Part shown: positions 1 to 64,000 of the stretch, one piece after another
How positions within the stretch are numbered: position 1 is the first letter of the stretch
How the letters are laid out: each line of letters opens with the position of its first letter
Assembly (NCBI GenBank): GCA_018436705.1
Contig: JAHDLA010000007.1
Coordinates: 62,001-126,000 of the forward strand
Source: Sedimentibacter sp.
GTDB taxonomy: Bacteria > Bacillota > Clostridia > Tissierellales > Sedimentibacteraceae
Direction of reading: 5' to 3'
DNA length: 64,000 nucleotides
The notes under the pieces: generated by a model
Databases searched by the model: none
What the model was told of the DNA's origin: nothing
What the model saw: only the letters and a program-made list of their open reading frames with translations
Program-made: the position numbers and the translations under genes

Positions 1-114
1 ATTATTTTTTACATTGTACCACAAACTTTTTAAGTTGAAAACGTTTTATTATTTGACTGCTATAAAATAGAAAATACATTGATAAAGCTGTTGCCCTTAT
101 TAATATTACACTTT

Positions 115-675
115 TCAGTGCTTATTGAAATTGATATTAAATATATATTCTTTTCTTGGAAATACTGATTCGTCATAATCCATATTTATTACTTTTCTTC
201 CCTTTGTTCTTGCATATTCGATTAAATTATCTAGACAGCTTGTACCTTCCCCGAAAAATATGATATATTTAGATTTATTTATCATGTATTGATTTCGTTT
301 TTTCATACAGTCATCGGTGTAGTGGTATTGCAGAAGAACTTCTCTGTCGATTTTATTCATAATTGAATAATATTTGTTTCTTTGCCCTCCTGTCCAGTTT
401 ATAGAATGGTTTTCGTATGGCAATATGCCTTCCAGCGTCAACTGCGGATACTTTTCTTTCAGCTCTATTACAGCTTCGGCGGCATACTGCTCAAAGCCTA
501 TATTCATTCCGCCTAAAAAATGTGACACATGTGAATTTTCAACTAAATCGATGATATTATTTTTAGTTCTTGACTTAATAAGCTCATAGCAAGAAGCATC
601 TTCTTGTACTACTATTTTTTTGACACTGCATCCTCCGATGATACAGCAAGTATCTAATTTACTATAATTTTTCAA
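115..675 (-). CDS. SLOG-fold (DUF1273/YpsA-like) protein
   Basis: This protein of about 186 residues looks like a member of the SLOG superfamily, Rossmann-like proteins that bind nucleotide-type ligands. Visible hallmarks are an N-terminal CCIIGGCS strand-loop, a central GGMNIGFEQYAAE helix that follows the typical Gly-rich turn, the PYENH stretch, and a C-terminal IIFFGEGTSCLDNLIEYA segment before a final strand. I choose the TTG at 675 because GAGGTG lies six bases upstream; an earlier in-frame TTG at 696 has no good ribosome site. It is transcribed away from the XRE repressor, and both share a control region with palindromic operator-like sites. Family assignment is fairly secure; the ligand and role are unknown. 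Confidence 0.7.
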   Translation of the reverse strand: MKNYSKLDTCCIIGGCSVKKIVVQEDASCYELIKSRTKNNIIDLVENSHVSHFLGGMNIGFEQYAAEAVIELKEKYPQLTLEGILPYENHSINWTGGQRNKYYSIMNKIDREVLLQYHYTDDCMKKRNQYMINKSKYIIFFGEGTSCLDNLIEYARTKGRKVINMDYDESVFPRKEYIFNINFNKH

Positions 676-708
676 GTATTGCACCTCATTTCTCAAATAA
701 CTTTTAAA

Positions 709-761
709 TACGCTGTCAGCGTAATTATATAATTATAGCTTATTTAATACGCTGATAGCAA
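709..761. promoter_or_regulatory. Two operator-like sites between SLOG gene and XRE repressor
   Basis: Positions 709-723 hold a perfect palindrome, TACGCTGTCAGCGTA. A second, degenerate copy, TACGCTGATAGCAA, lies at 748-761. The two sites sit 25 bases apart in the intergenic region shared by the divergent SLOG gene and XRE gene, the usual place for autoregulation by a small Cro/CI-type repressor. That the 789-1148 product binds here is inference. Confidence 0.6.
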
Positions 762-788
762 TAGCTAATATATAAAAGAGGTGATTTA

Positions 789-1148
789 ATGGAAGAAAAT
801 ATCACGCTTCAAATCGGCAAGCGCCTGCGTAAGCGACGAGAAAAATTTAATATGACAAGAGAAGTCTTCGCAGAAAAAGCCGGAATTTCTCCTCAGTTTT
901 TAGCTGAGATAGAAAACGGGAAAAAAGGAATGTCTGTGACAACACTTTATAAAATATGCAATAATTTTAAAATCTCTGCAGATTATTTGTTATTCGGAAC
1001 AATGCCTCCTAAACCTTTATCCGAGACCACAAAAGAAGCTGTACCGATTCTATCTGAGCCTTACCGCTCATACACAGAAGATATCATTGAAATCGTAAAT
1101 GATATAATAAATGAATCGCAGGGAAAATACAAAAAAAGTAAACACTAA
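789..1148 (+). CDS. XRE-family transcriptional regulator
   Basis: A 119-residue protein with an N-terminal Cro/CI-type helix-turn-helix (about residues 10-70). The repeats seen in the family are clear: LRKRREKFNMTREVFAEKAG, ISPQFLAEIENGKKGMS and LYKICNNFKISADYLLFG. The remaining 45 residues are a short helical tail probably used for dimerisation. AGAGGTG lies seven bases before the ATG. It is divergent from the SLOG gene and preceded by two copies of a TACGCTG-type site, so autoregulation and control of the SLOG gene is the simplest reading. Size and architecture resemble repressors from mobile elements, but no integrase is nearby. Confidence 0.88.
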   Translation: MEENITLQIGKRLRKRREKFNMTREVFAEKAGISPQFLAEIENGKKGMSVTTLYKICNNFKISADYLLFGTMPPKPLSETTKEAVPILSEPYRSYTEDIIEIVNDIINESQGKYKKSKH

Positions 1149-1245
1149 AAAATATAACAAGTGCTTACTTAAGAAATGAAAATTTTGTTTTTACAGTCAT
1201 AATTTTGCAACAATATACAGCAAAAAACCGCGTATTATTTTTATG

Positions 1246-1299
1246 AACCGACCCCCAAAAGTTAGACTAAAAAATCTAACAATTGGAGGTCGGTTTTTT
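1246..1299 (+). terminator. Hairpin terminator with IS3-end-like arms
   Basis: An imperfect inverted repeat of about 23 bases per arm (arms AACCGACCCCCAAAAGTTAGA and its partner ending GGAGGTCGGTT) closes on an A/T loop and runs into TTTTTT on the plus strand. It can terminate the XRE gene. The arms also resemble the terminal repeats of IS3-family elements (CCCCCAAAAGTTAGAC type), so it may be a relic of two such ends brought together. Confidence 0.6.
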
Positions 1300-1343
1300 A
1301 ATTTTTCTATTTCAGTAATACACTTAAATTCTTTGATAGGTCT

Positions 1344-2729
1344 TTAATTATTTATAGGTAATTTAATTCTTATTGGTTCATCCAAAAATATTATTGGAGC
1401 AAGAGACCTTTGCAAAACAACTTTACCGCCTTGAGGATATTTTACTGTAATTAATGTTTCCATTTGAGAATTGTATGAAGAAGTCCCTTCGCCATCAAGT
1501 CTATATGCATTCCCATCTGTATCCTTATAGTCATGATTAAACATTTGAAAATTATCTTCATTTGCTGTTTGGGTTGAAAAAACTAATGTGGCGTCATCAG
1601 ACTCCTTAATAACTTGTTTTAACTCTAACCCTTCAATATTGGGAGTTATTGTTTTATTATCTATATCAACGGTTATAAATTCTTCATCTTTGTTTAATAT
1701 ACGAACTCCCTTAATCAGCAGCTCTTGTTTTTTAGGTGCATCAAAATAATTGGATTCAATAAAGATGCGCATCCATTTATTTTCAACATCATTTGTAGAA
1801 CTAAAGCCGTTGCTATTACCTTTTAAAATTTTATAATTATCCTGAACAACTTCTAACTCAAGCCCTTTAATAAAAGCAAAATTTTCATCTGGAAATGAAA
1901 AGTTCACTTCTGTTCCTGTAGGGTATACTTTCATATCCTCCACTATAATATTTTGATCGAGCATTGTATATCTCTTGTTTATTTCATAAGTTTTGGGCTC
2001 AACAAAATCTTCTAATTCTATGTGAAAATTAAAGGTTCCCATAGTTTCAAATGAAGATTTTGATTTAGTATCATATGGTTTTTCCGATATTACATCTTCC
2101 TCTGAATCTAATATATTTTCAATTTTAACTTCTACTTCTAAATCTATTGATCTTGGCATTTTCCCTTCCGGGAAATGATAATCTTGCATAATAAAACCAA
2201 AATTTTGATCTTTGCCTTCTGATGACAGGCCAGAGGCTGAATAGCCGTATCCTTCAACATCCTCTCCTGTATCGCTATTTTTCATACTTTTCAAGAAAAT
2301 ATTAATCCATTGATTTGGTTGTTGTTGAAATTCTTCAGGCATTTGAAAAAATAAAATTAATTTCTTTTCATCAGCTATAGCATATGGCAAAAGCAATCTG
2401 TTATTACCATCCCAAGCAACAAGATCTAGTCTTTGTACATATTCATTTTCAATTGCCTTACTTAAACTTTTATCAAACTTAACATACTCAGCAAGCTTGC
2501 CGATAACAGGAACCTCCGATACTGCATTAGCAAATGCCGGGCTCATATTTATCAAGAAAACAAAAAGTATTGAAGCAGCAAAAGCAGTAATAGAGCTTAA
2601 TATAGTTCTCTTTTTCCTTTTTTCTCTCTTAACACGATTTTCAAATCTTGCCTCTACTCCAGAAAGATTATCTGGATATATAAATAACTTGTTTCTTAAT
2701 TCATCCCATTTTTCATTATTATCCAGCAT
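1344..2729 (-). CDS. DUF4179 membrane protein, probable anti-sigma partner
   Basis: A 461-residue protein with a short cytoplasmic N-terminus (1-41, ending in a Lys/Arg-rich stop), one membrane segment (about 42-62) and a large extracytoplasmic region. The segment just after the membrane helix (SPAFANAVSEVPVIGKLAEYVKF) is typical of DUF4179 proteins, which are encoded beside ECF sigma factors and are thought to restrain them. AAAGGAG precedes the ATG. The gene starts 12 bases after the stop of the ECF sigma gene, so the pair is one unit. Role as anti-sigma factor rests on gene order and family, not on any visible zinc-binding or protease-site motif. The extracytoplasmic part presumably senses an envelope signal. 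Confidence 0.8.
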   Translation of the reverse strand: MLDNNEKWDELRNKLFIYPDNLSGVEARFENRVKREKRKKRTILSSITAFAASILFVFLINMSPAFANAVSEVPVIGKLAEYVKFDKSLSKAIENEYVQRLDLVAWDGNNRLLLPYAIADEKKLILFFQMPEEFQQQPNQWINIFLKSMKNSDTGEDVEGYGYSASGLSSEGKDQNFGFIMQDYHFPEGKMPRSIDLEVEVKIENILDSEEDVISEKPYDTKSKSSFETMGTFNFHIELEDFVEPKTYEINKRYTMLDQNIIVEDMKVYPTGTEVNFSFPDENFAFIKGLELEVVQDNYKILKGNSNGFSSTNDVENKWMRIFIESNYFDAPKKQELLIKGVRILNKDEEFITVDIDNKTITPNIEGLELKQVIKESDDATLVFSTQTANEDNFQMFNHDYKDTDGNAYRLDGEGTSSYNSQMETLITVKYPQGGKVVLQRSLAPIIFLDEPIRIKLPINN

Positions 2730-2741
2730 GATAACTCCTTT

Positions 2742-3218
2742 CTAATCAGATATCTCAATTTTCAAAATTTTCAATGCTTTTCTTGATCGTGTAGACACTG
2801 TACCATTTGGTATCTCCAATATTTCTGCTGTTTCAGATATTGTAAAGCCTCCAAAATATCTTAGTATGACCACTTTTCTTAGGTCTTCCGGCAGGTTGTT
2901 AACTGCAATCTTTAAATGTATTAAATCTTCTCCCAAATTTTGCGAGTCTTCCGGCAGAACATCCATACTTAATTCTCTCTTGCCTTTCCTAATAATTTTC
3001 AAGCATTCATTGATCAATATTCTGGTAACCCACGTTTTTAGATATTTGGGTTCTTTCAAATCATGCCTGTGTGCATACCCTTGATACACTGCCTCATCAA
3101 CTGCATCCAACGATTTAGTTTCATCATGGAGATAACTAAATGCAACCCTATAAAGCATTTCCTTATTTTCTGTTATAAATGAGATATAAGTTTCTTTGTC
3201 AATTTTACGATTAAACAT
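2742..3218 (-). CDS. RNA polymerase ECF sigma factor
   Basis: A 158-residue sigma-70 family factor of the extracytoplasmic-function group. Region 2 covers roughly residues 15-75 (EMLYRVAFSYLHDETKSLDAVDEAVYQGY, then KPKYLKTWVTRILINECLK-like core helix). Region 4 is at about 105-155, with NLPEDLRKVVILRYFGGFTI, an SETAEILEIPNGTVSTRSRKAL helix-turn-helix and nothing beyond it. The ATG has AAGGAAGG eight bases upstream. It is followed at once by the DUF4179 gene, its likely regulator. ECF genes often autoregulate; I could not pick out a convincing ECF-type promoter upstream. Confidence 0.92.
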   Translation of the reverse strand: MFNRKIDKETYISFITENKEMLYRVAFSYLHDETKSLDAVDEAVYQGYAHRHDLKEPKYLKTWVTRILINECLKIIRKGKRELSMDVLPEDSQNLGEDLIHLKIAVNNLPEDLRKVVILRYFGGFTISETAEILEIPNGTVSTRSRKALKILKIEISD

Positions 3219-3442
3219 TGCACTAATTACCTTCCTTTATACTTATTAGAGTAAGAAGCATGACATTTTCATTTCATAAATAAAAAAAATTTTTAAGAAG
3301 AATATACGCCCAACAGAAGCTGCAAAGTATGTGCAATAAAGTTATTGAATATTGAGCATACAAAATAAACCCGTTATCATAGATACGAGCCTATTTTGCA
3401 CCTCAATCTGTTTAAGCTTATATAAAGTGCACAATTCAAGTT

Positions 3443-4744
3443 CTAATTATACTGCACTTTGCTGATTCCTTTTCCTCTTCTTATAATTTTTTTGCATATT
3501 TTGCCTGTTTCCTCAGCTATAAGATTTATATCTGCCTTTAATTTTCCGTCATACTTCAAAAACTCGCCTTGTACCATTGTACATTTTATGTTGCGTGCAT
3601 CAGAACTGTATATAATCGATGAAAGAGGATCATATACTGGAAATGTATTTGGAAGATTCAAGTCCCATATAAGCAAATCTGCATCATAACCTTCTTTGAT
3701 TTTACCTGTATTAAAGCCTAGTGCCCTGTGGCCGTTCATGAGGCTTTTCCATATTTCAGAAATTTTAAATTCAGCAGCATCGCCAAGTATGAGCTTGCCG
3801 TTCAAAGCAAACAGCCTTGCTTGCTCCAAAGGGCTGAGAGTATTTGAGCTGGCTGCTCCGTCCGTACCGAAGGAATAGTTTAGCTTATTTTTAAGTTTAT
3901 ATATGTTTCCCTCGCCCATGCTGAGCTTCATATAGGTTTTAGGACAGAATGCAAAAAAAACATTATCATTTAACAGACTCACATCATCATCAGTGGTCCA
4001 TAATCCGTGAGCTATTATTGCACTGATATCAAATCCTCCACTTTCCATAAGAATTTGAATAGGTGTCTTGCCTGTAATCTTTACGCTGTCCTCAACCTGT
4101 TCTTTTGTTTCAGAAGCATGAATGTGTATGCCTACACCAAGTTTTTTTGCACTGCCTATTATTTCTTTAAGCTGCTTGCCGGGACAGGTATATGGAGCGT
4201 GAGGCCCAAACCTTAAATTAATTCTTGAATTTTTCCCGTTGTATTTTTGTATAAAGCTCTCTGCTTCTGACAATTGCTTTTCGTAATCCTCTGACAATCC
4301 AAATATAGTAGGAGCGATGTCCGCTCTTATTCCCATATATTCGGCAGCCCTGTATACGGATTCCTGAGCAAAATAATGATCTGCAAATTCCGTTACTCCA
4401 TTGTCAATCATTTCTGCGGCTGCCATTGCTGCCCCCCAGTAAACATCTTCCGCCTCAAGCTTGCTCTCATAGGGAAATATTTTCTCATTGAACCAATCGC
4501 CAATTGAAACATCTTCAGCAATCCCTTTTAATATATTCATCGGTGAGTGTGTATGGAGATTTACAAAGCCTGGAGTAATGTATAGTCCTTCGCAGTCAAC
4601 TTCATTGTATTCTTCTTCAACACTTTCAGCATCCGTAATCTTTTCTATCCTGCCTTCGCTAACATATATGTTTTTTTGTTCAGAAACACTGCCGTTTTCA
4701 TCAATAATGCAGCCCTTACGCAAAAGTATTTTTTCGCTATTCAT
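3443..4744 (-). CDS. Amidohydrolase, MtaD/SAH deaminase-like
   Basis: A 433-residue metal-dependent amidohydrolase of the 5-methylthioadenosine/S-adenosylhomocysteine deaminase group. The metal site is visible as NLHTHSPM near residue 65, HIHASET near 205, AHG near 240 and the catalytic Asp in GTDGAASSNTL near 295. The N- and C-terminal beta-sandwich pieces typical of the superfamily flank the barrel (LLRKGCIIDENG, and KIKEGYDADLLIWDLN). The ATG at 4744 is preferred to the GTG two codons earlier because GAAGAGG lies at proper spacing only for the ATG. It stands alone between two transcription units. Substrate could be MTA, SAH, guanine or another deaminated base; the family name is secure, the exact substrate is not. 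Confidence 0.85.
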   Translation of the reverse strand: MNSEKILLRKGCIIDENGSVSEQKNIYVSEGRIEKITDAESVEEEYNEVDCEGLYITPGFVNLHTHSPMNILKGIAEDVSIGDWFNEKIFPYESKLEAEDVYWGAAMAAAEMIDNGVTEFADHYFAQESVYRAAEYMGIRADIAPTIFGLSEDYEKQLSEAESFIQKYNGKNSRINLRFGPHAPYTCPGKQLKEIIGSAKKLGVGIHIHASETKEQVEDSVKITGKTPIQILMESGGFDISAIIAHGLWTTDDDVSLLNDNVFFAFCPKTYMKLSMGEGNIYKLKNKLNYSFGTDGAASSNTLSPLEQARLFALNGKLILGDAAEFKISEIWKSLMNGHRALGFNTGKIKEGYDADLLIWDLNLPNTFPVYDPLSSIIYSSDARNIKCTMVQGEFLKYDGKLKADINLIAEETGKICKKIIRRGKGISKVQYN

Positions 4745-4801
4745 ATGCACCTCTTCAACGCTTTTTATTTAATTATACTATAAATAATATTTTTTTAAAA
4801 T

Positions 4802-4827
4802 AAAAATGCCGGGGTATCCGGCATTTT
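4802..4827 (-). terminator. Terminator of the ctsR-clpC operon
   Basis: A perfect hairpin, AAAAATGCCGG with its complement CCGGCATTTTT around a GGTAT loop, begins 16 bases after the clpC stop codon. The symmetric A and T runs make it potentially bidirectional. Confidence 0.9.
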
Positions 4828-4842
4828 TACAGTTCATCATTG

Positions 4843-7290
4843 CTATTTATCATTAGAAAATACAAGTTCCTTGTCTTCGGCACTTATTTTTATTGTATCT
4901 GATTTCTCTATACTTCCTTTTAAAATCTCTTCCGACAATCTGTCTTCGATTTTTCTCCTTATTGCCCTCTGCAAAGGTCTTGCGCCGTACACAGGGTCAA
5001 ACCCTTCGTCCGCAAGCAGTTCCTTTGCTTTATCATCCAAATCTATTTTAATGTTCATCTGCTCAAGACGTTTTGAAAGATCTTTTATCATCAATGAAAC
5101 AATGTTCTTAATATGTTCCTTATTCAGTGAATGGAATACAATTATTTCATCAATTCGGTTTAAAAATTCAGGTCTAAATGTTCTCTTCAATTCAGACATT
5201 ACATTTTCCTTCATTTTCTCATATTCATCTTTTTCTTCATCAGTTGCATTTGATGCAAATCCCAGCGTTCTTTGTTTCTTGATTGTGCTTGCTCCAACAT
5301 TTGATGTCATGATTATTACTGTATTCTTGAAGTCAACCGTCCTGCCCTTAGCGTCGGTAAGCCTTCCATCATCAAGTATCTGAAGAAGTATATTAAATAC
5401 ATCTGGGTGAGCCTTTTCAATCTCATCAAACAATATTACAGAATATGGCTTTCTTCTTATCTTTTCAGTTAATTGTCCTCCGTCATCAAATCCAACATAC
5501 CCTGGAGGTGACCCTACCAGCTTGGAAACTGAATGTTTTTCCATGTATTCAGACATATCAACTCTTATCATGGAATTTTCGTCACCAAACATTGATTCCG
5601 CTAAAGCCTTTGATAATTCTGTTTTTCCAACACCTGTAGGTCCCAAAAATATAAATGAACCTATGGGCTTTTTAGGATCCTTGAGCCCTACTCTGGATCT
5701 TCTTATAGCTTTTGACAATGCTTCAACGGCCTGTTCCTGACCCACGACTCTTTTATGCAGAATATCTTCCATGTGAAGAAGCCTTTCTGATTCATCACCC
5801 TGAAGTTTCTTTACAGGTATTCCTGTCCATTGTGACACAACATCCGCTATATCTTCATAACCGATTTTAGCATCTTTTGAATTTTTTGCAGCCCAAATCT
5901 TTCTTTGCTTATCAAGCTCTTCTGCAAGCTTTTTCTCTTCATCTCTGAATGATGCTGCTTTTTCAAAATCCTGATTATTTATTGCAGCTTTCTTTTCTGT
6001 CTTTATCTCATTTATTTTTTCTTCTATTTCTTTTAATCCTTTGGGGGTGGTTGAGGCTTTAAGTCTCGTTCTAGATGCAGCCTCGTCAATCAAATCTATT
6101 GCCTTGTCCGGCAAAAATCTGTCAGATATATATCTGTGCGACAGCTTTGCGGCAGCATCTATGGCATCGTCGGTTATTGCAACCTTATGATGAGCCTCGT
6201 ACTTGTCTCTTAATCCCTTTAGTATTTTCACTGTATCTTCGACAGTCGGTTCATCAACTGTTACCGGCTGAAATCTTCTTTCAAGAGCGGCATCCTTTTC
6301 GATATGCTTCTTGAATTCGTCAAGTGTTGTGGCTCCGACTATCTGCAATTCCCCTCTGGCTAAAGTAGGTTTTAATATGTTAGAAGCGTCTATAGCACCT
6401 TCCGCTGCACCAGCACCTATAATTGTGTGAAGTTCATCTATAAACAATATTATATTACCTGCCTGTTTAATTTCCTCCACAGCGTTTTTTAATCTTTCTT
6501 CAAATTCTCCTCGATACTTTGCTCCTGCTACCATTCCGGCCATATCCAGAGTTATAACCCGTTTATCTTTTAATGTTTCAGGAACATTTCCATTCACAAT
6601 TTCCTGTGCCAGGCCCTCGGCTATAGCTGTCTTTCCTACTCCCGGCTCTCCTATAAGGCACGGATTGTTCTTAGTTCTCCTTGACAATATCTGAATTACT
6701 CTTTCTATAACGTCTTCTCTTCCTATTACGGGATCAAGCTTTCCTTCACGCGCTCTCTGGTTTAAATCAGTTCCGTACTTATCTATTGTCTTTGTACTGC
6801 CGCCGTTCTGCGTTTGAGCCGCACTTTCTCCAAAATTCGGGATACTACCGTCTGCATTTCCGCTTCCCTGATTGATTGCTTCAATAACTTCATTTTTAAT
6901 TTCTTTCAGGCTTACAACTGATTTAATTATTTGAGCTCCTATTCCTTCGCCCTCGTCTATTAATCCCAGAAGAATGTGTTCTGTTCCCACGTACGGAACG
7001 CCCATCTGCGATGAATACTGTCGTGCAAGCTCCATAATGTACTTGCTTCTCGGACTAATGGCTATATATTCCGGCATGGTTTCTCCAACTCCGGTTGAAT
7101 TTTTAATAATATCTCTTATTTTTTCAACATCTAATCTGTTTCTTAGTATATTTCCTGCAATTCCTTCCTGCTCAAGCATAAGTCCTATAAGTATATGCTC
7201 TGTTCCAAGAATATTCTGTCTGAATCTTTTTACTTCTTCCTGAGCTAATTCTACGGCTTTTTTTGCAGAATTATTGAATCCGCTTATCAT
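4843..7290 (-). CDS. clpC: ATP-dependent Clp protease ATPase ClpC
   Basis: The 815-residue Hsp100 unfoldase that feeds substrates to ClpP. In order: a double Clp-N repeat (about 1-145), AAA-1 with Walker A GEPGVGKT at 214-221 and Walker B ILFIDE at 281-286, a UVR/coiled-coil M domain (about 420-465), and AAA-2 with Walker A GPTGVGKT at 550-557, followed by a C-terminal D2-small domain. The M domain between the ATPases separates ClpC from ClpA/ClpX and is where McsB and other adaptors act. It is the last gene of ctsR-mcsA-mcsB-clpC, under the CtsR-controlled promoter upstream of ctsR. Length and order are canonical for Firmicutes. Confidence 0.98.
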
Positions 7291-7321
7291 AATTTCATCT
7301 CCTTTTATATTATATACTTAA

Positions 7322-8314
7322 TCAGCTTAATAATTCTTTTCTGATAATCTCTGCCCTTTTATTGTCTCTTTCCTTCGGCAGCAGTTCATTGCCCTCTGTC
7401 GTCAGCAAATTGTTGGGCTGTATTCTGACCATAAGATCGTATAAATTCTTCCCATCTGCCACATCTATCATTTCCATCTCTCTGCCAAGCTTTATCAGCG
7501 ACAAAAGCCTCATTGCTTCTTCTGTAGCCATTTTTCTGGCATTTGTAAGAAGCCCGTATGCCCTGTAAAACTCATCCTCAATATCTTCAAAATTGTTTTT
7601 CTTCAGATGTTCTCTCGTCTTCTCTTCCTTTTCAACAATTTGTTTGACTATCTGGTTAATTTTATCAATCAGTGTTTCCTCGGATGCTCCTAGTGTGCCT
7701 TGATTTGAGATCTGGTAAAGATGTCCAAGTGATTTTGTTCCTTCACCATATACGCCTCTTACTGCTACACCCAGTTGAGAAACTCCATACAATAATTTTT
7801 CGATTTGATTTGTAATTGACAGTGCAGGAAGATGAATCATCACTGACGCCCTCATTCCTGTTCCAATATTTGTAGGACATGAAGTTACATATCCCAGTTC
7901 TCTGTCAAAAGCATATTCAACCGAATCTTCTATAACATCATCGATTTTATTGCTTAAGTCCCAGCATTCCTTCAAAGACATGCCTTTTTCCAAGGTTTGA
8001 ATCCTAACATGATCCTCCTCATTAAGCATTACGGATACTTTTTTGTCAGAGCTGAGCAATAGCGCCCCTCTGTCCCTGTTGTCAGCAAGCGCTGGGCTGA
8101 TAAGGTGATTTTCCACCAATGCATTTCTCTCCATATCAGATAAATCCTTCAAGTATATAAGGTTGTAATCTAAATCTGTACCGCTGACAGCTTTTTTAAC
8201 CTCCTGAATCACCTTACTTGATTCTTCCTGACTCATTTTTATGGGAAATCTGTAATCCTTTAAATTTCTGGCAAGCCTTATTCTGCTTGTTATTACTATG
8301 TCCTTGCTTTCCAT
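7322..8314 (-). CDS. mcsB: Protein-arginine kinase McsB
   Basis: A 330-residue kinase that phosphorylates arginine side chains, marking proteins for ClpC-ClpP. The guanido-kinase fold is shown by VITSRIRLARNLKDYRFP near the N-terminus, the NEEDHVRIQ loop near residue 105, CPTNIGTGMRASVMIHLP near 165 and the RGVYGEGT loop near 195. The ATG at 8314 is chosen because AGGGGGTG lies six bases upstream; a GTG three codons earlier overlaps that ribosome site. It begins only 12 bases after the mcsA stop, so McsA and McsB, which work as a pair, are co-translated from one message. Confidence 0.97.
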   Translation of the reverse strand: MESKDIVITSRIRLARNLKDYRFPIKMSQEESSKVIQEVKKAVSGTDLDYNLIYLKDLSDMERNALVENHLISPALADNRDRGALLLSSDKKVSVMLNEEDHVRIQTLEKGMSLKECWDLSNKIDDVIEDSVEYAFDRELGYVTSCPTNIGTGMRASVMIHLPALSITNQIEKLLYGVSQLGVAVRGVYGEGTKSLGHLYQISNQGTLGASEETLIDKINQIVKQIVEKEEKTREHLKKNNFEDIEDEFYRAYGLLTNARKMATEEAMRLLSLIKLGREMEMIDVADGKNLYDLMVRIQPNNLLTTEGNELLPKERDNKRAEIIRKELLS

Positions 8315-8326
8315 ACCACACACCCC

Positions 8327-8815
8327 CTACATACTGCCTTCCATCTGGCGTATTTTATCTCTAAGCTGAGCAGCCTTTTCATATTCTTCACTTTCTATGG
8401 CTTGTTTTAACTGAACTTTCAGCTTTTCAATATCTTTTTGAATTCTATAATTTCCTCCTGCCCTCTTTGGAATTTTTCCTGTATGTCTATCATATCCCTG
8501 TATGTTTTTAATAACAGGTATCAACCTTGGCTTAAAAGTTTCAATACAATCGCTGCAGCCGAATTTTCCTGTAGTCCTGAATTCATCAAATGTCATCCCA
8601 CACTTCGAGCAGCCCTTGGCAGGCAGGTATGTTGTTGTATTAAACGCATTATTCAGCATTGCTGAAAATAAGTTTTCCATTGAAAAACTCGAATTTAATA
8701 AAGTTTGACTTTTCTTTGCGCACTCCTCGCACAAGTGGCTCTCAGTCTTTTTTCCGTTTATTATTTGTGTTACATGAACCTTAGCTTCATTTTTTCCGCA
8801 TTCACTGCACAGCAT
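8327..8815 (-). CDS. mcsA: McsA, zinc-finger activator of McsB
   Basis: A 162-residue protein with four CxxC pairs: CSECGKNEAKVH at the N-terminus, CEECAKK near 30, CSKCGMTFDEF near 70 and CSDCIETF near 92, forming two zinc ribbons. A C-terminal UVR-type helical hairpin (LKQAIESEEYEKAAQLRDKIR) resembles the M-domain of ClpC. The family activates McsB arginine kinase and helps inactivate CtsR under stress. It lies between ctsR and mcsB, with intergenic gaps of 21 and about 12 bases. Confidence 0.97.
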   Translation of the reverse strand: MLCSECGKNEAKVHVTQIINGKKTESHLCEECAKKSQTLLNSSFSMENLFSAMLNNAFNTTTYLPAKGCSKCGMTFDEFRTTGKFGCSDCIETFKPRLIPVIKNIQGYDRHTGKIPKRAGGNYRIQKDIEKLKVQLKQAIESEEYEKAAQLRDKIRQMEGSM

Positions 8816-8836
8816 TTTTATACCCTCCTCTATTTA

Positions 8837-9307
8837 TTAATCATCGTCAACTGACGTTAAGATCATTTCCTTCAATAAATCTGACCTTAATTTATTTCTG
8901 TCATCATAAGATACATTGTTCAGAGCACGATCGCTCAAAACACTTTGCATTATTCTGAGTTCTCTTTTAGAAATAATTCCCCTGTCTGACAGAACATGCA
9001 AAAGGTCAAATGCCTTGTTTAATGTGATACTGTTCCCGATACTGTCGTTCAATAATCTCTCCAGTTCATTTTCCATAGATGACTGAACTTTGAAAATTCT
9101 TATATATCCTCCGCCGCCTCTCCTGCTCTCGACTATATATCCTCTGTCATTATTGAATCGTGTTGACAGAACATAATTTATCTGAGAAGGAGAACAGTCA
9201 AACTGCTGAGCAAGTATATTTCTCTGAATTTCTACTGCTCTGTAATTATTAGCCTCAAGAAGCTCCTTTATAAAACCTTCTATTATATCACTTAAATTAT
9301 TAGACAT
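8837..9307 (-). CDS. ctsR: CtsR, class III heat-shock repressor
   Basis: The 156-residue repressor of clp genes. The N-terminal winged helix (about 1-75) shows the family pattern NLSDIIEGFIKELLE, the recognition region FDCSPSQINYVLSTRF and the glycine-rich wing SRRGGGGYIRI. The C-terminal part is the McsB/ClpC-responsive domain. GAAGGAAGTGAG precedes the ATG. A CtsR box lies 29 bases upstream of the start, so the operon is autoregulated. Length and gene order match Bacillus and Clostridium. Confidence 0.97.
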   Translation of the reverse strand: MSNNLSDIIEGFIKELLEANNYRAVEIQRNILAQQFDCSPSQINYVLSTRFNNDRGYIVESRRGGGGYIRIFKVQSSMENELERLLNDSIGNSITLNKAFDLLHVLSDRGIISKRELRIMQSVLSDRALNNVSYDDRNKLRSDLLKEMILTSVDDD

Positions 9308-9335
9308 TTTCTCACTTCCTTCATCTGACTTTAAC

Positions 9336-9352
9336 TTTGACTTTCTTTGACC
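9336..9352 (-). promoter_or_regulatory. CtsR operator (heptad direct repeat)
   Basis: Read on the minus strand this is GGTCAAAGAAAGTCAAA, an excellent match to the known tandem CtsR heptad (RGTCAAA-NAN-RGTCAAA). A third, weaker repeat (GTTAAAGTCA) follows directly. The site begins eight bases after the -10 box, so bound repressor would block initiation. Confidence 0.95.
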
Positions 9353-9360
9353 TTGGTTTT

Positions 9361-9388
9361 ATTATATCATTGTTTAAAATAATTTCAA
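9361..9388 (-). promoter_or_regulatory. Sigma-A promoter of ctsR operon
   Basis: On the minus strand, TTGAAA (9388-9383) and TATAAT (9366-9361) are separated by 16 bases. The CtsR box lies immediately downstream at the expected transcription start. Confidence 0.82.
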
Positions 9389-9627
9389 TACTTATTTTTC
9401 AAAAAATTTCCCTTATTATTCTCAAAACTCCGGAAAATTTAGTTTATTTATCATATTTACATCATCTTTTCTTTACTTTTTGCTATTTTCGCATAATAAT
9501 ACAATCTTCCTCCAATGAATTACATTTTATCTTTCAACACACCAATACATATAATAGACATCCTTAACCATAAATGATTCACCGATTTTTTATTTGTTAA
9601 ATAATAATCATTTTCACCTTCGTTTTA
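9389..9627. other. AT-rich intergenic stretch, nothing seen
   Basis: The rest of the divergent intergenic region between the ctsR promoter and the promoter of the XRE gene at 9712. It holds no convincing ORF, hairpin or repeat. Confidence 0.5.
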
Positions 9628-9656
9628 TTGACAATAAAAATTATATATTATATACT
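9628..9656 (+). promoter_or_regulatory. Sigma-A promoter for XRE gene
   Basis: TTGACA at 9628-9633 and TATACT at 9651-9656, spaced by 17 bases, about 55 bases before the start codon at 9712. Confidence 0.8.
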
Positions 9657-9711
9657 TAGAATCTAAAGAATATTAATATAGTTAACGCAACATTAACAAA
9701 GGAGACTGCAT

Positions 9712-10404
9712 ATGACTAACGAGATATTGCAACATGTGGGTAGTCAAATAAAGATGTTTCGAAAAATAAAAAAAATGACCATTGATGATCTTGCAAAAGT
9801 TATAAGTAAAAGCAAGTCCACTGTATCAAAATATGAATCCGGTGAAATAACCGTGGACATAGTAACACTGTTTGACATAGCAAAAGCTTTAAATATAAAT
9901 ATTATTAACCTTATTGATTATGACTATGGCGGAAACGCAGAAATTGAACAGGTTCACATGTGGCAGTCCAACGTACTGCATATGTACCTTCAAATAGGAA
10001 AAGATATTTCAAGCTCTGTAATTCATCTTAAATATGACGACACAAAGAAAAAAACAACAGCAACACTGTATTACAAGGTTGACGACAATGATGACCTGAA
10101 AAATTGCGAATGTGTATACCAGGGATATATGAGTCACCATGACAACATAATAAACTTTAATCTAAAGAACTGCCTTTACGAATCTGAATCGGTATTGATT
10201 AATTTTTTTGTACCCATAAAAAAGGTAGATACTCTTTCAGGTCTTATAAGCGGGTTGTCCGCTGATTCTATCAGACCAACAAGCTGCAAAGTTATTTTGT
10301 CAAAATCTCCACTGCCTTTTGAAGAACAGGAGGAACTTCTTCAGATATCTAAAGAAGCTATAAAAAGATTGAAAACAGAGCACATATTTATGGTTGATGA
10401 CTAG
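9712..10404 (+). CDS. XRE-family regulator with C-terminal ligand-like domain
   Basis: A 230-residue protein. Residues about 8-65 form a Cro/CI helix-turn-helix (IKMFRKIKKMTIDDLAKVIS, KSKSTVSKYESGEITVD, LFDIAKALNINIINLIDY). Residues 85-205 form a second, beta-rich domain containing ATLYYKVDDNDDLKNCECVYQGYMSHHDN and a FFVPIKK strand; I do not recognise it, but its position suggests a sensing or dimerisation role, as in regulators with small-molecule domains. AAAGGAG stands eight bases before the ATG, with a strong promoter further upstream. It is a single-gene unit between the heat-shock operon and the permease genes, and no target can be named from context. Confidence 0.85.
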   Translation: MTNEILQHVGSQIKMFRKIKKMTIDDLAKVISKSKSTVSKYESGEITVDIVTLFDIAKALNINIINLIDYDYGGNAEIEQVHMWQSNVLHMYLQIGKDISSSVIHLKYDDTKKKTTATLYYKVDDNDDLKNCECVYQGYMSHHDNIINFNLKNCLYESESVLINFFVPIKKVDTLSGLISGLSADSIRPTSCKVILSKSPLPFEEQEELLQISKEAIKRLKTEHIFMVDD

Positions 10405-10521
10405 GAATACTGATATACGGGCGTTCAGGCTGCATATTTTTTAACAGCCTGCAGATTGATGAATTATCATTAATTTGAACACTTATATATCAGTTTTTTT
10501 ATAATTTTATTAATTTACATA

Positions 10522-10550
10522 TTGACGGCCATCTATATATCGATTATAAT
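10522..10550 (+). promoter_or_regulatory. Sigma-A promoter of permease operon
   Basis: TTGACG at 10522-10527 and TATAAT at 10545-10550 with a 17-base spacer. The spacer and -10 region are AT-rich and imperfectly palindromic (ATATATCGATTATA), a plausible ArsR-type operator, but that part is speculative. Confidence 0.82.
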
Positions 10551-10599
10551 TAGTTTTGTAGTGCATTAGTTTTTATTCTAGCACCATAAAGGAGATAAG

Positions 10600-11601
10600 A
10601 TGGTTATATTTGACTTTTTTAACGATCAACTTTTGAAAATGAACTGGCTGTCAAACCTTGTAAACATGCTGGTGGAAAATGTACTTGGACTTAATGTCGA
10701 AGAAAAATTGGGTGGAAGCATACACTTCTTTATATATGATGTTATAAAAATATTCATACTTTTATCTTTCTTGATTTTTGTTATATCATATATTCAAAGC
10801 TACTTCCCTCCGGAGAGAACAAAAAAAATATTGGGAAAATTCAACGGAATTTCCGGCAATATCTTTGGAGCTTTGCTTGGAACAGTTACACCTTTTTGCT
10901 CGTGTTCGTCAATTCCGCTGTTTATAGGATTTACAAGCGCCGGATTGCCTTTAGGAGTAACTTTTTCATTTTTAATATCTTCACCTCTCGTTGATTTAGC
11001 CTCATTGTTGTTGCTGGCAAGCATATTTAACTGGAAATTGGCAGCGGCATATGTAGTAGTTGGATTAATACTTGCGGTTGCAGGAGGAACTCTTATAAGC
11101 AAAATGAATCTTGAAAAATATGTTGAACCCTTCGTGTACGGAAATAAAGCTCTGGAAACTGATCAATATACATTAACAGTAAAAGAAAGAATTGACTTTT
11201 CTAAAAATCAAGTATTAGAAATAATAAAAAGAGTGTGGAAATATATTTTAATTGGTGTGAGTATAGGCGCTTTAATTCACAATTGGATTCCTGAATCAAT
11301 TATATCTGCTGTGCTCGGCAGTGATAAATGGTACTCAGTAATTATTGCGGCAGCTGTGGGTGTCCCAATGTATGCAGATATTTTCGGAACTTTGCCTATT
11401 GCAGAAGCATTAGTTGCAAAGGGTGTCGGTATAGGAACAGTTCTTACATTTATGATGGGAGTAACTGCTTTATCACTTCCCTCTATAATTATGCTAAATC
11501 AGGTTGTAAAAAAGAAATTATTGGTTATATTTGTTGCAATAGTAATAGTGGGAATTGTTATAATAGGATATGGTTTCAATTTCATTGGATATTTATTTTA
11601 A
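10600..11601 (+). CDS. ArsP-like permease (DUF318/UPF0718)
   Basis: A 333-residue integral membrane protein with about eight hydrophobic segments. The family signature TPFCSCSSIPLFIGFTSAG and its repeat partner (YADIFGTLPIAEALVAKG, around residue 255) place it in the DUF318 permeases, which include ArsP, an exporter of trivalent organoarsenicals. GGAGATAAG precedes the ATG. It is followed after 15 bases by a small CxxC redox protein and faces a convergent ArsR repressor, a combination common around arsenic or thiol-metal export loci. Substrate is not proven by sequence; other DUF318 members have unknown substrates. Confidence 0.85.
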   Translation: MVIFDFFNDQLLKMNWLSNLVNMLVENVLGLNVEEKLGGSIHFFIYDVIKIFILLSFLIFVISYIQSYFPPERTKKILGKFNGISGNIFGALLGTVTPFCSCSSIPLFIGFTSAGLPLGVTFSFLISSPLVDLASLLLLASIFNWKLAAAYVVVGLILAVAGGTLISKMNLEKYVEPFVYGNKALETDQYTLTVKERIDFSKNQVLEIIKRVWKYILIGVSIGALIHNWIPESIISAVLGSDKWYSVIIAAAVGVPMYADIFGTLPIAEALVAKGVGIGTVLTFMMGVTALSLPSIIMLNQVVKKKLLVIFVAIVIVGIVIIGYGFNFIGYLF

Positions 11602-11616
11602 TAAAAGGAGCTAATT

Positions 11617-11856
11617 ATGATAGTAAAAATTTTAGGATCAGGATGCAAAAATTGCGAAGCACTTAAAAAAAATACTGAAGCTGCAATAAGCGAAACAGGA
11701 ATTGAGGCAGAGATTGTAAAAGTTGAAAACATTAAAGACATTGTCTCATACGGAGTGATGCAAACTCCGGCCCTCGTCATTGACGAAAAAGTCGTTTCAT
11801 ATGGCAAGGTGCTAAAGCCAAGTCAAATTGCAGAAATTTTAAAAAATCAAAAGTAA
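11617..11856 (+). CDS. Small thioredoxin-like redox protein
   Basis: A 79-residue thioredoxin-fold protein of the redox-active disulfide protein group. The active site is GSGCKNCEAL (CxxC, residues 10-13), and the cis-proline loop GVMQTPALVID is present near residue 45. There is no signal peptide, so it acts in the cytoplasm. It is co-transcribed with the DUF318 permease. This protein and permease pairing recurs in many bacteria and suggests delivery of a thiol-bound substrate, or maintenance of the conserved cysteines of the permease; that is inference. Confidence 0.88.
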   Translation: MIVKILGSGCKNCEALKKNTEAAISETGIEAEIVKVENIKDIVSYGVMQTPALVIDEKVVSYGKVLKPSQIAEILKNQK

Positions 11857-11860
11857 ATGC

Positions 11861-11897
11861 AATACGACCTACCAGCAAGATGGTAGGTCGTATTTTT
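11861..11897 (+). terminator. Strong rho-independent terminator
   Basis: A 14-base perfect stem (AATACGACCTACCA and its complement) with a six-base loop followed by TTTTT. It ends the permease/redox operon; because the A run is also present it may serve the convergent arsR-like gene. Confidence 0.93.
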
Positions 11898-11921
11898 AAC
11901 ATAATAAAAACAATCCACTTA

Positions 11922-12209
11922 TCACTCCTCAGGAGAAGTAAGATCTGAAATAAATTTCTTAAAGTTTTCTACGCTTTCCATATTTAATGAATAATGCGTC
12001 CATTTCCCTTCTTTTCTCGAATTCACCAGGCCACATTCCGACAACACCTTCATATGATAAGATAGCGTAGGCTGTGTAATCTCAAATCTTTCTAATATTT
12101 TGCACGCGCACAATTCCCCTGATGAGAGGCTGTTTAAAATCATCATTCTGTTAACATCAGACAGTGCTTTTATTATTTTATAGTTGTATTCAAAATCTTT
12201 TTTTTCCAT
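11922..12209 (-). CDS. ArsR-family repressor
   Basis: A 95-residue winged-helix repressor of the ArsR/SmtB family. The helix preceding the recognition region carries ELCACKILERF, close to the ELCVC motif whose two cysteines bind As(III)/Sb(III) in classical ArsR proteins. It is followed by the recognition helix TQPTLSYHMKVLSECGLV and the wing RKEGKWTHYSLN. It is convergent with the ArsP-like permease operon and presumably controls it in response to a thiophilic metal or metalloid. Only the first part (family, cysteine pair) is visible; the inducer is inferred. Confidence 0.92.
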   Translation of the reverse strand: MEKKDFEYNYKIIKALSDVNRMMILNSLSSGELCACKILERFEITQPTLSYHMKVLSECGLVNSRKEGKWTHYSLNMESVENFKKFISDLTSPEE

Positions 12210-12410
12210 ATTTCACTCCGGACAGTTTATTGTTCCATTTCATTGTACATCACATTCACATGTCTTTCAAGAAAATAGTGTAAACATAAACTATATCTAA
12301 TCTACTTATAAAATTATGTATTTATTATTGATTTTACCTTATTGTCTGATAAAATGTATATAGTTATAACATTCTTTATTGAAATATAAATAAAATTTAA
12401 AGAGGATAAA

Positions 12411-13184
12411 ATGATTAATTACACGAAACAAAAAATGATTAAAAAGGAAAAAACAATCGGTACTTTTTCTGAATTGGGAACGGCTAATGCTGTTGAAGCG
12501 CTGGGATACAGCGGTCTGGATTATATTATAATCGACACAGAGCACGGGCCATTTGCTGAAGAAAGCTCGATGGAACTCATCAGAGCAGCTAAACTGAGCA
12601 AATTGACACCCTTTGTTAGAATAAAGGAAATTTCAAGAGCTGCTGTACTTAAAATGCTTGACATAGGAGCAGAGGGATTGATTGTACCCTGCGTAGAATC
12701 TGTTGAGCAGGTTAAAAATCTGGTTAAGTACGGCAAGTACGCTCCATTGGGAGAAAGAGGATTTTTCTTTGGAAGAGCTGCCGGCTACGGCTTTGAAGAT
12801 TTTACATCGCCTCTTGAGGATTATTTTAATAAATGCAACAAAGAAACAATGATCATTCCACAATGCGAAACATTAGGATGTCTTGAAAATATTGAAGAGA
12901 TTGCGTCTATTGACGGAGTGGATGCTATATTTGTAGGTCCTTACGATTTATCCATAAGTCTGGGCATACCGGGACAATTTAACGCTGACAAATTTAAAAA
13001 AGCTCTCATAAGAATAGTTGCAGCTTGTAAAAAAGCCAACAAACCGGTAATGATATATGCAAATGATATGAAAAGTGCTTCAATAAATTTTGATCTGGGA
13101 TTTGATTCCGTTGCAGTAAGCTCCGATATTGCAGTTCTCACCAACGGTTTCATCAACATGACCAATTCATTAAAATCAGAATAA
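12411..13184 (+). CDS. HpcH/HpaI-family aldolase
   Basis: A 257-residue class II pyruvate aldolase of the HpcH/HpaI group (2-dehydro-3-deoxyglucarate or 4-hydroxy-2-oxoheptanedioate aldolase type). The family signatures are YIIIDTEHGPF near residue 42, VPCVESVEQVKNLVKYGKY around 85, the metal-binding glutamate in PQCETLGCLENIEEI near 145 and the DAIFVGPYDLSISLGIPGQF block near 170. AGAGGATAAA precedes the ATG. It is monocistronic between the ArsR gene and the thiamine operon, so context does not identify the substrate; sugar-acid or aromatic-acid catabolism are both possible. Confidence 0.88.
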   Translation: MINYTKQKMIKKEKTIGTFSELGTANAVEALGYSGLDYIIIDTEHGPFAEESSMELIRAAKLSKLTPFVRIKEISRAAVLKMLDIGAEGLIVPCVESVEQVKNLVKYGKYAPLGERGFFFGRAAGYGFEDFTSPLEDYFNKCNKETMIIPQCETLGCLENIEEIASIDGVDAIFVGPYDLSISLGIPGQFNADKFKKALIRIVAACKKANKPVMIYANDMKSASINFDLGFDSVAVSSDIAVLTNGFINMTNSLKSE

Positions 13185-13188
13185 ACAT

Positions 13189-13219
13189 AAAGGCTGCAGA
13201 ACATTCTGCAGCCTTTATT
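13189..13219 (+). terminator. Terminator after aldolase gene
   Basis: AAAGGCTGCAGAA with its complement TTCTGCAGCCTTT forms a long stem around a short loop, followed by ATTAAT. It lies five bases after the stop codon. Confidence 0.82.
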
Positions 13220-13267
13220 AATGGCAAAACTATAGATATGGCAAATTATTAAAAAACTTCATGTCGT

Positions 13268-13531
13268 TTATTTCCCACATCCACATATATTGGAGAGTTT
13301 AATATCCATTGAAAAATTAGTTATATCGTCCATTGCATCATATATTTGAGGAATCAAGCTCAATACCCTGCTTTTTTCACCTCTGACAAAGGTTGACAGC
13401 GCGCCCACCTCATACTCCAATCCTGAATTATCTATGATTTTAAGAACCTTGTCTACATCCTCCATGTAGTCATCACTTACTATGGGAGTAAATGCAATCT
13501 GGCAGGAAGCTATTTTTCCCATAGGGCACAT
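13268..13531 (-). CDS. Small thiamine-binding protein (YkoF/MTH1187-like), second copy
   Basis: An 87-residue protein with the ferredoxin-like fold of the YkoF/MTH1187 (DUF77) thiamine-binding family: ASCQIAFTPIVSDDYMEDVDKVLKII, GLEYEVGALSTFVRG, then a last strand. The C-terminus ends in NICGCGK, an unusual CxC tail. GGAGG lies six bases before the ATG at 13531, and the gene overlaps the methyltransferase stop by 22 bases, so translation is coupled. It is the last gene of the TPP-riboswitch operon. The first gene (16757-17053) encodes a paralogue, so the operon is bracketed by two members of one family. Binding of thiamine or its pyrimidine moiety is a family-based inference. Confidence 0.78.
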   Translation of the reverse strand: MCPMGKIASCQIAFTPIVSDDYMEDVDKVLKIIDNSGLEYEVGALSTFVRGEKSRVLSLIPQIYDAMDDITNFSMDIKLSNICGCGK

Positions 13532-14181
13532 ATGAAGCCTCCGTTTGTAGTTTTTGATAGATTCTTTTCTGTTTCATCGTTATAGTCACAGTCCTCTGCA
13601 AGAGGAGCAACAAAAAGACATTCACCTGTGTCCACAAGCTTTTCTCTGTTCCAGTCCTTTATTTCTTCAACGGTTCTGAATTTAGCATATTTAAATACTG
13701 TGTTCTCCCTAAAAGGCTCGGAAAGATATAACTCGCTCCAGCTACTTTCACCTGCAATGGTGCCTATTAAAACCTGGCCGCCTTTTTTGACCACTCTCAG
13801 CAATTCTTTTAACGCTTTTGGAGCATCTTCAATAAATTCAAAAGCCGTCATAGATATTATGCCGTCAAATGTATTGTCATCAAAGGATAAATTATTTACA
13901 TTCATATTCATTAATTCAATGTCCAGGTTTAAATCCGACGCTTTTTTTCTTGCAATGGAAAGCATCTCATCTGAAACGTCGATTCCTGTTACACTGCAAC
14001 CTTTTTTCGCCAGCTTAACGCTGAAGTTTCCCGTTCCACAGCCTACATCAAGTATCTTCATTCCCTTTTTGATTTCCATCATATTAAACGCAAGCTCAGT
14101 TTCCACTTTGTCAACAAAGCTTCCTTTTTTATCTGTATACCATGCATCATAGTCAGACGCACTTTTATCAAAAATAGCCAT
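13510..14181 (-). CDS. Class I SAM-dependent methyltransferase in thiamine operon
   Basis: A 223-residue Rossmann-fold methyltransferase. SAM-binding motif I is MKILDVGCGTGNFSVKLAKKG (around 38-58), with the acidic VTGIDVSDEM ribose site after it and the FDGIISMTAFEFIEDAPKAL post-motif near 110. The N-terminus, FDKSASDYDAWYTDKKGSFV, resembles methyltransferases of the UbiE/Methyltransf_11 type. It starts 20 bases after the ABC ATPase gene and overlaps the second thiamine-binding gene. Location inside a TPP-controlled operon is unusual; the substrate might be a thiamine breakdown pyrimidine or a toxic analogue, but no substrate is visible. Confidence 0.85.
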   Translation of the reverse strand: MAIFDKSASDYDAWYTDKKGSFVDKVETELAFNMMEIKKGMKILDVGCGTGNFSVKLAKKGCSVTGIDVSDEMLSIARKKASDLNLDIELMNMNVNNLSFDDNTFDGIISMTAFEFIEDAPKALKELLRVVKKGGQVLIGTIAGESSWSELYLSEPFRENTVFKYAKFRTVEEIKDWNREKLVDTGECLFVAPLAEDCDYNDETEKNLSKTTNGGFICALWEK

Positions 14182-14201
14182 TTTATCCCCTCCTTATAAC
14201 T

Positions 14202-14945
14202 TTAACTTTCTAATTTCTCCAGAATGTGCTTCTTATATCTCATAAAGCTCTCACTAACCACGAAATCTTTGTTTCTGGGTTTAGGGTCCTCTATAAGTAT
14301 CTCTTCAGCTATTCTGCCGGGTTTTCCTGCCATAACATATATTCTGTCGGATAATAAAACAGCCTCATCAATGTCGTGTGTTATAAGAAATGTTGACAGC
14401 TTTATCTGTTCCATTACACCAAGATACCACTGATGCATGCTGCTCTTGGTTATGCTGTCAAGAGCACTGAAGGGCTCATCCAAAAGTGCAACTTGATCAG
14501 AAAATAAATATGTTCGAAGCAGTGCCGCCCTCTGTCTCATTCCGCCGGACAGCTGGTTCGGATACTTGTTTTGTGTTCCCTCCAGCCCAAACTCATCAAA
14601 ATACACAGAAGCGGTCTCTCTGGCTTTGGATTTCTTTTCTCCTCTTATTACTAAAGGAAGAGAAACATTATCGATTATTGTTTTATAGGGCAGCAGTAAA
14701 TCCTTTTGAAGCATGTAGCTTACATTTCCTGTTGTTCCCGTAATATTTTTTTCATCAATCTCAACTGTTCCCGAATCAGGATTTATAAGTCCTGATACCA
14801 CATTGAACAGCGTTGTTTTTCCGACACCGCTTACTCCTAATATACTGACTATCTCGCCTTCGTTCAGTTCTATTGAAATATCTTCAATTATTTTAGAGCC
14901 TCCATAACTTACAGTTATGTTATTAGTAGTCAGTTTTTTCATCAT
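14202..14945 (-). CDS. ABC transporter ATPase (thiamine pyrimidine uptake, ThiZ-like)
   Basis: A 247-residue nitrate/taurine-type ABC ATPase. Walker A is GVSGVGKTTL near residue 40, the signature motif LSGGMRQRAALLRTYL near 127, and Walker B VALLDEPFSALD directly after, followed by the H-loop LITHDIDEA. It is encoded with a NMT1-type binding protein and a BPD-type permease under a TPP riboswitch, which makes uptake of a thiamine precursor pyrimidine the likely role. GAGGATTTAATG surrounds the start; the gene lies 23 bases downstream of the binding-protein gene. Confidence 0.92.
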   Translation of the reverse strand: MMKKLTTNNITVSYGGSKIIEDISIELNEGEIVSILGVSGVGKTTLFNVVSGLINPDSGTVEIDEKNITGTTGNVSYMLQKDLLLPYKTIIDNVSLPLVIRGEKKSKARETASVYFDEFGLEGTQNKYPNQLSGGMRQRAALLRTYLFSDQVALLDEPFSALDSITKSSMHQWYLGVMEQIKLSTFLITHDIDEAVLLSDRIYVMAGKPGRIAEEILIEDPKPRNKDFVVSESFMRYKKHILEKLES

Positions 14946-14968
14946 TAAATCCTCTTAATTATATTTTT

Positions 14969-15994
14969 CTATTCCGGGAGATATTCGTTAGTAAATCCTG
15001 TTCCCTCAGGGATTTCATTTTCAACCAATTTATTTTCATACAGCCAGCCGTAGAATGCATCCCATCTTGCCTGGTCAATGTATCCCCATTTTTCAGCGTC
15101 TGCAACATATTGATCAGCTAACCATTTCTGGCTTTCGTTAACTATCTCTGAATCCAGCTCAGGAGCTGCATCTAATAAAATTTGAGCGGCTTCCCCTGGG
15201 TTTTCTATAGCAAATTCATATCCTTTTTTAATAGCTGCCAATGCTTTTTTAACAGTTTCAGGATTGTTTTTTGCAAATTCATCGTTAACTATCAAAACAG
15301 GGCTGTAATAGTCTAGTTCTTTTCCATAGTCGGCAAAATTAAGGTAATTTGTATCCAGTCCCTTAACCTTTGTTGCAATTCCATCCCATGCATAGAATAT
15401 CCACACTGTGTCTATATCTGTCTGCAAAGCAGTTATAACATCTGTAACTGTACTTGGAACCATTTCTATATCTTCAAAATTTCCGCCGTCATCTTCTACA
15501 ATCTTTTTAATTATGGCTTGCTCTATCGGCATATCCCATGTAGCATATGTATGACCTGACATTTTTGCAGGAGAATCTATTCCCTTATCTTTCAGAGAAA
15601 TAATACCTGATGTGTTATGCTGTATTAAAGAAGCAACTGTTGTAACAGGTATTGGATTTTCCGAAGCATTATTAGGAGCTAATGTATCCTGAAAACTGAT
15701 TCCAAATTCGGCTCCACCGCCTCCAACCAAAGTTTCAGCTCCTCCTTCCGGCGGCTGAAGTATTTCTGCTTCAAGCCCCTGCTCTGCAAAGTAGCCTTTT
15801 GACTGAGCAACATATAACCCGGTGTGATTTGTATTAGGTGTCCAGTCCAACACTATTTTCAATTTTGTTTTTTCAGCATTACCAGCGTTATCCACCTCAT
15901 TTTTAGGTTCGTTAGAGCTGCATGATGTCAGCATCAACGCTGATAAAATTAATATGGATATTATGCAAAATACAATTCTTTTTTTGCTTTTCAT
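14969..15994 (-). CDS. NMT1/ThiY-type substrate-binding lipoprotein
   Basis: A 341-residue lipoprotein. A hydrophobic leader ends in a lipobox with the cysteine in LMLTSCSSN (about residue 25). The mature part begins with KIVLDWTPNTNHTGLYVAQSKGYF, a near-diagnostic segment of ThiY/THI5-like proteins that bind N-formyl-aminopyrimidine or HMP. GGGGAEFGISFQD (near 115) forms part of the pyrimidine/phosphate-like site. It acts on the outer face of the membrane and delivers substrate to the permease encoded just upstream. Under TPP control it would salvage degraded thiamine. The assignment to pyrimidine uptake is strong; the exact compound is not. Confidence 0.92.
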   Translation of the reverse strand: MKSKKRIVFCIISILILSALMLTSCSSNEPKNEVDNAGNAEKTKLKIVLDWTPNTNHTGLYVAQSKGYFAEQGLEAEILQPPEGGAETLVGGGGAEFGISFQDTLAPNNASENPIPVTTVASLIQHNTSGIISLKDKGIDSPAKMSGHTYATWDMPIEQAIIKKIVEDDGGNFEDIEMVPSTVTDVITALQTDIDTVWIFYAWDGIATKVKGLDTNYLNFADYGKELDYYSPVLIVNDEFAKNNPETVKKALAAIKKGYEFAIENPGEAAQILLDAAPELDSEIVNESQKWLADQYVADAEKWGYIDQARWDAFYGWLYENKLVENEIPEGTGFTNEYLPE

Positions 15995-16011
15995 TTGTTT
16001 TCCCTTTCTAG

Positions 16012-16788
16012 TTAATTATTTTCTTTTTTTGCTCTTTCCCATGGCATTGCAATTTTCCTCATATACGATACCAAAAGCATCAATACCAAACTTATGAGAG
16101 AAATAAAAAATATTACAGCAAACATTTTGTCAAATGAGTATGACTTTCTTACCCTTGTCATGTATACTCCAAGGCCTGTAAATCCTCCCAGCCACTCGGA
16201 AACTACGGCGCCCACCACAGAATAGGACACCGATATTTTAAGCCCTGAAAAAAACTGGTTCAAAGCATTTGGAAGTTTAATGTGCATAAAGCATTGAAAC
16301 CTATTAGCTCCCATAGCCCTCAATAAATTCAGAGCATCATTATCTGCTGAGCGAAAACCTTCCAACAAGCTTACAGTTATTGGGAAAAAGGTTATTATAA
16401 CAATCAGTGTTATTTTAGGCAGTATACCATATCCCATCCACAGAACCAAAAGAGGCGCTATGGCAACGGTAGGCACCGTCTGCGTCAGCACAATAATAGG
16501 ATATACAGATTTATAAAATAAATTAAATCTATCCATCAATACAGCAATTACAAATCCAAGTGCAGTACCTGCTGCAAGTCCCAAAAATGCTTCAGTTAAA
16601 GTAGTTTCGGCGTGCTCCATCAGCAAGTCAAAGTCATTTACAAATGCCAGTACAACATCAAAAGGAGACGGCAACATGTACTTAGGTACAATGCCAGCTG
16701 ATGATAAAAACTGCCACAGTACTAAAATAATGGCTATAGCCATTACAGGCGATACTTTATTTATGATGTTTTGTAACTTTTTGGTCAA
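16012..16788 (-). CDS. ABC transporter permease (ThiX-like)
   Basis: A 258-residue membrane protein of the SsuC/TauC/ThiX group with six hydrophobic segments and the cytoplasmic EAA loop near residue 160 (NLLRAMGANRFQCFMHIKLPNAL). The start is a TTG at 16788, lying inside the end of the upstream thiamine-binding gene (32-base overlap) with GGGGTG a few bases before it; the next ATG would remove the first membrane helix. It pairs with the ThiY-type binding protein and the ATPase to form the importer. Confidence 0.92.
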   Translation of the reverse strand: MTKKLQNIINKVSPVMAIAIILVLWQFLSSAGIVPKYMLPSPFDVVLAFVNDFDLLMEHAETTLTEAFLGLAAGTALGFVIAVLMDRFNLFYKSVYPIIVLTQTVPTVAIAPLLVLWMGYGILPKITLIVIITFFPITVSLLEGFRSADNDALNLLRAMGANRFQCFMHIKLPNALNQFFSGLKISVSYSVVGAVVSEWLGGFTGLGVYMTRVRKSYSFDKMFAVIFFISLISLVLMLLVSYMRKIAMPWERAKKENN

Positions 16789-17053
16789 TAGTCAGCACCC
16801 CGCCATCCGGAACGAAACCAATTTTAACGTAAGCTGATACTTTGGGCGCTCCTGCCTTTACTGCAACCAACTGGCAATTTTTTACGATTTCCATTAGCTG
16901 GTCATAGTCTCCCTCTATTGAAGTTTCGCTGGGCCCAACGTAGTAATTTAATCCCGTACTTTTAATATAAGCAATCACCTCGTCAACAATACGTATAACT
17001 TCCTGGTCTGATTCAACATGCGGTAAAACTTGAATAGCAATATTTGCGTTCAT
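16757..17053 (-). CDS. Small thiamine-binding protein (YkoF/MTH1187-like), first copy
   Basis: A 98-residue member of the DUF77/MTH1187 family: an ANIAIQVLPHVESDQEVIRIVDEVIAYIKSTGLNYYVGPSETSIEGD pattern split over two strands and a helix, then a KAGAPKVSAYVKIGFVPDGG segment. Members bind thiamine; in Bacillus, YkoF works with an ABC-type HMP/thiamine importer. It is the first gene after the TPP riboswitch, with TAAGGAGG eight bases before the ATG, and overlaps the permease gene. The paralogue at 13268-13531 closes the operon. Confidence 0.85.
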   Translation of the reverse strand: MNANIAIQVLPHVESDQEVIRIVDEVIAYIKSTGLNYYVGPSETSIEGDYDQLMEIVKNCQLVAVKAGAPKVSAYVKIGFVPDGGVLTIDQKVTKHHK

Positions 17054-17079
17054 TTTAAATCCTCCTTATAATATACAAT

Positions 17080-17107
17080 AAAAACCTCCCCGGTAACGGA
17101 GAGGTTT
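17080..17107 (-). terminator. Riboswitch expression-platform terminator
   Basis: On the minus strand ACCTCTCC and GGGGAGGT pair around GTTACC and are followed by TTTTTATT, 40 bases after the TPP aptamer. A competing hairpin, AGGTT with AACCT (17122-17104), would take up the 5' arm of the terminator and could act as the antiterminator, giving ON without TPP and OFF with it. The competing fold is my inference. Confidence 0.83.
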
Positions 17108-17146
17108 GTAAACAACCTTTAAGGTTAATATCCTAATGATATATAC

Positions 17147-17253
17147 AATCCCTACGCCAGCATTACCTGGGTCAGGTTCCAAACAGTTGTTCTGTTTTAG
17201 GGTTTTGAACATTTGAGTAGTTCTATCTCAGCCTAATTCTTTAAGCTCCCCGC
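17147..17253 (-). ncRNA. TPP riboswitch (THI element)
   Basis: On the minus strand the aptamer starts with GGGGAGC, has the GCTGAGA pyrimidine-binding loop, a long extended P3 arm, then GAACCTGACCC, GGTAATGCTGGC and GTAGGGA closing P1. All conserved blocks of the thiamin pyrophosphate aptamer are present in order. It is followed by an intrinsic terminator and then the thiamine-binding/ABC operon, so high TPP should stop transcription of those genes. Confidence 0.97.
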
Positions 17254-17310
17254 AGATTGATATTAGCACATGTAAAAAATATTGTCAACCTTTTTTACTC
17301 TGTACTTACG

Positions 17311-18417
17311 TTATATAGTAATCAGTTCATATTCACTGCTTCCCAAATTCAGCTTCACAGAATGTTCTATTGCAGACATCCAGTCTGTTTCGGGATGTAC
17401 ATTTTTGAAATGATCGTGATGTTCATGTATTTTTTTAGCAAGCATGCTTCCTTCAACAGCCGCCTGACGATTAACTGCGTCCGCACATGCCACGTCCAAA
17501 GCAACCGGATCAAAAGATGCGAACATTCCAACATCAGGAACTATTGGTATGTCATTCTCGCTGTGACAATCGCAATAAGGCGAAACGTCAATAACAAGAC
17601 TTATATGAAAATGAGGTCTTCCCCTCAAAACTGCTGCAGTGTATTCAGCAATTTTTTTGTTAAGAATATCGTTGGATTCATCCGAAGCAGATTTAACCGC
17701 ATCAACGGGACAAACGCCTATGCATCTGCCGCAACCAACGCATTTATCATGATTGATGGAAGCCTTGCGTTCTGCCAAAGTTATAGCACCGTGAGCACAG
17801 TTTTTTGCACATGAACCGCAGCCTATACACTTTCTCTGAGAAATTCTAGGCTTTCCGCTGCTGTGCATTTCCATCTTGCCGGCGCGGGATCCGCAGCCCA
17901 TTCCTATGTTTTTTATAGCTCCTCCGAAACCTGTAAGCTCATGGCCTTTAAAGTGGTTCAGCGAAATAAACACATCGGCATCCATTACAGCACGCCCTAT
18001 TTTCGCCTCTTTTACATATTCTGCTCCCTCTACCGGTACAAGAGACTCGTCAGTACCTTTCAAGCCGTCCGCTATAATTACATGGCATCCTGTGGAAAAC
18101 GGTGAAAATCCATTAATATACGCAGATTCTAAATGATCCAGCGCATTTTTTCTTCCCCCTACATACAAAGTGTTACAATCTGTTAAAAACGGCTTGCCTC
18201 CAAGCTCTTTTACCATATCCGCAACAGTCTTTGCGTAATTAGGGCGCAAATACGCAAGATTTCCAGGTTCTCCGAAATGTATCTTTATTGCCGCATACTT
18301 TCTATCAAAATCAATTTTATTCATCCCAGCCGTCTCAATAAGACGCTTCAACTTCTGCTGAAGGTTCTCCTGCGAAGTCGTATGCATATTTGTAAAATAT
18401 ACCTTTGATTTTTCCAT
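17311..18417 (-). CDS. DUF362 protein with two [4Fe-4S] clusters
   Basis: A 368-residue cytoplasmic protein. The N-terminal DUF362 domain contains KIHFGEPGNLAYLRP, FLTDCNTLYVGGR and LNHFKGHELTGFGGAIKNIGMG. Two ferredoxin motifs follow around residues 195-245, CIGCGSCAKNCAHG and CVGCGRCIGVCPVD, giving eight cysteines for two [4Fe-4S] clusters. The C-terminal part resumes DUF362 (DVGMFASFDPVALDVACADAVN). The ATG at 18417 has a GGTGGTG ribosome site; an in-frame ATG six codons earlier lacks one. The biochemical role of the family is poorly known; it is common in anaerobes. It is monocistronic. Confidence 0.88.
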   Translation of the reverse strand: MEKSKVYFTNMHTTSQENLQQKLKRLIETAGMNKIDFDRKYAAIKIHFGEPGNLAYLRPNYAKTVADMVKELGGKPFLTDCNTLYVGGRKNALDHLESAYINGFSPFSTGCHVIIADGLKGTDESLVPVEGAEYVKEAKIGRAVMDADVFISLNHFKGHELTGFGGAIKNIGMGCGSRAGKMEMHSSGKPRISQRKCIGCGSCAKNCAHGAITLAERKASINHDKCVGCGRCIGVCPVDAVKSASDESNDILNKKIAEYTAAVLRGRPHFHISLVIDVSPYCDCHSENDIPIVPDVGMFASFDPVALDVACADAVNRQAAVEGSMLAKKIHEHHDHFKNVHPETDWMSAIEHSVKLNLGSSEYELITI

Positions 18418-18435
18418 ATAAGCACCACCATCCAA

Positions 18436-18901
18436 GTTTTCTGTATTCAGTAAAATAAGCCGCTGTATTTAATTCATATTCAACGGCCGATACACATTAA
18501 TAATACCATATATTATCAAGTAAATAAACGATTTATTTATTATTAAGTAAATTATTTCCATCATAAAAATCATATTTAGTTTGACCATCTAAATTCAAAT
18601 TCTACTATTATTAAAAAGTGCCTCCGCAAAATGAACTTTACCCTTGGTTTTAGAGCAATCGTAACAAAACCATTATAATGGCATAGTATGTACTTTAAAA
18701 ATATATAAAGAAAATAAACTGTAAAAATATTCAAAAAATAAAAAAATTAAATTTCAAAAACATATACTTTACATACACGAGAAGCAAAATTAAATGATTT
18801 AAGAAATAAGCAAAACGAATTTTCATTACAATTCCAACGTTTTGTATTTTCGACAGGCGGACTAAAGTATATACGCATTTATGAATAATAATTATTTTAG
18901 T
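18436..18901. other. AT-rich intergenic region, nothing recognised
   Basis: About 460 bases without an ORF of note on either strand. I see no clear hairpin, repeat or RNA motif, only scattered AT-rich tracts. Confidence 0.5.
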
Positions 18902-19594
18902 CTATTCCATCCAATACAACACATCCTGGGATATTTCAAATCCAAGTTTTCTTTGCAATTTTATTGATTTTAGGTTGTCTTTTTCAATTTGTCCAAAAGG
19001 AACCAAATCTTTTTCAAGCATTCTGTTTACAAGATAGCTCTCAAGCATTGTTCCATAGCCAAGCTGTCGGTATTGGGGAAATATTTCTAACAGTCCAAGG
19101 CTTCCTTCCAAGTGAATACCAACAAAACCTACAAGTATCCCATTTTTGTATCCACCAAACAAATTGCCGTTATCTAATATCTCTTTAATCTCATCATAAG
19201 ACAGCATGTGGTAGTTTTCCAATACCACTGATATTTGGTCCGGAGTAAGCTTTCTTATTTCCAATACATTATTTTCATGAAGCTTTTCTTTTTTCATGTA
19301 TACAGCCTGAACAACTTCTATTTTGTGTATTAGGCCGAACTTATTCATAATATAATCTGTCATAAACCCTTGATGTGACACTATAAGGCTGCAATTAGGT
19401 ATTTTCCCAACCAATTCTTTTCCTTTATCAAAATTATCCGCAGTTATCATATAGGCGTTGCTCTTTTTCTCTTTTATAAGCATGCCATGATTATCTGAAT
19501 GTATTATGTCAGCTGTATTTCTTCGTATAGCCTCAATCATGCCCATGTGAAGCAATGGTTTTTTCATTAAGTACTTAATTGTTATATCATTCAT
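18902..19594 (-). CDS. GNAT-type acetyltransferase domain protein
   Basis: A 230-residue protein whose C-terminal half has a GNAT fold: GILVGFVGIHLEGSLGLLEIFPQYRQLGYGTMLESYL, the acetyl-CoA-binding R/QxxGxG/A loop being QYRQLGYGTM (near residue 180), followed by a final VPFGQIEKDNLKSIKLQRKLGFE block where N, S and L occupy the usual positions. The N-terminal 110 residues are a poorly conserved, GNAT-like half, as in two-domain acetyltransferases. GAGGTAC precedes the ATG. It stands alone, with no substrate suggested by neighbours. Confidence 0.82.
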   Translation of the reverse strand: MNDITIKYLMKKPLLHMGMIEAIRRNTADIIHSDNHGMLIKEKKSNAYMITADNFDKGKELVGKIPNCSLIVSHQGFMTDYIMNKFGLIHKIEVVQAVYMKKEKLHENNVLEIRKLTPDQISVVLENYHMLSYDEIKEILDNGNLFGGYKNGILVGFVGIHLEGSLGLLEIFPQYRQLGYGTMLESYLVNRMLEKDLVPFGQIEKDNLKSIKLQRKLGFEISQDVLYWME

Positions 19595-19742
19595 ATTTTG
19601 TACCTCGTGTAAAATTAATCTATTGTGTTATATTGTTAAAATCATTATAATATTTTATTTAGTTTTATAAAAGAAATATTTTCCGTCATTCATTATACAA
19701 CACATAAAGTTCAGTTTGCAAAGTGTGCCACAAGTCATTTGG

Positions 19743-19771
19743 TTGATAATTTATCCTGTATATGATAAAAT
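19743..19771 (+). promoter_or_regulatory. Sigma-A promoter of threonine aldolase gene
   Basis: TTGATA (19743-19748) and TAAAAT (19766-19771) with a 17-base spacer, about 48 bases before the start codon. Confidence 0.7.
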
Positions 19772-19819
19772 AAATTTTATACAAATCAATTATAAACCTT
19801 GCAAGGAGGATTACATTAT

Positions 19820-20845
19820 ATGTTGACATTTGAAAGCGATTATACCGAAGGCGCTCATGAAAAAGTATTGCAAAGACTCTTTGAAACAAATATGGAAAAG
19901 CTATCCGGTTACGGTAATGATAAATACTGCACTGAAGCAAAAGAAAAGATCAAAACACTTTGCCAATGTCCTAGTGCGGATATTTATTTCCTAGTTGGAG
20001 GTACACAAACCAATCAGACAGTAATTGATGCCGTCCTTCAACAGTATGAGGGAGTAATTGCAGCTACATCCGGTCACGTAAGCGTTCATGAAGCCGGCGC
20101 AATTGAATTTACCGGTCATAAGGTCCTTGAAATTCCTCACGCGCACGGCAAGTTACAAGCAGACACTCTTCTTAATTACATCAAAACTTTCTACGCAGAC
20201 GAAAATCATGAACACATGGTTTTCCCAGGCATGGTTTACATTTCACACCCTACGGAATACGGAACTCTTTACAGTTTGAAAGAGCTTCAATCTATTTCTC
20301 AAATATGCAGTAAATATGATTTACCATTATATTTGGACGGAGCACGCTTAGGGTATGGTCTAATGAGCAAAAACACAGATGTTACATTACCTGACATAGC
20401 TAAACTCTGTGATGCTTTTTATATTGGCGGTACAAAGGTTGGAGCCTTGTGTGGTGAAGCTGTGATGTTCACTCATAACAATACGCCAAAACATTTTATG
20501 ACAATTGTAAAACAGCATGGTGCTCTGCTGGCAAAAGGACGTTTGCTTGGAATACAGTTTGATACACTGTTTGCTGATGGCCTGTATTTTAAAATCAGCC
20601 GCCACGCAATTGAAATGGCTGAGATACTAAAAAATGCTTTTGAAGAAAAAGGGTATACCTTTTATCTAAACTCACCCACAAATCAAATCTTCATTGTTTT
20701 GGAAAATTCCAAAATGAATGAGCTGCAAGAACAAATTTCCTTTAGTTTTTGGGAAAAGGCAGACGAAAACCATACAGTTGTGCGTTTTGCCACAAGCTGG
20801 GCAACAAAAAAAGAAGATGTTGACGCTCTTGTTTCTTTGCTCTAA
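19820..20845 (+). CDS. Low-specificity L-threonine aldolase-like PLP enzyme
   Basis: A 341-residue fold-type I PLP enzyme that splits L-threonine/allo-threonine into glycine and acetaldehyde. The features are FESDYTEGAHEKVLQRL at the N-terminus, GGTQTNQTVID near 62, SGHVSVHEAGAIE around 85, the PLP Asp in LYLDGARLGYGL (near 175) and the Schiff-base lysine K206 in YIGGTKVGALCG. The ATG at 19820 follows AGGAGG at good spacing; a TTG seven codons upstream sits before the ribosome site and is not used. It is monocistronic with its own promoter. Confidence 0.92.
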   Translation: MLTFESDYTEGAHEKVLQRLFETNMEKLSGYGNDKYCTEAKEKIKTLCQCPSADIYFLVGGTQTNQTVIDAVLQQYEGVIAATSGHVSVHEAGAIEFTGHKVLEIPHAHGKLQADTLLNYIKTFYADENHEHMVFPGMVYISHPTEYGTLYSLKELQSISQICSKYDLPLYLDGARLGYGLMSKNTDVTLPDIAKLCDAFYIGGTKVGALCGEAVMFTHNNTPKHFMTIVKQHGALLAKGRLLGIQFDTLFADGLYFKISRHAIEMAEILKNAFEEKGYTFYLNSPTNQIFIVLENSKMNELQEQISFSFWEKADENHTVVRFATSWATKKEDVDALVSLL

Positions 20846-20923
20846 ATATAAGTAGAATAAACAACAGCGATATTATGTTTGGATAGGCGGCTAAAGTCAG
20901 CCTAACCATATTGATGTTTCATG

Positions 20924-21955
20924 CTATAAAATCCTTTTTAGCAAAGGTGTCCTGCCTATTAAGAAGCTTGTTGCCAAACTTCCCATAAACACTGTTATTG
21001 CCACAAAAATTACTGATAAAGCAGGGTTGTAGTTAAGCGTATTAATCCCTGCTTTTAATATAAACATGTTGAAAAAATCATGAACAAGGTAGATTCTAAA
21101 AGAACAGTCAGATAATATGTATATAAATTTTGAAGTGTTTTGATTAAATTTTATTTTTGAAACTTCATATTTAAAAAATGTGAATATTGCAATGCTTACA
21201 ACCATTACGTTAGGGGCAAAATAGCTGTAAAATGTACTGTCCGCCTTGCCTGTCTGCAATGAAATGATATTGGTAAATACATATGTACAAACAAGTCCTA
21301 AAATTCCTGATATATAAATAATATTCCTTATGTTTTTGTTAAATTTACACTTGCCCAAGTAATATCCGCCTATATAATACCCAACATAGCCATATGTAAA
21401 AAACAGATCAAATTTATTTATAAATAAATCTAAGCTTGTTAAATTAAATATCTTTATTGTTATGGGCAGGACAGATGTAAAAATCACCGAAAGTAAAAGG
21501 AAATACTCGGCTGCTTTTTTATCCACCGCAATCTTCCTCAAAAATGGCGTAATAACATACAACCCTACAATCATATATAGATACCATAAATGGTAATGCC
21601 CGAACATGAAACTTTTTATAAATGCCTGCCTGTTAAATGTATCATAGCTTGATATATTTGCATACGCAGCATACAGCAGAGACCATGAGATAAAAGCAAT
21701 TACAATTCTTAATATATATTTTGAATAAATATCTTTATAGCTAATATTTTTAGCAGGATTCAATAAAAACATCCCGCTTATCATTACAAATATAGGAACT
21801 CCAAATCTTACAAGACTGTCATAAAAATTAAATACATTCCATTCATATGTACCTAATGCGGCATTACCCCAGTTACCAGCTGCAACATGGAGCAGCACTA
21901 CGGAAAATGTAGCAGTTATTCTCAATAAATCAACATATATTATACGATTATTCAT
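20924..21955 (-). CDS. Membrane acyltransferase (acyltransferase 3 family)
   Basis: A 343-residue membrane protein with about ten hydrophobic helices. The family hallmarks are IYVDLLRITATFSVVLLHVA at the N-terminus, with the active-site histidine in LLHVAAGN, and RFGVPIFVMISGMFLLNP near residue 52. GHYHLWYLYMIVGLYVITPFLR near 120 is typical of OatA/WecH-type acetyltransferases. It likely O-acetylates a cell-surface glycan, but the acceptor cannot be told. It has no extracellular SGNH domain. It is monocistronic, convergent with the threonine aldolase gene. Confidence 0.88.
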   Translation of the reverse strand: MNNRIIYVDLLRITATFSVVLLHVAAGNWGNAALGTYEWNVFNFYDSLVRFGVPIFVMISGMFLLNPAKNISYKDIYSKYILRIVIAFISWSLLYAAYANISSYDTFNRQAFIKSFMFGHYHLWYLYMIVGLYVITPFLRKIAVDKKAAEYFLLLSVIFTSVLPITIKIFNLTSLDLFINKFDLFFTYGYVGYYIGGYYLGKCKFNKNIRNIIYISGILGLVCTYVFTNIISLQTGKADSTFYSYFAPNVMVVSIAIFTFFKYEVSKIKFNQNTSKFIYILSDCSFRIYLVHDFFNMFILKAGINTLNYNPALSVIFVAITVFMGSLATSFLIGRTPLLKRIL

Positions 21956-22113
21956 TTGTTGCCCTCTTTAGTTAATATAATAATTATAACAAATTTCTAA
22001 AATTTTACAATATAAAATAGCCGCTGACGGCAATCATTAACTAAATGTGCTCAATACAACGACTATTTCTTTATTTTATTAAATTAGTAGGGGCTTTGTA
22101 TATTTAGATTTGA

Positions 22114-23205
22114 TTAATCCAGGTATCTGATTCCGTTTATTTTTTTAATGCCCAGACCGGGTTCAGCATTCAATGTAATTTTAGATTCATTGAATACTGA
22201 ACCGCCTTCTACAGGGTCTTCGCTGCAAAGAACAGGCCCATCCAAATCTATTTTAGTTATGATGCTTTTCGCAGCCGCCAAATGAACTGCCGCATTTACA
22301 CTTACCTTTGCTTCCAGCATGCATCCAATCATGCATTCAACTCCATATATTTCGGCAATAGAACAAATTTTTAAGGCATTATGCAAGCCTCCTGTTTTCA
22401 TCAATTTTATATTAATAAAGTCCGCAGCCCTTTTTTGAAGTATTGTCAGAGCATCTTCCGGTGAAAATACCGATTCATCGGCAAGCAGCGGAATTGATAC
22501 ATTGTCTGTTACATACTTCAGTCCATCAATATCGTGAGCAATAACCGGCTGTTCAACAAATTCTATATCCAGACCTTCATCTTCCATTTTTCTCAGTGCT
22601 TTAACAGCTTCTTTCGGCTTCCATCCTTGGTTTGCATCTATCCTGAGCTTCACATCATAGCCGACTGCTTTTCTGATAGCCTTCATTCTCTCTATATCTC
22701 TGGCAGCATCCTTGCCAACCTTTATTTTTAAGGTTTTAAACCCCCTGTTTATGGCATCTATGCTGTCTTTAGCCATTTCTTCAGGTTCATTAACGCTGAT
22801 TGTTATGTCTGTTATTATTTCTTTCCTGTATCCTCCTAACAGCTTGTAAAGAGGAGAATTATACAGTTGGCCGTACAAATCATACAATGCTATGTCTACG
22901 GCAGCTTTTGCACTGGAATTTTTTATTACACATTTATCAAGTTTGAGCATAATATCTTCGAAATTTTCAATATCCATGCCTATGATATTTTTGATTATAT
23001 GTTCTTTTAACGCTCCTACTATTGCTCCTTTTGTATCTCCTGTTATAACACCCGTAGGAGGTGCTTCACCATATCCTATATTTCCTGTATCAGTATGGAT
23101 TTCAACAATTATGTCCTCCACGCTTTTTACTGTCCTTAAAGCCGTCTTAAAAGGTGTTTTAAGAGGCACTGAAATTTCGCCAACTCTTATATCTGTGATT
23201 TTCAT
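22114..23205 (-). CDS. L-Ala-D/L-Glu epimerase-type dipeptide epimerase
   Basis: A 363-residue enolase-superfamily enzyme of the muconate lactonizing group. The catalytic set is visible: the KxK motif in FKTLKIKVGKD (near 160), metal ligands in LRIDANQGW (near 190), EFVEQPV (near 217) and LADESVF (near 242), and the general-base lysine in INIKLMKTGG (near 265). This arrangement matches Ala-Glu dipeptide epimerases that recycle murein peptides. It lies upstream of, and in the same direction as, a PepV-like dipeptidase and the DUF819 gene, which supports peptide recycling. Dipeptide specificity cannot be fixed from sequence alone. Confidence 0.88.
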   Translation of the reverse strand: MKITDIRVGEISVPLKTPFKTALRTVKSVEDIIVEIHTDTGNIGYGEAPPTGVITGDTKGAIVGALKEHIIKNIIGMDIENFEDIMLKLDKCVIKNSSAKAAVDIALYDLYGQLYNSPLYKLLGGYRKEIITDITISVNEPEEMAKDSIDAINRGFKTLKIKVGKDAARDIERMKAIRKAVGYDVKLRIDANQGWKPKEAVKALRKMEDEGLDIEFVEQPVIAHDIDGLKYVTDNVSIPLLADESVFSPEDALTILQKRAADFINIKLMKTGGLHNALKICSIAEIYGVECMIGCMLEAKVSVNAAVHLAAAKSIITKIDLDGPVLCSEDPVEGGSVFNESKITLNAEPGLGIKKINGIRYLD

Positions 23206-23283
23206 TTTCTCACTCCACTTTGAATTAATATTTTAAACAATTGATACTTTGCAGTATTTTCCACCACTTTCTAAATGACACTG

Positions 23284-24657
23284 CTAATTTCCAAGCTCTT
23301 TAATAGCTTCAGCCATTACATTAATGTTTTTCATCAGTGAATCAATTTCTATATATTCATCGGGCTTATGTTCAACCATTGGCTGCCCTTTTAAAACAGG
23401 ACCAAACGCAACTATATTTTCCATAGCCTTTGCATAAGTACCTCCTCCTATGGAAATTAATTCTGCTTTTTCACCGAATTGTTCCTCATAAACCTTTTGA
23501 AGTTTTTTGATAAATTCAGTATCTGGTGACACATAGAGACTTTTTTTATGCCTTAAATAAACTTCTTCCAATTTTCCAAGGCTGATTTTTTCTTTAAATG
23601 TATCTATGAATTCTTCAAATGTTTTTGTAACAGGATATCTGATATTGATTTCAAAACTTATTTCATCTTTATTTCCAAACATTTTTCCCAAGTTAAATGT
23701 GAGTTTTCCCGATATGTCATCCTCTAAATAAATATCTAATCTTTCTCCATTTAAATCTGTGCCTATATATTTATTGAAATAATCAATAAATTCTTTTAAA
23801 TCTCCCTTGAAATCAAGTTCGCCAAAGAACATCATCAGATGTGTTATTGCATTTTTCCCATTTTCAGGTGTACTCCCGTGAGCAGATATGCCATAGCTTT
23901 TTACAATTATTAAATTTTCTTTTTCTTCAATTTTTATTTCTTTAAATTTTTCTGAAATTCTTTTTATTTGCTCTTTTTTATTTACAGGGACCATAATTAC
24001 AGCTTCTGCATAATCAGGAACTACATTTGCAGCAATACCGCCTTTAATTGATTTTAAAATCAAATCGCCGTCTTGATTTAGTTTTCGTGTATACTTGCCG
24101 GTGACAATACCTTTCTCTCCGTTAATTATGGGATAATCGGCATCAGGGGTAAATCCTGCGACAGGAATTTCTCCACCATTGTCAACATAATACTTTACAC
24201 ATTTACTCCCTGTTTCCTCATTTAGCCCAAAGAAAATTCTGACCCTTCTTTTTAAAGGAATGTTTAAATCTTTAATAGCCTTTAATGCATATAATGCTCC
24301 TATTGTAGGCCCTTTATCGTCAATAGTTCCTCTTCCGTAAATTTTTCCGTCGTGTATTTCAGCTGCATAAGGAGGATATGTCCATCCGTCTCCTTCCGGC
24401 ACAACATCTAAATGACCAAGAACAGCAATCATTTCATCACCTGAGCCATACTCGGCATAACCTATCATGTTATCTACATTAACTGTTTTAAATCCTAAAT
24501 TTTCTGAAAGTTGCAAACAATATTCCAGCGCTTTGTGTGCACCTTCACCAAATGGCATGCCTTTCTTAGATTCCTCTTCAACACTTTTAATTTTGACGCA
24601 TCCCTGAACGCTCTTAATGATTTCGTCCTTCATATTCAATATTTTTTTGTTTAACAA
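23284..24657 (-). CDS. M20 family dipeptidase, PepV-like
   Basis: A metallo-dipeptidase of 457 residues. The zinc-binding blocks are VLGHLDVVPEGDGWTYPPYA (near 80), GRGTIDDKGPTIGALYA (near 105) and the catalytic glutamate in GLNEETGSKCVKYY (near 140); the lid domain holds the AHGSTPENGKNA histidine. The probable start is TTG at 24657 with AGGAG ten bases upstream; an upstream in-frame ATG at 24714 has no ribosome site and would add a spurious hydrophobic head. The family hydrolyses dipeptides, including beta-Ala-His. Clustered with the dipeptide epimerase and DUF819 protein, it probably completes uptake and cleavage of peptides. Confidence 0.9.
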   Translation of the reverse strand: MLNKKILNMKDEIIKSVQGCVKIKSVEEESKKGMPFGEGAHKALEYCLQLSENLGFKTVNVDNMIGYAEYGSGDEMIAVLGHLDVVPEGDGWTYPPYAAEIHDGKIYGRGTIDDKGPTIGALYALKAIKDLNIPLKRRVRIFFGLNEETGSKCVKYYVDNGGEIPVAGFTPDADYPIINGEKGIVTGKYTRKLNQDGDLILKSIKGGIAANVVPDYAEAVIMVPVNKKEQIKRISEKFKEIKIEEKENLIIVKSYGISAHGSTPENGKNAITHLMMFFGELDFKGDLKEFIDYFNKYIGTDLNGERLDIYLEDDISGKLTFNLGKMFGNKDEISFEINIRYPVTKTFEEFIDTFKEKISLGKLEEVYLRHKKSLYVSPDTEFIKKLQKVYEEQFGEKAELISIGGGTYAKAMENIVAFGPVLKGQPMVEHKPDEYIEIDSLMKNINVMAEAIKELGN

Positions 24658-24794
24658 TTTATCATCACTCCTAGTCTTAATTTTTACAATTGATAGTAAT
24701 ATATAAAAAATCATATAATATTACATAATCTTTTGTTATAAACATACCTCTATGTAACTTTTCACCAAATTTTCTTTAGTTGCCTTGAAAATTT

Positions 24795-24835
24795 AAGAGT
24801 CTGTAAAAGAGAAGTTTCTCTGTTACCAGACTCTT
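24795..24835 (-). terminator. Terminator after DUF819 gene
   Basis: AAGAGTCTG and CAGACTCTT form the outer stem, with AGAGAAG/TTTCTCT as an inner stem. It lies 100 bases beyond the DUF819 stop and upstream of the PepV-like gene. The T run is weak (TTAAATTTTC), so it may be partly readthrough. Confidence 0.65.
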
Positions 24836-24934
24836 TGTAACGCCTATATCTCAACGCACAAAAGTTTTTTTACATATTCAAAATTATTGTACAATTTATA
24901 GCGCAAGATATCAAGTAGGATGACTAATAAGCAA

Positions 24935-26110
24935 CTAAGTAAGAAATTTCATAATATATCCGGTTATCATACCCAGGTAGGTGCCGAACACAGTTCCGAA
25001 CAGAGCCATCAAAACCCCTACAGGAACCAGAGACCCGCTATAAGTACCTGCCAAAATCGGTGCGGAAGCTACCCCTCCAATGTTAGCCAAAGAAGAAACG
25101 CCGCATGTAAACAGATCCATTTTCAAAAGCTTGGCAAGAATCACGAACAGCACGCAGTGAATTGCAAGTATCATAAATCCAGCCAAAATCCACATAGGAG
25201 CATCATTTAACTCCATAAAGTTTGCACGGGATGCCAGCAAAGCAACTACCGAATAAAGAAATACATTTGAGAGTTCCGCCGTACCGGCAATTTTACCGAA
25301 AGGAGTCAACGCACATATCAATCCTAATGCAGTAATAAATAGAACACACCACGTGGCTTTGTCCAGGAAGCCCATGCTTTCGTTAAGCAATGCTCCTATA
25401 TTTTGTCCGATTGCAGATACCAAAAGAGAAGTACCAATCAGAACCATTAAACTGACAAAGGTTATTTCTCTCTTCTGTTCTTTCATTTCTGCTCCCAGAT
25501 GTGTGCTAACTTCATCCAGGCGAGATGTGTCAGCTTTGGTCCACTTATTGAACATGGGTGCAAAGCGAGTTGCCCACAACAGAAACATAACCCAGATAGA
25601 ATAGTCAATAGAATCAACAACCAGTGCATATGCATAGTCAACTTCACCTACATTAAAAATTTCCTGTAGGGTTGCCATATTGCCTGACCCACCAATCCAG
25701 CTGCCGCATAGAGCACCCATGGCTTTCCATGCATCAGAACCTAAAGCATCTTTCATGACAATAAAAGTAACGATGAATCCGATCATGATAGTTATACTTC
25801 CGGTAAAAAAACCGATGATCATTTTAGGGCCCAATTTGACCATCTTGCGGATATCGCAGCGCAACAGCATCAGAAAAATCATCGCATACAGAATGTTATT
25901 CTTAAGTGCGCTGTAAGCCGGCTTAGTTTCAGCCAAATCCCAGAAGTTAATGGTACAAAGAATCATGCCGATTAGGTAAACAAGAACAATAGGCGGTAAA
26001 AGACCAAAGAATTTTTGTACATACTTGTTTTTGATGTACTTCTGTGCCGCCAACAGGCTTCCGCAAAGTGCACACAGAACCGCAAAATAAGTAAAACCAT
26101 TTGTAATCAT
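24935..26110 (-). CDS. DUF819 (YjcL-like) membrane protein
   Basis: A 391-residue membrane protein with about eleven hydrophobic segments, belonging to DUF819. Recognisable pieces are GLLPPIVLVYLIGMI near residue 35, LCGSWIGGSGNMATLQEIF near 135, YAYALVVDSIDYSIWVMFLLWATRF near 155 and the C-terminal GVSSLANIGGVASAPILAGTYSGSLVPVGVLMA stretch, which resembles substrate-binding hairpin loops in carboxylate transporters. AGGAGGTTTTT precedes the ATG. It is encoded by the same strand as PepV and the epimerase, after a DUF3870 gene. A role in import or export of amino acids or dipeptides is inferred from neighbours only. Confidence 0.85.
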   Translation of the reverse strand: MITNGFTYFAVLCALCGSLLAAQKYIKNKYVQKFFGLLPPIVLVYLIGMILCTINFWDLAETKPAYSALKNNILYAMIFLMLLRCDIRKMVKLGPKMIIGFFTGSITIMIGFIVTFIVMKDALGSDAWKAMGALCGSWIGGSGNMATLQEIFNVGEVDYAYALVVDSIDYSIWVMFLLWATRFAPMFNKWTKADTSRLDEVSTHLGAEMKEQKREITFVSLMVLIGTSLLVSAIGQNIGALLNESMGFLDKATWCVLFITALGLICALTPFGKIAGTAELSNVFLYSVVALLASRANFMELNDAPMWILAGFMILAIHCVLFVILAKLLKMDLFTCGVSSLANIGGVASAPILAGTYSGSLVPVGVLMALFGTVFGTYLGMITGYIMKFLT

Positions 26111-26181
26111 AAAAACCTCCTAGAAATTTATACTCCCGGTTATTTTTTGTTCCACAAAGCCGGGATCTCAGCAGAACATCT

Positions 26182-26237
26182 ATAAAAAAACAAAACCCAG
26201 CAAAAGACCGTCAAATTTCCGGTCTCAGGCTGGGTTT
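26182..26237 (-). terminator. Strong terminator after DUF3870 gene
   Basis: On the minus strand AAACCCAGC pairs with GCTGGGTTT, with an inner GAGACCG/CGGTCTT stem, followed by TTTTGTTTTTTT. It lies between the DUF3870 gene and the DUF819 gene and may instead act as a leader attenuator of the latter; nothing shows which. Confidence 0.85.
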
Positions 26238-26282
26238 CATTTATTCCGATATAGTTGTTACCACATCATATAAATAAAGCAG

Positions 26283-26603
26283 CTACATATAAAATTTGCT
26301 TTTAACTCCTTGATATTTCTTAATGGCATCCTTGTATGATACAATTACGGCTTTTTGAGAAGTGCCATGATAACGTCTTCTTATTTCCTGTTCTAAATGA
26401 CAATAGTCGCCGATATTTCTGCCTATAAATATTTTCTTGATGAAATCTTCTGTTATATTAATTGTATGAGTACATCCCACATCAACTATTTTATCTGTAT
26501 CTACGTCAACTTCAAATGCTATATAAAACGAATTGTAAATTGTTGTAATGGCATTATCCATATTTGTTCTGGATTCTCCAATTATATAGACGGTTTCTTT
26601 CAT
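26283..26603 (-). CDS. DUF3870 protein
   Basis: A 106-residue protein matching DUF3870: ETVYIIGESRTNMDNAITTIYNSFYIAFEVD, then GCTHTINITEDFIKKIFIGRN and RRRYHGTSQKAVIVSYKDAIKKY. Function unknown. Family members are seen in Clostridia beside peptidases, transporters and amidohydrolases, in line with the neighbours here (DUF819, M20, epimerase). The compact size and conserved C-T-H and RRRYHG residues suggest a small enzyme or binding protein rather than a regulator. It has no membrane segment. Confidence 0.82.
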   Translation of the reverse strand: MKETVYIIGESRTNMDNAITTIYNSFYIAFEVDVDTDKIVDVGCTHTINITEDFIKKIFIGRNIGDYCHLEQEIRRRYHGTSQKAVIVSYKDAIKKYQGVKSKFYM

Positions 26604-26765
26604 TAAATCACCACGACTTTATATGAAATCATTTTCTTATGCCATTATATATTATCTTTTAAAAAATTTCAATTATTAATTTAGGAAATTTAACAGAGTT
26701 CATCTATGTTTTTTTATATCTCCGTCTGCCATGTTTGTATTATAATATTGCTCATTAACATTAAT

Positions 26766-27125
26766 CTATTGTATTTCTATTCTTGCGTTTTCCATCCATT
26801 TATCCACTGCAATTTTATTAATAATAAAATCACTCCCAACTTTTACATATGGAAAGTCTATACCTTCAGCGTTGATTACTTTTAATAAATCGTTGGTATT
26901 TAATCCTAAATATTCAGCCGCAGCATTGATGTCCATAATATCATTATTGCTCTTATTATAGTAAGCTGCATCATTTACGCTCTCAAGCTTTTGTGAAATA
27001 TCATGCATACCGTTACTAACATAAATTCCATTGAGCTCCACACCCTTATATATTATAAAAGAACTTATAATAATAGATGCGGACAAACAAATAATTGCGA
27101 TCAAAAAAGTTTTTTCTTTTAGCAT
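26766..27125 (-). CDS. Membrane-anchored protein with excisionase-like domain
   Basis: A 119-residue protein with one N-terminal membrane helix (about residues 7-27, KTFLIAIICLSASIIISSFII) and a C-terminal domain like the excisionase/MerR winged helix (about 62-112): DINAAAEYLGLNTNDLLKVINAEGIDFPYVKVG, then a DFIINKIAVDKWMENA helix. Such domains usually bind DNA in the cytoplasm, yet the positive residues before the helix (MLKEK) predict that the domain is outside. Either the topology is reversed or the domain is used for binding something else. GGAGGATTAATG marks the start. It is unlinked to neighbours. Confidence 0.75.
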   Translation of the reverse strand: MLKEKTFLIAIICLSASIIISSFIIYKGVELNGIYVSNGMHDISQKLESVNDAAYYNKSNNDIMDINAAAEYLGLNTNDLLKVINAEGIDFPYVKVGSDFIINKIAVDKWMENARIEIQ

Positions 27126-27289
27126 TAATCCTCCTACATTATAATATTTAACTTATAGTGTAAAAATACTTATTATAATTTAAATACTCTATCGGTTAAA
27201 AAGCTATCAATTTTCTAATGTATAGATAGAATATTATATCATACTTTTGATTCGTTTCCATATCACGCTAAATATTAGCACCAATTTTT

Positions 27290-27688
27290 TTAATACTTGG
27301 TAATGTCTGCTGCTCTCTCATATAATACCAATAGCATACAACCTACTCCGTAGCATATAATGTCTTTCCAGTCAAATACCGAACCCATCGCCACTCTACA
27401 AAACGCATTTCCATGCAGTCCCAAAATATTAACTATTCCAATATATTGCAGAAATTCAACAAATGCTGCAAATAAAAATATCCAAAGGGGCAGCAATTTA
27501 AATTTCTTTGAGAAAACCATCCGTATTGCACAATAAATTACACCAACCACCAATATATCCCCTACGTATGGTCTAATAAATTCGTCATGAACATATAATG
27601 CAATAAAAATTTCTATTAACACAAGCAATATAAATGCCACAGCATATTTTATTCTATTTTCCGCTTTGTTTTTTCTGTAAGTATTCAC
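27290..27688 (-). CDS. DUF2809 membrane protein
   Basis: A 132-residue protein with four hydrophobic segments, matching DUF2809: IKYAVAFILLVLIEIFIALYVHDEFIRPYVGDILVVGVIY, LLPLWIFLFAAFVEFLQYIGIV and the conserved LGLHGNAFCRVAMGSVFDWKDIICYGVG block. The start is a GTG with GAGGG seven bases upstream. It is the last gene of a PadR-DUF2812-small protein-DUF2809 run on the same strand. Function of the family is unknown; VanZ-like glycopeptide-resistance membrane proteins share a similar layout. Confidence 0.88.
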   Translation of the reverse strand: MNTYRKNKAENRIKYAVAFILLVLIEIFIALYVHDEFIRPYVGDILVVGVIYCAIRMVFSKKFKLLPLWIFLFAAFVEFLQYIGIVNILGLHGNAFCRVAMGSVFDWKDIICYGVGCMLLVLYERAADITKY

Positions 27689-27708
27689 AGCATTCCCTCT
27701 TCTCTAGC

Positions 27709-27876
27709 TCATTTTCGGCCTACCCAAAACAATCCTGCCGCCAAAATTCCCGTTAAGTACAGCAATGCAGCTTCAGTATACCCATGATGCGAATTTTCTA
27801 TATAAATGCCTCCAGCAAATATTACAGCCAAAAAAATTGCTAACATAACACCTAAGTCATGTGATTTCTCATTCAT
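27709..27876 (-). CDS. 55-residue two-helix membrane protein
   Basis: A small gene with ATG at 27876 and GGAG seven bases before it. The 55-residue product has two hydrophobic helices (LGVMLAIFLAVIFAGGIYI and AALLYLTGILAAGLFWVG) joined by a polar ENSHHGYTE loop and ends in GRK. It sits 86 bases after the DUF2812 gene and 20 bases before DUF2809, in the same direction, which supports it being real. I do not recognise a family; it is probably a small subunit of, or partner to, these membrane proteins. Confidence 0.72.
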   Translation of the reverse strand: MNEKSHDLGVMLAIFLAVIFAGGIYIENSHHGYTEAALLYLTGILAAGLFWVGRK

Positions 27877-27962
27877 AGCAAATCTCCTTATGGTAAATTA
27901 ATTATTCTCTATTGTCAAAGCTTGTTTAACCGCTTCTGCCAATCACTCAAAAGACATCCTAT

Positions 27963-28589
27963 TTATTCAAAAATTTTACTTTCTTCTTTAAGACGATTGA
28001 CCAATGATGAATATTTTGCCGTGTAAACAGCGAATAAAACACCAAGACTTACAACCGCAGCTCTTACCGCCCATACCATGACAACATGGCTTGAAGGTTC
28101 ATCAGCGGCTAATGACACTGCTGCTATTCCCAGCATCATAAGGAAAGCCCATGCATAGGCATTTCTTACTACCTTGTAGATGTTCAGCATGTCGCTTGCA
28201 TCAGTATACAATTCAAACGGCTTTCCATCCTTTTTTTTCTCTAGAATTAAAAGCTCTTTATTAAACCCGCCAGGTGATGTAGAAATTTGTCCCATTCCTT
28301 TTGCGTATGGTCTCCATTTTATTTTTCCATAAGAAAAATTAAGGTTAATGTTTTTTGTAAAAGTGCGGAAGCCCATCTCTTCAAGATATTTACGATAATC
28401 CTTTGCCTTTGAATATGACTTATCCCCAACAAACTCTACTGCATATTCATATTCGTTTGGTTTACATTCATCAAAACAATATGTCAATTTACCGCATTTC
28501 TTCAGCCGATATCCATGCTCAGACATACTATTCAGCCATTTTTCCTGCTCATCCATAAAATCAAAAAAATATCGGAATACTGTTTTCAT
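27963..28589 (-). CDS. DUF2812 membrane protein
   Basis: A 208-residue protein. The N-terminal domain (1-125) is DUF2812: FFDFMDEQEKWLNSMSEHGYRLKKCGKLTYCF, then a YEYAVEFVGD strand and KDYRKYLEEMGFRTF helix. Two hydrophobic helices follow (about 140-160 and 168-190) and a short cytoplasmic tail. Such proteins are nearly always encoded directly after a PadR regulator, and here the start overlaps the PadR stop by one base. They are thought to be part of PadR-controlled stress responses. GAGAGGGCAATTAATG marks the start. Confidence 0.9.
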   Translation of the reverse strand: MKTVFRYFFDFMDEQEKWLNSMSEHGYRLKKCGKLTYCFDECKPNEYEYAVEFVGDKSYSKAKDYRKYLEEMGFRTFTKNINLNFSYGKIKWRPYAKGMGQISTSPGGFNKELLILEKKKDGKPFELYTDASDMLNIYKVVRNAYAWAFLMMLGIAAVSLAADEPSSHVVMVWAVRAAVVSLGVLFAVYTAKYSSLVNRLKEESKIFE

Positions 28590-28918
28590 TAATTGCCCTC
28601 TCCCTTAATAATTGTTGATGCCAAGCTTAAAACCTCGCCCATACGCTTTAGTTCCTCTTCTGCTTTTTGTTTTCCGGTGTCGGTTATAACATACTCCTTT
28701 TTCTTGCCGCCAATTTCATCTTCAAATGGAACAATCCATTTTTTCTTTGCCAATGCGTTTATTGCTCCGTATAAAGTACCTGCACCTAAAACAACCCTTC
28801 CATTGGTTTCCTTTTCAATGAACTGCATAATTCCATATCCGTGATTAGGCTTAAACACAGATAACAGCACAAGAAACGTTGTTTCAGTCAGCGCGCCTCC
28901 TTTTACATTATCCCTCAT
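28589..28918 (-). CDS. PadR-family transcriptional regulator
   Basis: A 109-residue winged-helix regulator of the PadR family: GGALTETTFLVLLSVFKPNHGYGIMQFIEKETN, GAGTLYGAINALAKKKWI and a wing with GGKKKEYVITDTGKQKAEEELKRM. The ATG at 28918 has AAGGAA nine bases upstream; an in-frame GTG three codons before it sits on the ribosome site. The upstream region carries an inverted repeat over the -10 box, so the operon is probably autorepressed. It heads a unit with DUF2812, the 55-residue protein and DUF2809. Confidence 0.92.
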   Translation of the reverse strand: MRDNVKGGALTETTFLVLLSVFKPNHGYGIMQFIEKETNGRVVLGAGTLYGAINALAKKKWIVPFEDEIGGKKKEYVITDTGKQKAEEELKRMGEVLSLASTIIKGEGN

Positions 28919-28941
28919 ACCAACCACTTCCTTTATATTAT

Positions 28942-28983
28942 GTTTAGTGTAATATATATATCACTAAACGTAATATATGTCAA
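28942..28983 (-). promoter_or_regulatory. PadR promoter and operator
   Basis: On the minus strand TTGACA (28983-28978) and TATATA (28960-28955) are 17 bases apart. An inverted repeat, GTTTAGTG and CACTAAAC (28942-28949 and 28962-28969), straddles the -10 box, the expected position of a PadR operator. Confidence 0.8.
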
Positions 28984-29028
28984 TATATTTTTGTTTCATA
29001 AGTTCCACCTATACCGAAAAAAACTATG

Positions 29029-29712
29029 CTAAATTTTAAATCTGTATCCTGCTCCCCATACAGTTTCAATACACTGGCATCCTTCAGGGTTCGTATTAAT
29101 TTTTTCTCTTATTCTTGCTATATGTACGGTTACTGTTGTTGTATCTGACAAAGCATCATATCCCCAAACCTTTTCAAACAGTTCTTCTTTGCTAAAAACT
29201 CTATTTGGATTTTCAGCTAAAAATAAAAGCAAATCAAATTCCTTCTGTGGTAAAAAAACTTCATTGTCTTCCATAAAAACTCTTCGGTCCTCTTTGTCAA
29301 TATATAACGCTCCTGCTCTTATGGGGTTTTTATTTGCATTGTTGTTAAACCTTTCATATGTTTTCAGATGACTGTTTACTCTTGCAACCAGTTCACCCAT
29401 GCTAAAAGGCTTAGTTATGTAATCATCAGCACCTAAGTTCAATCCTTTAATTTTATATATTTCATCAGACTTTGCAGACACAATAAGTATCGGTATTTGC
29501 TTTGAATCGGATATCTCCTTTAATATATCAAATCCGCCCTTTTGAGGAAGCATCAAATCCAAAATAACCAGGTCAAATTTATCGTTTTTTATATACTCAA
29601 GACCAGTGTCACCATCAAAAACACAAATAACCTCATAGCCACTCATTTCCAAATAATCCTTTTGCAGCTCTGATATGCTTTTATCATCTTCAATAATTAA
29701 TATTCTTTTCAT
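29029..29712 (-). CDS. OmpR-type response regulator
   Basis: A 227-residue two-domain response regulator. The receiver domain (1-118) has the acidic pair in LIIEDD, the phospho-acceptor Asp52 in LVILDLMLP, Ser/Thr in ILIVSAKSD and the conserved lysine in YITKPFS. The C-terminal winged helix (about 130-225) shows ALYIDKEDRRVFMEDNEVFLPQKEFDLLLFLAENPNRVFSKEELFEKVWGYD-type architecture. The ATG at 29712 is six codons inside a longer frame and better placed. It follows directly after the sensor kinase gene, with which it pairs, in a unit with an ABC-2 exporter and a secreted protein. Confidence 0.95.
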   Translation of the reverse strand: MKRILIIEDDKSISELQKDYLEMSGYEVICVFDGDTGLEYIKNDKFDLVILDLMLPQKGGFDILKEISDSKQIPILIVSAKSDEIYKIKGLNLGADDYITKPFSMGELVARVNSHLKTYERFNNNANKNPIRAGALYIDKEDRRVFMEDNEVFLPQKEFDLLLFLAENPNRVFSKEELFEKVWGYDALSDTTTVTVHIARIREKINTNPEGCQCIETVWGAGYRFKI

Positions 29713-29726
29713 GCTACCATTTCCTC

Positions 29727-31034
29727 TCAATTAGCTTTTTTTAAAGAAATAATGATGGAAGCACCTTCGCCAATTTCTGAAATTGCCCAAATTCGTCCAC
29801 CTGAGGATTCCACTATCTGCTTTGCAATTGCAAGCCCCAAACCGCTTGAGCCTTCAACTGCCCTTGCAGTATCTGCCCTGTAAAACCTGTCAAAGACATA
29901 GGGCAAGTCATCCTTGCTAATTCCTTTGCCGTTATCCTTAAACTCTATTATAACTGATGAATTTGTTTCTCTTAAAATAATTTTCAGTTGGCCGGATTCT
30001 TTTTCAATGTTTCTCTTGGCATTATCCAATATATTTTGTATCACGCGTTTAAATTTTTCACTGTCTATTGTTACGAAATATATGTTTGAAAGTTTATTCT
30101 CTAAAATTATACTCTTATTTTCACGTTCAAATTCTGCTGAGCTATCCTCAACACAACCTTCCATATATTTCACAATATTAACTTTTTCTTTTTCAAATGG
30201 CATTTGATTTAAATCCAGCTTGGAATATAGCAGCAAATCCTCTATCATGGTGTTTATCAGCTTTGTTTTATCTACGGCTTTTGATAAATAATACTTCTTC
30301 TTTTCGTCAGTGTCAGCAATACCGTCCAAAACTCCGTCTATATATCCTCTTATGGATGTAACAGGAGTTTTAAGATCATGTGATATGCTTGATATTAGGA
30401 ATTTCCTGTTTTCATCATATTTTTGCTGATAGTATATGGAATTTTTAAGCTGAAGACGCAGCTGTTCTATAGCGCTTCCAAGCTCTCTAATCTCACCATA
30501 GCCATAATCTGTAATTGCTGTTTCGAGCTCGCCGGTTCTTAACTTCTCAGTTTCTCTTGTTAAATTTGTAATGGGCTTTATTATATTTTTCATATTTTGC
30601 TTTTGTATAACTACACTTGCAGAAACAAAGACTATAAGAAAAGTTATAAAAACCAATACAATAAGGGACTTATAATTATTATCTGTGTTTATAACAGGAT
30701 TAAGGGTTATTATAATATATTTGCCACCCTTTGGTGTTGTAAAACTTTCTGTATTTATGCTGTAATTTTTATCGCCATTGTCATAATAATTATTTTTTAC
30801 ACTTATATTCATCAACATTTCTTTAATTTGCAAGCTGCTGAATTCCTCATTATTATATATAATATTATCATCTTCCATAACAATTACGGCTGTCTCGCCC
30901 AAGCCTCCGGAAATGGGAGACTTGTTTAATAAATTATAAAAGTAGACATAGGCATAACCGACACAACCGGTAATAATAATTGTGCCTATGAGCGTCATCA
31001 TACTTTGTGTTAAAAATCTTTGTTTTAAATCCAT
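29727..31034 (-). CDS. Sensor histidine kinase
   Basis: A 435-residue membrane kinase: an N-terminal helix (about 10-33), an extracytoplasmic sensor loop (34-122), a second helix (123-143), a HAMP-like linker (148-205), the HisKA dimerisation helix with the phospho-acceptor His219 in SSISHDLKTPVTSIRGYIDG, and an HATPase_c domain with N-box FKRVIQNILDNAKRN, G1 FKDNGKGISKDDLPYVFDRFYR and G2 GSSGLGLAIAKQIV. It is encoded just before its cognate regulator and just after the ABC-2 permease. Signal unknown, probably envelope or antimicrobial-peptide stress in such an operon. Confidence 0.94.
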   Translation of the reverse strand: MDLKQRFLTQSMMTLIGTIIITGCVGYAYVYFYNLLNKSPISGGLGETAVIVMEDDNIIYNNEEFSSLQIKEMLMNISVKNNYYDNGDKNYSINTESFTTPKGGKYIIITLNPVINTDNNYKSLIVLVFITFLIVFVSASVVIQKQNMKNIIKPITNLTRETEKLRTGELETAITDYGYGEIRELGSAIEQLRLQLKNSIYYQQKYDENRKFLISSISHDLKTPVTSIRGYIDGVLDGIADTDEKKKYYLSKAVDKTKLINTMIEDLLLYSKLDLNQMPFEKEKVNIVKYMEGCVEDSSAEFERENKSIILENKLSNIYFVTIDSEKFKRVIQNILDNAKRNIEKESGQLKIILRETNSSVIIEFKDNGKGISKDDLPYVFDRFYRADTARAVEGSSGLGLAIAKQIVESSGGRIWAISEIGEGASIIISLKKAN

Positions 31035-31043
31035 AAAATTATC

Positions 31044-31787
31044 CTAAATATCCTTATTTTCAAACAAATAATATCCTGCTGTAAATAACATTATACCGTA
31101 ACCGAGCAAAATTAGAAATATTCTGAGTATTTTGCTGAAATTTATATAACTCCCTAATATCAATCTATACCAATCAAAAGCAGATGTAAATAATATACTT
31201 TTTAAGTACGGAAAAGCCAAGCATAATCCATTAAACACCAAAAATATAAGAATAGAAAGCATAAAAGCACTTGTTGTTCCCTTGGTAATATTTGAAATCA
31301 AGACAACCGCCAATGCAAAGATGAAAATCGGAAAGAATTCCATGATATATGCAATTAATATTTTAAAAAAATTTGGCATACTTCTGTTTATAAAGAAAGA
31401 AATCATAAGAGACAAAATCATTACAAAAATGAGGTTAGCCAGAATAAAGCCGGCAATTCCAAGAATTTTCCCTAAAAACACCTTAAATCTTGAAGCAGGC
31501 CCTGTAATAGTAAGTTTAATCGTATGCTCTGCAAATTCTCCGGCAAACATATCAACACAGATAAAGGCAGTAAAAAGAGGAATAAATGTGTAGCTTAAAA
31601 CCGTCAAAGCCATAATTGAAAATTCTGAGCTTCCCGTTATACCTATGCCTACAAAATTATTCAAGGCATATACTACAATGGCTGTAACAATAACTGATAA
31701 AAAAGAAAATATCAATGCTGCTGTGACCTTTTTCTTTTTGGATATTTTAAACATTTCATTTATGTATATTGCTTTAAGAGTCTGCAT
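31044..31787 (-). CDS. ABC-2 type transporter permease
   Basis: A 247-residue membrane protein with six hydrophobic helices, of the ABC-2 permease type: TLKAIYINEMFKISKKKKVTAALIFSFLSVIV, FSIMALTVLSYTFIPLFTAFICVDMFAGEF near residue 80 and the GTTSAFMLSILIFLVFNGLCLAFP helix near 170. The adjacent ATPase gene ends one base before it starts. Together they form an exporter in the same operon as a two-component system, as in antimicrobial peptide resistance loci. Substrate unknown. Confidence 0.9.
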   Translation of the reverse strand: MQTLKAIYINEMFKISKKKKVTAALIFSFLSVIVTAIVVYALNNFVGIGITGSSEFSIMALTVLSYTFIPLFTAFICVDMFAGEFAEHTIKLTITGPASRFKVFLGKILGIAGFILANLIFVMILSLMISFFINRSMPNFFKILIAYIMEFFPIFIFALAVVLISNITKGTTSAFMLSILIFLVFNGLCLAFPYLKSILFTSAFDWYRLILGSYINFSKILRIFLILLGYGIMLFTAGYYLFENKDI

Positions 31788-32498
31788 TCATATTACCTCA
31801 CTTAAATAATAATTCTCCAAAGAAGAATAATTTTTTAGAATACTATGTGTGCTATCTACGCCTAAAAGCCTGCCATTATACAGAATGCCAACTTTACTGC
31901 ATGTGAGCTCTATGTCATGTATTAAATGACTGGATATGAAGAATGTTGTTTTGTGCTGTTCTGACAAATTAAGTATTAGTTTCCTCATCTCTACCATACC
32001 TTCGACATCTAACCCATTTAAAGGCTCATCCAAAATTAAAATTTCAGGATTTGCTATAATTGCCATAGCAATACCGATTCTTTGCTTCATTCCCAAAGAA
32101 TAGTGCTTTATTTTCTCATTTTTATATTTAATAAGCCCTGTAATCTCCAGACATTCATCAATTCTCACTCCATCCACATCATCATGGAACCGTCCACACA
32201 GCTTCATATTTTCATATGCAGTCAGATAAGGAAAGGGCGTTACGCTCTCTATAATGCAGCCGACCTTTTTCATTGCCTTTTCATAGTCCTTTGAAATCCT
32301 ATAACCATTTAAAAAAACATCACCCTTGTCAGCTTTCATAAGGCCTACCATAACTTTCATTGCAGTAGTCTTCCCCGCTCCGTTTGGCCCTAAAAATCCG
32401 AATATTTCCCCACGGTCAATTTCCAGATTAATGTCCTGTATTCCGCGATTATTTTTATAAATTTTCGAAAGATTTTCGATTATAATTGCTTTATCCAA
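31788..32498 (-). CDS. ABC-2 transporter ATPase
   Basis: A 236-residue ABC ATPase of the CcmA/bacitracin-type group. Walker A is FLGPNGAGKTTAM near residue 38, the signature YSLGMKQRIGIAMAI near 132, Walker B ILILDEPLNGLDVEG near 152 and the H-loop FFISSHLIHDIE. The start is read as TTG at 32498 because GGGGAGG lies five bases upstream; an earlier in-frame start at 32537 has no ribosome site and would add an unconserved head. It is followed at once by the permease gene, and preceded by the secreted protein gene. Confidence 0.92.
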   Translation of the reverse strand: MDKAIIIENLSKIYKNNRGIQDINLEIDRGEIFGFLGPNGAGKTTAMKVMVGLMKADKGDVFLNGYRISKDYEKAMKKVGCIIESVTPFPYLTAYENMKLCGRFHDDVDGVRIDECLEITGLIKYKNEKIKHYSLGMKQRIGIAMAIIANPEILILDEPLNGLDVEGMVEMRKLILNLSEQHKTTFFISSHLIHDIELTCSKVGILYNGRLLGVDSTHSILKNYSSLENYYLSEVI

Positions 32499-32564
32499 AG
32501 TTACCTCCCCGTAAATGGTTTTGGGACGCGAAGACAAAAGTCTTCACGCCCTTTAATTATACTG

Positions 32565-33830
32565 TTATTCTAATATTTTGATGAAACAACTGTCAAAATC
32601 ATCATCATAGTTTGAATATGAATACCCATCAATATTTCCATTATCATCTTCACTAAATTCAACGTTAAATGATACGTTTATATTTTGTAATCCTTCACGA
32701 TGGATAATTCCCTTTCTCTTTTCGCCGTTACTGTCCGTATAATTTAGTACCGTGTAATGTCCTGACTCTTCAAATTTTGAAGTGAACTCAAAGTTTCTTA
32801 CCGTATCAGGTTCATATCCTTCATTATAAGTCTCATAATATCTGCCTTTTATGCTGTCTTCATCAACAGAAGTTATCTCTACTATCCTTTCACCTTGCTT
32901 CACAAAGGAATTATTTTCCTCTTTTACAATGTCGTTTTTATATTTTCCGATATATTTCGTATCAAATTCAAAGCCTTCCTTAGCATAAGTAACTTTTTGT
33001 CCGGCTAAGTTTGGAGCCGTGACAACTGTATTATTAATATCCTTTACGCCAATAGAAAATTCAACAGTATAAATGTGTTCAGTACCGCTATTGTCTTCTG
33101 CTGACATGCTTGCAGTAAAAATACCGTTTTCTATAATTCCCTCTTCATTTTCAATTGCCTTGCCTGATGCTTCTATAACATAGATATTTGATTTAGGATA
33201 TGGAACCTCCAGCCTTTTCGCCGTATATTCATTGATTATTGAATATTTTAATGCAAAGGATGAAACAGCGTTCACAAGAGGAGGGATTTCTGTGTCTGAT
33301 ATATTACCCATATACATTTTCTTTCCGCCAGATTCCTCAATTTGAATAATATCCTCTAGACTTCCTACAAACGCATCCATAATTTTTTCTGCATCCATTA
33401 CTTGTTCTTCTTCAAAGAGATTTTCAAATATTTTTCTGTCATTATTAGTTTTTTGTTTCTTTACAACATTATATGAACCATCCTCGAAATTTTTATATAT
33501 AGACTGATTTTCATCAATGTACCTATAACTATTTCTTATTTTACCTTTTTCAAGATTTGTTCCGCTTGTTTCTTTCGCTTGATTTGCAATGTCAAATTTT
33601 ATGTTATCAGTTGATTCCATTAAAGTTTCTCCATCAACTTTTAAAGATACAATGACATCAACATTAAAGTTATCAACCTCGTTTGTCAATCTTTCCATTG
33701 TTGTCTTTGCAGAATCTTTCAAGCTGTGATATCCTGAACCAAGCATGATATCCGCAAAGGCTGATGTTGCAAAAATCAATACACCCAGAATAAAAACAGC
33801 AAATATAGCTGATCTTTTATTAAAATTCAT
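32565..33830 (-). CDS. Secreted protein of unknown family
   Basis: A 421-residue protein with a clear signal peptide (MNFNKRSAIFAVFILGVLIFATSAFAD, cleavage near residue 27). The mature part is acidic, beta-strand-rich, without cysteines apart from one at the end (DDDFDSCFIKILE) and without any motif I recognise. A lysine-poor stretch with NISDTEIPPLVNAVSSFALKY near 178 is hydrophobic and may be a packing helix. It lies 66 bases upstream of the ABC ATPase gene and in the same direction as the two-component system, so it may be the exported or sensed component. I cannot assign a function. Confidence 0.7.
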   Translation of the reverse strand: MNFNKRSAIFAVFILGVLIFATSAFADIMLGSGYHSLKDSAKTTMERLTNEVDNFNVDVIVSLKVDGETLMESTDNIKFDIANQAKETSGTNLEKGKIRNSYRYIDENQSIYKNFEDGSYNVVKKQKTNNDRKIFENLFEEEQVMDAEKIMDAFVGSLEDIIQIEESGGKKMYMGNISDTEIPPLVNAVSSFALKYSIINEYTAKRLEVPYPKSNIYVIEASGKAIENEEGIIENGIFTASMSAEDNSGTEHIYTVEFSIGVKDINNTVVTAPNLAGQKVTYAKEGFEFDTKYIGKYKNDIVKEENNSFVKQGERIVEITSVDEDSIKGRYYETYNEGYEPDTVRNFEFTSKFEESGHYTVLNYTDSNGEKRKGIIHREGLQNINVSFNVEFSEDDNGNIDGYSYSNYDDDFDSCFIKILE

Positions 33831-34004
33831 TTTCCTACCTCCAATATATAATCAATCACCCTATAATCATAAACGTTTATGTAACTGTATATACATAATA
33901 CATTGTCAGTATTGAATAACTATAAACTAATTATTAACAATTTATTAATTTTCAAGTTTTTCCTATAAATAATATAAATAAAAAGAACAAGAGTAACTTT
34001 GAAT

Positions 34005-34047
34005 ACAGACCTTAGAGTGACACAAAAAATATCACTCTAAGGTCTGT
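34005..34047. repeat. Perfect 16-bp inverted repeat
   Basis: ACAGACCTTAGAGTGA and TCACTCTAAGGTCTGT flank an 11-base A-rich loop. There is no T run on either side that would make it a good terminator, and GGGACAGACC at one edge resembles the boundary sequence of REP-type palindromes. It lies downstream of fosX and beyond the secreted-protein operon. Confidence 0.8.
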
Positions 34048-34095
34048 CCCAAAAGTTCTCTAAAATTCTATTGCTCTAAGCTTACCTGCTTCCTA

Positions 34096-34500
34096 TTAGT
34101 TAAGCTTCTTATAATGAAGAAGTCTGTTTTCTAGAGTACCTGTATGCAGTTCAAAAAGATGGTTATCATAATCATAAAAATATATTGAACGCCCCTCTTC
34201 TGTAACTCTGCCCCTTCCTCTTTTTATCTCTAATCCGAGCTTTTCTATTCTCTCAAGATACATTTCATAATCTGATTCATCTATTTTAAATGCTATATGA
34301 TTATAACTTCTTTCGCATTGGTTGCCTTCCATAACAGCGATCCAAAGATTTTTTATCAAAAAGAACTTTTCTTTTGATATAGAAAATTTATTTTCTCCAC
34401 TATAATATACTTCTTTGGCTTCAAAAAATTTTTCAAAAAAAGTTGTTGCCTTATCTAAATCTTTGACAATAAATGTTATATGACTAATTTCAGATATCAT
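34096..34500 (-). CDS. fosX: FosX-type fosfomycin epoxide hydrolase
   Basis: A 134-residue vicinal-oxygen-chelate fold protein. The N-terminus ISEISHITFIVKDLDKATTF, then SISKEKFFLIKNLWIAVMEG and ERSYNHIAFKI and the C-terminal RSIYFYDYDNHLFELHTGTLE match FosX; metal ligands are His7 in SHITF, His near 68 in YNHIAF and Glu near 114 in LFELH. FosX hydrolyses the fosfomycin epoxide with Mn(II). The ATG at 34500 has AAAGGGG eight bases upstream; the longer frame reaching 34620 runs through a decayed gene. No mobile element directly borders it, so it may be an intrinsic gene as in Listeria or Clostridium. Resistance itself is not shown by sequence. Confidence 0.9.
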   Translation of the reverse strand: MISEISHITFIVKDLDKATTFFEKFFEAKEVYYSGENKFSISKEKFFLIKNLWIAVMEGNQCERSYNHIAFKIDESDYEMYLERIEKLGLEIKRGRGRVTEEGRSIYFYDYDNHLFELHTGTLENRLLHYKKLN

Positions 34501-34537
34501 ATTTAATGCCCCTTTCTCTTCTACATAAAACCAGCTT

Positions 34538-34639
34538 TTAACATAAATTTTCACGTTTATAATAAGCATAAGAGTCATGCTCATTTTTATGTTCTTGCAT
34601 GATATTTTCTTCATTAACAATCAAAATATTATCTCTTAT
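34538..34639 (-). pseudogene. 5'-fragment related to the 42472-42816 gene
   Basis: In one frame this stretch reads RDNILIVNEENIMQEHKNEHDSYAYYKREN followed by a stop, matching the N-terminus of the unknown protein encoded at 42472-42816 (RDNILIINEEGIVQKYKNEHEPYAYSKRE). The start codon has become ATA and the rest of the gene is gone, cut off just upstream of fosX. It is a decayed second copy. Confidence 0.72.
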
Positions 34640-34695
34640 AATTTTTCTTTAAATCTTATTTATGAAATTTGATAAACCTTCTAATATTTAATCGA

Positions 34696-35157
34696 TTATA
34701 ACAAATCAAATTTAAATGGAAATTCTTCAGCATTTCGTTCTTCAAAATCAACTTTATATCCGATATCTTCTTTATAAAAGAAACCTTGTTTTAATTCTAT
34801 TTTTACATAACACATATTTTCATCATTTTCGTCATTGTGCGCAAAATACCATGGCTCAAACACTTTTATCAATTTCTGCCTGATTGCATGATTCTCTTCT
34901 AATAATGGATGCCCTATATTACGAGCAATACCACTGAATCTATAAAGTTTATTGCACATTGATATCTCAGGATTTTTTTCGATTTCTTTTACTTTCTTTG
35001 ATTTTGCGTAAGTAACAATATAAAAGGCACAATCATCATAAAAGGTATCAACAAACCTAACCGACGGAATATTATCATTTGATGTTGCTAAAGCAAATTG
35101 ATAATCTCTTGCAAATAACTCTTCCAAAATATTTAGACTTCTTTCATATGTGGTCAT
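34696..35157 (-). CDS. Pyridoxamine 5'-phosphate oxidase-like flavin protein
   Basis: A 153-residue protein of the PNPOx-like split-barrel fold: NILEELFARDYQFALATSNDNIPSVRFVDTFYDDCAFYIVT, then KVKEIEKNPEISMCNKLYRFSGIARNIG, the pattern of FMN-binding family members. AAGGAG precedes the ATG at 35157; an upstream in-frame ATG at 35238 lacks a ribosome site. The missing C-terminal region of true PdxH shows it is not the B6 enzyme. These proteins commonly bind FMN, F420 or heme and act in reductive detoxification. It is monocistronic. Confidence 0.8.
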   Translation of the reverse strand: MTTYERSLNILEELFARDYQFALATSNDNIPSVRFVDTFYDDCAFYIVTYAKSKKVKEIEKNPEISMCNKLYRFSGIARNIGHPLLEENHAIRQKLIKVFEPWYFAHNDENDENMCYVKIELKQGFFYKEDIGYKVDFEERNAEEFPFKFDLL

Positions 35158-35322
35158 TCGATATCTCCTTTTAAAATTAGACGTAATAGATATATATAAT
35201 GTTCCAAATTTTAACAAATTGTGATTCAAAGAATTCATAATAATCCAACCCTTCCAATCTTAGATATCAAACAACCTGCATTTAAATTGTATGGTCGGAA
35301 TCACAAGATACTTTCATTTATA

Positions 35323-37182
35323 CTACTTAATTATCAACTTTGATTCTGAATCTACTTCCATATAATACAAGCTATCACCTTCTATAAATGCATCAGCAAT
35401 ATAGCCATTTTTCACTTTGTCCTGCAGTACTCTAGCTTCGTCGGTATTCATATCTAAAAGGTAATATGATGTAACTTTATTAAAGCCTTCATCTGTTGAA
35501 CAGCTTAAAAGTAGTTTATTATCTTTTTCTTTTACAAATCTTATATATGTATCAGGAAATATCATGCTCGTAACTTTTTCGGATTGTTTGCTCTCTATGT
35601 TATATTTAAACAGCACAGAATATTCCATGTCATATTTTAAATAAAAAATATTATTTTTATATTTCGTAAATGAAAGCCCACTGTTTTCTATTATTTTTTC
35701 TTGCTCTTTCCCGTCACACAACGCCGAATACAAATCTCCTTGGATTTTATAATAAATGTGGTCATCTATGATTTTAAATTCCTGTATAGCCCCATCAATA
35801 ATCTTCTTTTTGTCAGTGCCATCATTTTTAACTCTATACATGCCGTCGTCTTGACAATAAAATATATAATCATTGTAATCATTGCAAGAAAATACAGACT
35901 CTTGAACTAAATCATTTATAAGTACTTGTTTGTTAGTTCCATCCAAGTTGATCTTGTAGTATTTATCAACTGTACAATCATTATTTAGCGTTAGATAATA
36001 TATTTCACTGCTATCTATATGATAATCATATATATCGCTGTCTAACAACTGCATCTCATTGGTACCATTTGTTTTTGCCCTGTACAATCCTGCACCTACA
36101 TTTTTCTCGTAATAAATCCAGTCATCTTTTATGTCCAATAATCTGCTAAACATTCCCGGCACAATTACTTCAGATAATTTTGTTTCAATATTATACCTGA
36201 GAAGCTTGTTATCTGCATCTGATTCATAATATACATATGGATGTTGCACTTCTTCTATTCTAAATGCATCTTGAATATTGATAACATCATTTTCACCTGT
36301 GGTTATGCTGTATCTTTGAATACTTCTTGTCACCTCATTTTGCAACAATATAGCAAACATATCATTTTGCACTCCTATACCTATATCTTCAGAGCCCTCA
36401 TAAATTAAATCACTCCATGTGCTGTCTTTATCCTGCTTGTAAACATTATGATAACGCCTTACCCAATATATGTTATCTTCGCTAACTAATATGCTATCAG
36501 CAGGCTCATTATGTATCTTGCTTTCAAAGCTACCATCATGATTCATAAAATAGCCGTAGTATTCATCCGAAAAATATACTTTATTATCGTCAACGTTTAA
36601 ACATTTAGCAGATTTACTATTAATTTTGACATTATAACTTCCATCTATTTCAGCTCTATATATATTGCTGTTATCAAGAAGATTAATGTAGTAAATCCAA
36701 CCATTGACTAAGTTTGGATAAGCAATTTTGCCTTGAATTAAAACCTCTTTATTACGTCCATCTTTATCAATACTGCATAGATTTCCTCCGCCTAACCCTT
36801 CACAATAGTACAGCTTATTGTCTGAAATGCTGAGAAAAGAAGCTGCACCGCCGACAACCAGCTGAGTATTAGCGCCGTCAAGGTCACATTTAAATATTCC
36901 ACCGCTATTATCTTCATAATTATAATCAATGTAATATATTGTCTGATTTTCAATACAAAATTGTTCTACTGAGCTATCAATTATCTGATTATTTTCGCTC
37001 ATGTCTTGATTAGTTCTGCACAAGCTATTGTCTATATAATTATAGTAAAACCAGTCGTTATTTTTTATTACATTCATGCCATTGGCAATATTTCCATAGT
37101 CAGGCCCTCCGGCATATGCTACAGAACTCACACTAGATGATAGAAAAAAAATTGCTATAAAATATGTTAAAATTTTTTTCAT
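35323..37182 (-). CDS. Secreted DUF5050 beta-propeller-like protein
   Basis: A 619-residue exported protein with a signal peptide (MKKILTYFIAIFFLSSSVSSVAYAG, cut near 25). The mature protein is a chain of repeats of the type NDWFYYNYIDNSLCRTN, NGWIYYINLLDNSNIYRAEIDGS, DDWIYYEKNVGAGLYRAKTNGT and DDHIYYKIQGDLYSALCDGK. This DUF5050 repeat folds as a beta-propeller-type blade. GGAGGGAGAT leads the ATG at 37182; an upstream in-frame ATG at 37215 lacks this. Function unknown; surface binding is usual for such proteins. It stands alone. Confidence 0.87.
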   Translation of the reverse strand: MKKILTYFIAIFFLSSSVSSVAYAGGPDYGNIANGMNVIKNNDWFYYNYIDNSLCRTNQDMSENNQIIDSSVEQFCIENQTIYYIDYNYEDNSGGIFKCDLDGANTQLVVGGAASFLSISDNKLYYCEGLGGGNLCSIDKDGRNKEVLIQGKIAYPNLVNGWIYYINLLDNSNIYRAEIDGSYNVKINSKSAKCLNVDDNKVYFSDEYYGYFMNHDGSFESKIHNEPADSILVSEDNIYWVRRYHNVYKQDKDSTWSDLIYEGSEDIGIGVQNDMFAILLQNEVTRSIQRYSITTGENDVINIQDAFRIEEVQHPYVYYESDADNKLLRYNIETKLSEVIVPGMFSRLLDIKDDWIYYEKNVGAGLYRAKTNGTNEMQLLDSDIYDYHIDSSEIYYLTLNNDCTVDKYYKINLDGTNKQVLINDLVQESVFSCNDYNDYIFYCQDDGMYRVKNDGTDKKKIIDGAIQEFKIIDDHIYYKIQGDLYSALCDGKEQEKIIENSGLSFTKYKNNIFYLKYDMEYSVLFKYNIESKQSEKVTSMIFPDTYIRFVKEKDNKLLLSCSTDEGFNKVTSYYLLDMNTDEARVLQDKVKNGYIADAFIEGDSLYYMEVDSESKLIIK

Positions 37183-37233
37183 ATCTCCCTCCTGTTTGTT
37201 TATATTTTCCTTCAATTGTGACTAAAAAGATTT

Positions 37234-37420
37234 CTAATTTTCTTTTATTCCGAAGCCTATCCACCTTCCATCAATATCCTCTACTACAAATTCTTTATTA
37301 TGGTAATCAGTGCTATATAGTTTTCAAAATATCTGACTGTGCTTCAAACAAAACATCCTTTAATGATATTCTGTTTTCCTTCTGAAAAATTCAGCTTACC
37401 CCTTAACATAAAAAATAGAT
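37234..37420 (-). pseudogene. Possible decayed VOC/glyoxalase-family remnant
   Basis: The minus strand shows, in two frames, SLKDVLFEAQSDILKT and then EFVVEDIDGRWIGFGIKEN before a stop. The second piece resembles the last strand of vicinal-oxygen-chelate proteins (EFxVxDxDGxxIxFG). A frameshift and stop separate the pieces and no complete gene is possible. Evidence is limited to this pattern match. Confidence 0.3.
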
Positions 37421-37493
37421 TCATTATAATTATATATTTTACCATAGAAAGCTATTTTTTTATATCTTATTTACAGGCTTTTACTAACAGAAT

Positions 37494-37528
37494 CAAAAAA
37501 ACTTCGCACAACATCTTTGCACGAAGTT
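37494..37528 (-). terminator. Terminator of argCJBD operon
   Basis: On the minus strand AACTTCG and CGAAGTT pair (with inner TGC/GCA contacts) and are followed by TTTTTTT, about 40 bases after the argD stop. A T run on the other side makes it usable in both directions. Confidence 0.85.
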
Positions 37529-37566
37529 TTTTTATTTTCTAAATTGCTTTTTTAATTTTGGTGATT

Positions 37567-38772
37567 TTATTCGGATTTTACTGCAGCATCCTCTATTGCA
37601 GCTTTGAATTTGCAAATCATTTCATCCACATGCTCCTTGGTAATTATAAGAGGCGGAACAAGCCTTACAACATTTTTGCCCGCTGTTATAATGATGAGTC
37701 CTTTCTCCTGTGCCTTAAGAATTACCTCTCCAACGGGAACTGAAAATTCTACTCCCTGCATGAATCCCATGCCTCTTCGCTCCTTGATAAATTCATATTC
37801 CGAAACAAGTTTATCCAACTCTGCCTCCAGATAAGGTGTTACTTCAGCTACATTTTCTAATATTTTTTCTGACTCGAACAAATCAAAGACAGTGCTCACT
37901 GCCGTACAGCACAGAGGGTTTCCGCCATATGTTGTTCCGTGGTCTCCCGGAACCATGGCTGCCGCAACTTTTTCACTTGCCGCGAAGGCTCCCACAGCAA
38001 CGCCACAGCCAAGGGCTTTTGCACATGTCATTATATCAGGCTTCACACCGTAATTCTGAAATGCAAACATTGCTCCTGTTCTTCCCATGCCGCACTGAAT
38101 TTCATCGAATATTAACAAAATATCCTTCTCCTGGCAGATGAATTTTACACCCTCAAGGAATTCCTTGTCTGCCGTATGGATGCCGCCTTCTCCCTGTACA
38201 GGCTCTATTATTATGGCGCAGGTTTTATGGTTTACCTGAGATTTAACACTGTCAAGATCATTCATGTCTGCAAATTTAGCTCCTTTAATCAATGGCTTAA
38301 ATGCCTTCTGATAATCGGAGTTTCCTGTTACAGAGAGAGCTCCCATACTTCTTCCGTGAAACGAATTGTTTAGGGAGATGATTTCATTGTCTGCAACTCC
38401 GCTTTTGTTATAGGCGTATTTCTTAGCAAGCTTAATAGCACCTTCTATTGCTTCTGTTCCGCTGTTTGTAAAAAAAACTCTGTCAAGACCGGCAGCTTTT
38501 TTGATTTTCTTTGCTGCTTCCACTGCCGGAATATTGTAATAGTAGTTTGACGTGTGAATTAGCTTGTCTATTTGCACCTTAAGAGCATTGTTGTATTCTG
38601 TGTTGTTGTAACCCAGGGCAAAAACCGCTATTCCAGATGCAAAGTCAAGATATTTTTTACCGTCAATGTCGTATAGATAGACGCCTTCTCCCTTGTCCAG
38701 TATTATTTCGTATCTTTTATATGTGTGAAGCAAAACTTTTTCTGCCTCTTCCATGTATTCTTTTTTGTCCAT
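37567..38772 (-). CDS. argD: Acetylornithine aminotransferase
   Basis: A 401-residue fold-type I PLP transaminase that converts N-acetylglutamate semialdehyde and glutamate to N-acetylornithine. The family blocks are present: YLDFASGIAVFALGYNN, FFTNSGTEAIEGAIKLAKKYA near 100, EPVQGEGGIHTADKEFLEGV near 190, LIFDEIQCGMGRTGAMFAF near 220 and the PLP lysine in MTCAKALGCGVAVGAF near 250. Last gene of an argC-argJ-argB-argD operon and spaced 13 bases from argB, it completes the acetylated branch. Lysine-pathway activity (DapC) is also common for this family. Confidence 0.96.
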   Translation of the reverse strand: MDKKEYMEEAEKVLLHTYKRYEIILDKGEGVYLYDIDGKKYLDFASGIAVFALGYNNTEYNNALKVQIDKLIHTSNYYYNIPAVEAAKKIKKAAGLDRVFFTNSGTEAIEGAIKLAKKYAYNKSGVADNEIISLNNSFHGRSMGALSVTGNSDYQKAFKPLIKGAKFADMNDLDSVKSQVNHKTCAIIIEPVQGEGGIHTADKEFLEGVKFICQEKDILLIFDEIQCGMGRTGAMFAFQNYGVKPDIMTCAKALGCGVAVGAFAASEKVAAAMVPGDHGTTYGGNPLCCTAVSTVFDLFESEKILENVAEVTPYLEAELDKLVSEYEFIKERRGMGFMQGVEFSVPVGEVILKAQEKGLIIITAGKNVVRLVPPLIITKEHVDEMICKFKAAIEDAAVKSE

Positions 38773-38785
38773 TGCTGTATCCTTT

Positions 38786-39649
38786 CTAATTTAAAATCAT
38801 TGTTCCTGCACATTTATTCGAAAAAAATTCCATGAGAAGGGAGTGCTCTGTTCTTCCGTCTGTAATGTGAACCTTTGAAACTCCGTTTTCAACTGCATCT
38901 ATACAGTTAATAAGCTTTGGAAGCATTCCTCCTGCAGCATTGCCACTATTTAAAAACTCCTTAGCTTCAACAACCGTCAGCTCAGGAATTAATGTTGAGG
39001 AATCTTTTGGATCTTTGCACACACCTTCTATGTCCGTTAGAAAAACCAGCTTTTGTGCTTTGACAGAGGTAGCTACGGCGCAAGCAACCTCATCGGCGTT
39101 AATATTATAGCCACAGTAGTACTTATCCACACCCAGAGGACTTATTACCGGAGTTATTCCACCGTCAAGGAGTGTTGTCAACATGCTTGAGTCAACATTT
39201 GAAATTTTACCAACCAGTCCCAGGTCATTACCCTTGCAATATCTTTTTTTAACTGTAATAGTTGAACCGTCAATTCCGCTGATGCCTGCAGCTTTTATAC
39301 CGAAACTTTCCATGAGAGATACAAGCTCTTTGTTGACTTTCGACAAAGCCATTTCTGCAACTTCAAATGTTTTTGAATCCGTCACTCTCAGTCCATCTAT
39401 AAATTTATTTTCTATTCCAAGCTTATCCAGCCATTTGTTTATTTCTTTTCCTCCGCCGTGAACAACAATTGGTTTAAGCCCTGCGCCCTTCAGCATCGCC
39501 AGATCTTCTATTACATTTCTTTTAACTGTATTGTCCGTCATGACGCTTCCGCCATATTTTACAACTACTATCTTGCCATTGTATTCCTTAATGCCGTGCA
39601 TTGCTTTATTAATCAGCTCAGAATCTTTAGATATAATTTCTGTTTCCAT
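38786..39649 (-). CDS. argB: Acetylglutamate kinase
   Basis: A 287-residue amino-acid kinase that phosphorylates N-acetylglutamate. VVVKYGGSVMTDN near residue 30, KPIVVHGGGKEINKWLDKLG near 60, FIDGLRVTDSKTFEVAEMAL near 80, and VISPLGVDKYYCGYNINADEVACAVA near 180 define the family. The ATG at 39649 is taken because GGAGG is seven bases upstream; a longer frame to 39679 reaches into argJ. The short distance to argJ (10 bases) indicates co-translation. An arginine-sensitive N-terminal helix, as in many hexameric enzymes, may be present in the first 25 residues. Confidence 0.96.
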   Translation of the reverse strand: METEIISKDSELINKAMHGIKEYNGKIVVVKYGGSVMTDNTVKRNVIEDLAMLKGAGLKPIVVHGGGKEINKWLDKLGIENKFIDGLRVTDSKTFEVAEMALSKVNKELVSLMESFGIKAAGISGIDGSTITVKKRYCKGNDLGLVGKISNVDSSMLTTLLDGGITPVISPLGVDKYYCGYNINADEVACAVATSVKAQKLVFLTDIEGVCKDPKDSSTLIPELTVVEAKEFLNSGNAAGGMLPKLINCIDAVENGVSKVHITDGRTEHSLLMEFFSNKCAGTMILN

Positions 39650-39659
39650 GATTTGCCTC

Positions 39660-40880
39660 CTATGAGCCATAGGCTGCATTAATTTTTACGTAATCATAAG
39701 TAAGATCACATCCCCATGCGGTAGCACAGGAGCTTCCTGCCTTAATATCCGCTATTACTGTTATTTCAGTCTCGGACAGAATCTTTTTTGCGAGATCACT
39801 GCTGTAAAAAAGTTCAACGCCACTTTCTATGAGTTTTATTTTCCCCGCTTTGCTTTCAAAGTACAAATCAACCTCCTCCGGGTCAAACTGAGCTCCGGAA
39901 TATCCCATAGCGCACAATATTCTTCCCCAATTTAAGTCATGACCAAAAATGGCTGCCTTTGTAAGACTTGATGAGACGATGGACTTTGAGAGCTTTGCCG
40001 CCTGTTCTTTGTCTTTAGCGTTTACTACCTTTGCCTCAAACAGAGATGTAGCTCCTTCACCATCTTCAGCTATTCTTTTGGCGAAACATGTATTGATATA
40101 ATTAAGAGCTTTTGCAAATTCTTCGTAATCCTTGTTTTTTTCTTTAATTTCTTCGTTTCCTGCCAGCCCATTTGCAAGAAGAAGCACCGTGTCATTTGTT
40201 GATGTATCGCCGTCAACAGAAATCATATTGTAGGTATCATTGACATCGCTGCTTAATGCTTCCTGCAGCAGCTCCTTTGAAATACACGCATCAGTGGTTA
40301 TAAAGGCAAGCATTGTACACATGTTTGGGTGTATCATACCCGAGCCCTTGCACATACCTCCAATTACAACTTTTTTGCCTCCAAGCTCAATTTCTACTGC
40401 CAGCTCCTTCTTTTTTGTATCTGTGGTCAGTATTGCTTCAGCCGCAAGAGTTCCGTCCTCAGCAGAACTTCCAAGTATAGGTACAATGTTTTGTATTCCA
40501 AGGTTTATTTTATCCATAGGAAGCTGCTTGCCTATGAAACCAGTTGATGCCACCAGCACTGCTTCTGTAGGAATACCCAGGGTTGAAGCTGTTGTTTCTG
40601 CCATTTCCTTGCAGTACATCATACCTGTTGCTCCCGTACAGGTATTTGCAATTCCGCTGTTTACTACAACAGCCTGTGCAAATGGAGATGATTTTACAAT
40701 TTCTTTATCCCATTTAACCGGCGCCGCCTTAACTATATTTGTAGTGAAAGTTCCTGCAACACAGCATGGAACTTCACTGAACAATAATGCCATATCTTTT
40801 TTCTTTCTGCGAATTCCTGCAAAAATACCTGCAGCTTTATATCCTTGAGCGGCTGTTACGCCTCCGTCTATGTGTTTCAT
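39660..40880 (-). CDS. argJ: Glutamate N-acetyltransferase (bifunctional ArgJ)
   Basis: A 406-residue Ntn-type ornithine/glutamate acetyltransferase. The auto-processing site lies in MCTMLAFITTDA near residue 190 (KGSGMIHPNMCTMLAF; cleavage before the Thr). Other family blocks are AGIFAGIRRKKKDMALLFSE, CVAGTFTTNIVKAAPVKW near 40, and ILCAMGYSGAQFDPEEVDLYF near 320. Present with argC, argB and argD but no argA, so recycling of the acetyl group is likely; whether it also uses acetyl-CoA cannot be seen. Confidence 0.96.
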   Translation of the reverse strand: MKHIDGGVTAAQGYKAAGIFAGIRRKKKDMALLFSEVPCCVAGTFTTNIVKAAPVKWDKEIVKSSPFAQAVVVNSGIANTCTGATGMMYCKEMAETTASTLGIPTEAVLVASTGFIGKQLPMDKINLGIQNIVPILGSSAEDGTLAAEAILTTDTKKKELAVEIELGGKKVVIGGMCKGSGMIHPNMCTMLAFITTDACISKELLQEALSSDVNDTYNMISVDGDTSTNDTVLLLANGLAGNEEIKEKNKDYEEFAKALNYINTCFAKRIAEDGEGATSLFEAKVVNAKDKEQAAKLSKSIVSSSLTKAAIFGHDLNWGRILCAMGYSGAQFDPEEVDLYFESKAGKIKLIESGVELFYSSDLAKKILSETEITVIADIKAGSSCATAWGCDLTYDYVKINAAYGS

Positions 40881-40900
40881 ATATAACCTCCTGTTTTATG

Positions 40901-41941
40901 CTACGGAAACATGGGTATCTGCATAAGTCCTGTTTCTTCTTTAATACCAAACATTAAGTTCATGTTTTGAACCGCCTGACCTGCAGCTCCCTTTACGAGA
41001 TTGTCCATTGCTCCCATTATTACTATTCTGTTTGTTCGCTTGTCTATTTTAAAATTAATATCCACATAATTACTTCCTTCAACCCACTTTGTCTGAGGGA
41101 ATACATCCTTATTAAGAAGTCTTATAAAGCTTTCATCTCTGTAATATTTTTCGTATACGTGTCTTGCTTCATCGTAAGACAACTCTCTTTTCAACTTAGC
41201 ATAAGATGTAGTCAATATTCCTCTGTTCATGGGAACCAAGTGAGGAGTAAAATTTATCAATAAATTTTTCCCAGCAGCATAAGATAACTGCTCTTCTATT
41301 TCAGGTGTATGCCGGTGATCGGCTATCCCATAAGCTTTTATGTTCTCGTTAACTTCGCAAAACAAATTATCTGTTTTCGCACCTCTGCCTGCTCCAGACG
41401 CTCCGGATTTTGCATCGATAATTATCGAATCTGTATCCACCAAATTTTCCTTAAGCAGCGGATAGAGAGATAATATGGTGCATGTGGGATAGCATCCGGG
41501 GTTCGCCACAAGAAATGTATTCTTTATTTTTTCTCTGTTTATTTCGCTTAGACCATAGACGGCATCCTTTATAACATCTGGGTTGCTGTGCTTTAGGTTG
41601 TACCATTTTTCATAAGTTTTCAAATCCTTTATTCTGAAATCCGCACTTAAGTCAACAATTCTACACTTTGAAAGTATTGCTCTGCTTATAAAGGATGAGC
41701 AGTAACCCTGAGGAGTTGCTGCAAATATAACATCAACCATATCTGCCAGCTCATGTATGTTTCCATTGACACAAATATCTGGTATTATTTCAAAAAAATT
41801 CTGAAACATGCTGCAGTATTTTTTGTCAACATGACTTACAGAACCGTACCATTTCACCTGTACCTCGCCATGGCCCATCAGAAGTCTTGCAAGTTCTCCT
41901 CCGGCATATCCAGTTGCTCCAATAATTCCTGCTTTAACCAT
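40901..41941 (-). CDS. argC: N-acetyl-gamma-glutamyl-phosphate reductase
   Basis: A 346-residue NADP-dependent reductase, first gene of the arg operon. The Rossmann turn GIIGATGYAGGELARLL is at the start and the catalytic cysteine is in FLVANPGCYPTCTILSLYPL near 148. The HRHTPEIEEQL motif near 215 and FTPHLVPMNRGILTTSYA near 230 are family blocks. TTTCTCC on the plus strand (GGAGAAA on the coding strand) precedes the ATG, with a sigma-A promoter about 50-80 bases upstream. Confidence 0.96.
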   Translation of the reverse strand: MVKAGIIGATGYAGGELARLLMGHGEVQVKWYGSVSHVDKKYCSMFQNFFEIIPDICVNGNIHELADMVDVIFAATPQGYCSSFISRAILSKCRIVDLSADFRIKDLKTYEKWYNLKHSNPDVIKDAVYGLSEINREKIKNTFLVANPGCYPTCTILSLYPLLKENLVDTDSIIIDAKSGASGAGRGAKTDNLFCEVNENIKAYGIADHRHTPEIEEQLSYAAGKNLLINFTPHLVPMNRGILTTSYAKLKRELSYDEARHVYEKYYRDESFIRLLNKDVFPQTKWVEGSNYVDINFKIDKRTNRIVIMGAMDNLVKGAAGQAVQNMNLMFGIKEETGLMQIPMFP

Positions 41942-41991
41942 AATTTCTCCTTTCTGATGGTTTTGATAATAATTAATAGAATTTATGAATG

Positions 41992-42020
41992 ATTATATAT
42001 CTTTACATTTAATTATGCAA
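41992..42020 (-). promoter_or_regulatory. Promoter of arg operon
   Basis: On the minus strand TTGCAT (42020-42015), a 17-base spacer, and TATAAT (41997-41992). AT-rich half-sites surround it (TGCATAATTAAATGTA), but their spacing does not match the ArgR box, so I do not claim an operator. Confidence 0.78.
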
Positions 42021-42041
42021 GTTATTTTTTAAATTTTTTAC

Positions 42042-42075
42042 AAAAAAATAATGTGCTCTTTTTTAAAGAGCACAT
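42042..42075 (-). terminator. Terminator upstream of arg promoter
   Basis: ATGTGCTCTTT and AAAGAGCACAT form an 11-base perfect stem; on the minus strand the T-rich stretch ATTATTTTTTTG follows. It insulates the arg promoter from upstream transcription. Confidence 0.85.
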
Positions 42076-42370
42076 AGTATATATAAATATTAGCAGTTGA
42101 CTTTAAGAGAGCCAAAGAGAATTTATAAGATATTTCATTGTAACTTCCTAAATAATTGCAACGAATCATGTTGATTGCCACAATGTAATTTATACATAAA
42201 TAAACTATTATCAAAATAAATATAAGCTTCTATTAAATCAGGAATCATGTGTCATAGAATATCCATAATATATTTAATGCATATAAATGCACGATATTAT
42301 ATTTTTTGCCATAAGAAGCGCTAAGTTCCCGATTGAAAAAAGGTCTTATTAAAGATAAATGTTCACAAAT
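42076..42370. other. Stretch without a convincing gene
   Basis: AT-rich. A minus-strand reading frame of 37 codons (42135-42248, MIPDLIEAYIYFDNSLFMYK) has no ribosome site and may be a gene fragment. Nothing else is recognised. Confidence 0.35.
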
Positions 42371-42407
42371 TAAAAACCCACAAGCTAGCATGCTGTTTTG
42401 TGGGTTT
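42371..42407 (-). terminator. Terminator after the small-gene trio
   Basis: On the minus strand AAACCCACAA pairs with TTGTGGGTTT, with an inner AGCATGCT element, and is followed by TTTAATTT. It lies 65 bases after the stop of the 114-residue gene. Confidence 0.83.
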
Positions 42408-42471
42408 AGATAATCAATCAGCTTATTTTTGAAACAAGATTTGTTCACTATTGCCTTTATAAAAATGACTA

Positions 42472-42816
42472 CTAAAAATAAGTTTCTATAATATCTCCGC
42501 TCTCATTATAAAAATTGTATTCTGCTTTATTATTATCTAAATCGTCAAAAAAACTAATAGATGGGTTAACATTAATTTCTTTGTTTTGAATTTCTCCATT
42601 GTCCCTTATTCGCTCAATTCTGCTAAGCTCGGGATTATTACTAATAATAAACGGATAATTGGATTTTTTAGGTGGTATTTCATAAACAGCAACATAACAT
42701 TGTTCAAAATCTTTTCGACATGTAATTTCACGTTTTGAATAGGCATAAGGTTCATGTTCATTTTTATATTTTTGCACGATACCTTCTTCATTAATAATTA
42801 AAATATTGTCTCTCAT
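42472..42816 (-). CDS. Unknown 114-residue protein
   Basis: A small soluble, acidic protein (MRDNILIINEEGIVQKYKNE at the start, then SKREITCRKDFEQCYVAVYEIPPK and NNPELSRIERIRDNGEI, ending NKAEYNFYNESGDIIETYF). I do not recognise a family. AAGGAAAG precedes the ATG, which overlaps the upstream 62-residue gene by 26 bases. A decayed copy of its first 30 residues lies at 34538-34639, so the family is repeated in this genome and one copy is lost. The layout (two small membrane proteins plus this one) could be a toxin-immunity or surface-related unit, without proof. Confidence 0.6.
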   Translation of the reverse strand: MRDNILIINEEGIVQKYKNEHEPYAYSKREITCRKDFEQCYVAVYEIPPKKSNYPFIISNNPELSRIERIRDNGEIQNKEINVNPSISFFDDLDNNKAEYNFYNESGDIIETYF

Positions 42817-42979
42817 ACTTTCCTTCCCAAATTATATTTCCGTGATTCATTATCTTATCTGACCACCCGGAAAAAAACACATATTCCATATCAATCACGA
42901 ACTGATATACCGCCATAAAAACCATAAAATCAGATAGAATCATAAATGTTATTTTTGTTACGGTTTTCATATTCAACAT
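42791..42979 (-). CDS. Small membrane protein (62 residues)
   Basis: One hydrophobic helix (ITFMILSDFMVFMAVYQFVI, about residues 8-28) followed by a polar C-terminal half (YVFFSGWSDKIMNHGNIIWEGKYERQYFNY). The ATG at 42979 is placed six bases after GGAG; an upstream GTG is too near. It overlaps the next gene downstream and lies 22 bases after the 57-residue gene, so the three are probably one operon. No family recognised. Confidence 0.55.
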   Translation of the reverse strand: MLNMKTVTKITFMILSDFMVFMAVYQFVIDMEYVFFSGWSDKIMNHGNIIWEGKYERQYFNY

Positions 42980-43000
42980 AGACTGCTCCACAACACAGAG

Positions 43001-43174
43001 TTATCTCGAAGCTTTGTCTAAATTCTCTAAAATTCTTTTTAATACATTATGTATGTTAGTTAAAATTACTATTATAAAACATAGCATTACAAAAGTTACT
43101 ATTTCTCCTGTAGAGATAGATACTATTCCAAGTATAATAAGAGTAATAGTATATTTAATTGTACTAAAATTCAT
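43001..43174 (-). CDS. Small membrane protein (57 residues)
   Basis: A 57-residue protein with two hydrophobic stretches (YTITLIILGIVSISTG and IVTFVMLCFIIVILTNI) and a charged C-terminal tail. The ATG at 43174 has AAAGGAG eleven bases upstream. It is the first gene of the small-gene trio ending in the terminator at 42371. No family recognised. Confidence 0.55.
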   Translation of the reverse strand: MNFSTIKYTITLIILGIVSISTGEIVTFVMLCFIIVILTNIHNVLKRILENLDKASR

Positions 43175-43221
43175 TATAATTTCCACTCCTTTAAAGGTTA
43201 AATACTAGACAATGTATTTAT

Positions 43222-43410
43222 TCTTCTCCTAAAATTCTTGACATGATATATTCATTTTCATATTTTCCATTTCGTATAACTGCAAGACGTTTAAGCCCTT
43301 CTTTTTTAAACCCGAACTTTTCATCCGGGGACGTAGCTATTGCAACTAATTAATAATGATTCCTGCCCATAAGTCTTCACTGCTTTTTACCTGTTCGGAT
43401 GGTTTTCCAA
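43222..43410 (-). pseudogene. Internally deleted copy of the 55384-55908 acetyltransferase
   Basis: The stretch is nearly identical in DNA sequence to both ends of the GNAT gene at 55384-55908, but lacks the middle: the part encoding the C-terminus (KREDGLKRLAVIRNGKYENEY-type end) is joined directly to the part around the PSPEGVEV segment, with about 235 bases missing at ACTTTTCAT|CCGGGGACG. No reading frame survives. It ends beside the 43412 hairpin. Confidence 0.88.
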
Positions 43411-43411
43411 T

Positions 43412-43456
43412 CCTGAGATATATAACAGCGGAGAACAATCTGTTATATATCTCAGG
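43412..43456. repeat. Perfect 17-bp inverted repeat
   Basis: CCTGAGATATATAACAG and CTGTTATATATCTCAGG around an 11-base loop (CGGAGAACAAT). It lies exactly at the border of the deleted acetyltransferase copy and has no T run, so it is not a simple terminator; an old IS end or recombination relic is possible. Confidence 0.85.
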
Positions 43457-43757
43457 TATAAAGTTCTTAAGCTTGAAATTGATTCAAAATATTTTGAATA
43501 AATTAGTGTAAAAAACAGATAAAAAAATACTGCTTTTAATATTCTACCATAAACGTTAAAATTTATCAGTATGTTATTATGCTTACTCAATTGTGAAAGT
43601 ATCAATTTGGACAAATGGATACTGTACAACAACAGGTACTCCATTTTTGAATTCTGAGCCAATCAAAGCAAATAATGAAAAGATATTAGATATTATAGCA
43701 TTTTTAACGCATCCACTCTAAAAAGCTGTGGTGTTTCATGTGGTGAAGCCTGTCTTT
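43457..43757. other. AT-rich stretch without a recognised gene
   Basis: One plus-strand frame reads VKVSIWTNGYCTTTGTPFLN and stops. It has no start, ribosome site or known family. I see no other structure. Confidence 0.4.
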
Positions 43758-43885
43758 CATTCTGATTGTGATTTTCATTATAGATGACCAGACTGAATTA
43801 AGCTAATAGAAAGCCTGATAATTTTGCTTGTGAAGGTTTCTTTGGTAGGCTAGAGAACGAAATGTTTATATGGTTACTCTTAGAC
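43758..43885 (+). pseudogene. IS3-family transposase (orfB) remnant
   Basis: In shifting frames the plus strand reads HSDCDFHYR, stop, PD, stop, IKLIE, then PDNFACEGFFGRLENEMF. These are the HSDRGxHYRW and NSxxEGFFGRLKNEMF catalytic segments (second Asp and Glu of the DDE triad) of IS3-type integrases. Two in-frame stops and at least one frameshift mark it as dead. The N-terminal part and both ends are missing. Confidence 0.82.
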
Positions 43886-44014
43886 AGATATTTCTATTAA
43901 CCAGTTCATAAAACAACTTAATAAAAATATTAGATAGTATGCTGAAAAACGAGTCAAAGCTATCGCTTGAAAGAATGGGTACGCTATTTGAAGAGAAAGA
44001 GTTCTTTAATGATA

Positions 44015-44222
44015 TTTGATAGGCATGCAAACCTGAAACATAAATACGGGAATAGGCATTTTTGGTGTAGAGGATATTATGTAGATACAGTAGGGAAAAA
44101 ATGAGAAGAAAATCAAGTAATACATAAGGAACCAGCTTCAAGAGGACATAGCAAATGATCAAATAAGTTTGAAAGAGTATATGGATCTGTTTACGGGTGA
44201 GCAGGTAAAGAAAAGCAAATAG
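44015..44222 (+). pseudogene. IS200/IS605 transposase TnpA remnant
   Basis: The plus strand reads FDRHANLKHKYGNRHFWCRGYYVDTVGK, then, after a one-base shift and a stop, YIRNQLQEDIANDQISLKEYMDLFTGEQVKKSK. These are the C-terminal half of an IS200/IS605 Y1 transposase, including the GYYVDTVG segment near the catalytic tyrosine. The N-terminus is not found. The shift and TAA inside make it inactive. Confidence 0.85.
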
Positions 44223-44343
44223 CCAACCGCTTTAGCAGTAGCGAGTATAGATATGCGGTTGGCAAACTATTCAGTGAACCTTAAGGCTCAAGCCAGTACC
44301 ATGCCCTTATAGGGCTAGAGCAAACCACCGGCTGAGCCGGTGG
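44222..44343 (+). mobile_element. Right end of the IS200/IS605 relic
   Basis: Downstream of the tnpA remnant a hairpin (GCCAACCGC with GCGGTTGGC, 44222-44263) resembles a terminator, and a second one (CCACCGGC-TGA-GCCGGTGG, 44325-44343) is the type of subterminal palindrome recognised by Y1 transposases at the right end. The left end is not visible. Confidence 0.7.
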
Positions 44344-44503
44344 CCATGATTTTTATTATCAATCATATTTTTTAAGGAGTGTAACAAATTACATATTCCG
44401 TCCAATTTTCTCTCCTAGGCTATGAAGTTTGAGGATATATTGAATTATTATTTAGGGGTTCAGCTTTATTATTAATATCTTTAGTGAAGTTGCGTTAATA
44501 TTA

Positions 44504-46003
44504 TCAAGCTGTGTCAACATTTGCCCTGACCTTTATCATAATCCTCTTTATAAATGGCCATAATACAAATGCAACTCCGATAATAAATAAAACACTTGCT
44601 ATAGATCTATCAAATATTCTCATAAAGTTTCCATTGTCTGCAATTATAGCTCTACGGAAATTTTTTTCAAATAATGGCCCCATTAAAAATCCCATTATCA
44701 CTGGAGAAAGTGGCACTCTACAGCTCATGAAAAAATATCCAATAATGCCAAATAATATTAATATCCAAATATCAAAAACTCGATTATTTAAGGCAAATGA
44801 ACCTAAAATACAACTAAGTATTATCACTGGAAATAATATGTACTTGGGAATATTTATCATTCTAACAAATATCTTCATCAATCCAAGTTCCATAAAATAC
44901 ATCATTAAGTTACCAATTAAATAAATTATCATTATGGCTCCAACTATCCCTGCATCTGTTGTAAACAAAAGGGGTCCTGGTTGTAACCCATGAATCATTA
45001 GCCCTCCTATTAATGCGGCTGTTGTCATGTCTCCTGGAATACCAAATGTAATTAAAGGAATTATTGCCCCGCCACAAACAGCATTATTAGAAGATTCTGA
45101 AGCCACAATTCCTTCAGGATATCCTTTTCCAAATTTTTCTGGCTCTTTAGATCTTTGTTTAGCCTCGTTATAGGTCATTAACGCTGCAGTTTGTTGTCCA
45201 ACAGCTGGTAGTATTCCTACAAAAGTTCCTGCAATACTTCCAGTAATCATCGTTCTCCATGTACCTTTTAGCTCTTTAAATGGAGGTTTAAATGATGCGC
45301 TTTTAAAGGATAACTTGTCCTTTCTTGTCTTAAGTTCTTTTGTTTGATTCATTATTTCACCAATAGCATATAAGCCCATCATTAAAGCTGTTGCTGAAAT
45401 TCCTGATGTCAATTGCCATGAGCCAAATGTTAACCTTTCAAGTCCAGTTATTGAATCAAAACCTATTGCACCTAAAATCATCCCAAATATCAAACCAATA
45501 TAGTTTTTTATTTTGTCACCTTCTGTTGTAACTACTATAACAGACATTGCTATAAAGGCTAATCCAAAGAACTCCCAATTTCCAAATTTCAAACCAAATT
45601 TAGCTAGCTGAGGCGCGATAAATATCAATGCCATTGATGAGAAAAGGCCACCTATTAGTGAAGCAAACACACCAATTGAAAGCGCTAATCCCGGTTTCCC
45701 ATTCTTTGTCATTGGATATGCATCCCAACATGTAAAAATTGAAGAAGGGGTACCTGGTATATTTAGTAATGTAGCTGCAATGAGCCCGCCGCTTATACCT
45801 CCTACATATATGCACAATAGTAATGCCATTCCTATTACAGGGTCCATTGCATAAGTTATAGGTATAAGTAAAATAACGCCAAGTGTAGCAGTCAACCCAG
45901 GTATAGATCCAAACACAACACCTATAAAAATACCGACTAACATCACTATCAAAATTTGAGGACTACTTATGAAAACCTGTATACCTTCAAATAAAACACT
46001 CAT
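44504..46003 (-). CDS. TctA family tricarboxylate transporter, large subunit
   Basis: A 499-residue TctA membrane protein with about eleven helices. The signature GLTATLGVILLIPITYAMDPVIGMALLLCIYVGGISGG is near residue 34, and PGTPSSIFTCWDAYPMTKNGKPGLALSIG near 84. The C-terminal half repeats the pattern, with FVGILPAVGQQTAALMTYNEAKQR and ESSNNAVCGGAIIPLITFGIPGDMTTAALIGGLM near 295. With TctC and TctB upstream on the same strand it makes a complete tripartite importer. The usual substrates are citrate-type acids, dicarboxylates or aromatic acids. GGTGGTGAC precedes the ATG. It ends the cluster. Confidence 0.93.
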   Translation of the reverse strand: MSVLFEGIQVFISSPQILIVMLVGIFIGVVFGSIPGLTATLGVILLIPITYAMDPVIGMALLLCIYVGGISGGLIAATLLNIPGTPSSIFTCWDAYPMTKNGKPGLALSIGVFASLIGGLFSSMALIFIAPQLAKFGLKFGNWEFFGLAFIAMSVIVVTTEGDKIKNYIGLIFGMILGAIGFDSITGLERLTFGSWQLTSGISATALMMGLYAIGEIMNQTKELKTRKDKLSFKSASFKPPFKELKGTWRTMITGSIAGTFVGILPAVGQQTAALMTYNEAKQRSKEPEKFGKGYPEGIVASESSNNAVCGGAIIPLITFGIPGDMTTAALIGGLMIHGLQPGPLLFTTDAGIVGAIMIIYLIGNLMMYFMELGLMKIFVRMINIPKYILFPVIILSCILGSFALNNRVFDIWILILFGIIGYFFMSCRVPLSPVIMGFLMGPLFEKNFRRAIIADNGNFMRIFDRSIASVLFIIGVAFVLWPFIKRIMIKVRANVDTA

Positions 46004-46042
46004 TTTGTCACCACCTTATTATTGTAGTCCATTTAGAATTGT

Positions 46043-47059
46043 CTAATTTAGATTATATTCCTCAAATATCGGAAGATTACTATCATACCAAGTCTTCATC
46101 ATTTTTGTGCCATCTTCACTTCCAACATACTGAACCACAAAACCTAATTCTTCACATGCTTGTACAAAATCTTCATTTTCACATACTTCTTTAAATTTAT
46201 TATCTAAATATTTTAATTCCTCTTGTCCTAATCCAGGAGGTGCAAAATAAGCTCTAGGAGCTCCCGAATCTACATTAATACCTAAATCAAGCAGGGTCGG
46301 AACATCTTCCAAAAATGGACAACGATTAGGTGCAATTACAAATAATGGTACAACATCTCCCGATTCAACATAAGATCTAATATCAGATGATGTTGAAACT
46401 TCTATTTGAATGTGATTCCCAAGTAAAGCAGTTCTTGTTTCAGCTCCTCCTTCATAAGGAACTATTGTGCAATCAATATCAAGTCCATTCATTGCTCTAA
46501 TGCTATCAGCCATAGTTATTCCAGCACCTGTAATTCCCCATTTAATCGCTCCAGGATTACTTTGAGCATATTCTACAAAATCTTCAACTGATGCCCAACC
46601 CGTTTCTTTATTAGTTGATACAACAGTCCAGTCATCAACTATAAATGAAATCATTGTAAGTTCTTCCCATAAATTGTTATTACCAGTTAATCCTTGAGAA
46701 ATTAAGTTCATTGGATTATGAGCTAATATTGTATAGCCATCTGCTGGCGAATTTGCTACTTCTTGAGCTCCTATTAAACCAGCTCCGCCTTCTACATTAA
46801 CTGCTACCATATTAACAGGCAAATCTATATATTGCATAATTGTTCTTGTTAATATGTCTGATCCACCGCCAGGGCCAAAAGGTATAATACACTTTATTTC
46901 TTTCTCTGGTACCCATGCAACTGGTTCAGAAGATGCAGGCTCTTGTGCTGATGATTCCTTAGCTTGTGGTTCTACTGATCTTTCTGTTTGTGACTGGCAA
47001 CCTAACAGGCTTCCCATCACTACAACTAAAACTAAAAGAAACGCTAACATTTTTTTCAT
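46043..47059 (-). CDS. TctC family extracytoplasmic binding protein
   Basis: A 338-residue TctC-type binding lipoprotein. MKKMLAFLLVLVVVMGSLLGCQSQ is the lipoprotein signal with Cys21. The mature part begins WVPEKEIKCIIPFGPGGGSDILTRTIMQYI, the conserved TctC ligand-binding loop, followed by VEGGAGLIGAQEVANSPADGYT and an ITGAGITMADSIRAMNGL region. Solute specificity cannot be judged. GGAGGTATT precedes the ATG. It sits between the TctB and TctA genes in the order TctB, TctC, TctA. Confidence 0.93.
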   Translation of the reverse strand: MKKMLAFLLVLVVVMGSLLGCQSQTERSVEPQAKESSAQEPASSEPVAWVPEKEIKCIIPFGPGGGSDILTRTIMQYIDLPVNMVAVNVEGGAGLIGAQEVANSPADGYTILAHNPMNLISQGLTGNNNLWEELTMISFIVDDWTVVSTNKETGWASVEDFVEYAQSNPGAIKWGITGAGITMADSIRAMNGLDIDCTIVPYEGGAETRTALLGNHIQIEVSTSSDIRSYVESGDVVPLFVIAPNRCPFLEDVPTLLDLGINVDSGAPRAYFAPPGLGQEELKYLDNKFKEVCENEDFVQACEELGFVVQYVGSEDGTKMMKTWYDSNLPIFEEYNLN

Positions 47060-47083
47060 TTTAATACCTCCATTTTTTTATTT

Positions 47084-47590
47084 TTAAGGTAATACTACCT
47101 TTAACCAATTAGTAAAAATGAATGTTATGACTGATACAGTAATTAGAGAAATAACAACTGACTGTAATAATCCTTTGATCAACACAGATTTCTTTTTTAA
47201 GTCCAGAGATTTCTCTTCTATCATTATCAAAAAGCTAAGTAGTGTGACTAGCAAAAAGCTATCAACAAAAAATCCAATCCGCTTTAAAACTGCTGTATAC
47301 ACTGCCAACCCAATAAATGAGAATATGGCTAAAAAATTATTTTTTTTCTTACTATTTATATTCTCTTCACTATCTTTAGAAGGTAAGAAAGCTTTTATAA
47401 AGACTATAAAGGAGATAATAATTAGTAATACAGCAAGGAATTTAATATAAAAGTCAGCTCTTGCTATTACTATACTCTCTCTAAATATCGAATTCCCTTT
47501 TATTACGGATTCACTTAATAGAATATACAGTGAAAAACTAATCATCATGGTTCCTAATATAATATCCTTTATTCTATTTGCTTTATTCAT
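47084..47590 (-). CDS. TctB family small membrane subunit
   Basis: A protein of about 168 residues with four hydrophobic helices, the expected size and layout of TctB: IKDIILGTMMISFSLYILL at the start, a FYIKFLAVLLIIISFIVFIKAF helix near 55, the NNFLAIFSFIGLAVYTAVLKRIGFFVDSFLLVTLLSFLIM helical pair and the C-terminal VVISLITVSVITFIFTNWLKVVLP. Start chosen at the second ATG (47590); three codons upstream another ATG lies too close to AAAGGA. It is required, with TctA, for high-affinity transport. Confidence 0.85.
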   Translation of the reverse strand: MNKANRIKDIILGTMMISFSLYILLSESVIKGNSIFRESIVIARADFYIKFLAVLLIIISFIVFIKAFLPSKDSEENINSKKKNNFLAIFSFIGLAVYTAVLKRIGFFVDSFLLVTLLSFLIMIEEKSLDLKKKSVLIKGLLQSVVISLITVSVITFIFTNWLKVVLP

Positions 47591-47637
47591 AATAACCATA
47601 TCCTTTATTTTAATTTAGTTTTATCCCTGATATCTAG

Positions 47638-48804
47638 CTATAAGATGCATACATCAACGCCTCTTCTCCTAATTGCAAACTCTCTACAAGCTGATTGTTC
47701 TGATTTTGTTCTTTCACCGTTTATCACTTTAAGTGTATAATCGAATAATTCTTCGCCTACATCAGATATATTTCTAATCCCATTTATTACATCCCCAGTA
47801 TCAACATCAATATTATCATTCAATCTTCTAAATGTGTCTGAATTGCTTGAGATTTTAATTACTGGACAAATTGGATTTCCGGCTGGAGATCCTCGTCCTG
47901 TAGTGAAATAAATTAAATTTGCTCCTCCAGCTGCCATAGCTACCATAGATTCAATATCATGCCCAGGTGCATCCATAACTACGAGACCTTTTTTAGAAGG
48001 TTTCTGTCCATGCTCCAGTACTTCCTGAATAGTAGTACTTCCACCTTTTTTAATGCAACCTAATGATTTCTCTTCAATTGTCGTAAGTCCGCCGACAAGA
48101 TTTCCAGGAGATATGTCAACCAAACTACTTGAGCTAACTCTAGCAAGATTAAGTTCTGTTTCCTGAATCATATCCAATAACTTATTAGCAACTTTTTCAT
48201 TTACACATTGCTCTGTTAATATATCCTCCGCACCAACACATTCGGTAAGCTCTGTAAGCATTACTGTACTACCTAAATTAACCAATTTGTCACTTACATA
48301 ACCAACAACTGGGTTAGCTGATAACCCTGAGTAACTATCAGATGCTCCACATTCTGTTCCAAAAATTAAGTCACCTAAAGAAGCTTCTACTTTTTTAATT
48401 GAATCAGCATAATTTATAAAATTTTCTATTATCTCCTTTGATTTTTCAATTGCTTTTATTGTTCCTCCAACTTCTTGAATAACTATCTTTTCAACACGCT
48501 TACCAGTATTTTTAATTCCATTATATACTCTATCAAGATTAACTGTTTCACATCCTAAACTAACGAGTAATATAGCGGCAACATTAGGATTATTTCCAAT
48601 TCCAATAAATGTGTTTTGAATCTCTAGGTTACTAACAGGGTCAAACGTACAACCATAAACATGTGGTATTGTAATTACTTCATGATATTCTCTACCTATA
48701 GCTTCAACGACAGAGTTGGCACATATAACCGTTGGAATTATTACAACATAATTTCTAATACCAATTGAACCATCTGCTCTTTGGTATCCCATAAATTTAG
48801 TCAT
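47638..48804 (-). CDS. UxaA/SuyB-type lyase, large (C-terminal) subunit
   Basis: A 388-residue protein of the C-terminal UxaA family, known from altronate dehydratase, galactarate dehydratase and (2R)-sulfolactate sulfo-lyase SuyB. The blocks MGYQRADGSIGIRNYVVIIPTVICANSV at the start, HVYGCTFDPVSNLEIQNTFIGIGNNPNVAAILLVSLGCET near residue 48, GTECGASDSYSGLSANPVVGYVSDKLV near 168 and DAPGHDIESMVAMAAGGANLIYFTTGRGSPAGNPICPVIKISS near 275 are clear. The small SAF-domain subunit is a separate gene just upstream, as in SuyAB, instead of one polypeptide as in UxaA. Eliminates water or sulfite from a hydroxy acid; the actual group is unknown. Confidence 0.88.
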   Translation of the reverse strand: MTKFMGYQRADGSIGIRNYVVIIPTVICANSVVEAIGREYHEVITIPHVYGCTFDPVSNLEIQNTFIGIGNNPNVAAILLVSLGCETVNLDRVYNGIKNTGKRVEKIVIQEVGGTIKAIEKSKEIIENFINYADSIKKVEASLGDLIFGTECGASDSYSGLSANPVVGYVSDKLVNLGSTVMLTELTECVGAEDILTEQCVNEKVANKLLDMIQETELNLARVSSSSLVDISPGNLVGGLTTIEEKSLGCIKKGGSTTIQEVLEHGQKPSKKGLVVMDAPGHDIESMVAMAAGGANLIYFTTGRGSPAGNPICPVIKISSNSDTFRRLNDNIDVDTGDVINGIRNISDVGEELFDYTLKVINGERTKSEQSACREFAIRRRGVDVCIL

Positions 48805-49102
48805 AAGAAGTCCTCCTTTTTAATCCTTTACCTCTTTCGCTTTTTATATTATGTATATGAACTAAATCTCCAGGAGAAATCCTTTTCACTGCTATTCCAA
48901 TTTTCTTACCATATTTAATTATGTCTTCTCCAATTTGAATATTAGAAATAGAAACTTTATGGCCTTTTTCAACGTCTGATGTAGCACATAGATTATCTTT
49001 AAGTCCAATAGCCTTAATTATATCACCTTTACTCATGTATTCTAGAGTAGTAACAACATTGTCTAAGGAATCAATTAAAACACAATTAAACCCGTCTATC
49101 AA
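48797..49102 (-). CDS. UxaA/SuyA-type lyase, small SAF-domain subunit
   Basis: A protein of about 101 residues, SAF-domain: IDGFNCVLIDSLDNVVTTLEYMSKGDIIKA, then TSDVEKGHKVSISNIQIGEDIIKYGKKIGIAVKRISPGDLVHIHNI, the pattern of the N-terminal UxaA or SuyA subunit. A TTG start at 49102 (GGAGG six bases upstream) is preferred to one two codons earlier. It overlaps the amidohydrolase stop and the large-subunit start (8 bases), giving tight coupling. The DLVHIHNI sequence carries the histidine pair seen in the family metal/substrate site. Confidence 0.85.
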   Translation of the reverse strand: MIDGFNCVLIDSLDNVVTTLEYMSKGDIIKAIGLKDNLCATSDVEKGHKVSISNIQIGEDIIKYGKKIGIAVKRISPGDLVHIHNIKSERGKGLKRRTSYD

Positions 49103-50303
49103 TTTCAACCTCCTTATTATCTACATAGTATTTTATAAGATAGCACAATATTTCTACCGCCTTAAGTAATATGTCTTCATCAATCTTAAACTTTGAACTA
49201 TGCAGTGGAAATGTACACCCTTTTTCTTCATTTTTGTTACCAATAAAAAAGTATAATCCTGGAACATACTTTTCATATTCAGAAAAATCTTCACTAGCCA
49301 TGCTTGGATTTTGTAGATATACTAAATTGTTTGAAAGTCTTTTTTCATCCATTGCTTTTATACATAATTCTACTAACCTTCTGTCAGAATTTGTTACGTT
49401 AAATGTTGGTTCATAATTAAATTCATAAGAACCACCATTTAATTTTGTAATATTCTCAATCAACATTTCCATGTTTTTTTTAAGTTCCCCCTGAAGGTTT
49501 TCATCTATATATCTTGTAGTACCTGTCATTAAAACATCATATGGTATTGTGTTAAAGCTTTTACCGGAAGTAATAGTACCAACTGAAATTACTGCGGGTT
49601 TTAGAGAGTCAATTTTCCTTCCGACAATATTTTGGAATCCTTGAATAATTTCTGCAGCCATTATAGTGGGATCAATAGCTAAATGAGGGCTTGACCCATG
49701 TCCTTCCACTCCAATTAATCTTAATGTAAATTTGTCTCCTGCAGCCATTATTGGGCCTTCTTTTATTCCTATTTTTCCAGATTCTAAAGAAGGCCAAATA
49801 TGTAGTCCAAGAATTAAATCTGGTTTTGGATTGTCCAATACACCATCCAAAATCATTTGTTTAGCACCCCCAAGGCCTTCCTCAGCCGGTTGAAATATTA
49901 TCCTCACTCTAGCTTGTAAGCTATCCTTTATCTCGTTTAGTATTCGGGCTATGCCTAAGCCTATGCTTATATGGCCATCGTGTCCACATGCATGCATTTT
50001 ACCAACATTTAAGGATTGATAATCCATGCCAGTTTCTTCAGTAATTGGAAGAGCGTCAATATCAACTCTTATAGCAACACAATAAAAATCAATATGAGGA
50101 TTAATATCCACAACAACACCTGTTTTTGCAACTCTTCTAATCGCTTTTAATCCAATATCGTTTAAATAATTAACTATCATCTCAGAGGTCTTATATTCTT
50201 CAAATCCTATCTCAGGGTTTTTGTGAAACTCTCTTCTATATCGAATCACTTCTTCACCATATAATTCTATATTTTTTTTGACAAAGAGATCATAATTATC
50301 CAT
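49086..50303 (-). CDS. M20 family amidohydrolase (hippurate hydrolase-like)
   Basis: A 405-residue M20D enzyme of the hippuricase/IAA-amino acid hydrolase type. VIRYRREFHKNPEIGFEEYKTSEMI near 20, VGKMHACGHDGHISIGLGIA near 102 (metal-binding Cys/His), FQPAEEGLGGAKQMILDG near 137 (catalytic and metal glutamates), LHIWPSLESGKIGIKEGPIMAAGD near 167 and GVEGHGSSPHLAIDPTIMA near 195 are the family blocks. These hydrolyse N-acyl amino acids. In this cluster it may release a hydroxy acid or amine from an N-acyl conjugate before the UxaA-type lyase acts. GGAGTGGAACA precedes the ATG. Confidence 0.9.
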   Translation of the reverse strand: MDNYDLFVKKNIELYGEEVIRYRREFHKNPEIGFEEYKTSEMIVNYLNDIGLKAIRRVAKTGVVVDINPHIDFYCVAIRVDIDALPITEETGMDYQSLNVGKMHACGHDGHISIGLGIARILNEIKDSLQARVRIIFQPAEEGLGGAKQMILDGVLDNPKPDLILGLHIWPSLESGKIGIKEGPIMAAGDKFTLRLIGVEGHGSSPHLAIDPTIMAAEIIQGFQNIVGRKIDSLKPAVISVGTITSGKSFNTIPYDVLMTGTTRYIDENLQGELKKNMEMLIENITKLNGGSYEFNYEPTFNVTNSDRRLVELCIKAMDEKRLSNNLVYLQNPSMASEDFSEYEKYVPGLYFFIGNKNEEKGCTFPLHSSKFKIDEDILLKAVEILCYLIKYYVDNKEVEIDRRV

Positions 50304-50321
50304 TGTTCCACTCCTTAATCA

Positions 50322-50358
50322 CCCCAACTTGCAATATGTAACATCAAGCAAGTTGGGG
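50322..50358 (-). other. Intra-operon hairpin
   Basis: CCCCAACTTGC and GCAAGTTGGGG form a perfect 11-base stem around a 15-base loop between the DRE-TIM gene and the M20 gene. On the minus strand no T run follows; it may tune mRNA stability or readthrough inside the operon. Confidence 0.7.
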
Positions 50359-50364
50359 GAAAAC

Positions 50365-51615
50365 TTATTTACTTACTACTGAATTGTAAATTTCTATAAA
50401 CTCATCTTTATTTAAAACTCTTCTCTTTTTTCTTCCTTCTTCTTTTACTAACTGAAGTATTTTTTCAATGTCTTCTTCAGAATATTCTAATCCAAGGTTT
50501 TCAAGATATATTTGAACGTTTTCTTTACCACTTGATCCACCTAATACTATTTGAGTATCTTCTCTACCAACGATTTCCGGAAGATATGGCGTCATGGCTG
50601 CAGTAATACCTCCTTTTTCAAGTCTTGATTTTGCTTGTACAGGAACTCCTGATTCTAACCAGAATAATTTCTTACCAGTTACTGGCTTGTTCACATGAAT
50701 AGGTATATTCGTAATTTTTTCAACTAATTTGGTGATTTCATCAATATAATCAAGTTTTATTCCTGTTTCAATATTCAGCAGAATTTCAAGAGCTGCAGCA
50801 ACTTCTTCTGTAGCTACATTGCCAGTTCTTTCGCCAAGCCCATTTATTGAAGAATGAATTCCATCAACTCCTGCGTACGCAGCAGCTATTACCGAGCCAA
50901 CAGCCATACCAAATTCATTATGGACATGGAACTCAACTGGAGTATTTCCCAATAATTCTTTCAATTCCCTTACAGCATGAAATATTGCATGTGGAGTTGC
51001 CACTCCAAAGCTATCAGTAAAAACTACTGATTCAGGATTAGTTCTTCTAACTACTTCAGAATAAATTTTTTTTGCATAGTCTAAAGTCCCTCTAGTTACA
51101 TCCCATCCCATAAAAGTAACTGTTAAACCTTTGCTTTTTGCATATTCTATTGATGAAACAACTCTTTTTATTAACTCATCTGTTTCTACTTTGTAAGCAA
51201 AATAATTAGTATAAGGATTAACAGCGTGTTCTACTATAACTTTTGATACTCCCGCTTCTACTGCATAATCGATATCATCGTTTCTCGCTCTACAAAAAGC
51301 TACGATTTCAGAGTCTAAATCCATATCAACTAATCTTCTTACCGCTCTACCAATATCTTTGGAAATTATCGGCATACCAACCTCAATGCTCTTTACACCT
51401 AATTTGTTAAGCGCAACACCGATCTCAACTCTTTCATCTTCTGTCCAGTTCAAACCGCAAGTTTGTTCCCCATCTCTAAGTGTTACATCATGAATATAAA
51501 TTTTTTTTGATGTAGTCGGTGGCATAACTTCTTTTAGAAAATTCATTGGTGAAACCCATTTTTTTTCATTAAAATATGGTGCACCTTTCATTTCCATGTT
51601 TTCAATAATTTTCAT
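50365..51615 (-). CDS. DRE-TIM acyltransferase (homocitrate/citramalate synthase-like)
   Basis: A 416-residue DRE-TIM metallolyase-family enzyme related to homocitrate, citramalate and isopropylmalate synthases. IYIHDVTLRDGEQTCGLNWTEDERVEIGVALNKLGV near 40 carries the DRE-like metal/catalytic motif (TLRDGEQ), FTDSFGVATPHAIFHAVREL near 205 and VEFHVHNEFGMAVGSVIAAAYAGVDGIHSSINGLGERTGNVATEEVAAAL near 230 hold the HxH metal site and the ENGIGERxGN-type motif. There is no long LeuA-type regulatory domain, only a short C-terminal helix bundle, so it is not the biosynthetic LeuA. Placed with Ptb/Buk-like genes it could run in the cleavage direction. Substrate unknown. Confidence 0.85.
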   Translation of the reverse strand: MKIIENMEMKGAPYFNEKKWVSPMNFLKEVMPPTTSKKIYIHDVTLRDGEQTCGLNWTEDERVEIGVALNKLGVKSIEVGMPIISKDIGRAVRRLVDMDLDSEIVAFCRARNDDIDYAVEAGVSKVIVEHAVNPYTNYFAYKVETDELIKRVVSSIEYAKSKGLTVTFMGWDVTRGTLDYAKKIYSEVVRRTNPESVVFTDSFGVATPHAIFHAVRELKELLGNTPVEFHVHNEFGMAVGSVIAAAYAGVDGIHSSINGLGERTGNVATEEVAAALEILLNIETGIKLDYIDEITKLVEKITNIPIHVNKPVTGKKLFWLESGVPVQAKSRLEKGGITAAMTPYLPEIVGREDTQIVLGGSSGKENVQIYLENLGLEYSEEDIEKILQLVKEEGRKKRRVLNKDEFIEIYNSVVSK

Positions 51616-51628
51616 TTTTGTCCTCCTT

Positions 51629-52525
51629 TTAAGTTATACTTGATAGTAGTATTGAATTATATTTTTCTTTAATGCTGGCAGATCTAGATGTCAATATTAT
51701 AGGGTATTTGGCACCAAGCACTATACCAGCTGAATCAAAGCCGCCTATATATGTAAGCCCTTTACAGAATATGTTACCTGCATCCAAATTTGGCATAACC
51801 ATTAAGTCCACATCTCCAGCAACAGGACTATCTACTTTCTTTATTGCAGCTGCATTATTATTTACTGCAATATCAATACCTATAGGGCCTAAAATATTAA
51901 ATCTTCCATCATTTTTATAATAATCTGATAGCTCAAGTGCATCAACTGATGATTTTATCTTAGGATTTGATTTTTCTGCACATGAAATAATACCTACTTT
52001 AGGTTTTCCAATCCCTAATGCCTTTAGAATTTCTATTGAATTTTCTATTATAATTTTTTTATCTTCAACTGAAGGTTCTATTAATATGCTTGGATCAGAA
52101 ACAAATAATAATTTTTCAAAATTTCTTAATTCATAAATAGAAACATGGGTTAGTAAACTCGATTTCAATAGACTTCTCTCTGAAAGGATTATACTCATAA
52201 ATAATTTAGTCTCAACTATACCTTTCATAAAAATATCTGCTTTTTTATTAACGATTAGTTTAAATGACTCCACTAAAGCTTCTTCATCTGATTCCAAATG
52301 AATAATTTCAAAATCTTTAATATTAATCTTATACTCTTTTATTATTTTAATAATTTTAGATTTATCTCCAAACATCTTTACTTTGACAACGTCCTTCATA
52401 CATGCTTCACTAATAGCAGATAAAATATTTCTGTCATATGGACAAGCAACGCTTAAAATTTTTTTTTTCTTATTTTCTATAGCTTTTTCTATAGCTATTT
52501 TCTCTACTTCTAAAAAAGACTTCAT
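51629..52525 (-). CDS. Phosphate acyltransferase, Ptb-like
   Basis: A 298-residue phosphate acetyl/butyryltransferase-family enzyme. The NCxxE-like residues are replaced, but the PTA/PTB pattern AIIL.. DVDLMVMPNLDAGNIFCKGLTYIGGFDSAGIVLGAKYPIILTSRSAS (near 235) and KKADIFMKGIVETKLFMS (near 92) match phosphate butyryltransferases. It transfers an acyl group between CoA and phosphate. Its ATG overlaps the stop of the Buk-like gene by four bases (ATGA), so the two are translated as a pair, as for Ptb/Buk. The acyl group may be branched or carry a hydroxy or second carboxyl group. Confidence 0.82.
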   Translation of the reverse strand: MKSFLEVEKIAIEKAIENKKKKILSVACPYDRNILSAISEACMKDVVKVKMFGDKSKIIKIIKEYKINIKDFEIIHLESDEEALVESFKLIVNKKADIFMKGIVETKLFMSIILSERSLLKSSLLTHVSIYELRNFEKLLFVSDPSILIEPSVEDKKIIIENSIEILKALGIGKPKVGIISCAEKSNPKIKSSVDALELSDYYKNDGRFNILGPIGIDIAVNNNAAAIKKVDSPVAGDVDLMVMPNLDAGNIFCKGLTYIGGFDSAGIVLGAKYPIILTSRSASIKEKYNSILLSSIT

Positions 52526-53598
52526 ATATTAACTCCTCCTGGATAAGTTTTAATTTCCTCTAATCCATTAATTGCTCTATAAGTTCTTAAAGCTAATGTC
52601 TCAATCTCAAAACTCCCAGGATATATATATACCGGTGATATTTTCATAAAGACATTACTTATAGAACTAGTTATTAAGTTAGAATGTGCAATTCCACCCG
52701 TTAAACTTATAGCATCTATATTAAATTCTAAAGCAGCTACCATACTGCCAATTATTTTTGTCAATTGATATATATACGCATCCATAATTAGTTTTGCATA
52801 TGTATCTCCTTTTTTTATTCTCATTTCTATCTCTTGAATATTTTTAGTTCCTAAATAAGAATAGAACCCCCCTTTACCTTCAAACATTCTAAAAATTTCA
52901 TCCTCTGTATACTTATCAGAAAAGCAAAGTTTAACAATTTCTATATTAGGCAACCCACCAGATCTTTCAGGAGTGAAAACACCTTCAAAGTCATTTGTTA
53001 TGTCAACTATTCTTCCTTTCCTATGAGCACTAATACTTGTGCCTCCACCTAAATGAGCTACTACAATATTAATATCTTCATATTTTTTATTAATATCGTT
53101 TGCAGTTTTTACACCTACTGCTTTTAAATTCAAGTTATGACCAAGACTTTTTCTGTCTATACCATAAAGCCCAGAAATCTTAGCTTTGTCATCCATCTCA
53201 TCCACAGAAATAGGATCAACTGTAAATACATCACACCCAATTTCTTTAGAAATTTCATTTGCAACTATAATAGCAAGCCTTGAAGCATGATTACCATTAT
53301 GTTTATTATATGAATCTTTTATCATAGACTCATTTATTCTATATACGCCAGAAGAAATTGGTTTTAATCTTCCACCTCTTGCAGCAATTGCTCCAATTGA
53401 AGTTATATCAATATTCACTTCATCTAAAAGTTCAAATATTGCTTTTTTTCGAAATTCAACTTGATCCTCTACAACTAATTCCAGTTCTTCTCTAGTATGC
53501 GATATTGATACAGTCTTCAAATGCATCTCACCTCTAAACAACCCTACTTGTGTTGATGTGGAGCCTGGGTTAATTGCCAAAATATAATCTTCTTTCAT
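52522..53598 (-). CDS. Butyrate kinase-like acyl kinase
   Basis: A 358-residue ASKHA-fold kinase of the butyrate kinase family, which turns acyl phosphate plus ADP into acid plus ATP. YILAINPGSTSTQVGLFRGE is the phosphate-1 block, VVAHLGGGTSISAHRKGRIVDITNDFEGVFTPERSGGLP near 177 is the substrate/nucleotide block and ISLTGGIAHSNLITSSI near 295 is adenosine. GGAGGGATTA precedes the ATG at 53598; a longer frame to 53646 lacks a ribosome site. Ptb-like gene follows by overlap. This pair would conserve energy at the end of the pathway encoded by the cluster. Confidence 0.88.
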   Translation of the reverse strand: MKEDYILAINPGSTSTQVGLFRGEMHLKTVSISHTREELELVVEDQVEFRKKAIFELLDEVNIDITSIGAIAARGGRLKPISSGVYRINESMIKDSYNKHNGNHASRLAIIVANEISKEIGCDVFTVDPISVDEMDDKAKISGLYGIDRKSLGHNLNLKAVGVKTANDINKKYEDINIVVAHLGGGTSISAHRKGRIVDITNDFEGVFTPERSGGLPNIEIVKLCFSDKYTEDEIFRMFEGKGGFYSYLGTKNIQEIEMRIKKGDTYAKLIMDAYIYQLTKIIGSMVAALEFNIDAISLTGGIAHSNLITSSISNVFMKISPVYIYPGSFEIETLALRTYRAINGLEEIKTYPGGVNI

Positions 53599-53735
53599 TA
53601 ATCCCTCCGCGAAATAAAAATTTGCATAAAAAGAAAACCTTTTCATAATATATATAAACGTAATGGCATTTTATTTAGAAATCTTCCTTTTATAAAAAGT
53701 TATACTCTTATTTTTGGCTTAAATCATTAGTTATA

Positions 53736-54707
53736 TTAATCCTCAATATCCTTAGAATGTTTCATATGGTTAACTACTTCTTGTAACATTTTAATTGACG
53801 TTTCTTGAAGTATATTTGAATACTCAATAATTTTAGTGTTTAAAGCATCAAAAAATTGTCTGTTTTCTTCTAATGCAAATTTTGACACAACTAAAATATC
53901 AACTTGATCCGCAAGGTGTTTTACTTTTTCTAAATTCTTTGTGCTTTCTTCTAATATGACTCCTTGAACTATGCCAAGATTAATTAAAACCTGTTTTAGC
54001 CCAATTGCCCCGCTTTCACTAATACAAACAATTCCTATATTATAATTGCTTGGTAAGTCTCTTATTTGATTTAATACTTTCAAATAAGGTCCGATATTAA
54101 TAGCGTAAATATTTTCTTTGTTTTTAAGCAATCGTCTAAGATATGGATAATGCCCGACTGTTGTCATTACAATATCATAATCAGATAACTTAGCATAAGA
54201 TATTATGCCTTCCTCAATATCAGACAACAAACATCCTTCAACTTCAATGTCCAATGATTTGCTAGTATCATCAATATACTGTTTTAGTGCAGACTGATTA
54301 CATTCTACAAATAACCCTTTAATATTTTTATTACTTTTTTCCTGCAAATAAATAGATTGTGCCATCATTATAAATTCCTCAGTTGTAAATCCATACATAT
54401 TAGAAGTATCAATTGCATTTCTTACAGTGTCAATAAATTCAGCATAATACTTCTTCTGAGGAGATTCATAATTGTCTGTTACAAATGTCCCTAAAGATTG
54501 CTTTGAAATAATCAGGCCCTCATCTTCCAGTTCTTTATAAGCTTTAGAAATTGTATGTCGATTTATCCTCAATGCAGCAGATAGTTCCCTTACACTTGGC
54601 AGTTTTGTACCTCTCTCCATTTCACCATTTATAATTTGATATCTTATTTGAACTCTTATCTGTTCACATAATTGAATATTACTTTGTTTATCTATTGAAA
54701 AATTCAC
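53736..54707 (-). CDS. GntR-family regulator of the catabolic cluster
   Basis: A 323-residue transcription factor. The N-terminal winged helix (1-75) is of the GntR type: IQLCEQIRVQIRYQIINGEMERGTKLPSVRELSAALRINRHTISKAYKELEDEGLIISKQSLGTFV. The C-terminal 245 residues are not an aminotransferase (MocR) domain; they contain ELVEC-type Rossmann-like motifs (FVECNQSALKQYIDD, YDIVMTTVGHYPYLRRLL, IGIVCISESGAIGLKQVL) that resemble a small-molecule-binding sensor fold. It lies upstream of, and co-directional with, the cluster, and its own promoter carries repeated operator-like sites. The inducer is probably the substrate or a pathway intermediate. Confidence 0.83.
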   Translation of the reverse strand: MNFSIDKQSNIQLCEQIRVQIRYQIINGEMERGTKLPSVRELSAALRINRHTISKAYKELEDEGLIISKQSLGTFVTDNYESPQKKYYAEFIDTVRNAIDTSNMYGFTTEEFIMMAQSIYLQEKSNKNIKGLFVECNQSALKQYIDDTSKSLDIEVEGCLLSDIEEGIISYAKLSDYDIVMTTVGHYPYLRRLLKNKENIYAINIGPYLKVLNQIRDLPSNYNIGIVCISESGAIGLKQVLINLGIVQGVILEESTKNLEKVKHLADQVDILVVSKFALEENRQFFDALNTKIIEYSNILQETSIKMLQEVVNHMKHSKDIED

Positions 54708-54774
54708 AAATTACCCTCCGAACAATATTTAAAATGTACATTATTTAATGTTAATTAGTTTCAATGTTTAGTAC

Positions 54775-54803
54775 ACTATACCACTATACCACTATTATGT
54801 CAA
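54775..54803 (-). promoter_or_regulatory. Promoter and operator repeats of the GntR gene
   Basis: On the minus strand TTGACA (54803-54798), a 17-base spacer and TATAGT (54780-54775). The spacer and -10 region contain overlapping copies of TAGTGGTATAG, giving two direct repeats, next to GTGTACT. GntR-type operators often have GTG/CAC-type half sites around such repeats, so autoregulation is likely. Confidence 0.8.
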
Positions 54804-55041
54804 ACGTTTTTTGAATTTTTTTATTTAAAAATTTTCCTTATACCAGCTCCCTTTATATTCCACTTTAGATGGACACCTTTGCCCTTGACTAATAATTTCT
54901 ACCACCAGTCCCTCTATCTGACTTTCAAACTGTCGCCCATGTTAGGCACACTAAAATAGGCCACCCCCTCTAAAGAATGGTTGACCTTATTACGATATAG
55001 ATATTTATTTTAATTCCATTGCTTATTTGACATGGTTATAT
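54804..55041. other. Intergenic stretch with possible IS debris
   Basis: No gene. Part of it (about 54830-54970) is more GC-rich and ends in GTGGCCTATTTTAGTGTGCC on the minus strand, a form seen near some IS ends, but I cannot name the element. It borders a truncated gene at 55042. Confidence 0.35.
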
Positions 55042-55344
55042 TTATATATTTACTCCATTCTTTGCAGGCTTAGAAAAATTTGATATGGACACGATGCACA
55101 ATAGGACTCCGAAACCATATACGAACACCCCCGGATAAAACCACATTGAATCAACATCTATTTTTAGAAAACACAAATATACGAATAAAAGCATGTTCGC
55201 TATTTGATAAAACCAAAACGCGACCTTTTCTTTTCCTAGCAAAGGAGGAAAGAAAGCCGCACGTTTTAAAGCTTCTTTATTGAAAAGCCATAAAAGCCCG
55301 TATCTTATCAGTATAAGTGGAATTAGCAACAAAAACCCGTTCAT
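55042..55344 (-). pseudogene. Truncated isoprenylcysteine methyltransferase-like membrane protein
   Basis: A 100-codon frame with three hydrophobic helices (FLLLIPLILIRYGLLWLF, then RAAFFPPLLGKEKVAFWFYQIANMLLFVYLCFL and FYPGVFVYGFGVLLCIVSI), ending SKPAKNGVNI. It matches the N-terminal half of ICMT-like integral membrane methyltransferases, which continue with an RNP-type catalytic half of about 80 residues. Here a stop follows at once and the downstream DNA shows no such half. The gene probably lost its catalytic part; it might still be translated. GGAGGTAAA precedes the ATG. Confidence 0.6.
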
Positions 55345-55383
55345 TTTACCTCCTTTTTCCTAACCTGCCTATCAAAACTTCCC

Positions 55384-55908
55384 TTATTTGTCTGGCTGAT
55401 CTTCTCCTAAAATTCTGGACATGATGTATTCATTTTCATATTTTCCATTTCGTATAACTGCAAGGCGTTTAAGCCCTTCTTTTTTAAACCCGAACTTTTC
55501 ATATAAGTGAATTGCTCTCTCGTTATCTTCGAATACTGATAACTCAATTCTAATAAGCATAAGCCAATTATCAGCAATGTCTAATATAGCTTTCATTAAT
55601 GCTGTTCCAACACCGGCATTCTGATAATCCTTGTGAACCATGATTCCAATTCCGCCGCTGTGGCGCATTCTGGGATTTGCATTAGTGTCAAGCCCGATAG
55701 TTCCTATTATTACTTCCACACCTTCCGGGGACGTAGCTACTGCAACTAATTGATGATTATTCCTGTCCATATTCATAAGAAAATCTTCACTGCTTTTTAC
55801 CCGCTCAGATGGTATACCAAGTATATTTTCAAACACACCCGGCATACGGCGAAGTGCATTTAGTCCTTTAGCATCTGCAATTTCAACTGGTCTGATTATA
55901 AAATCCAT
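55384..55908 (-). CDS. GNAT acetyltransferase
   Basis: A 174-residue GNAT protein: IRPVEIADAKGLNALRRMPGVFENILGIPSERV at the start, GVEVIIGTIGLDTNANPRMRHSGGIGIMVHKDYQNAGVGTALMKAIL near 85 with the acetyl-CoA loop QNAGVGTA, and VFEDNERAIHLYEKFGFKKEG near 128. The length and features are intact. GGAGGATAAG precedes the ATG. A copy with an internal deletion lies at 43222-43410, so the locus has been duplicated within 12 kb. Substrate not evident (RimI-like or small-molecule). Confidence 0.9.
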   Translation of the reverse strand: MDFIIRPVEIADAKGLNALRRMPGVFENILGIPSERVKSSEDFLMNMDRNNHQLVAVATSPEGVEVIIGTIGLDTNANPRMRHSGGIGIMVHKDYQNAGVGTALMKAILDIADNWLMLIRIELSVFEDNERAIHLYEKFGFKKEGLKRLAVIRNGKYENEYIMSRILGEDQPDK

Positions 55909-56271
55909 CTTATCCTCCTAATATTATCATTATTCATTTCTATTATATCACAGTTATCATTATAAATAACTTTTAAGTTGTACATTGCTTCCCACCTATA
56001 ATAACGCAGAAAATATAATCTTTAATCCACTTTTAAATTTTATTACTTAAATATAACAGTACATGTATTTAAAAAAATGTCCAGAAAGAACCGTCCCTAT
56101 TAGATATCAAGCGGATAAGATAGTTTTTGAGTGGAAATGTTATCAGTCAATAGTGAATTTATTTTTAAAGTTTTATAAAAAAATTGCAACATTTTCGCTT
56201 TCTCATCTGTATATAAAGCAGAACAGCAAATACGCTATTCAAAATCATGAATGACAGAAAGGAAAATAACT
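55909..56271. other. Intergenic stretch with a REP-like half-site
   Basis: AT-rich, no gene. Around 56081-56100 the minus strand reads TAGGGACGGTTCTTTCTGG, the core form of GGGACGGTTCT-type REP elements, but without its pair. Otherwise nothing recognised. Confidence 0.5.
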
Positions 56272-56784
56272 ATGAAAAAAATTATTATTTTAACATTAAG
56301 CGCAATGATGGTGTTCTCCATTGTTGCTTGTGGCAGCAATGGAAACAGCGGAGGAGGTTCCGTTGAAATCCCCAATCCCTTTACTGAGTGCTCTTCTCTT
56401 GACGAAGCCGCAAAAACGGCAGGCTTTTCAATGTCAGTTCCCGACACCATTGACGGGTATGACGAGCACGTGATTCGTACAGTCGCTAGTGATGACGACG
56501 ATTCAATGATTGAGGTTATTTACCATAACGGTGATAACGAAATCGAAAACGAAATCCGTATCCGCAAGTCTGTCGGCAGCAAGGATATCAGCGGAGACTA
56601 CACGCAGTACGCTGAGAACAACATTGTCATCGTTGGAAAACTCCAAGTTACCATGAAAGGTGAGGATGGAAAAATCAGCCTTGCGACATGGACAAATAAT
56701 GGCTATACTTATTCTATTGGTGCCTACTCTGAATCTGGCATTTCCAGTACAGCAATGGAAGATTTAATCACTGCTGTACAATAA
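56272..56784 (+). CDS. Secreted lipoprotein sharing the anti-sigma sensor domain
   Basis: A 170-residue lipoprotein with a signal ending in VFSIVACGSN (Cys near 19). The mature part holds a domain similar to the C-terminus of the anti-sigma protein at 57481-58113: IRIRKSVGSKDISGDYTQY against AVFRKSVGSEDNSGDFNYY, and ISLATWTNNGYTYSIGAYSESGIS against FTLAVWSNDNFSYSLQISDGLS. The ATG at 56272 follows AGAAAGGAAA at good spacing; an upstream in-frame ATG is unlikely. It precedes the ECF sigma gene by 83 bases and is probably co-regulated; the shared domain suggests a decoy or ligand partner of the anti-sigma. The G+C is higher than in neighbours. Confidence 0.82.
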   Translation: MKKIIILTLSAMMVFSIVACGSNGNSGGGSVEIPNPFTECSSLDEAAKTAGFSMSVPDTIDGYDEHVIRTVASDDDDSMIEVIYHNGDNEIENEIRIRKSVGSKDISGDYTQYAENNIVIVGKLQVTMKGEDGKISLATWTNNGYTYSIGAYSESGISSTAMEDLITAVQ

Positions 56785-56867
56785 ATAGAACTATCGGCAC
56801 AAAAATAAGGGCGTGCGATGAGGAAACTTCCGTATAGCCTGTCTTTCTCAAAAGGAGGGATTTACTA

Positions 56868-57497
56868 TTGGGCTATTGTATGGCACAAGAATCTATTATT
56901 GAAACATGTAAAACATGTATTCTATCGGCACTTTTCTGGATTTGCAACCATTTCTATATTCTAACGATCGGCCCAACAGAGCACATAATCGCAGAAACGG
57001 TTGGACGTAAAGTTGCAAATCAGAAGGCCGCGCGAATACTGGACGAACAAGGAAACCGCATTCTGCGGTTGGCATACTCTTATCTGCAAAACATGAGCGA
57101 TGCTGAAGAAATCTTACAAGATACACTGATTCAGTTTTTGAAAATGGCTCCCACATTTGAAAGTAAAGAGCATGAAAAGGCATGGCTTTTGCGTGTTGCG
57201 GCCAATCTCAGCAAAAACCGAATAAAATATAACTCAATTCGGAAAACGGACGAACTGAACGAAACACTGGCTGAGGAGCACCGAGAAGACTTATCCTTTG
57301 TGTGGGAGGCAATTAAAGAGCTCCCATCACAATACCGGGAAGTAATCCATCTGTTTTATTATGAAGGTTATTCGACTGCACAAATTGCGACGCTTCTCAA
57401 AATGAAAGAAGCAACAGTCCGTTCTAATCTTCACCGAGGACGGGCGAAATTGAAGAATATTTTGAAGGAGGCGTACGATTTTGAAGAAACGATATAA
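56868..57497 (+). CDS. ECF sigma factor with unusual N-terminal extension
   Basis: A 209-residue sigma factor starting at a TTG that lies eight bases after AGGAGGG. Region 2 begins only near residue 55 (RILDEQGNRILRLAYSYLQNMSDAEEILQDTLIQFLKMAP, then KAWLLRVAANLSKNRIKYN), and region 4 is near 150-200 (ELPSQYREVIHLFYYEGYSTAQIATLLKMKEATVRSNLHRGRAKLKNIL). The first 45 residues, rich in Cys and aromatic residues (TCKTCILSALFWICNHFYI), are not part of a standard ECF factor; they may be spurious or an unusual membrane/redox-linked element. Its stop overlaps the next gene start by 17 bases. Confidence 0.9.
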   Translation: MGYCMAQESIIETCKTCILSALFWICNHFYILTIGPTEHIIAETVGRKVANQKAARILDEQGNRILRLAYSYLQNMSDAEEILQDTLIQFLKMAPTFESKEHEKAWLLRVAANLSKNRIKYNSIRKTDELNETLAEEHREDLSFVWEAIKELPSQYREVIHLFYYEGYSTAQIATLLKMKEATVRSNLHRGRAKLKNILKEAYDFEETI

Positions 57498-58113
57498 TGA
57501 GATTATGGATAAGATTGAAGTTACTGATGTAATGCGTAACCGCATCCTGCAAAACATTAAACAGGCAGATGTTACGGCCACAGGAAATGCAAAAGTTGTC
57601 CATTTCTCCTCCATAAAAAAATATTTATCCGTAGCCGCTTGCTTTGCAGTGTTGCTGATTGGAGCATTGACCGTTCCTCATTTGCTAAATATAGGGCAGG
57701 ACAATGAGCCGGGACTAATGGAGCCGAGCGATAACATTGTAACCGTGTCTTCTGTTGAAGAACTTTCAGACGCTGTGAGCTTTAGCGTAGAGGAAGTTGA
57801 AGGTTTACCTTTTTATTCAAAGGAACAAGCTTATGTTGCTTATTGGAGTGAACTGGCTCAAATCACATATATTGGCGAGAGACAAACCGCCGTTTTCAGA
57901 AAATCTGTTGGAAGTGAAGATAATTCTGGCGACTTCAATTACTACCCTACAATAAAGGAAATGTCTGTCGGGACTATTACTGCAACGCTTAAAGGAAACT
58001 CCGACATTTTTACGCTGGCAGTTTGGTCAAATGATAATTTCTCATATTCTCTGCAAATTTCTGACGGACTATCAGCAATGGAGTGGGAATCGCTTATTAC
58101 AAAGATAAATTAA
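57481..58113 (+). CDS. Anti-sigma factor, DUF4367-like, with extracytoplasmic sensor domain
   Basis: A 210-residue protein starting at TTG 57481, inside the end of the sigma gene, with GGAGG nine bases upstream. The N-terminal 45 residues are cytoplasmic (MDKIEVTDVMRNRILQNIKQ, the likely sigma-binding part), a membrane helix follows (about 50-70, LSVAACFAVLLIGALTVPHLL) and an extracytoplasmic DUF4367-like domain (about 90-210). Its end matches the lipoprotein at 56272-56784. Overlap with the sigma gene is typical of sigma/anti-sigma pairs. Confidence 0.85.
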   Translation: MKKRYNEIMDKIEVTDVMRNRILQNIKQADVTATGNAKVVHFSSIKKYLSVAACFAVLLIGALTVPHLLNIGQDNEPGLMEPSDNIVTVSSVEELSDAVSFSVEEVEGLPFYSKEQAYVAYWSELAQITYIGERQTAVFRKSVGSEDNSGDFNYYPTIKEMSVGTITATLKGNSDIFTLAVWSNDNFSYSLQISDGLSAMEWESLITKIN

Positions 58114-58293
58114 CCAAGTAAGTTGTGTATCAATGCATTGTTTAATACTTGCAATTACTTTGTTGCATATGTTTCGAGCTAAGAGATACTTTGTTTTATG
58201 TAGAATACCGTAAACGTCCTGCCAACTGGATAATAAAAAGCGCTGTTATAGCAGCTGTTTAGCTATGCCCTTAACCATAATAATTGAGCCATG

Positions 58294-58328
58294 CAGCGGT
58301 GTCGAGAAGGCATCGCTGTATTTTTTTC
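58294..58328 (+). terminator. Terminator after the sigma/anti-sigma unit
   Basis: CAGCGGTG pairs with CATCGCTG across a nine-base loop, followed by TATTTTTTT, 180 bases after the anti-sigma stop. The interval (58114-58293) holds a degenerate frame reading EYRKRPANWIIKSAVIAA of unknown origin, probably a gene fragment. Confidence 0.8.
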
Positions 58329-58407
58329 TGTTTCAACATTTATACAATTTTAAAACACAATAATGGATTACCTATATTATACCTTGTATTCTTAATAAAA
58401 AACATAA

Positions 58408-58617
58408 TCACTTGCTCTCGAGCAAATCTATAATCTTATATAGCCCTAAAAATAAACCAAACGAAAAAACTAGAGCTACCCACAAATAATTATCAGCAGG
58501 ATAGCGATGAAATTCAAATAGCATGCCCCCTAATCTTAAAAATATCATTTGTAATATCGCTCCAATCAGTGACACATATGATAATATTAGCATAATTTTT
58601 GTAGAGTACTTTTTCAT
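58408..58617 (-). CDS. Small membrane protein (69 residues)
   Basis: A 69-residue protein with two hydrophobic helices, one from residue 8 to 30 (IMLILSYVSLIGAILQMIFL) and one at 45-65 (LWVALVFSFGLFLGLYKII), joined by a short FEFHRYPADN loop. GGAGGAGGG lies six bases before the ATG at 58617; a longer frame starting near 58755 has no support. It faces the sigma unit and precedes no other gene on its strand. No family recognised. Confidence 0.6.
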   Translation of the reverse strand: MKKYSTKIMLILSYVSLIGAILQMIFLRLGGMLFEFHRYPADNYLWVALVFSFGLFLGLYKIIDLLESK

Positions 58618-58728
58618 TTTTCCCTCCTCCGAATAGAGATTGCAAACAATAATCCTTATATTATTCATTCCCATCTTGGCACAAATAACGAGGATATTAC
58701 GCACATACAATTTTTGCCTACAACTGAG

Positions 58729-58755
58729 ATGACAATTTCCCCGTCCCCTTGTCAT
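58729..58755. repeat. REP-like palindrome with GGGGACGGGG core
   Basis: ATGACAA and TTGTCAT enclose TTTCCCCGTCCCC; on the other strand GGGGACGGGG is a hallmark of REP elements associated with Y1-type transposases in Clostridia. A related half-site lies at 56081-56100. It lies between the small membrane protein gene and the deaminase fusion gene. Confidence 0.65.
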
Positions 58756-58763
58756 TCTAAGCT

Positions 58764-61031
58764 TTACAAGTCACTTAGCATAGCATTTAATTTATTAACT
58801 GTTTCCCAGTCTCGTACTGTGGCAGAATCAAATATTTTTTCAATGTGCATTGCTAATTTTGATTTTTGTATGCTTTGGTTGCAAAGAAGATATAGTTCTC
58901 TTTTTCCTACACGTAAAATGTCCGAACCACAATTCTCCATGCAGCTGTTATCAATCAGTATTTTCTCCAATGAATTATCAAGAAAATATACATAAATGTG
59001 TTCAACATGTGAATCGGTAGCTTCAGATGTTGCTATTTCTTCTTCTGAGAAGGGGCAGTTACTAATCAAAGCTCTTATTTCATTTTCATTTCGTATTATT
59101 ACACAGCTATTAAATCCAAAGCGTTCATAAAAGCCGTTATAAATCACATCATGCAAAGATGCTTCATCAAGGTTAGTCTCAAAAACTACATTGCCACTCT
59201 GAATATATGTATTGACTTCACGCAAACCCAAATCAAGTAACATCTGCTTTAACTCTTCCATTTTTACAATATTTTTTCCATCAAAATTAATTTCCTTAAA
59301 AAATGCAGCATATTTCATGGTGCCTTTTTTGAAAGTTAAGCCAAGAAGCATATACAGCTCATCTTTGTATGGAAGCACTTGAGTGTATAGCTGAGTGTAT
59401 GCCCTGCCAATTGCGCCACTAAACGGAATCATTTTTGGTGAATCCTTTCCACAGTTTAGAATATGCTTATAAGATATTCCAGGGTATTGGTCAATATAGT
59501 ATATTTTTGAAATCCCAGTATGGCATGCTTTCTTAGAACACAACTCACATGGACTTGCTGTTGTAAACAAGTATCCACCTCTTACTGATGGTGCACCAAT
59601 TCTTGATGATTGAAGAAAAGCCATTTCTTCTGCGTGAACAGAACGTGTATGTACTTGATTTTTTTGACCTTTGTATGCGTTATACGCATCCTTAAAGCAA
59701 TAGGAGCAATTTCTCCCATCCAGTAAAGAAAAATCAATTTTTGCAACCTTGCTGCGTAAAAACTCCCGGTATTCTGTATCTGTGCGCTCATATTCACTCA
59801 TCCCAATTTCATCATCTTTATCATCACGAACAAGGGTAAGTAAAGATCTTAAACTGCATGGAATTTGATTAGCTGGAGCCGTATTCCAACCTGTAGCTAT
59901 GATATTATATTCTTTATCTGAAATGACAGCACCAACCAACCTTGATAAGCATCCAGAGTTCAACTTTGAGTCAAAAGCTACTTGCATGCAGTACTCAATC
60001 TGAGTTGGAGGAACAAGCCCTGGGTGCATGATTAATCCAACATATCTTATTACTTGTCTCTTTGCTGCTGCATAGTTTTTGGATTTGGAGTCCGAGTTAT
60101 TAATGTGAACGTCTGCAATTTCAACAGTTTTTTCAATATTGATGTGAAAGAAATCGTTAATCGAATTATTTAAAGATGGGTATTCCTTTTCGTCAAGATC
60201 AATAAAACTGGTATAAGTGAAACCTTTTTGAACCAAACGGTTTTGTCTTTCATCATCGGACGCATTAACCGCAAACAAATAGAATGCAGAGTATCTATCC
60301 TTGAAAAAAGTTGCCTCATAGGGATTTCTGAATGCATCTATAACAACCAACACTCGCTGTTTCTCCTTAAGATTCCGTTTCCTAAGAATCTTAATTAACA
60401 TATTGACGCGTTGAGAAAGATTCAACACGTTCTGTGGAACGATTGAGTTAGAGAACACATCACCTGATGCACGAATATTATCTCCGATTTGTTGCAGCAA
60501 CTTTGTGTATACACCAATAGGTATAAGTTTCTGAAATTCCACATAATGCATAGGTATTTCATTAAAATAGAATGAGAATATATCATCGCTTGATGGTACA
60601 CCTTCACCTTTTTCATTAGATGTAATGGTTTCATTTTTCCACTTCATCCTTTTCTCATGAAGCATAGTGTATGTTTCTTTATAAGTCGAGATATCAATCT
60701 TTTCATTAGCAATCTTGTTTATAAATTCTGAAGTCGTGTCATAATCATGCTCAAGAATAAAAGTAAATATTACATGTTTCATTTCTATAAGCCGAAAAGG
60801 AATCCATGCGTTTTTGACATACTCATAGATTATACTATACTCTCGTCCTTCAATACTTTCGTTGTCTGAAGGAATCGGCGGTTGCATATCCTTAAAACTT
60901 TTACAAAGCAGCTGGGCAACAGTAGTACATCCACAGCCTGTTCTTCCAGTTAAGCCAATGATAATAAAATCTTTCCGCTCTGCGAATATTCTCTCAACAG
61001 CAGAGTTTTCAAGTGTTAGTACATTTTTCAC
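58764..61031 (-). CDS. Anti-phage dCTP deaminase-like protein fused to DUF1697
   Basis: A 755-residue single frame with three parts. Residues 1-320 hold a nucleotide-kinase-like P-loop domain (GLTGRTGCGCTT, 26-37; later LVVIDAFRNPYEATFFKDRY near 228). Residues 330-560 are a deaminase of the dCMP/cytidine deaminase fold: a VGLIMHPGLVPPTQIEYCMQVA entry helix, zinc ligands HAE at 466-468 and PCELC at 494-498. This pair is the layout of the anti-phage dCTP deaminases, which destroy dCTP after infection. Residues 572-755 are a DUF1697 domain (MKYAAFFKEINFDGKNIVKM, QSGNVVFETN at 611-620). That domain starts with a Met behind AAAGG, so separate translation is possible. The fusion is not known to me. 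Confidence 0.86.
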   Translation of the reverse strand: MKNVLTLENSAVERIFAERKDFIIIGLTGRTGCGCTTVAQLLCKSFKDMQPPIPSDNESIEGREYSIIYEYVKNAWIPFRLIEMKHVIFTFILEHDYDTTSEFINKIANEKIDISTYKETYTMLHEKRMKWKNETITSNEKGEGVPSSDDIFSFYFNEIPMHYVEFQKLIPIGVYTKLLQQIGDNIRASGDVFSNSIVPQNVLNLSQRVNMLIKILRKRNLKEKQRVLVVIDAFRNPYEATFFKDRYSAFYLFAVNASDDERQNRLVQKGFTYTSFIDLDEKEYPSLNNSINDFFHINIEKTVEIADVHINNSDSKSKNYAAAKRQVIRYVGLIMHPGLVPPTQIEYCMQVAFDSKLNSGCLSRLVGAVISDKEYNIIATGWNTAPANQIPCSLRSLLTLVRDDKDDEIGMSEYERTDTEYREFLRSKVAKIDFSLLDGRNCSYCFKDAYNAYKGQKNQVHTRSVHAEEMAFLQSSRIGAPSVRGGYLFTTASPCELCSKKACHTGISKIYYIDQYPGISYKHILNCGKDSPKMIPFSGAIGRAYTQLYTQVLPYKDELYMLLGLTFKKGTMKYAAFFKEINFDGKNIVKMEELKQMLLDLGLREVNTYIQSGNVVFETNLDEASLHDVIYNGFYERFGFNSCVIIRNENEIRALISNCPFSEEEIATSEATDSHVEHIYVYFLDNSLEKILIDNSCMENCGSDILRVGKRELYLLCNQSIQKSKLAMHIEKIFDSATVRDWETVNKLNAMLSDL

Positions 61032-61144
61032 GACAATACACTCCCTTCAATTTTCAACTTATTTCTGTAATAATAAAACCAATTTCAACTTTCTCTAATT
61101 GCTACAATAGCTTGTCTATCACAAATATTGTGTAAAGCAATAGA

Positions 61145-61528
61145 TTACATGTCAGCTATTATCCTCACAATGCTTGCCACCGCAGATACTGCAGCCAGGC
61201 AAATTTGAGCATCACCACGTACTGCCATCTGATCATGTGTAAGGTGATTGGCCAAATCAACGGATGCCTTTGCAAACTTTCGTTGCCGTTCGTTTGCAGC
61301 ACCTTGTAGTGCAAAAGATAAGAAGGCATCAAGCATGCGTTTGGAATCAGTATCGCTAGGGACAACACCGTCTTCAGACTTATACTTATCTTTGTCGAAC
61401 ACTTGCTCCAGAGAGTCTTCGCTTCATTTCAAAACAGTTCTGTCCACTCTATTCCAACCTGTTGGAATAATGACTCTTAAATATGGAACTCTATTATTCT
61501 TAAAAGAAATGCTTATGGCATTAAAAAC
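61145..61528 (-). pseudogene. Gene remnant broken by a stop codon
   Basis: On the minus strand one frame runs VFNAISISFKNNRVPYLRV and on to WNRVDRTVLK, then a TGA (61424-61426), then SEDSLEQVFDKDKYKSEDG and a C-terminus LANHLTHDQMAVRGDAQICLAAVSAVASIVRIIADM. The two parts are in the same frame, so a single nonsense change may have split an older gene; a GTG at 61402 is too close to GGAG for good initiation. The C-terminus resembles end regions of proteins found in abortive-infection-type loci, without a firm match. Upstream it has no start codon before another stop, so it is incomplete. Confidence 0.5.
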
Positions 61529-61802
61529 CTAAAAAAGTTTATTCAGTATTAGGATTTAAGGTTCCCAACAATTTACAAAACACCTTTAAAAGAATTTTTT
61601 ACCACAAAAAAGCTTCTTGGTATTATAGCTGAGAGATTTGAATTTTCATACTTTATTATTAAACTACAAATTGTAGCTCTAAAACAAAGTTTGACTAAAT
61701 CTGTCTATAATTACTTTTCATTTGCTATATAAACAATTAATATAACAATTTATAACTTCTCAATATAAATATAATGGAAAGTTACATTGTGTACCATCCT
61801 GC
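61529..61802. other. AT-rich stretch with no gene seen
   Basis: Spacer between the broken gene and the coupled pair. It holds only AT tracts and no clear hairpin or promoter. Confidence 0.4.
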
Positions 61803-62540
61803 TCAATTTCTCTGCCAATTAGAGTAATCAATAGTTAATATGATTTCCTGTACAGCTTGTCTAAGTTCCGTCTTAAAACTATCAATATCATTTTTTTTCG
61901 CCAAATAACGCCTGTTATGTGCACTTAAATCACCATATTGCTTTACAGATGTCAAACTTTTGCGTATATTACGACTGGCATTCCACTTTGGCGAATTAAG
62001 ATAACGAGGTATCAAGTCACTCAAATAAAAAAACACACCGTTTTGATCTTTTATCTCACTATCAACCCCATATCGCTCAAAACATTCAATAATTAATGTT
62101 TCTGTAAGCTTTCTCATAAGAACTAAAGTTCCATTATAAAAGCCGCTATCATAGCAATGAATCATTTCTTTGGCTATAGATATAATATAGTATGGTGCGT
62201 GATCAAAAACTGATAAATCAATGAGATTAAGCGATACTGGCAGAGCAATTATTTCATTAACAGCAATTGCAATTTGTTCTTGAGTAGACCGATTAAAAAT
62301 GTACCCATCTTTTTTCTTGATATACTTACCGTTCTTTTTGGAATTCCGGTTCAAATAGTAAGGTATATTTGAATATGGCTGTAGTGACAAGCTGTCAAAG
62401 CATTTCCTTATTTGTGAAGCTGAAAATGTACTTTGCTTGCATACTTGCTGTAGATAATAAGCAAAGTAATCAATCAGTTGTGCAGCTGTTTTCTCTTTGA
62501 ACTCTGGGATACGAAAAATAAACAACTCTAATTCTTTCAT
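61803..62540 (-). CDS. HEPN/DUF4145-like protein of a coupled pair
   Basis: A 245-residue protein, probably cytoplasmic. The N-terminal half (1-110) holds FRIPEFKEKTAAQLIDYFAYYLQQV and a basic RNSKKNGKYIKKKDGYIF strip suited to nucleic acid binding. The C-terminal half (120-245) is helical: GFYNGTLVLMRKLTETLIIECFERYG, an ISRNIRKSLTSVKQYGDLSAHNRRYLAKKNDI region and LRQAVQEIILTIDY. The GDLSAHNRR motif near the end resembles HEPN/DUF4145 domains, where Arg and His form RNase sites. Its ATG overlaps the stop of the 310-residue gene by one base. I infer an RNA-targeting toxin or effector; not shown. Confidence 0.6.
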   Translation of the reverse strand: MKELELFIFRIPEFKEKTAAQLIDYFAYYLQQVCKQSTFSASQIRKCFDSLSLQPYSNIPYYLNRNSKKNGKYIKKKDGYIFNRSTQEQIAIAVNEIIALPVSLNLIDLSVFDHAPYYIISIAKEMIHCYDSGFYNGTLVLMRKLTETLIIECFERYGVDSEIKDQNGVFFYLSDLIPRYLNSPKWNASRNIRKSLTSVKQYGDLSAHNRRYLAKKNDIDSFKTELRQAVQEIILTIDYSNWQRN

Positions 62541-63472
62541 TATTCATTACCACGATCTTTTTCTAGTTGTTTTGCTCGGTCTTCTCCTAAATGATGTAAT
62601 TTGTACATCCCAGGCGTATTGCCTGGAACATAATAATTTTTAAAACTCTTTCCATTACTTAATGAACCTTTTAAATCATAGGAGGTAGGCAAACCAGCAA
62701 TTCTCAGTGCAGTAAATATAGTATTTTCATTAATTTCAATAACATCATATTGGTTAAGTCTATACGCAATAATAACCGCTCTATCCATATTATTCAATGA
62801 GGAAAACGATAGTATGTATTGCTTGAAATCTTGACGCTGTCCTTCGTCCAACCCTAAATCAATTATGCTATATGTTGCTTTTGCTGAGTTGATAGTTTTC
62901 TTTGTTTTTTTTGAACTGCTATCTTCTGAAGTCCTCTGTAGAATTTCGTAAGCTAAAGCTTTTCCGCGATCAGTCAGCGAATATTCAGTATCGTTTATTG
63001 TTATAAACCAATTTGATGTAACAGCTTTTCTTCTATTAGTCGCAAAATTTTTATTTCTACTTTCTGTAAAGCGGTTTGAAGCATGATACATTTGGCGTAC
63101 ATCATCTTCCGTAAAAGCCTTCTTTCCTTCATCTGATGCATAAAAAGCATAAACCAGCATCCACTCAGCTTCTGTTTTAGGTAGATTCTTTAACACTACA
63201 TCTTTAATATTTGGCAACAAAATAGCACTTTTTTCTTTATGATCATGAGTATCTACATTTTCATTATTAGTAACTGGGACATTCTCTTCAATTTTCGTTA
63301 TTGATGTTTCGTCCACCTCCTCATATCTTGGCAGCATAAACTCTGATGTGCCTAGCTTTCCTAATCCATTCTCACGCAGTTCCGAGAAAATAGTATGGAC
63401 TAACTTTCCGTCACCTTCCAATTCAATGTTAGCATCTCCAACACAAACTTTTAGTTTAAAAGTATCATTCAT
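62540..63472 (-). CDS. Winged-helix-like protein of a coupled pair
   Basis: A 310-residue protein. The N-terminal 50 residues (FKLKVCVGDANIELEGDGKLVHTIFSEL) look like a small beta-sheet domain. Residues about 105-195 form a winged-helix-like stretch: LPKTEAEWMLVYAFYASDEGKKAFTEDDVRQMY, ASNRFTESRNKNFATNRRKAV, NDTEYSLTDRGKALAYEIL. A second helical unit follows at 215-300 (MDRAVIIAYRLNQYDVIEINENTIFTALRIAGLP), also like a helix-turn-helix. The ATG at 63472 has GGAAGGAAG upstream; a longer frame to 63529 does not. A sensor or DNA-binding partner of the 245-residue protein is likely; no family recognised. Confidence 0.6.
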   Translation of the reverse strand: MNDTFKLKVCVGDANIELEGDGKLVHTIFSELRENGLGKLGTSEFMLPRYEEVDETSITKIEENVPVTNNENVDTHDHKEKSAILLPNIKDVVLKNLPKTEAEWMLVYAFYASDEGKKAFTEDDVRQMYHASNRFTESRNKNFATNRRKAVTSNWFITINDTEYSLTDRGKALAYEILQRTSEDSSSKKTKKTINSAKATYSIIDLGLDEGQRQDFKQYILSFSSLNNMDRAVIIAYRLNQYDVIEINENTIFTALRIAGLPTSYDLKGSLSNGKSFKNYYVPGNTPGMYKLHHLGEDRAKQLEKDRGNE

Positions 63473-64000
63473 TTTATTCTTCCTTCCTGGTTTTATTTTA
63501 AATTCATTCATTAGCCTGATACACATCAATTCTCTTGTTCAAGATTAAAGATTTTAATCCTTGTTCCTTATGCTTCTCATTATTGCTACAATACTACGTT
63601 GACGAACATATAATTAATATCCTAATCAAAATTATTTATAGTTCATTTATATTCTTCGAAATTTTTACAAATTATACTATATTATAACATTATTTCTAAT
63701 TTTGCTCAAATGTATTTCAGTATATTTACTAGTATATTTAATAAAAAACAAGCACTTTAATTTTATAATAAGGATACTTGTTCAATAGTTAATATAAATA
63801 ATTAAATTTACAACAATATATCTAATCTGCTTATTATCTCGCTAAAATCAGATTAATCTATACCTTCTTTGAACTTTCTATAATTGCATTTGCTTTCTAT
63901 CTTCCCGGAATAATTCAATTAATTGCTCCACCAACTCTTTTTTGTTATGAATAATCTGTACTTATTTAGGCATTTGTTCAGCATGGTATATAATAAATTA
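63473..64000. other. Right-edge intergenic region
   Basis: No gene of note. Near 63878-63973 the minus strand reads MPK, stop, VQIIHNKKELVEQLIELFREDRKQMQ, a small broken frame of unknown origin. The rest is AT-rich with no clear signal; a promoter for the coupled pair cannot be picked out with confidence. Confidence 0.4.

Follow-up and report, generated by a model that had tools for sequence, protein, structure and literature searches.

Among the anti-phage dCTP deaminases, AvcD is a deoxycytidylate deaminase that is activated on infection and depletes nucleotides (PMC10511110). AvcD and the related proteins gathered in the PADLOC family PDLC02373 and the NCBIfam model NF041025 combine a P-loop N-terminal part with a zinc deaminase C-terminal part, and a likewise organised protein is encoded in the DNA analysed here, a stretch of 64,000 nucleotides (hereafter the window) of the genome of a Sedimentibacter sp. 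(GCA_018436705.1, 3.77 Mb in 35 contigs; the stretch corresponds to G000:C12:62001-126000). In this case the deaminase continues in the same reading frame into DUF1697, a family that typically occurs as a stand-alone small protein of ~180-200 aa, and for whose function a literature search returned sparse mention. The features of the fused gene are the following.

58764..61031 (-), fused ORF of dCTP deaminase and DUF1697, 755 aa, GTG start, TAA stop
61039..61048 (-), Shine-Dalgarno (SD) of the fused ORF, GAAGGGAGTG, anti-SD pairing of -12.9 kcal/mol
59325..61004 (-), anti-phage dCTP deaminase part, residues 10-569, PADLOC PDLC02373, E=6.2e-125
60921..60956 (-), P-loop GLTGRTGCGCTT, residues 26-37, read directly, its columns conserved in a 107-row family alignment
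59628..59636 (-), HAE, zinc ligand His and catalytic Glu, residues 466-468, conserved in the 107 rows
59538..59552 (-), PCELC, zinc ligand cysteines, residues 494-498, with C495 and C498 conserved in the 107 rows
59325..59330 (-), A6 tract at the junction (T6 on the + strand), from the frame simulation
59316..59318 (-), ATG of Met572, where the DUF1697 part begins, with a weak ribosome site of -3.8 kcal/mol
58767..59318 (-), complete DUF1697 domain, residues 572-755, PF08002 with E=3e-30, 60% identity to the stand-alone protein of genome G010
59277..59297 (-), KEINFDG replacing the signature RGINVGG, residues 579-585, from the comparison with stand-alone homologues
58806..58814 (-), RDW replacing the family RN(W), residues 740-742, the N being found in 94% of homologues

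The uninterrupted 755-residue frame announced in the original prediction, which was made from the sequence alone, is indeed present at positions 58764-61031 of the (-) strand, inside a stop-free open frame of 760 codons recovered in the genome search, and its SD ranks among the strongest in the window, where gene starts average -8.8 kcal/mol. The motifs quoted there were all recovered (the P-loop, HAE, PCELC and MKYAAFFKEINFDGKN from Met572), and both domain identities were correct, with PADLOC and Pfam profile matches far beyond chance.

A closer view of the deaminase half shows that the PADLOC dCTPase profile spans both its P-loop and its deaminase parts (residues 10-569), and that HAE is invariant in alignment A1. 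Among the 118 columns that are at least 90% conserved in the 107-member family alignment, the fused protein departs at 12, and since none of these departures is a zinc or catalytic residue, the deaminase part is expected to be active. The closest deaminase, that of S. saalensis (G018, NZ_VLKH01000001; L004/L046), is 62% identical over residues 7-571 and shows 9 departures, with 8 of the fused protein's 12 falling at the same positions. The full NF041025 model scored 360.9 bits, under its 400-bit equivalog cut-off; because the unfused relatives P0006, P0007 and P0004 are also below it (371, 363.6 and 373.1), such a score is a trait of the group, not of the fusion, and what is claimed here is membership in the PADLOC family of dCTP deaminases, with no claim to curated-equivalog status. 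Judged by its sequence, this half is a true anti-phage dCTP deaminase and belongs to a Sedimentibacter clade; its solved relatives by sequence are dCMP deaminases. From its family relatives we infer a defence activity, in which the deaminase part would lie dormant until infection, as they do, and would then convert dCTP and related deoxycytidines into their uracil forms, so that a drained dCTP pool would stop phage replication. A candidate AvcI-like antitoxin RNA upstream of the fused gene found no support in either of two scans: there was no Rfam match, a search that an unrelated RNA would escape, and upstream folding was no higher than expected (z 0.22), a test that an unrelated RNA would also escape. 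Elsewhere in the family, the dCTP deaminase annotated as anti-phage in plasmid pGM01 of Geminocystis sp. NIES-3708 (L043:2010-3893) carries PWELC for PCELC, with the loss of one zinc cysteine, and adjoins a gene for dGTP triphosphohydrolase, another nucleotide-depletion enzyme.

The second half is equally complete. The Pfam match to DUF1697 comprises residues 572-714 (105.8 bits versus a gathering cut-off of 24.4), and the alignment with stand-alone homologues extends it to the C-terminus, with no stops and no gaps. The closest DUF1697, at 60% identity, comes from the same genus (G010). There it forms a gene by itself, preceded by a GGAGG SD, and that genome gave no match to this deaminase family. 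The solved relative of the fused DUF1697 part by sequence is 2HIY, and folding this part by itself with AlphaFold gave no usable model (pLDDT 43). Set against 33 homologues that stand alone, the fused copy retains the majority of the conserved positions, among them N582, G585, M591, T608, S612-G613-N614, T738, R740 and T744, and near the C-terminus the T and R of T-x-R-N are kept and the N is changed to D. The replacement of RGINVGG by KEINFDG is unique to the fused copy, the R and G of the signature being found in all the compared stand-alone homologues that reach those positions. Two distant members of the family depart at more conserved positions than the fused copy, so its departure total is not extreme, and what sets it apart is the loss of the RG pair. 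Because KEINFDG stands in the place of RGINVGG, the domain would have a DUF1697 fold by descent and yet be an atypical member, and with the signature motif of the family gone its ancestral activity has probably been lost. Most differences from the nearest DUF1697 that lie outside the motif are synonymous, with a dN/dS well below 1, a pattern that, at the sequence level, indicates past constraint on this part and does not date it to after the fusion. The genome from which the window comes holds a second DUF1697, stand-alone and with a near-normal motif, RGINVSG.

The way in which both halves are joined deserves attention. The part homologous to the S. saalensis deaminase runs up to ...FKK, the part homologous to the stand-alone DUF1697 begins with GGC..ATG, and AAAAAA lies in between. 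The S. saalensis protein itself stops right past the common ...FKK with a short tail of its own, ...NFKKKKKLRVYKINKEILK, and carries no DUF1697. Its neighbours are a type IV restriction enzyme and a NERD protein, and most deaminases of the family have a short tail. In frame simulations, one A fewer gave a deaminase ending in ...FKKAP* at a TGA that overlaps the ATG of DUF1697 as ATGA, two more A's gave an end in ...FKKKAP with the same overlap, and with two A's fewer or one more the deaminase also terminated shortly after. The fused frame therefore depends on the exact length of the A run, and this dependence on a single base could reflect either a real mutation or a sequence error. The original prediction had named a frameshift or assembly error in the stretch from residue 560 to residue 572 as what would take away its novelty; the frame stays open across this region, but its dependence on one A comes close to that condition. 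The ATGA stop/start overlap is a standard layout of coupled bacterial genes, and it is weak evidence when taken alone, because it arises whenever the codon after the ATG begins with A.

Searches for other proteins combining deaminase and DUF1697, as suggested with the original prediction, returned no second case in the samples searched, among which the fusion is a singleton. The deaminase loci examined were 102 (80 from GTDB and 22 from IMG/VR), and DUF1697 was neither fused nor adjacent to the deaminase in any of them; the few true deaminase hits in 391 genomes of the class likewise had no fused or adjacent DUF1697 within short flanks. Across the order (249 genomes) and the phylum (398 genomes), all other DUF1697 hits lay in frames of at most 297 codons, mostly 182-210. 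Plasmid and phage collections gave no match covering 80% of the fused protein, and in viral contigs the junction pattern was absent and a scan for DUF1697 returned pattern matches with no confirmed relative. The neighbours of DUF1697 genes elsewhere were a mix of housekeeping and accessory genes with no enrichment in defence (five PADLOC models, with one protein each, among 102 neighbours), a scan that speaks against DUF1697 as a gene of defence islands.

The surroundings of the fused gene include two upstream genes:

61803..62540 (-), gene for 245 aa with no significant family, weakly DUF5677-like, as context
62540..63529 (-), accessory gene for 329 aa with a weak PADLOC candidate-defence match (PDC-S02, E=9e-4), as context

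These two genes overlap, both lack a clear family, and the 329-aa protein has a single weak match elsewhere in the genus. On the other side, the genes at 56251-56784 and 57481-58113 encode related proteins (29% identical in their C-terminal parts) that flank an ECF-sigma-like gene, and the protein of 57481-58113 also has a single weak match elsewhere in the genus. A comparison with empty sites was attempted with two flanking genes, which had no orthologues in the same genus. Past the end of the window there is a gene for an EF-G-like GTPase of 673 aa (L211:1265-3286, equivalent to G000:C12:126264-128285), and beyond it an AcrB-type efflux operon with a TetR regulator.

Altogether, we favour, with moderate confidence, a known defence enzyme caught in a recent fusion that depends on a single base, with the DUF1697 tail as a passenger. 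Such an accidental and recent event is most likely because the fusion was found once, hangs on one base and has lost the signature residues of the family. Operon ancestry, the direction of the base change and the passenger status are what we infer: the 3' end of the deaminase gene would have come to abut a stand-alone DUF1697 gene, most likely as an ATGA overlap, and a change from A5 to A6 at the junction would then have removed the stop of the deaminase and joined both genes in frame, leaving a tail with no link to dCTP deaminase defence elsewhere. The integrity of the DUF1697 part, free of stops and gaps and apparently constrained outside the motif, would count against a mere passenger. The same single base admits an unlikely alternative in which there are two separate proteins, the true run having five or eight A's and the length of six being a sequencing or assembly error, with DUF1697 produced by coupled re-initiation at the ATGA. 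Either length of the run gives a deaminase of typical length, in agreement with the mostly short tails of the family and with a fusion seen only once, but 154 A/T runs of at least six bases sit in intact long ORFs of the window, and six others in the fused ORF itself, which makes frequent indel errors in such runs unlikely. A further proposal, that the fused gene yields a second product in which translation starts at Met572 and gives DUF1697 by itself, looks highly improbable. The AAAGG from which it was derived does lie 4 bases ahead of the ATG, but its anti-SD pairing falls within the range of the random internal Mets of the fused ORF, far from the mean of the gene starts of the window, and it lacks the GGAGG of the stand-alone relative, so that the letters stand and separate translation is unsupported unless, as with two separate proteins, a stop precedes.

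The remaining reading gives the fusion a function: the altered DUF1697 would have taken on a new role in the deaminase, as a sensor, a partner-binding module or a regulator. It is conceivable because relatives do carry extra C-terminal modules: eight dCTP deaminases of clostridia and other Firmicutes (L090, L095, L103, L106, L107, L113, L115 and L122; e.g., L115:5813-6442) have in common a C-terminal domain of ~205 aa (WTGSSY ... NPNLxYTYxIEW) at the same place. This domain gave no Pfam match in the three cases scanned (L095, L103 and L113), and AlphaFold predicts it with confidence to be all-beta (pLDDT 84), while the chains that Foldseek matched to it belong to M1 aminopeptidases and ribophorin I; the accessory module is recurrent and probably functional. 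The idea that it could be a divergent DUF1697 was unsupported by hhalign. A functional fusion would also fit a full-length, uninterrupted domain, constrained outside the motif, whose changes cluster in the signature and spare other conserved positions, as a change of function could produce. However, neither a second fusion nor a gene adjacency was found, there is nearly no linker, with the DUF beginning exactly at its own Met, and DUF1697 has no defence association and no relative confirmed in viral contigs, which leaves this reading rather unlikely. More specifically, it is quite improbable that an anti-phage dCTP deaminase recruited a DUF1697 with a rewritten motif as a new module for regulation or sensing. 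The original prediction went along these lines, with DUF1697 as a sensor, effector or nucleotide-handling module that adds a second step to dCTP depletion, and it found no comparative support, given that no fusion or adjacency occurs elsewhere in the samples searched, the invariant motif is lost, a defence neighbourhood is missing and the join rests on one A. If the domain had been recruited, this would be the first functional context for DUF1697 and, if functional, a new layer of control on a nucleotide-depletion defence. Under the accidental fusion that we favour, the case stands as a warning that a striking two-domain defence architecture may hang on one homopolymer base, and the better-supported accessory domain is the recurrent one of the clostridial dCTP deaminases.

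In comparison with the known systems, AvcD and the anti-phage dCTP deaminases share with the fused protein all their zinc and catalytic residues, a match along their full length and a similar setting of accessory genes; the fused protein differs by its DUF1697 tail and by its score under the 400 bits of NF041025, the latter common to its unfused relatives. The S. saalensis deaminase has the 8 clade-specific departures from the family in common with it, but ends at ...NFKKKKKLRVYKINKEILK. As for the DUF1697 family (PF08002, 2HIY), the full-length domain and the SGN and T-x-R motifs are common to the fused copy, whereas this copy differs in being fused and has neither the invariant RG of RGINVGG nor the N of RNW. 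Finally, the clostridial deaminases bear their ~205-aa module past the KDEL end of the deaminase, as happens with DUF1697 here, but theirs is all-beta, and hhalign detected no relation between it and DUF1697 (probability of 0.3%).
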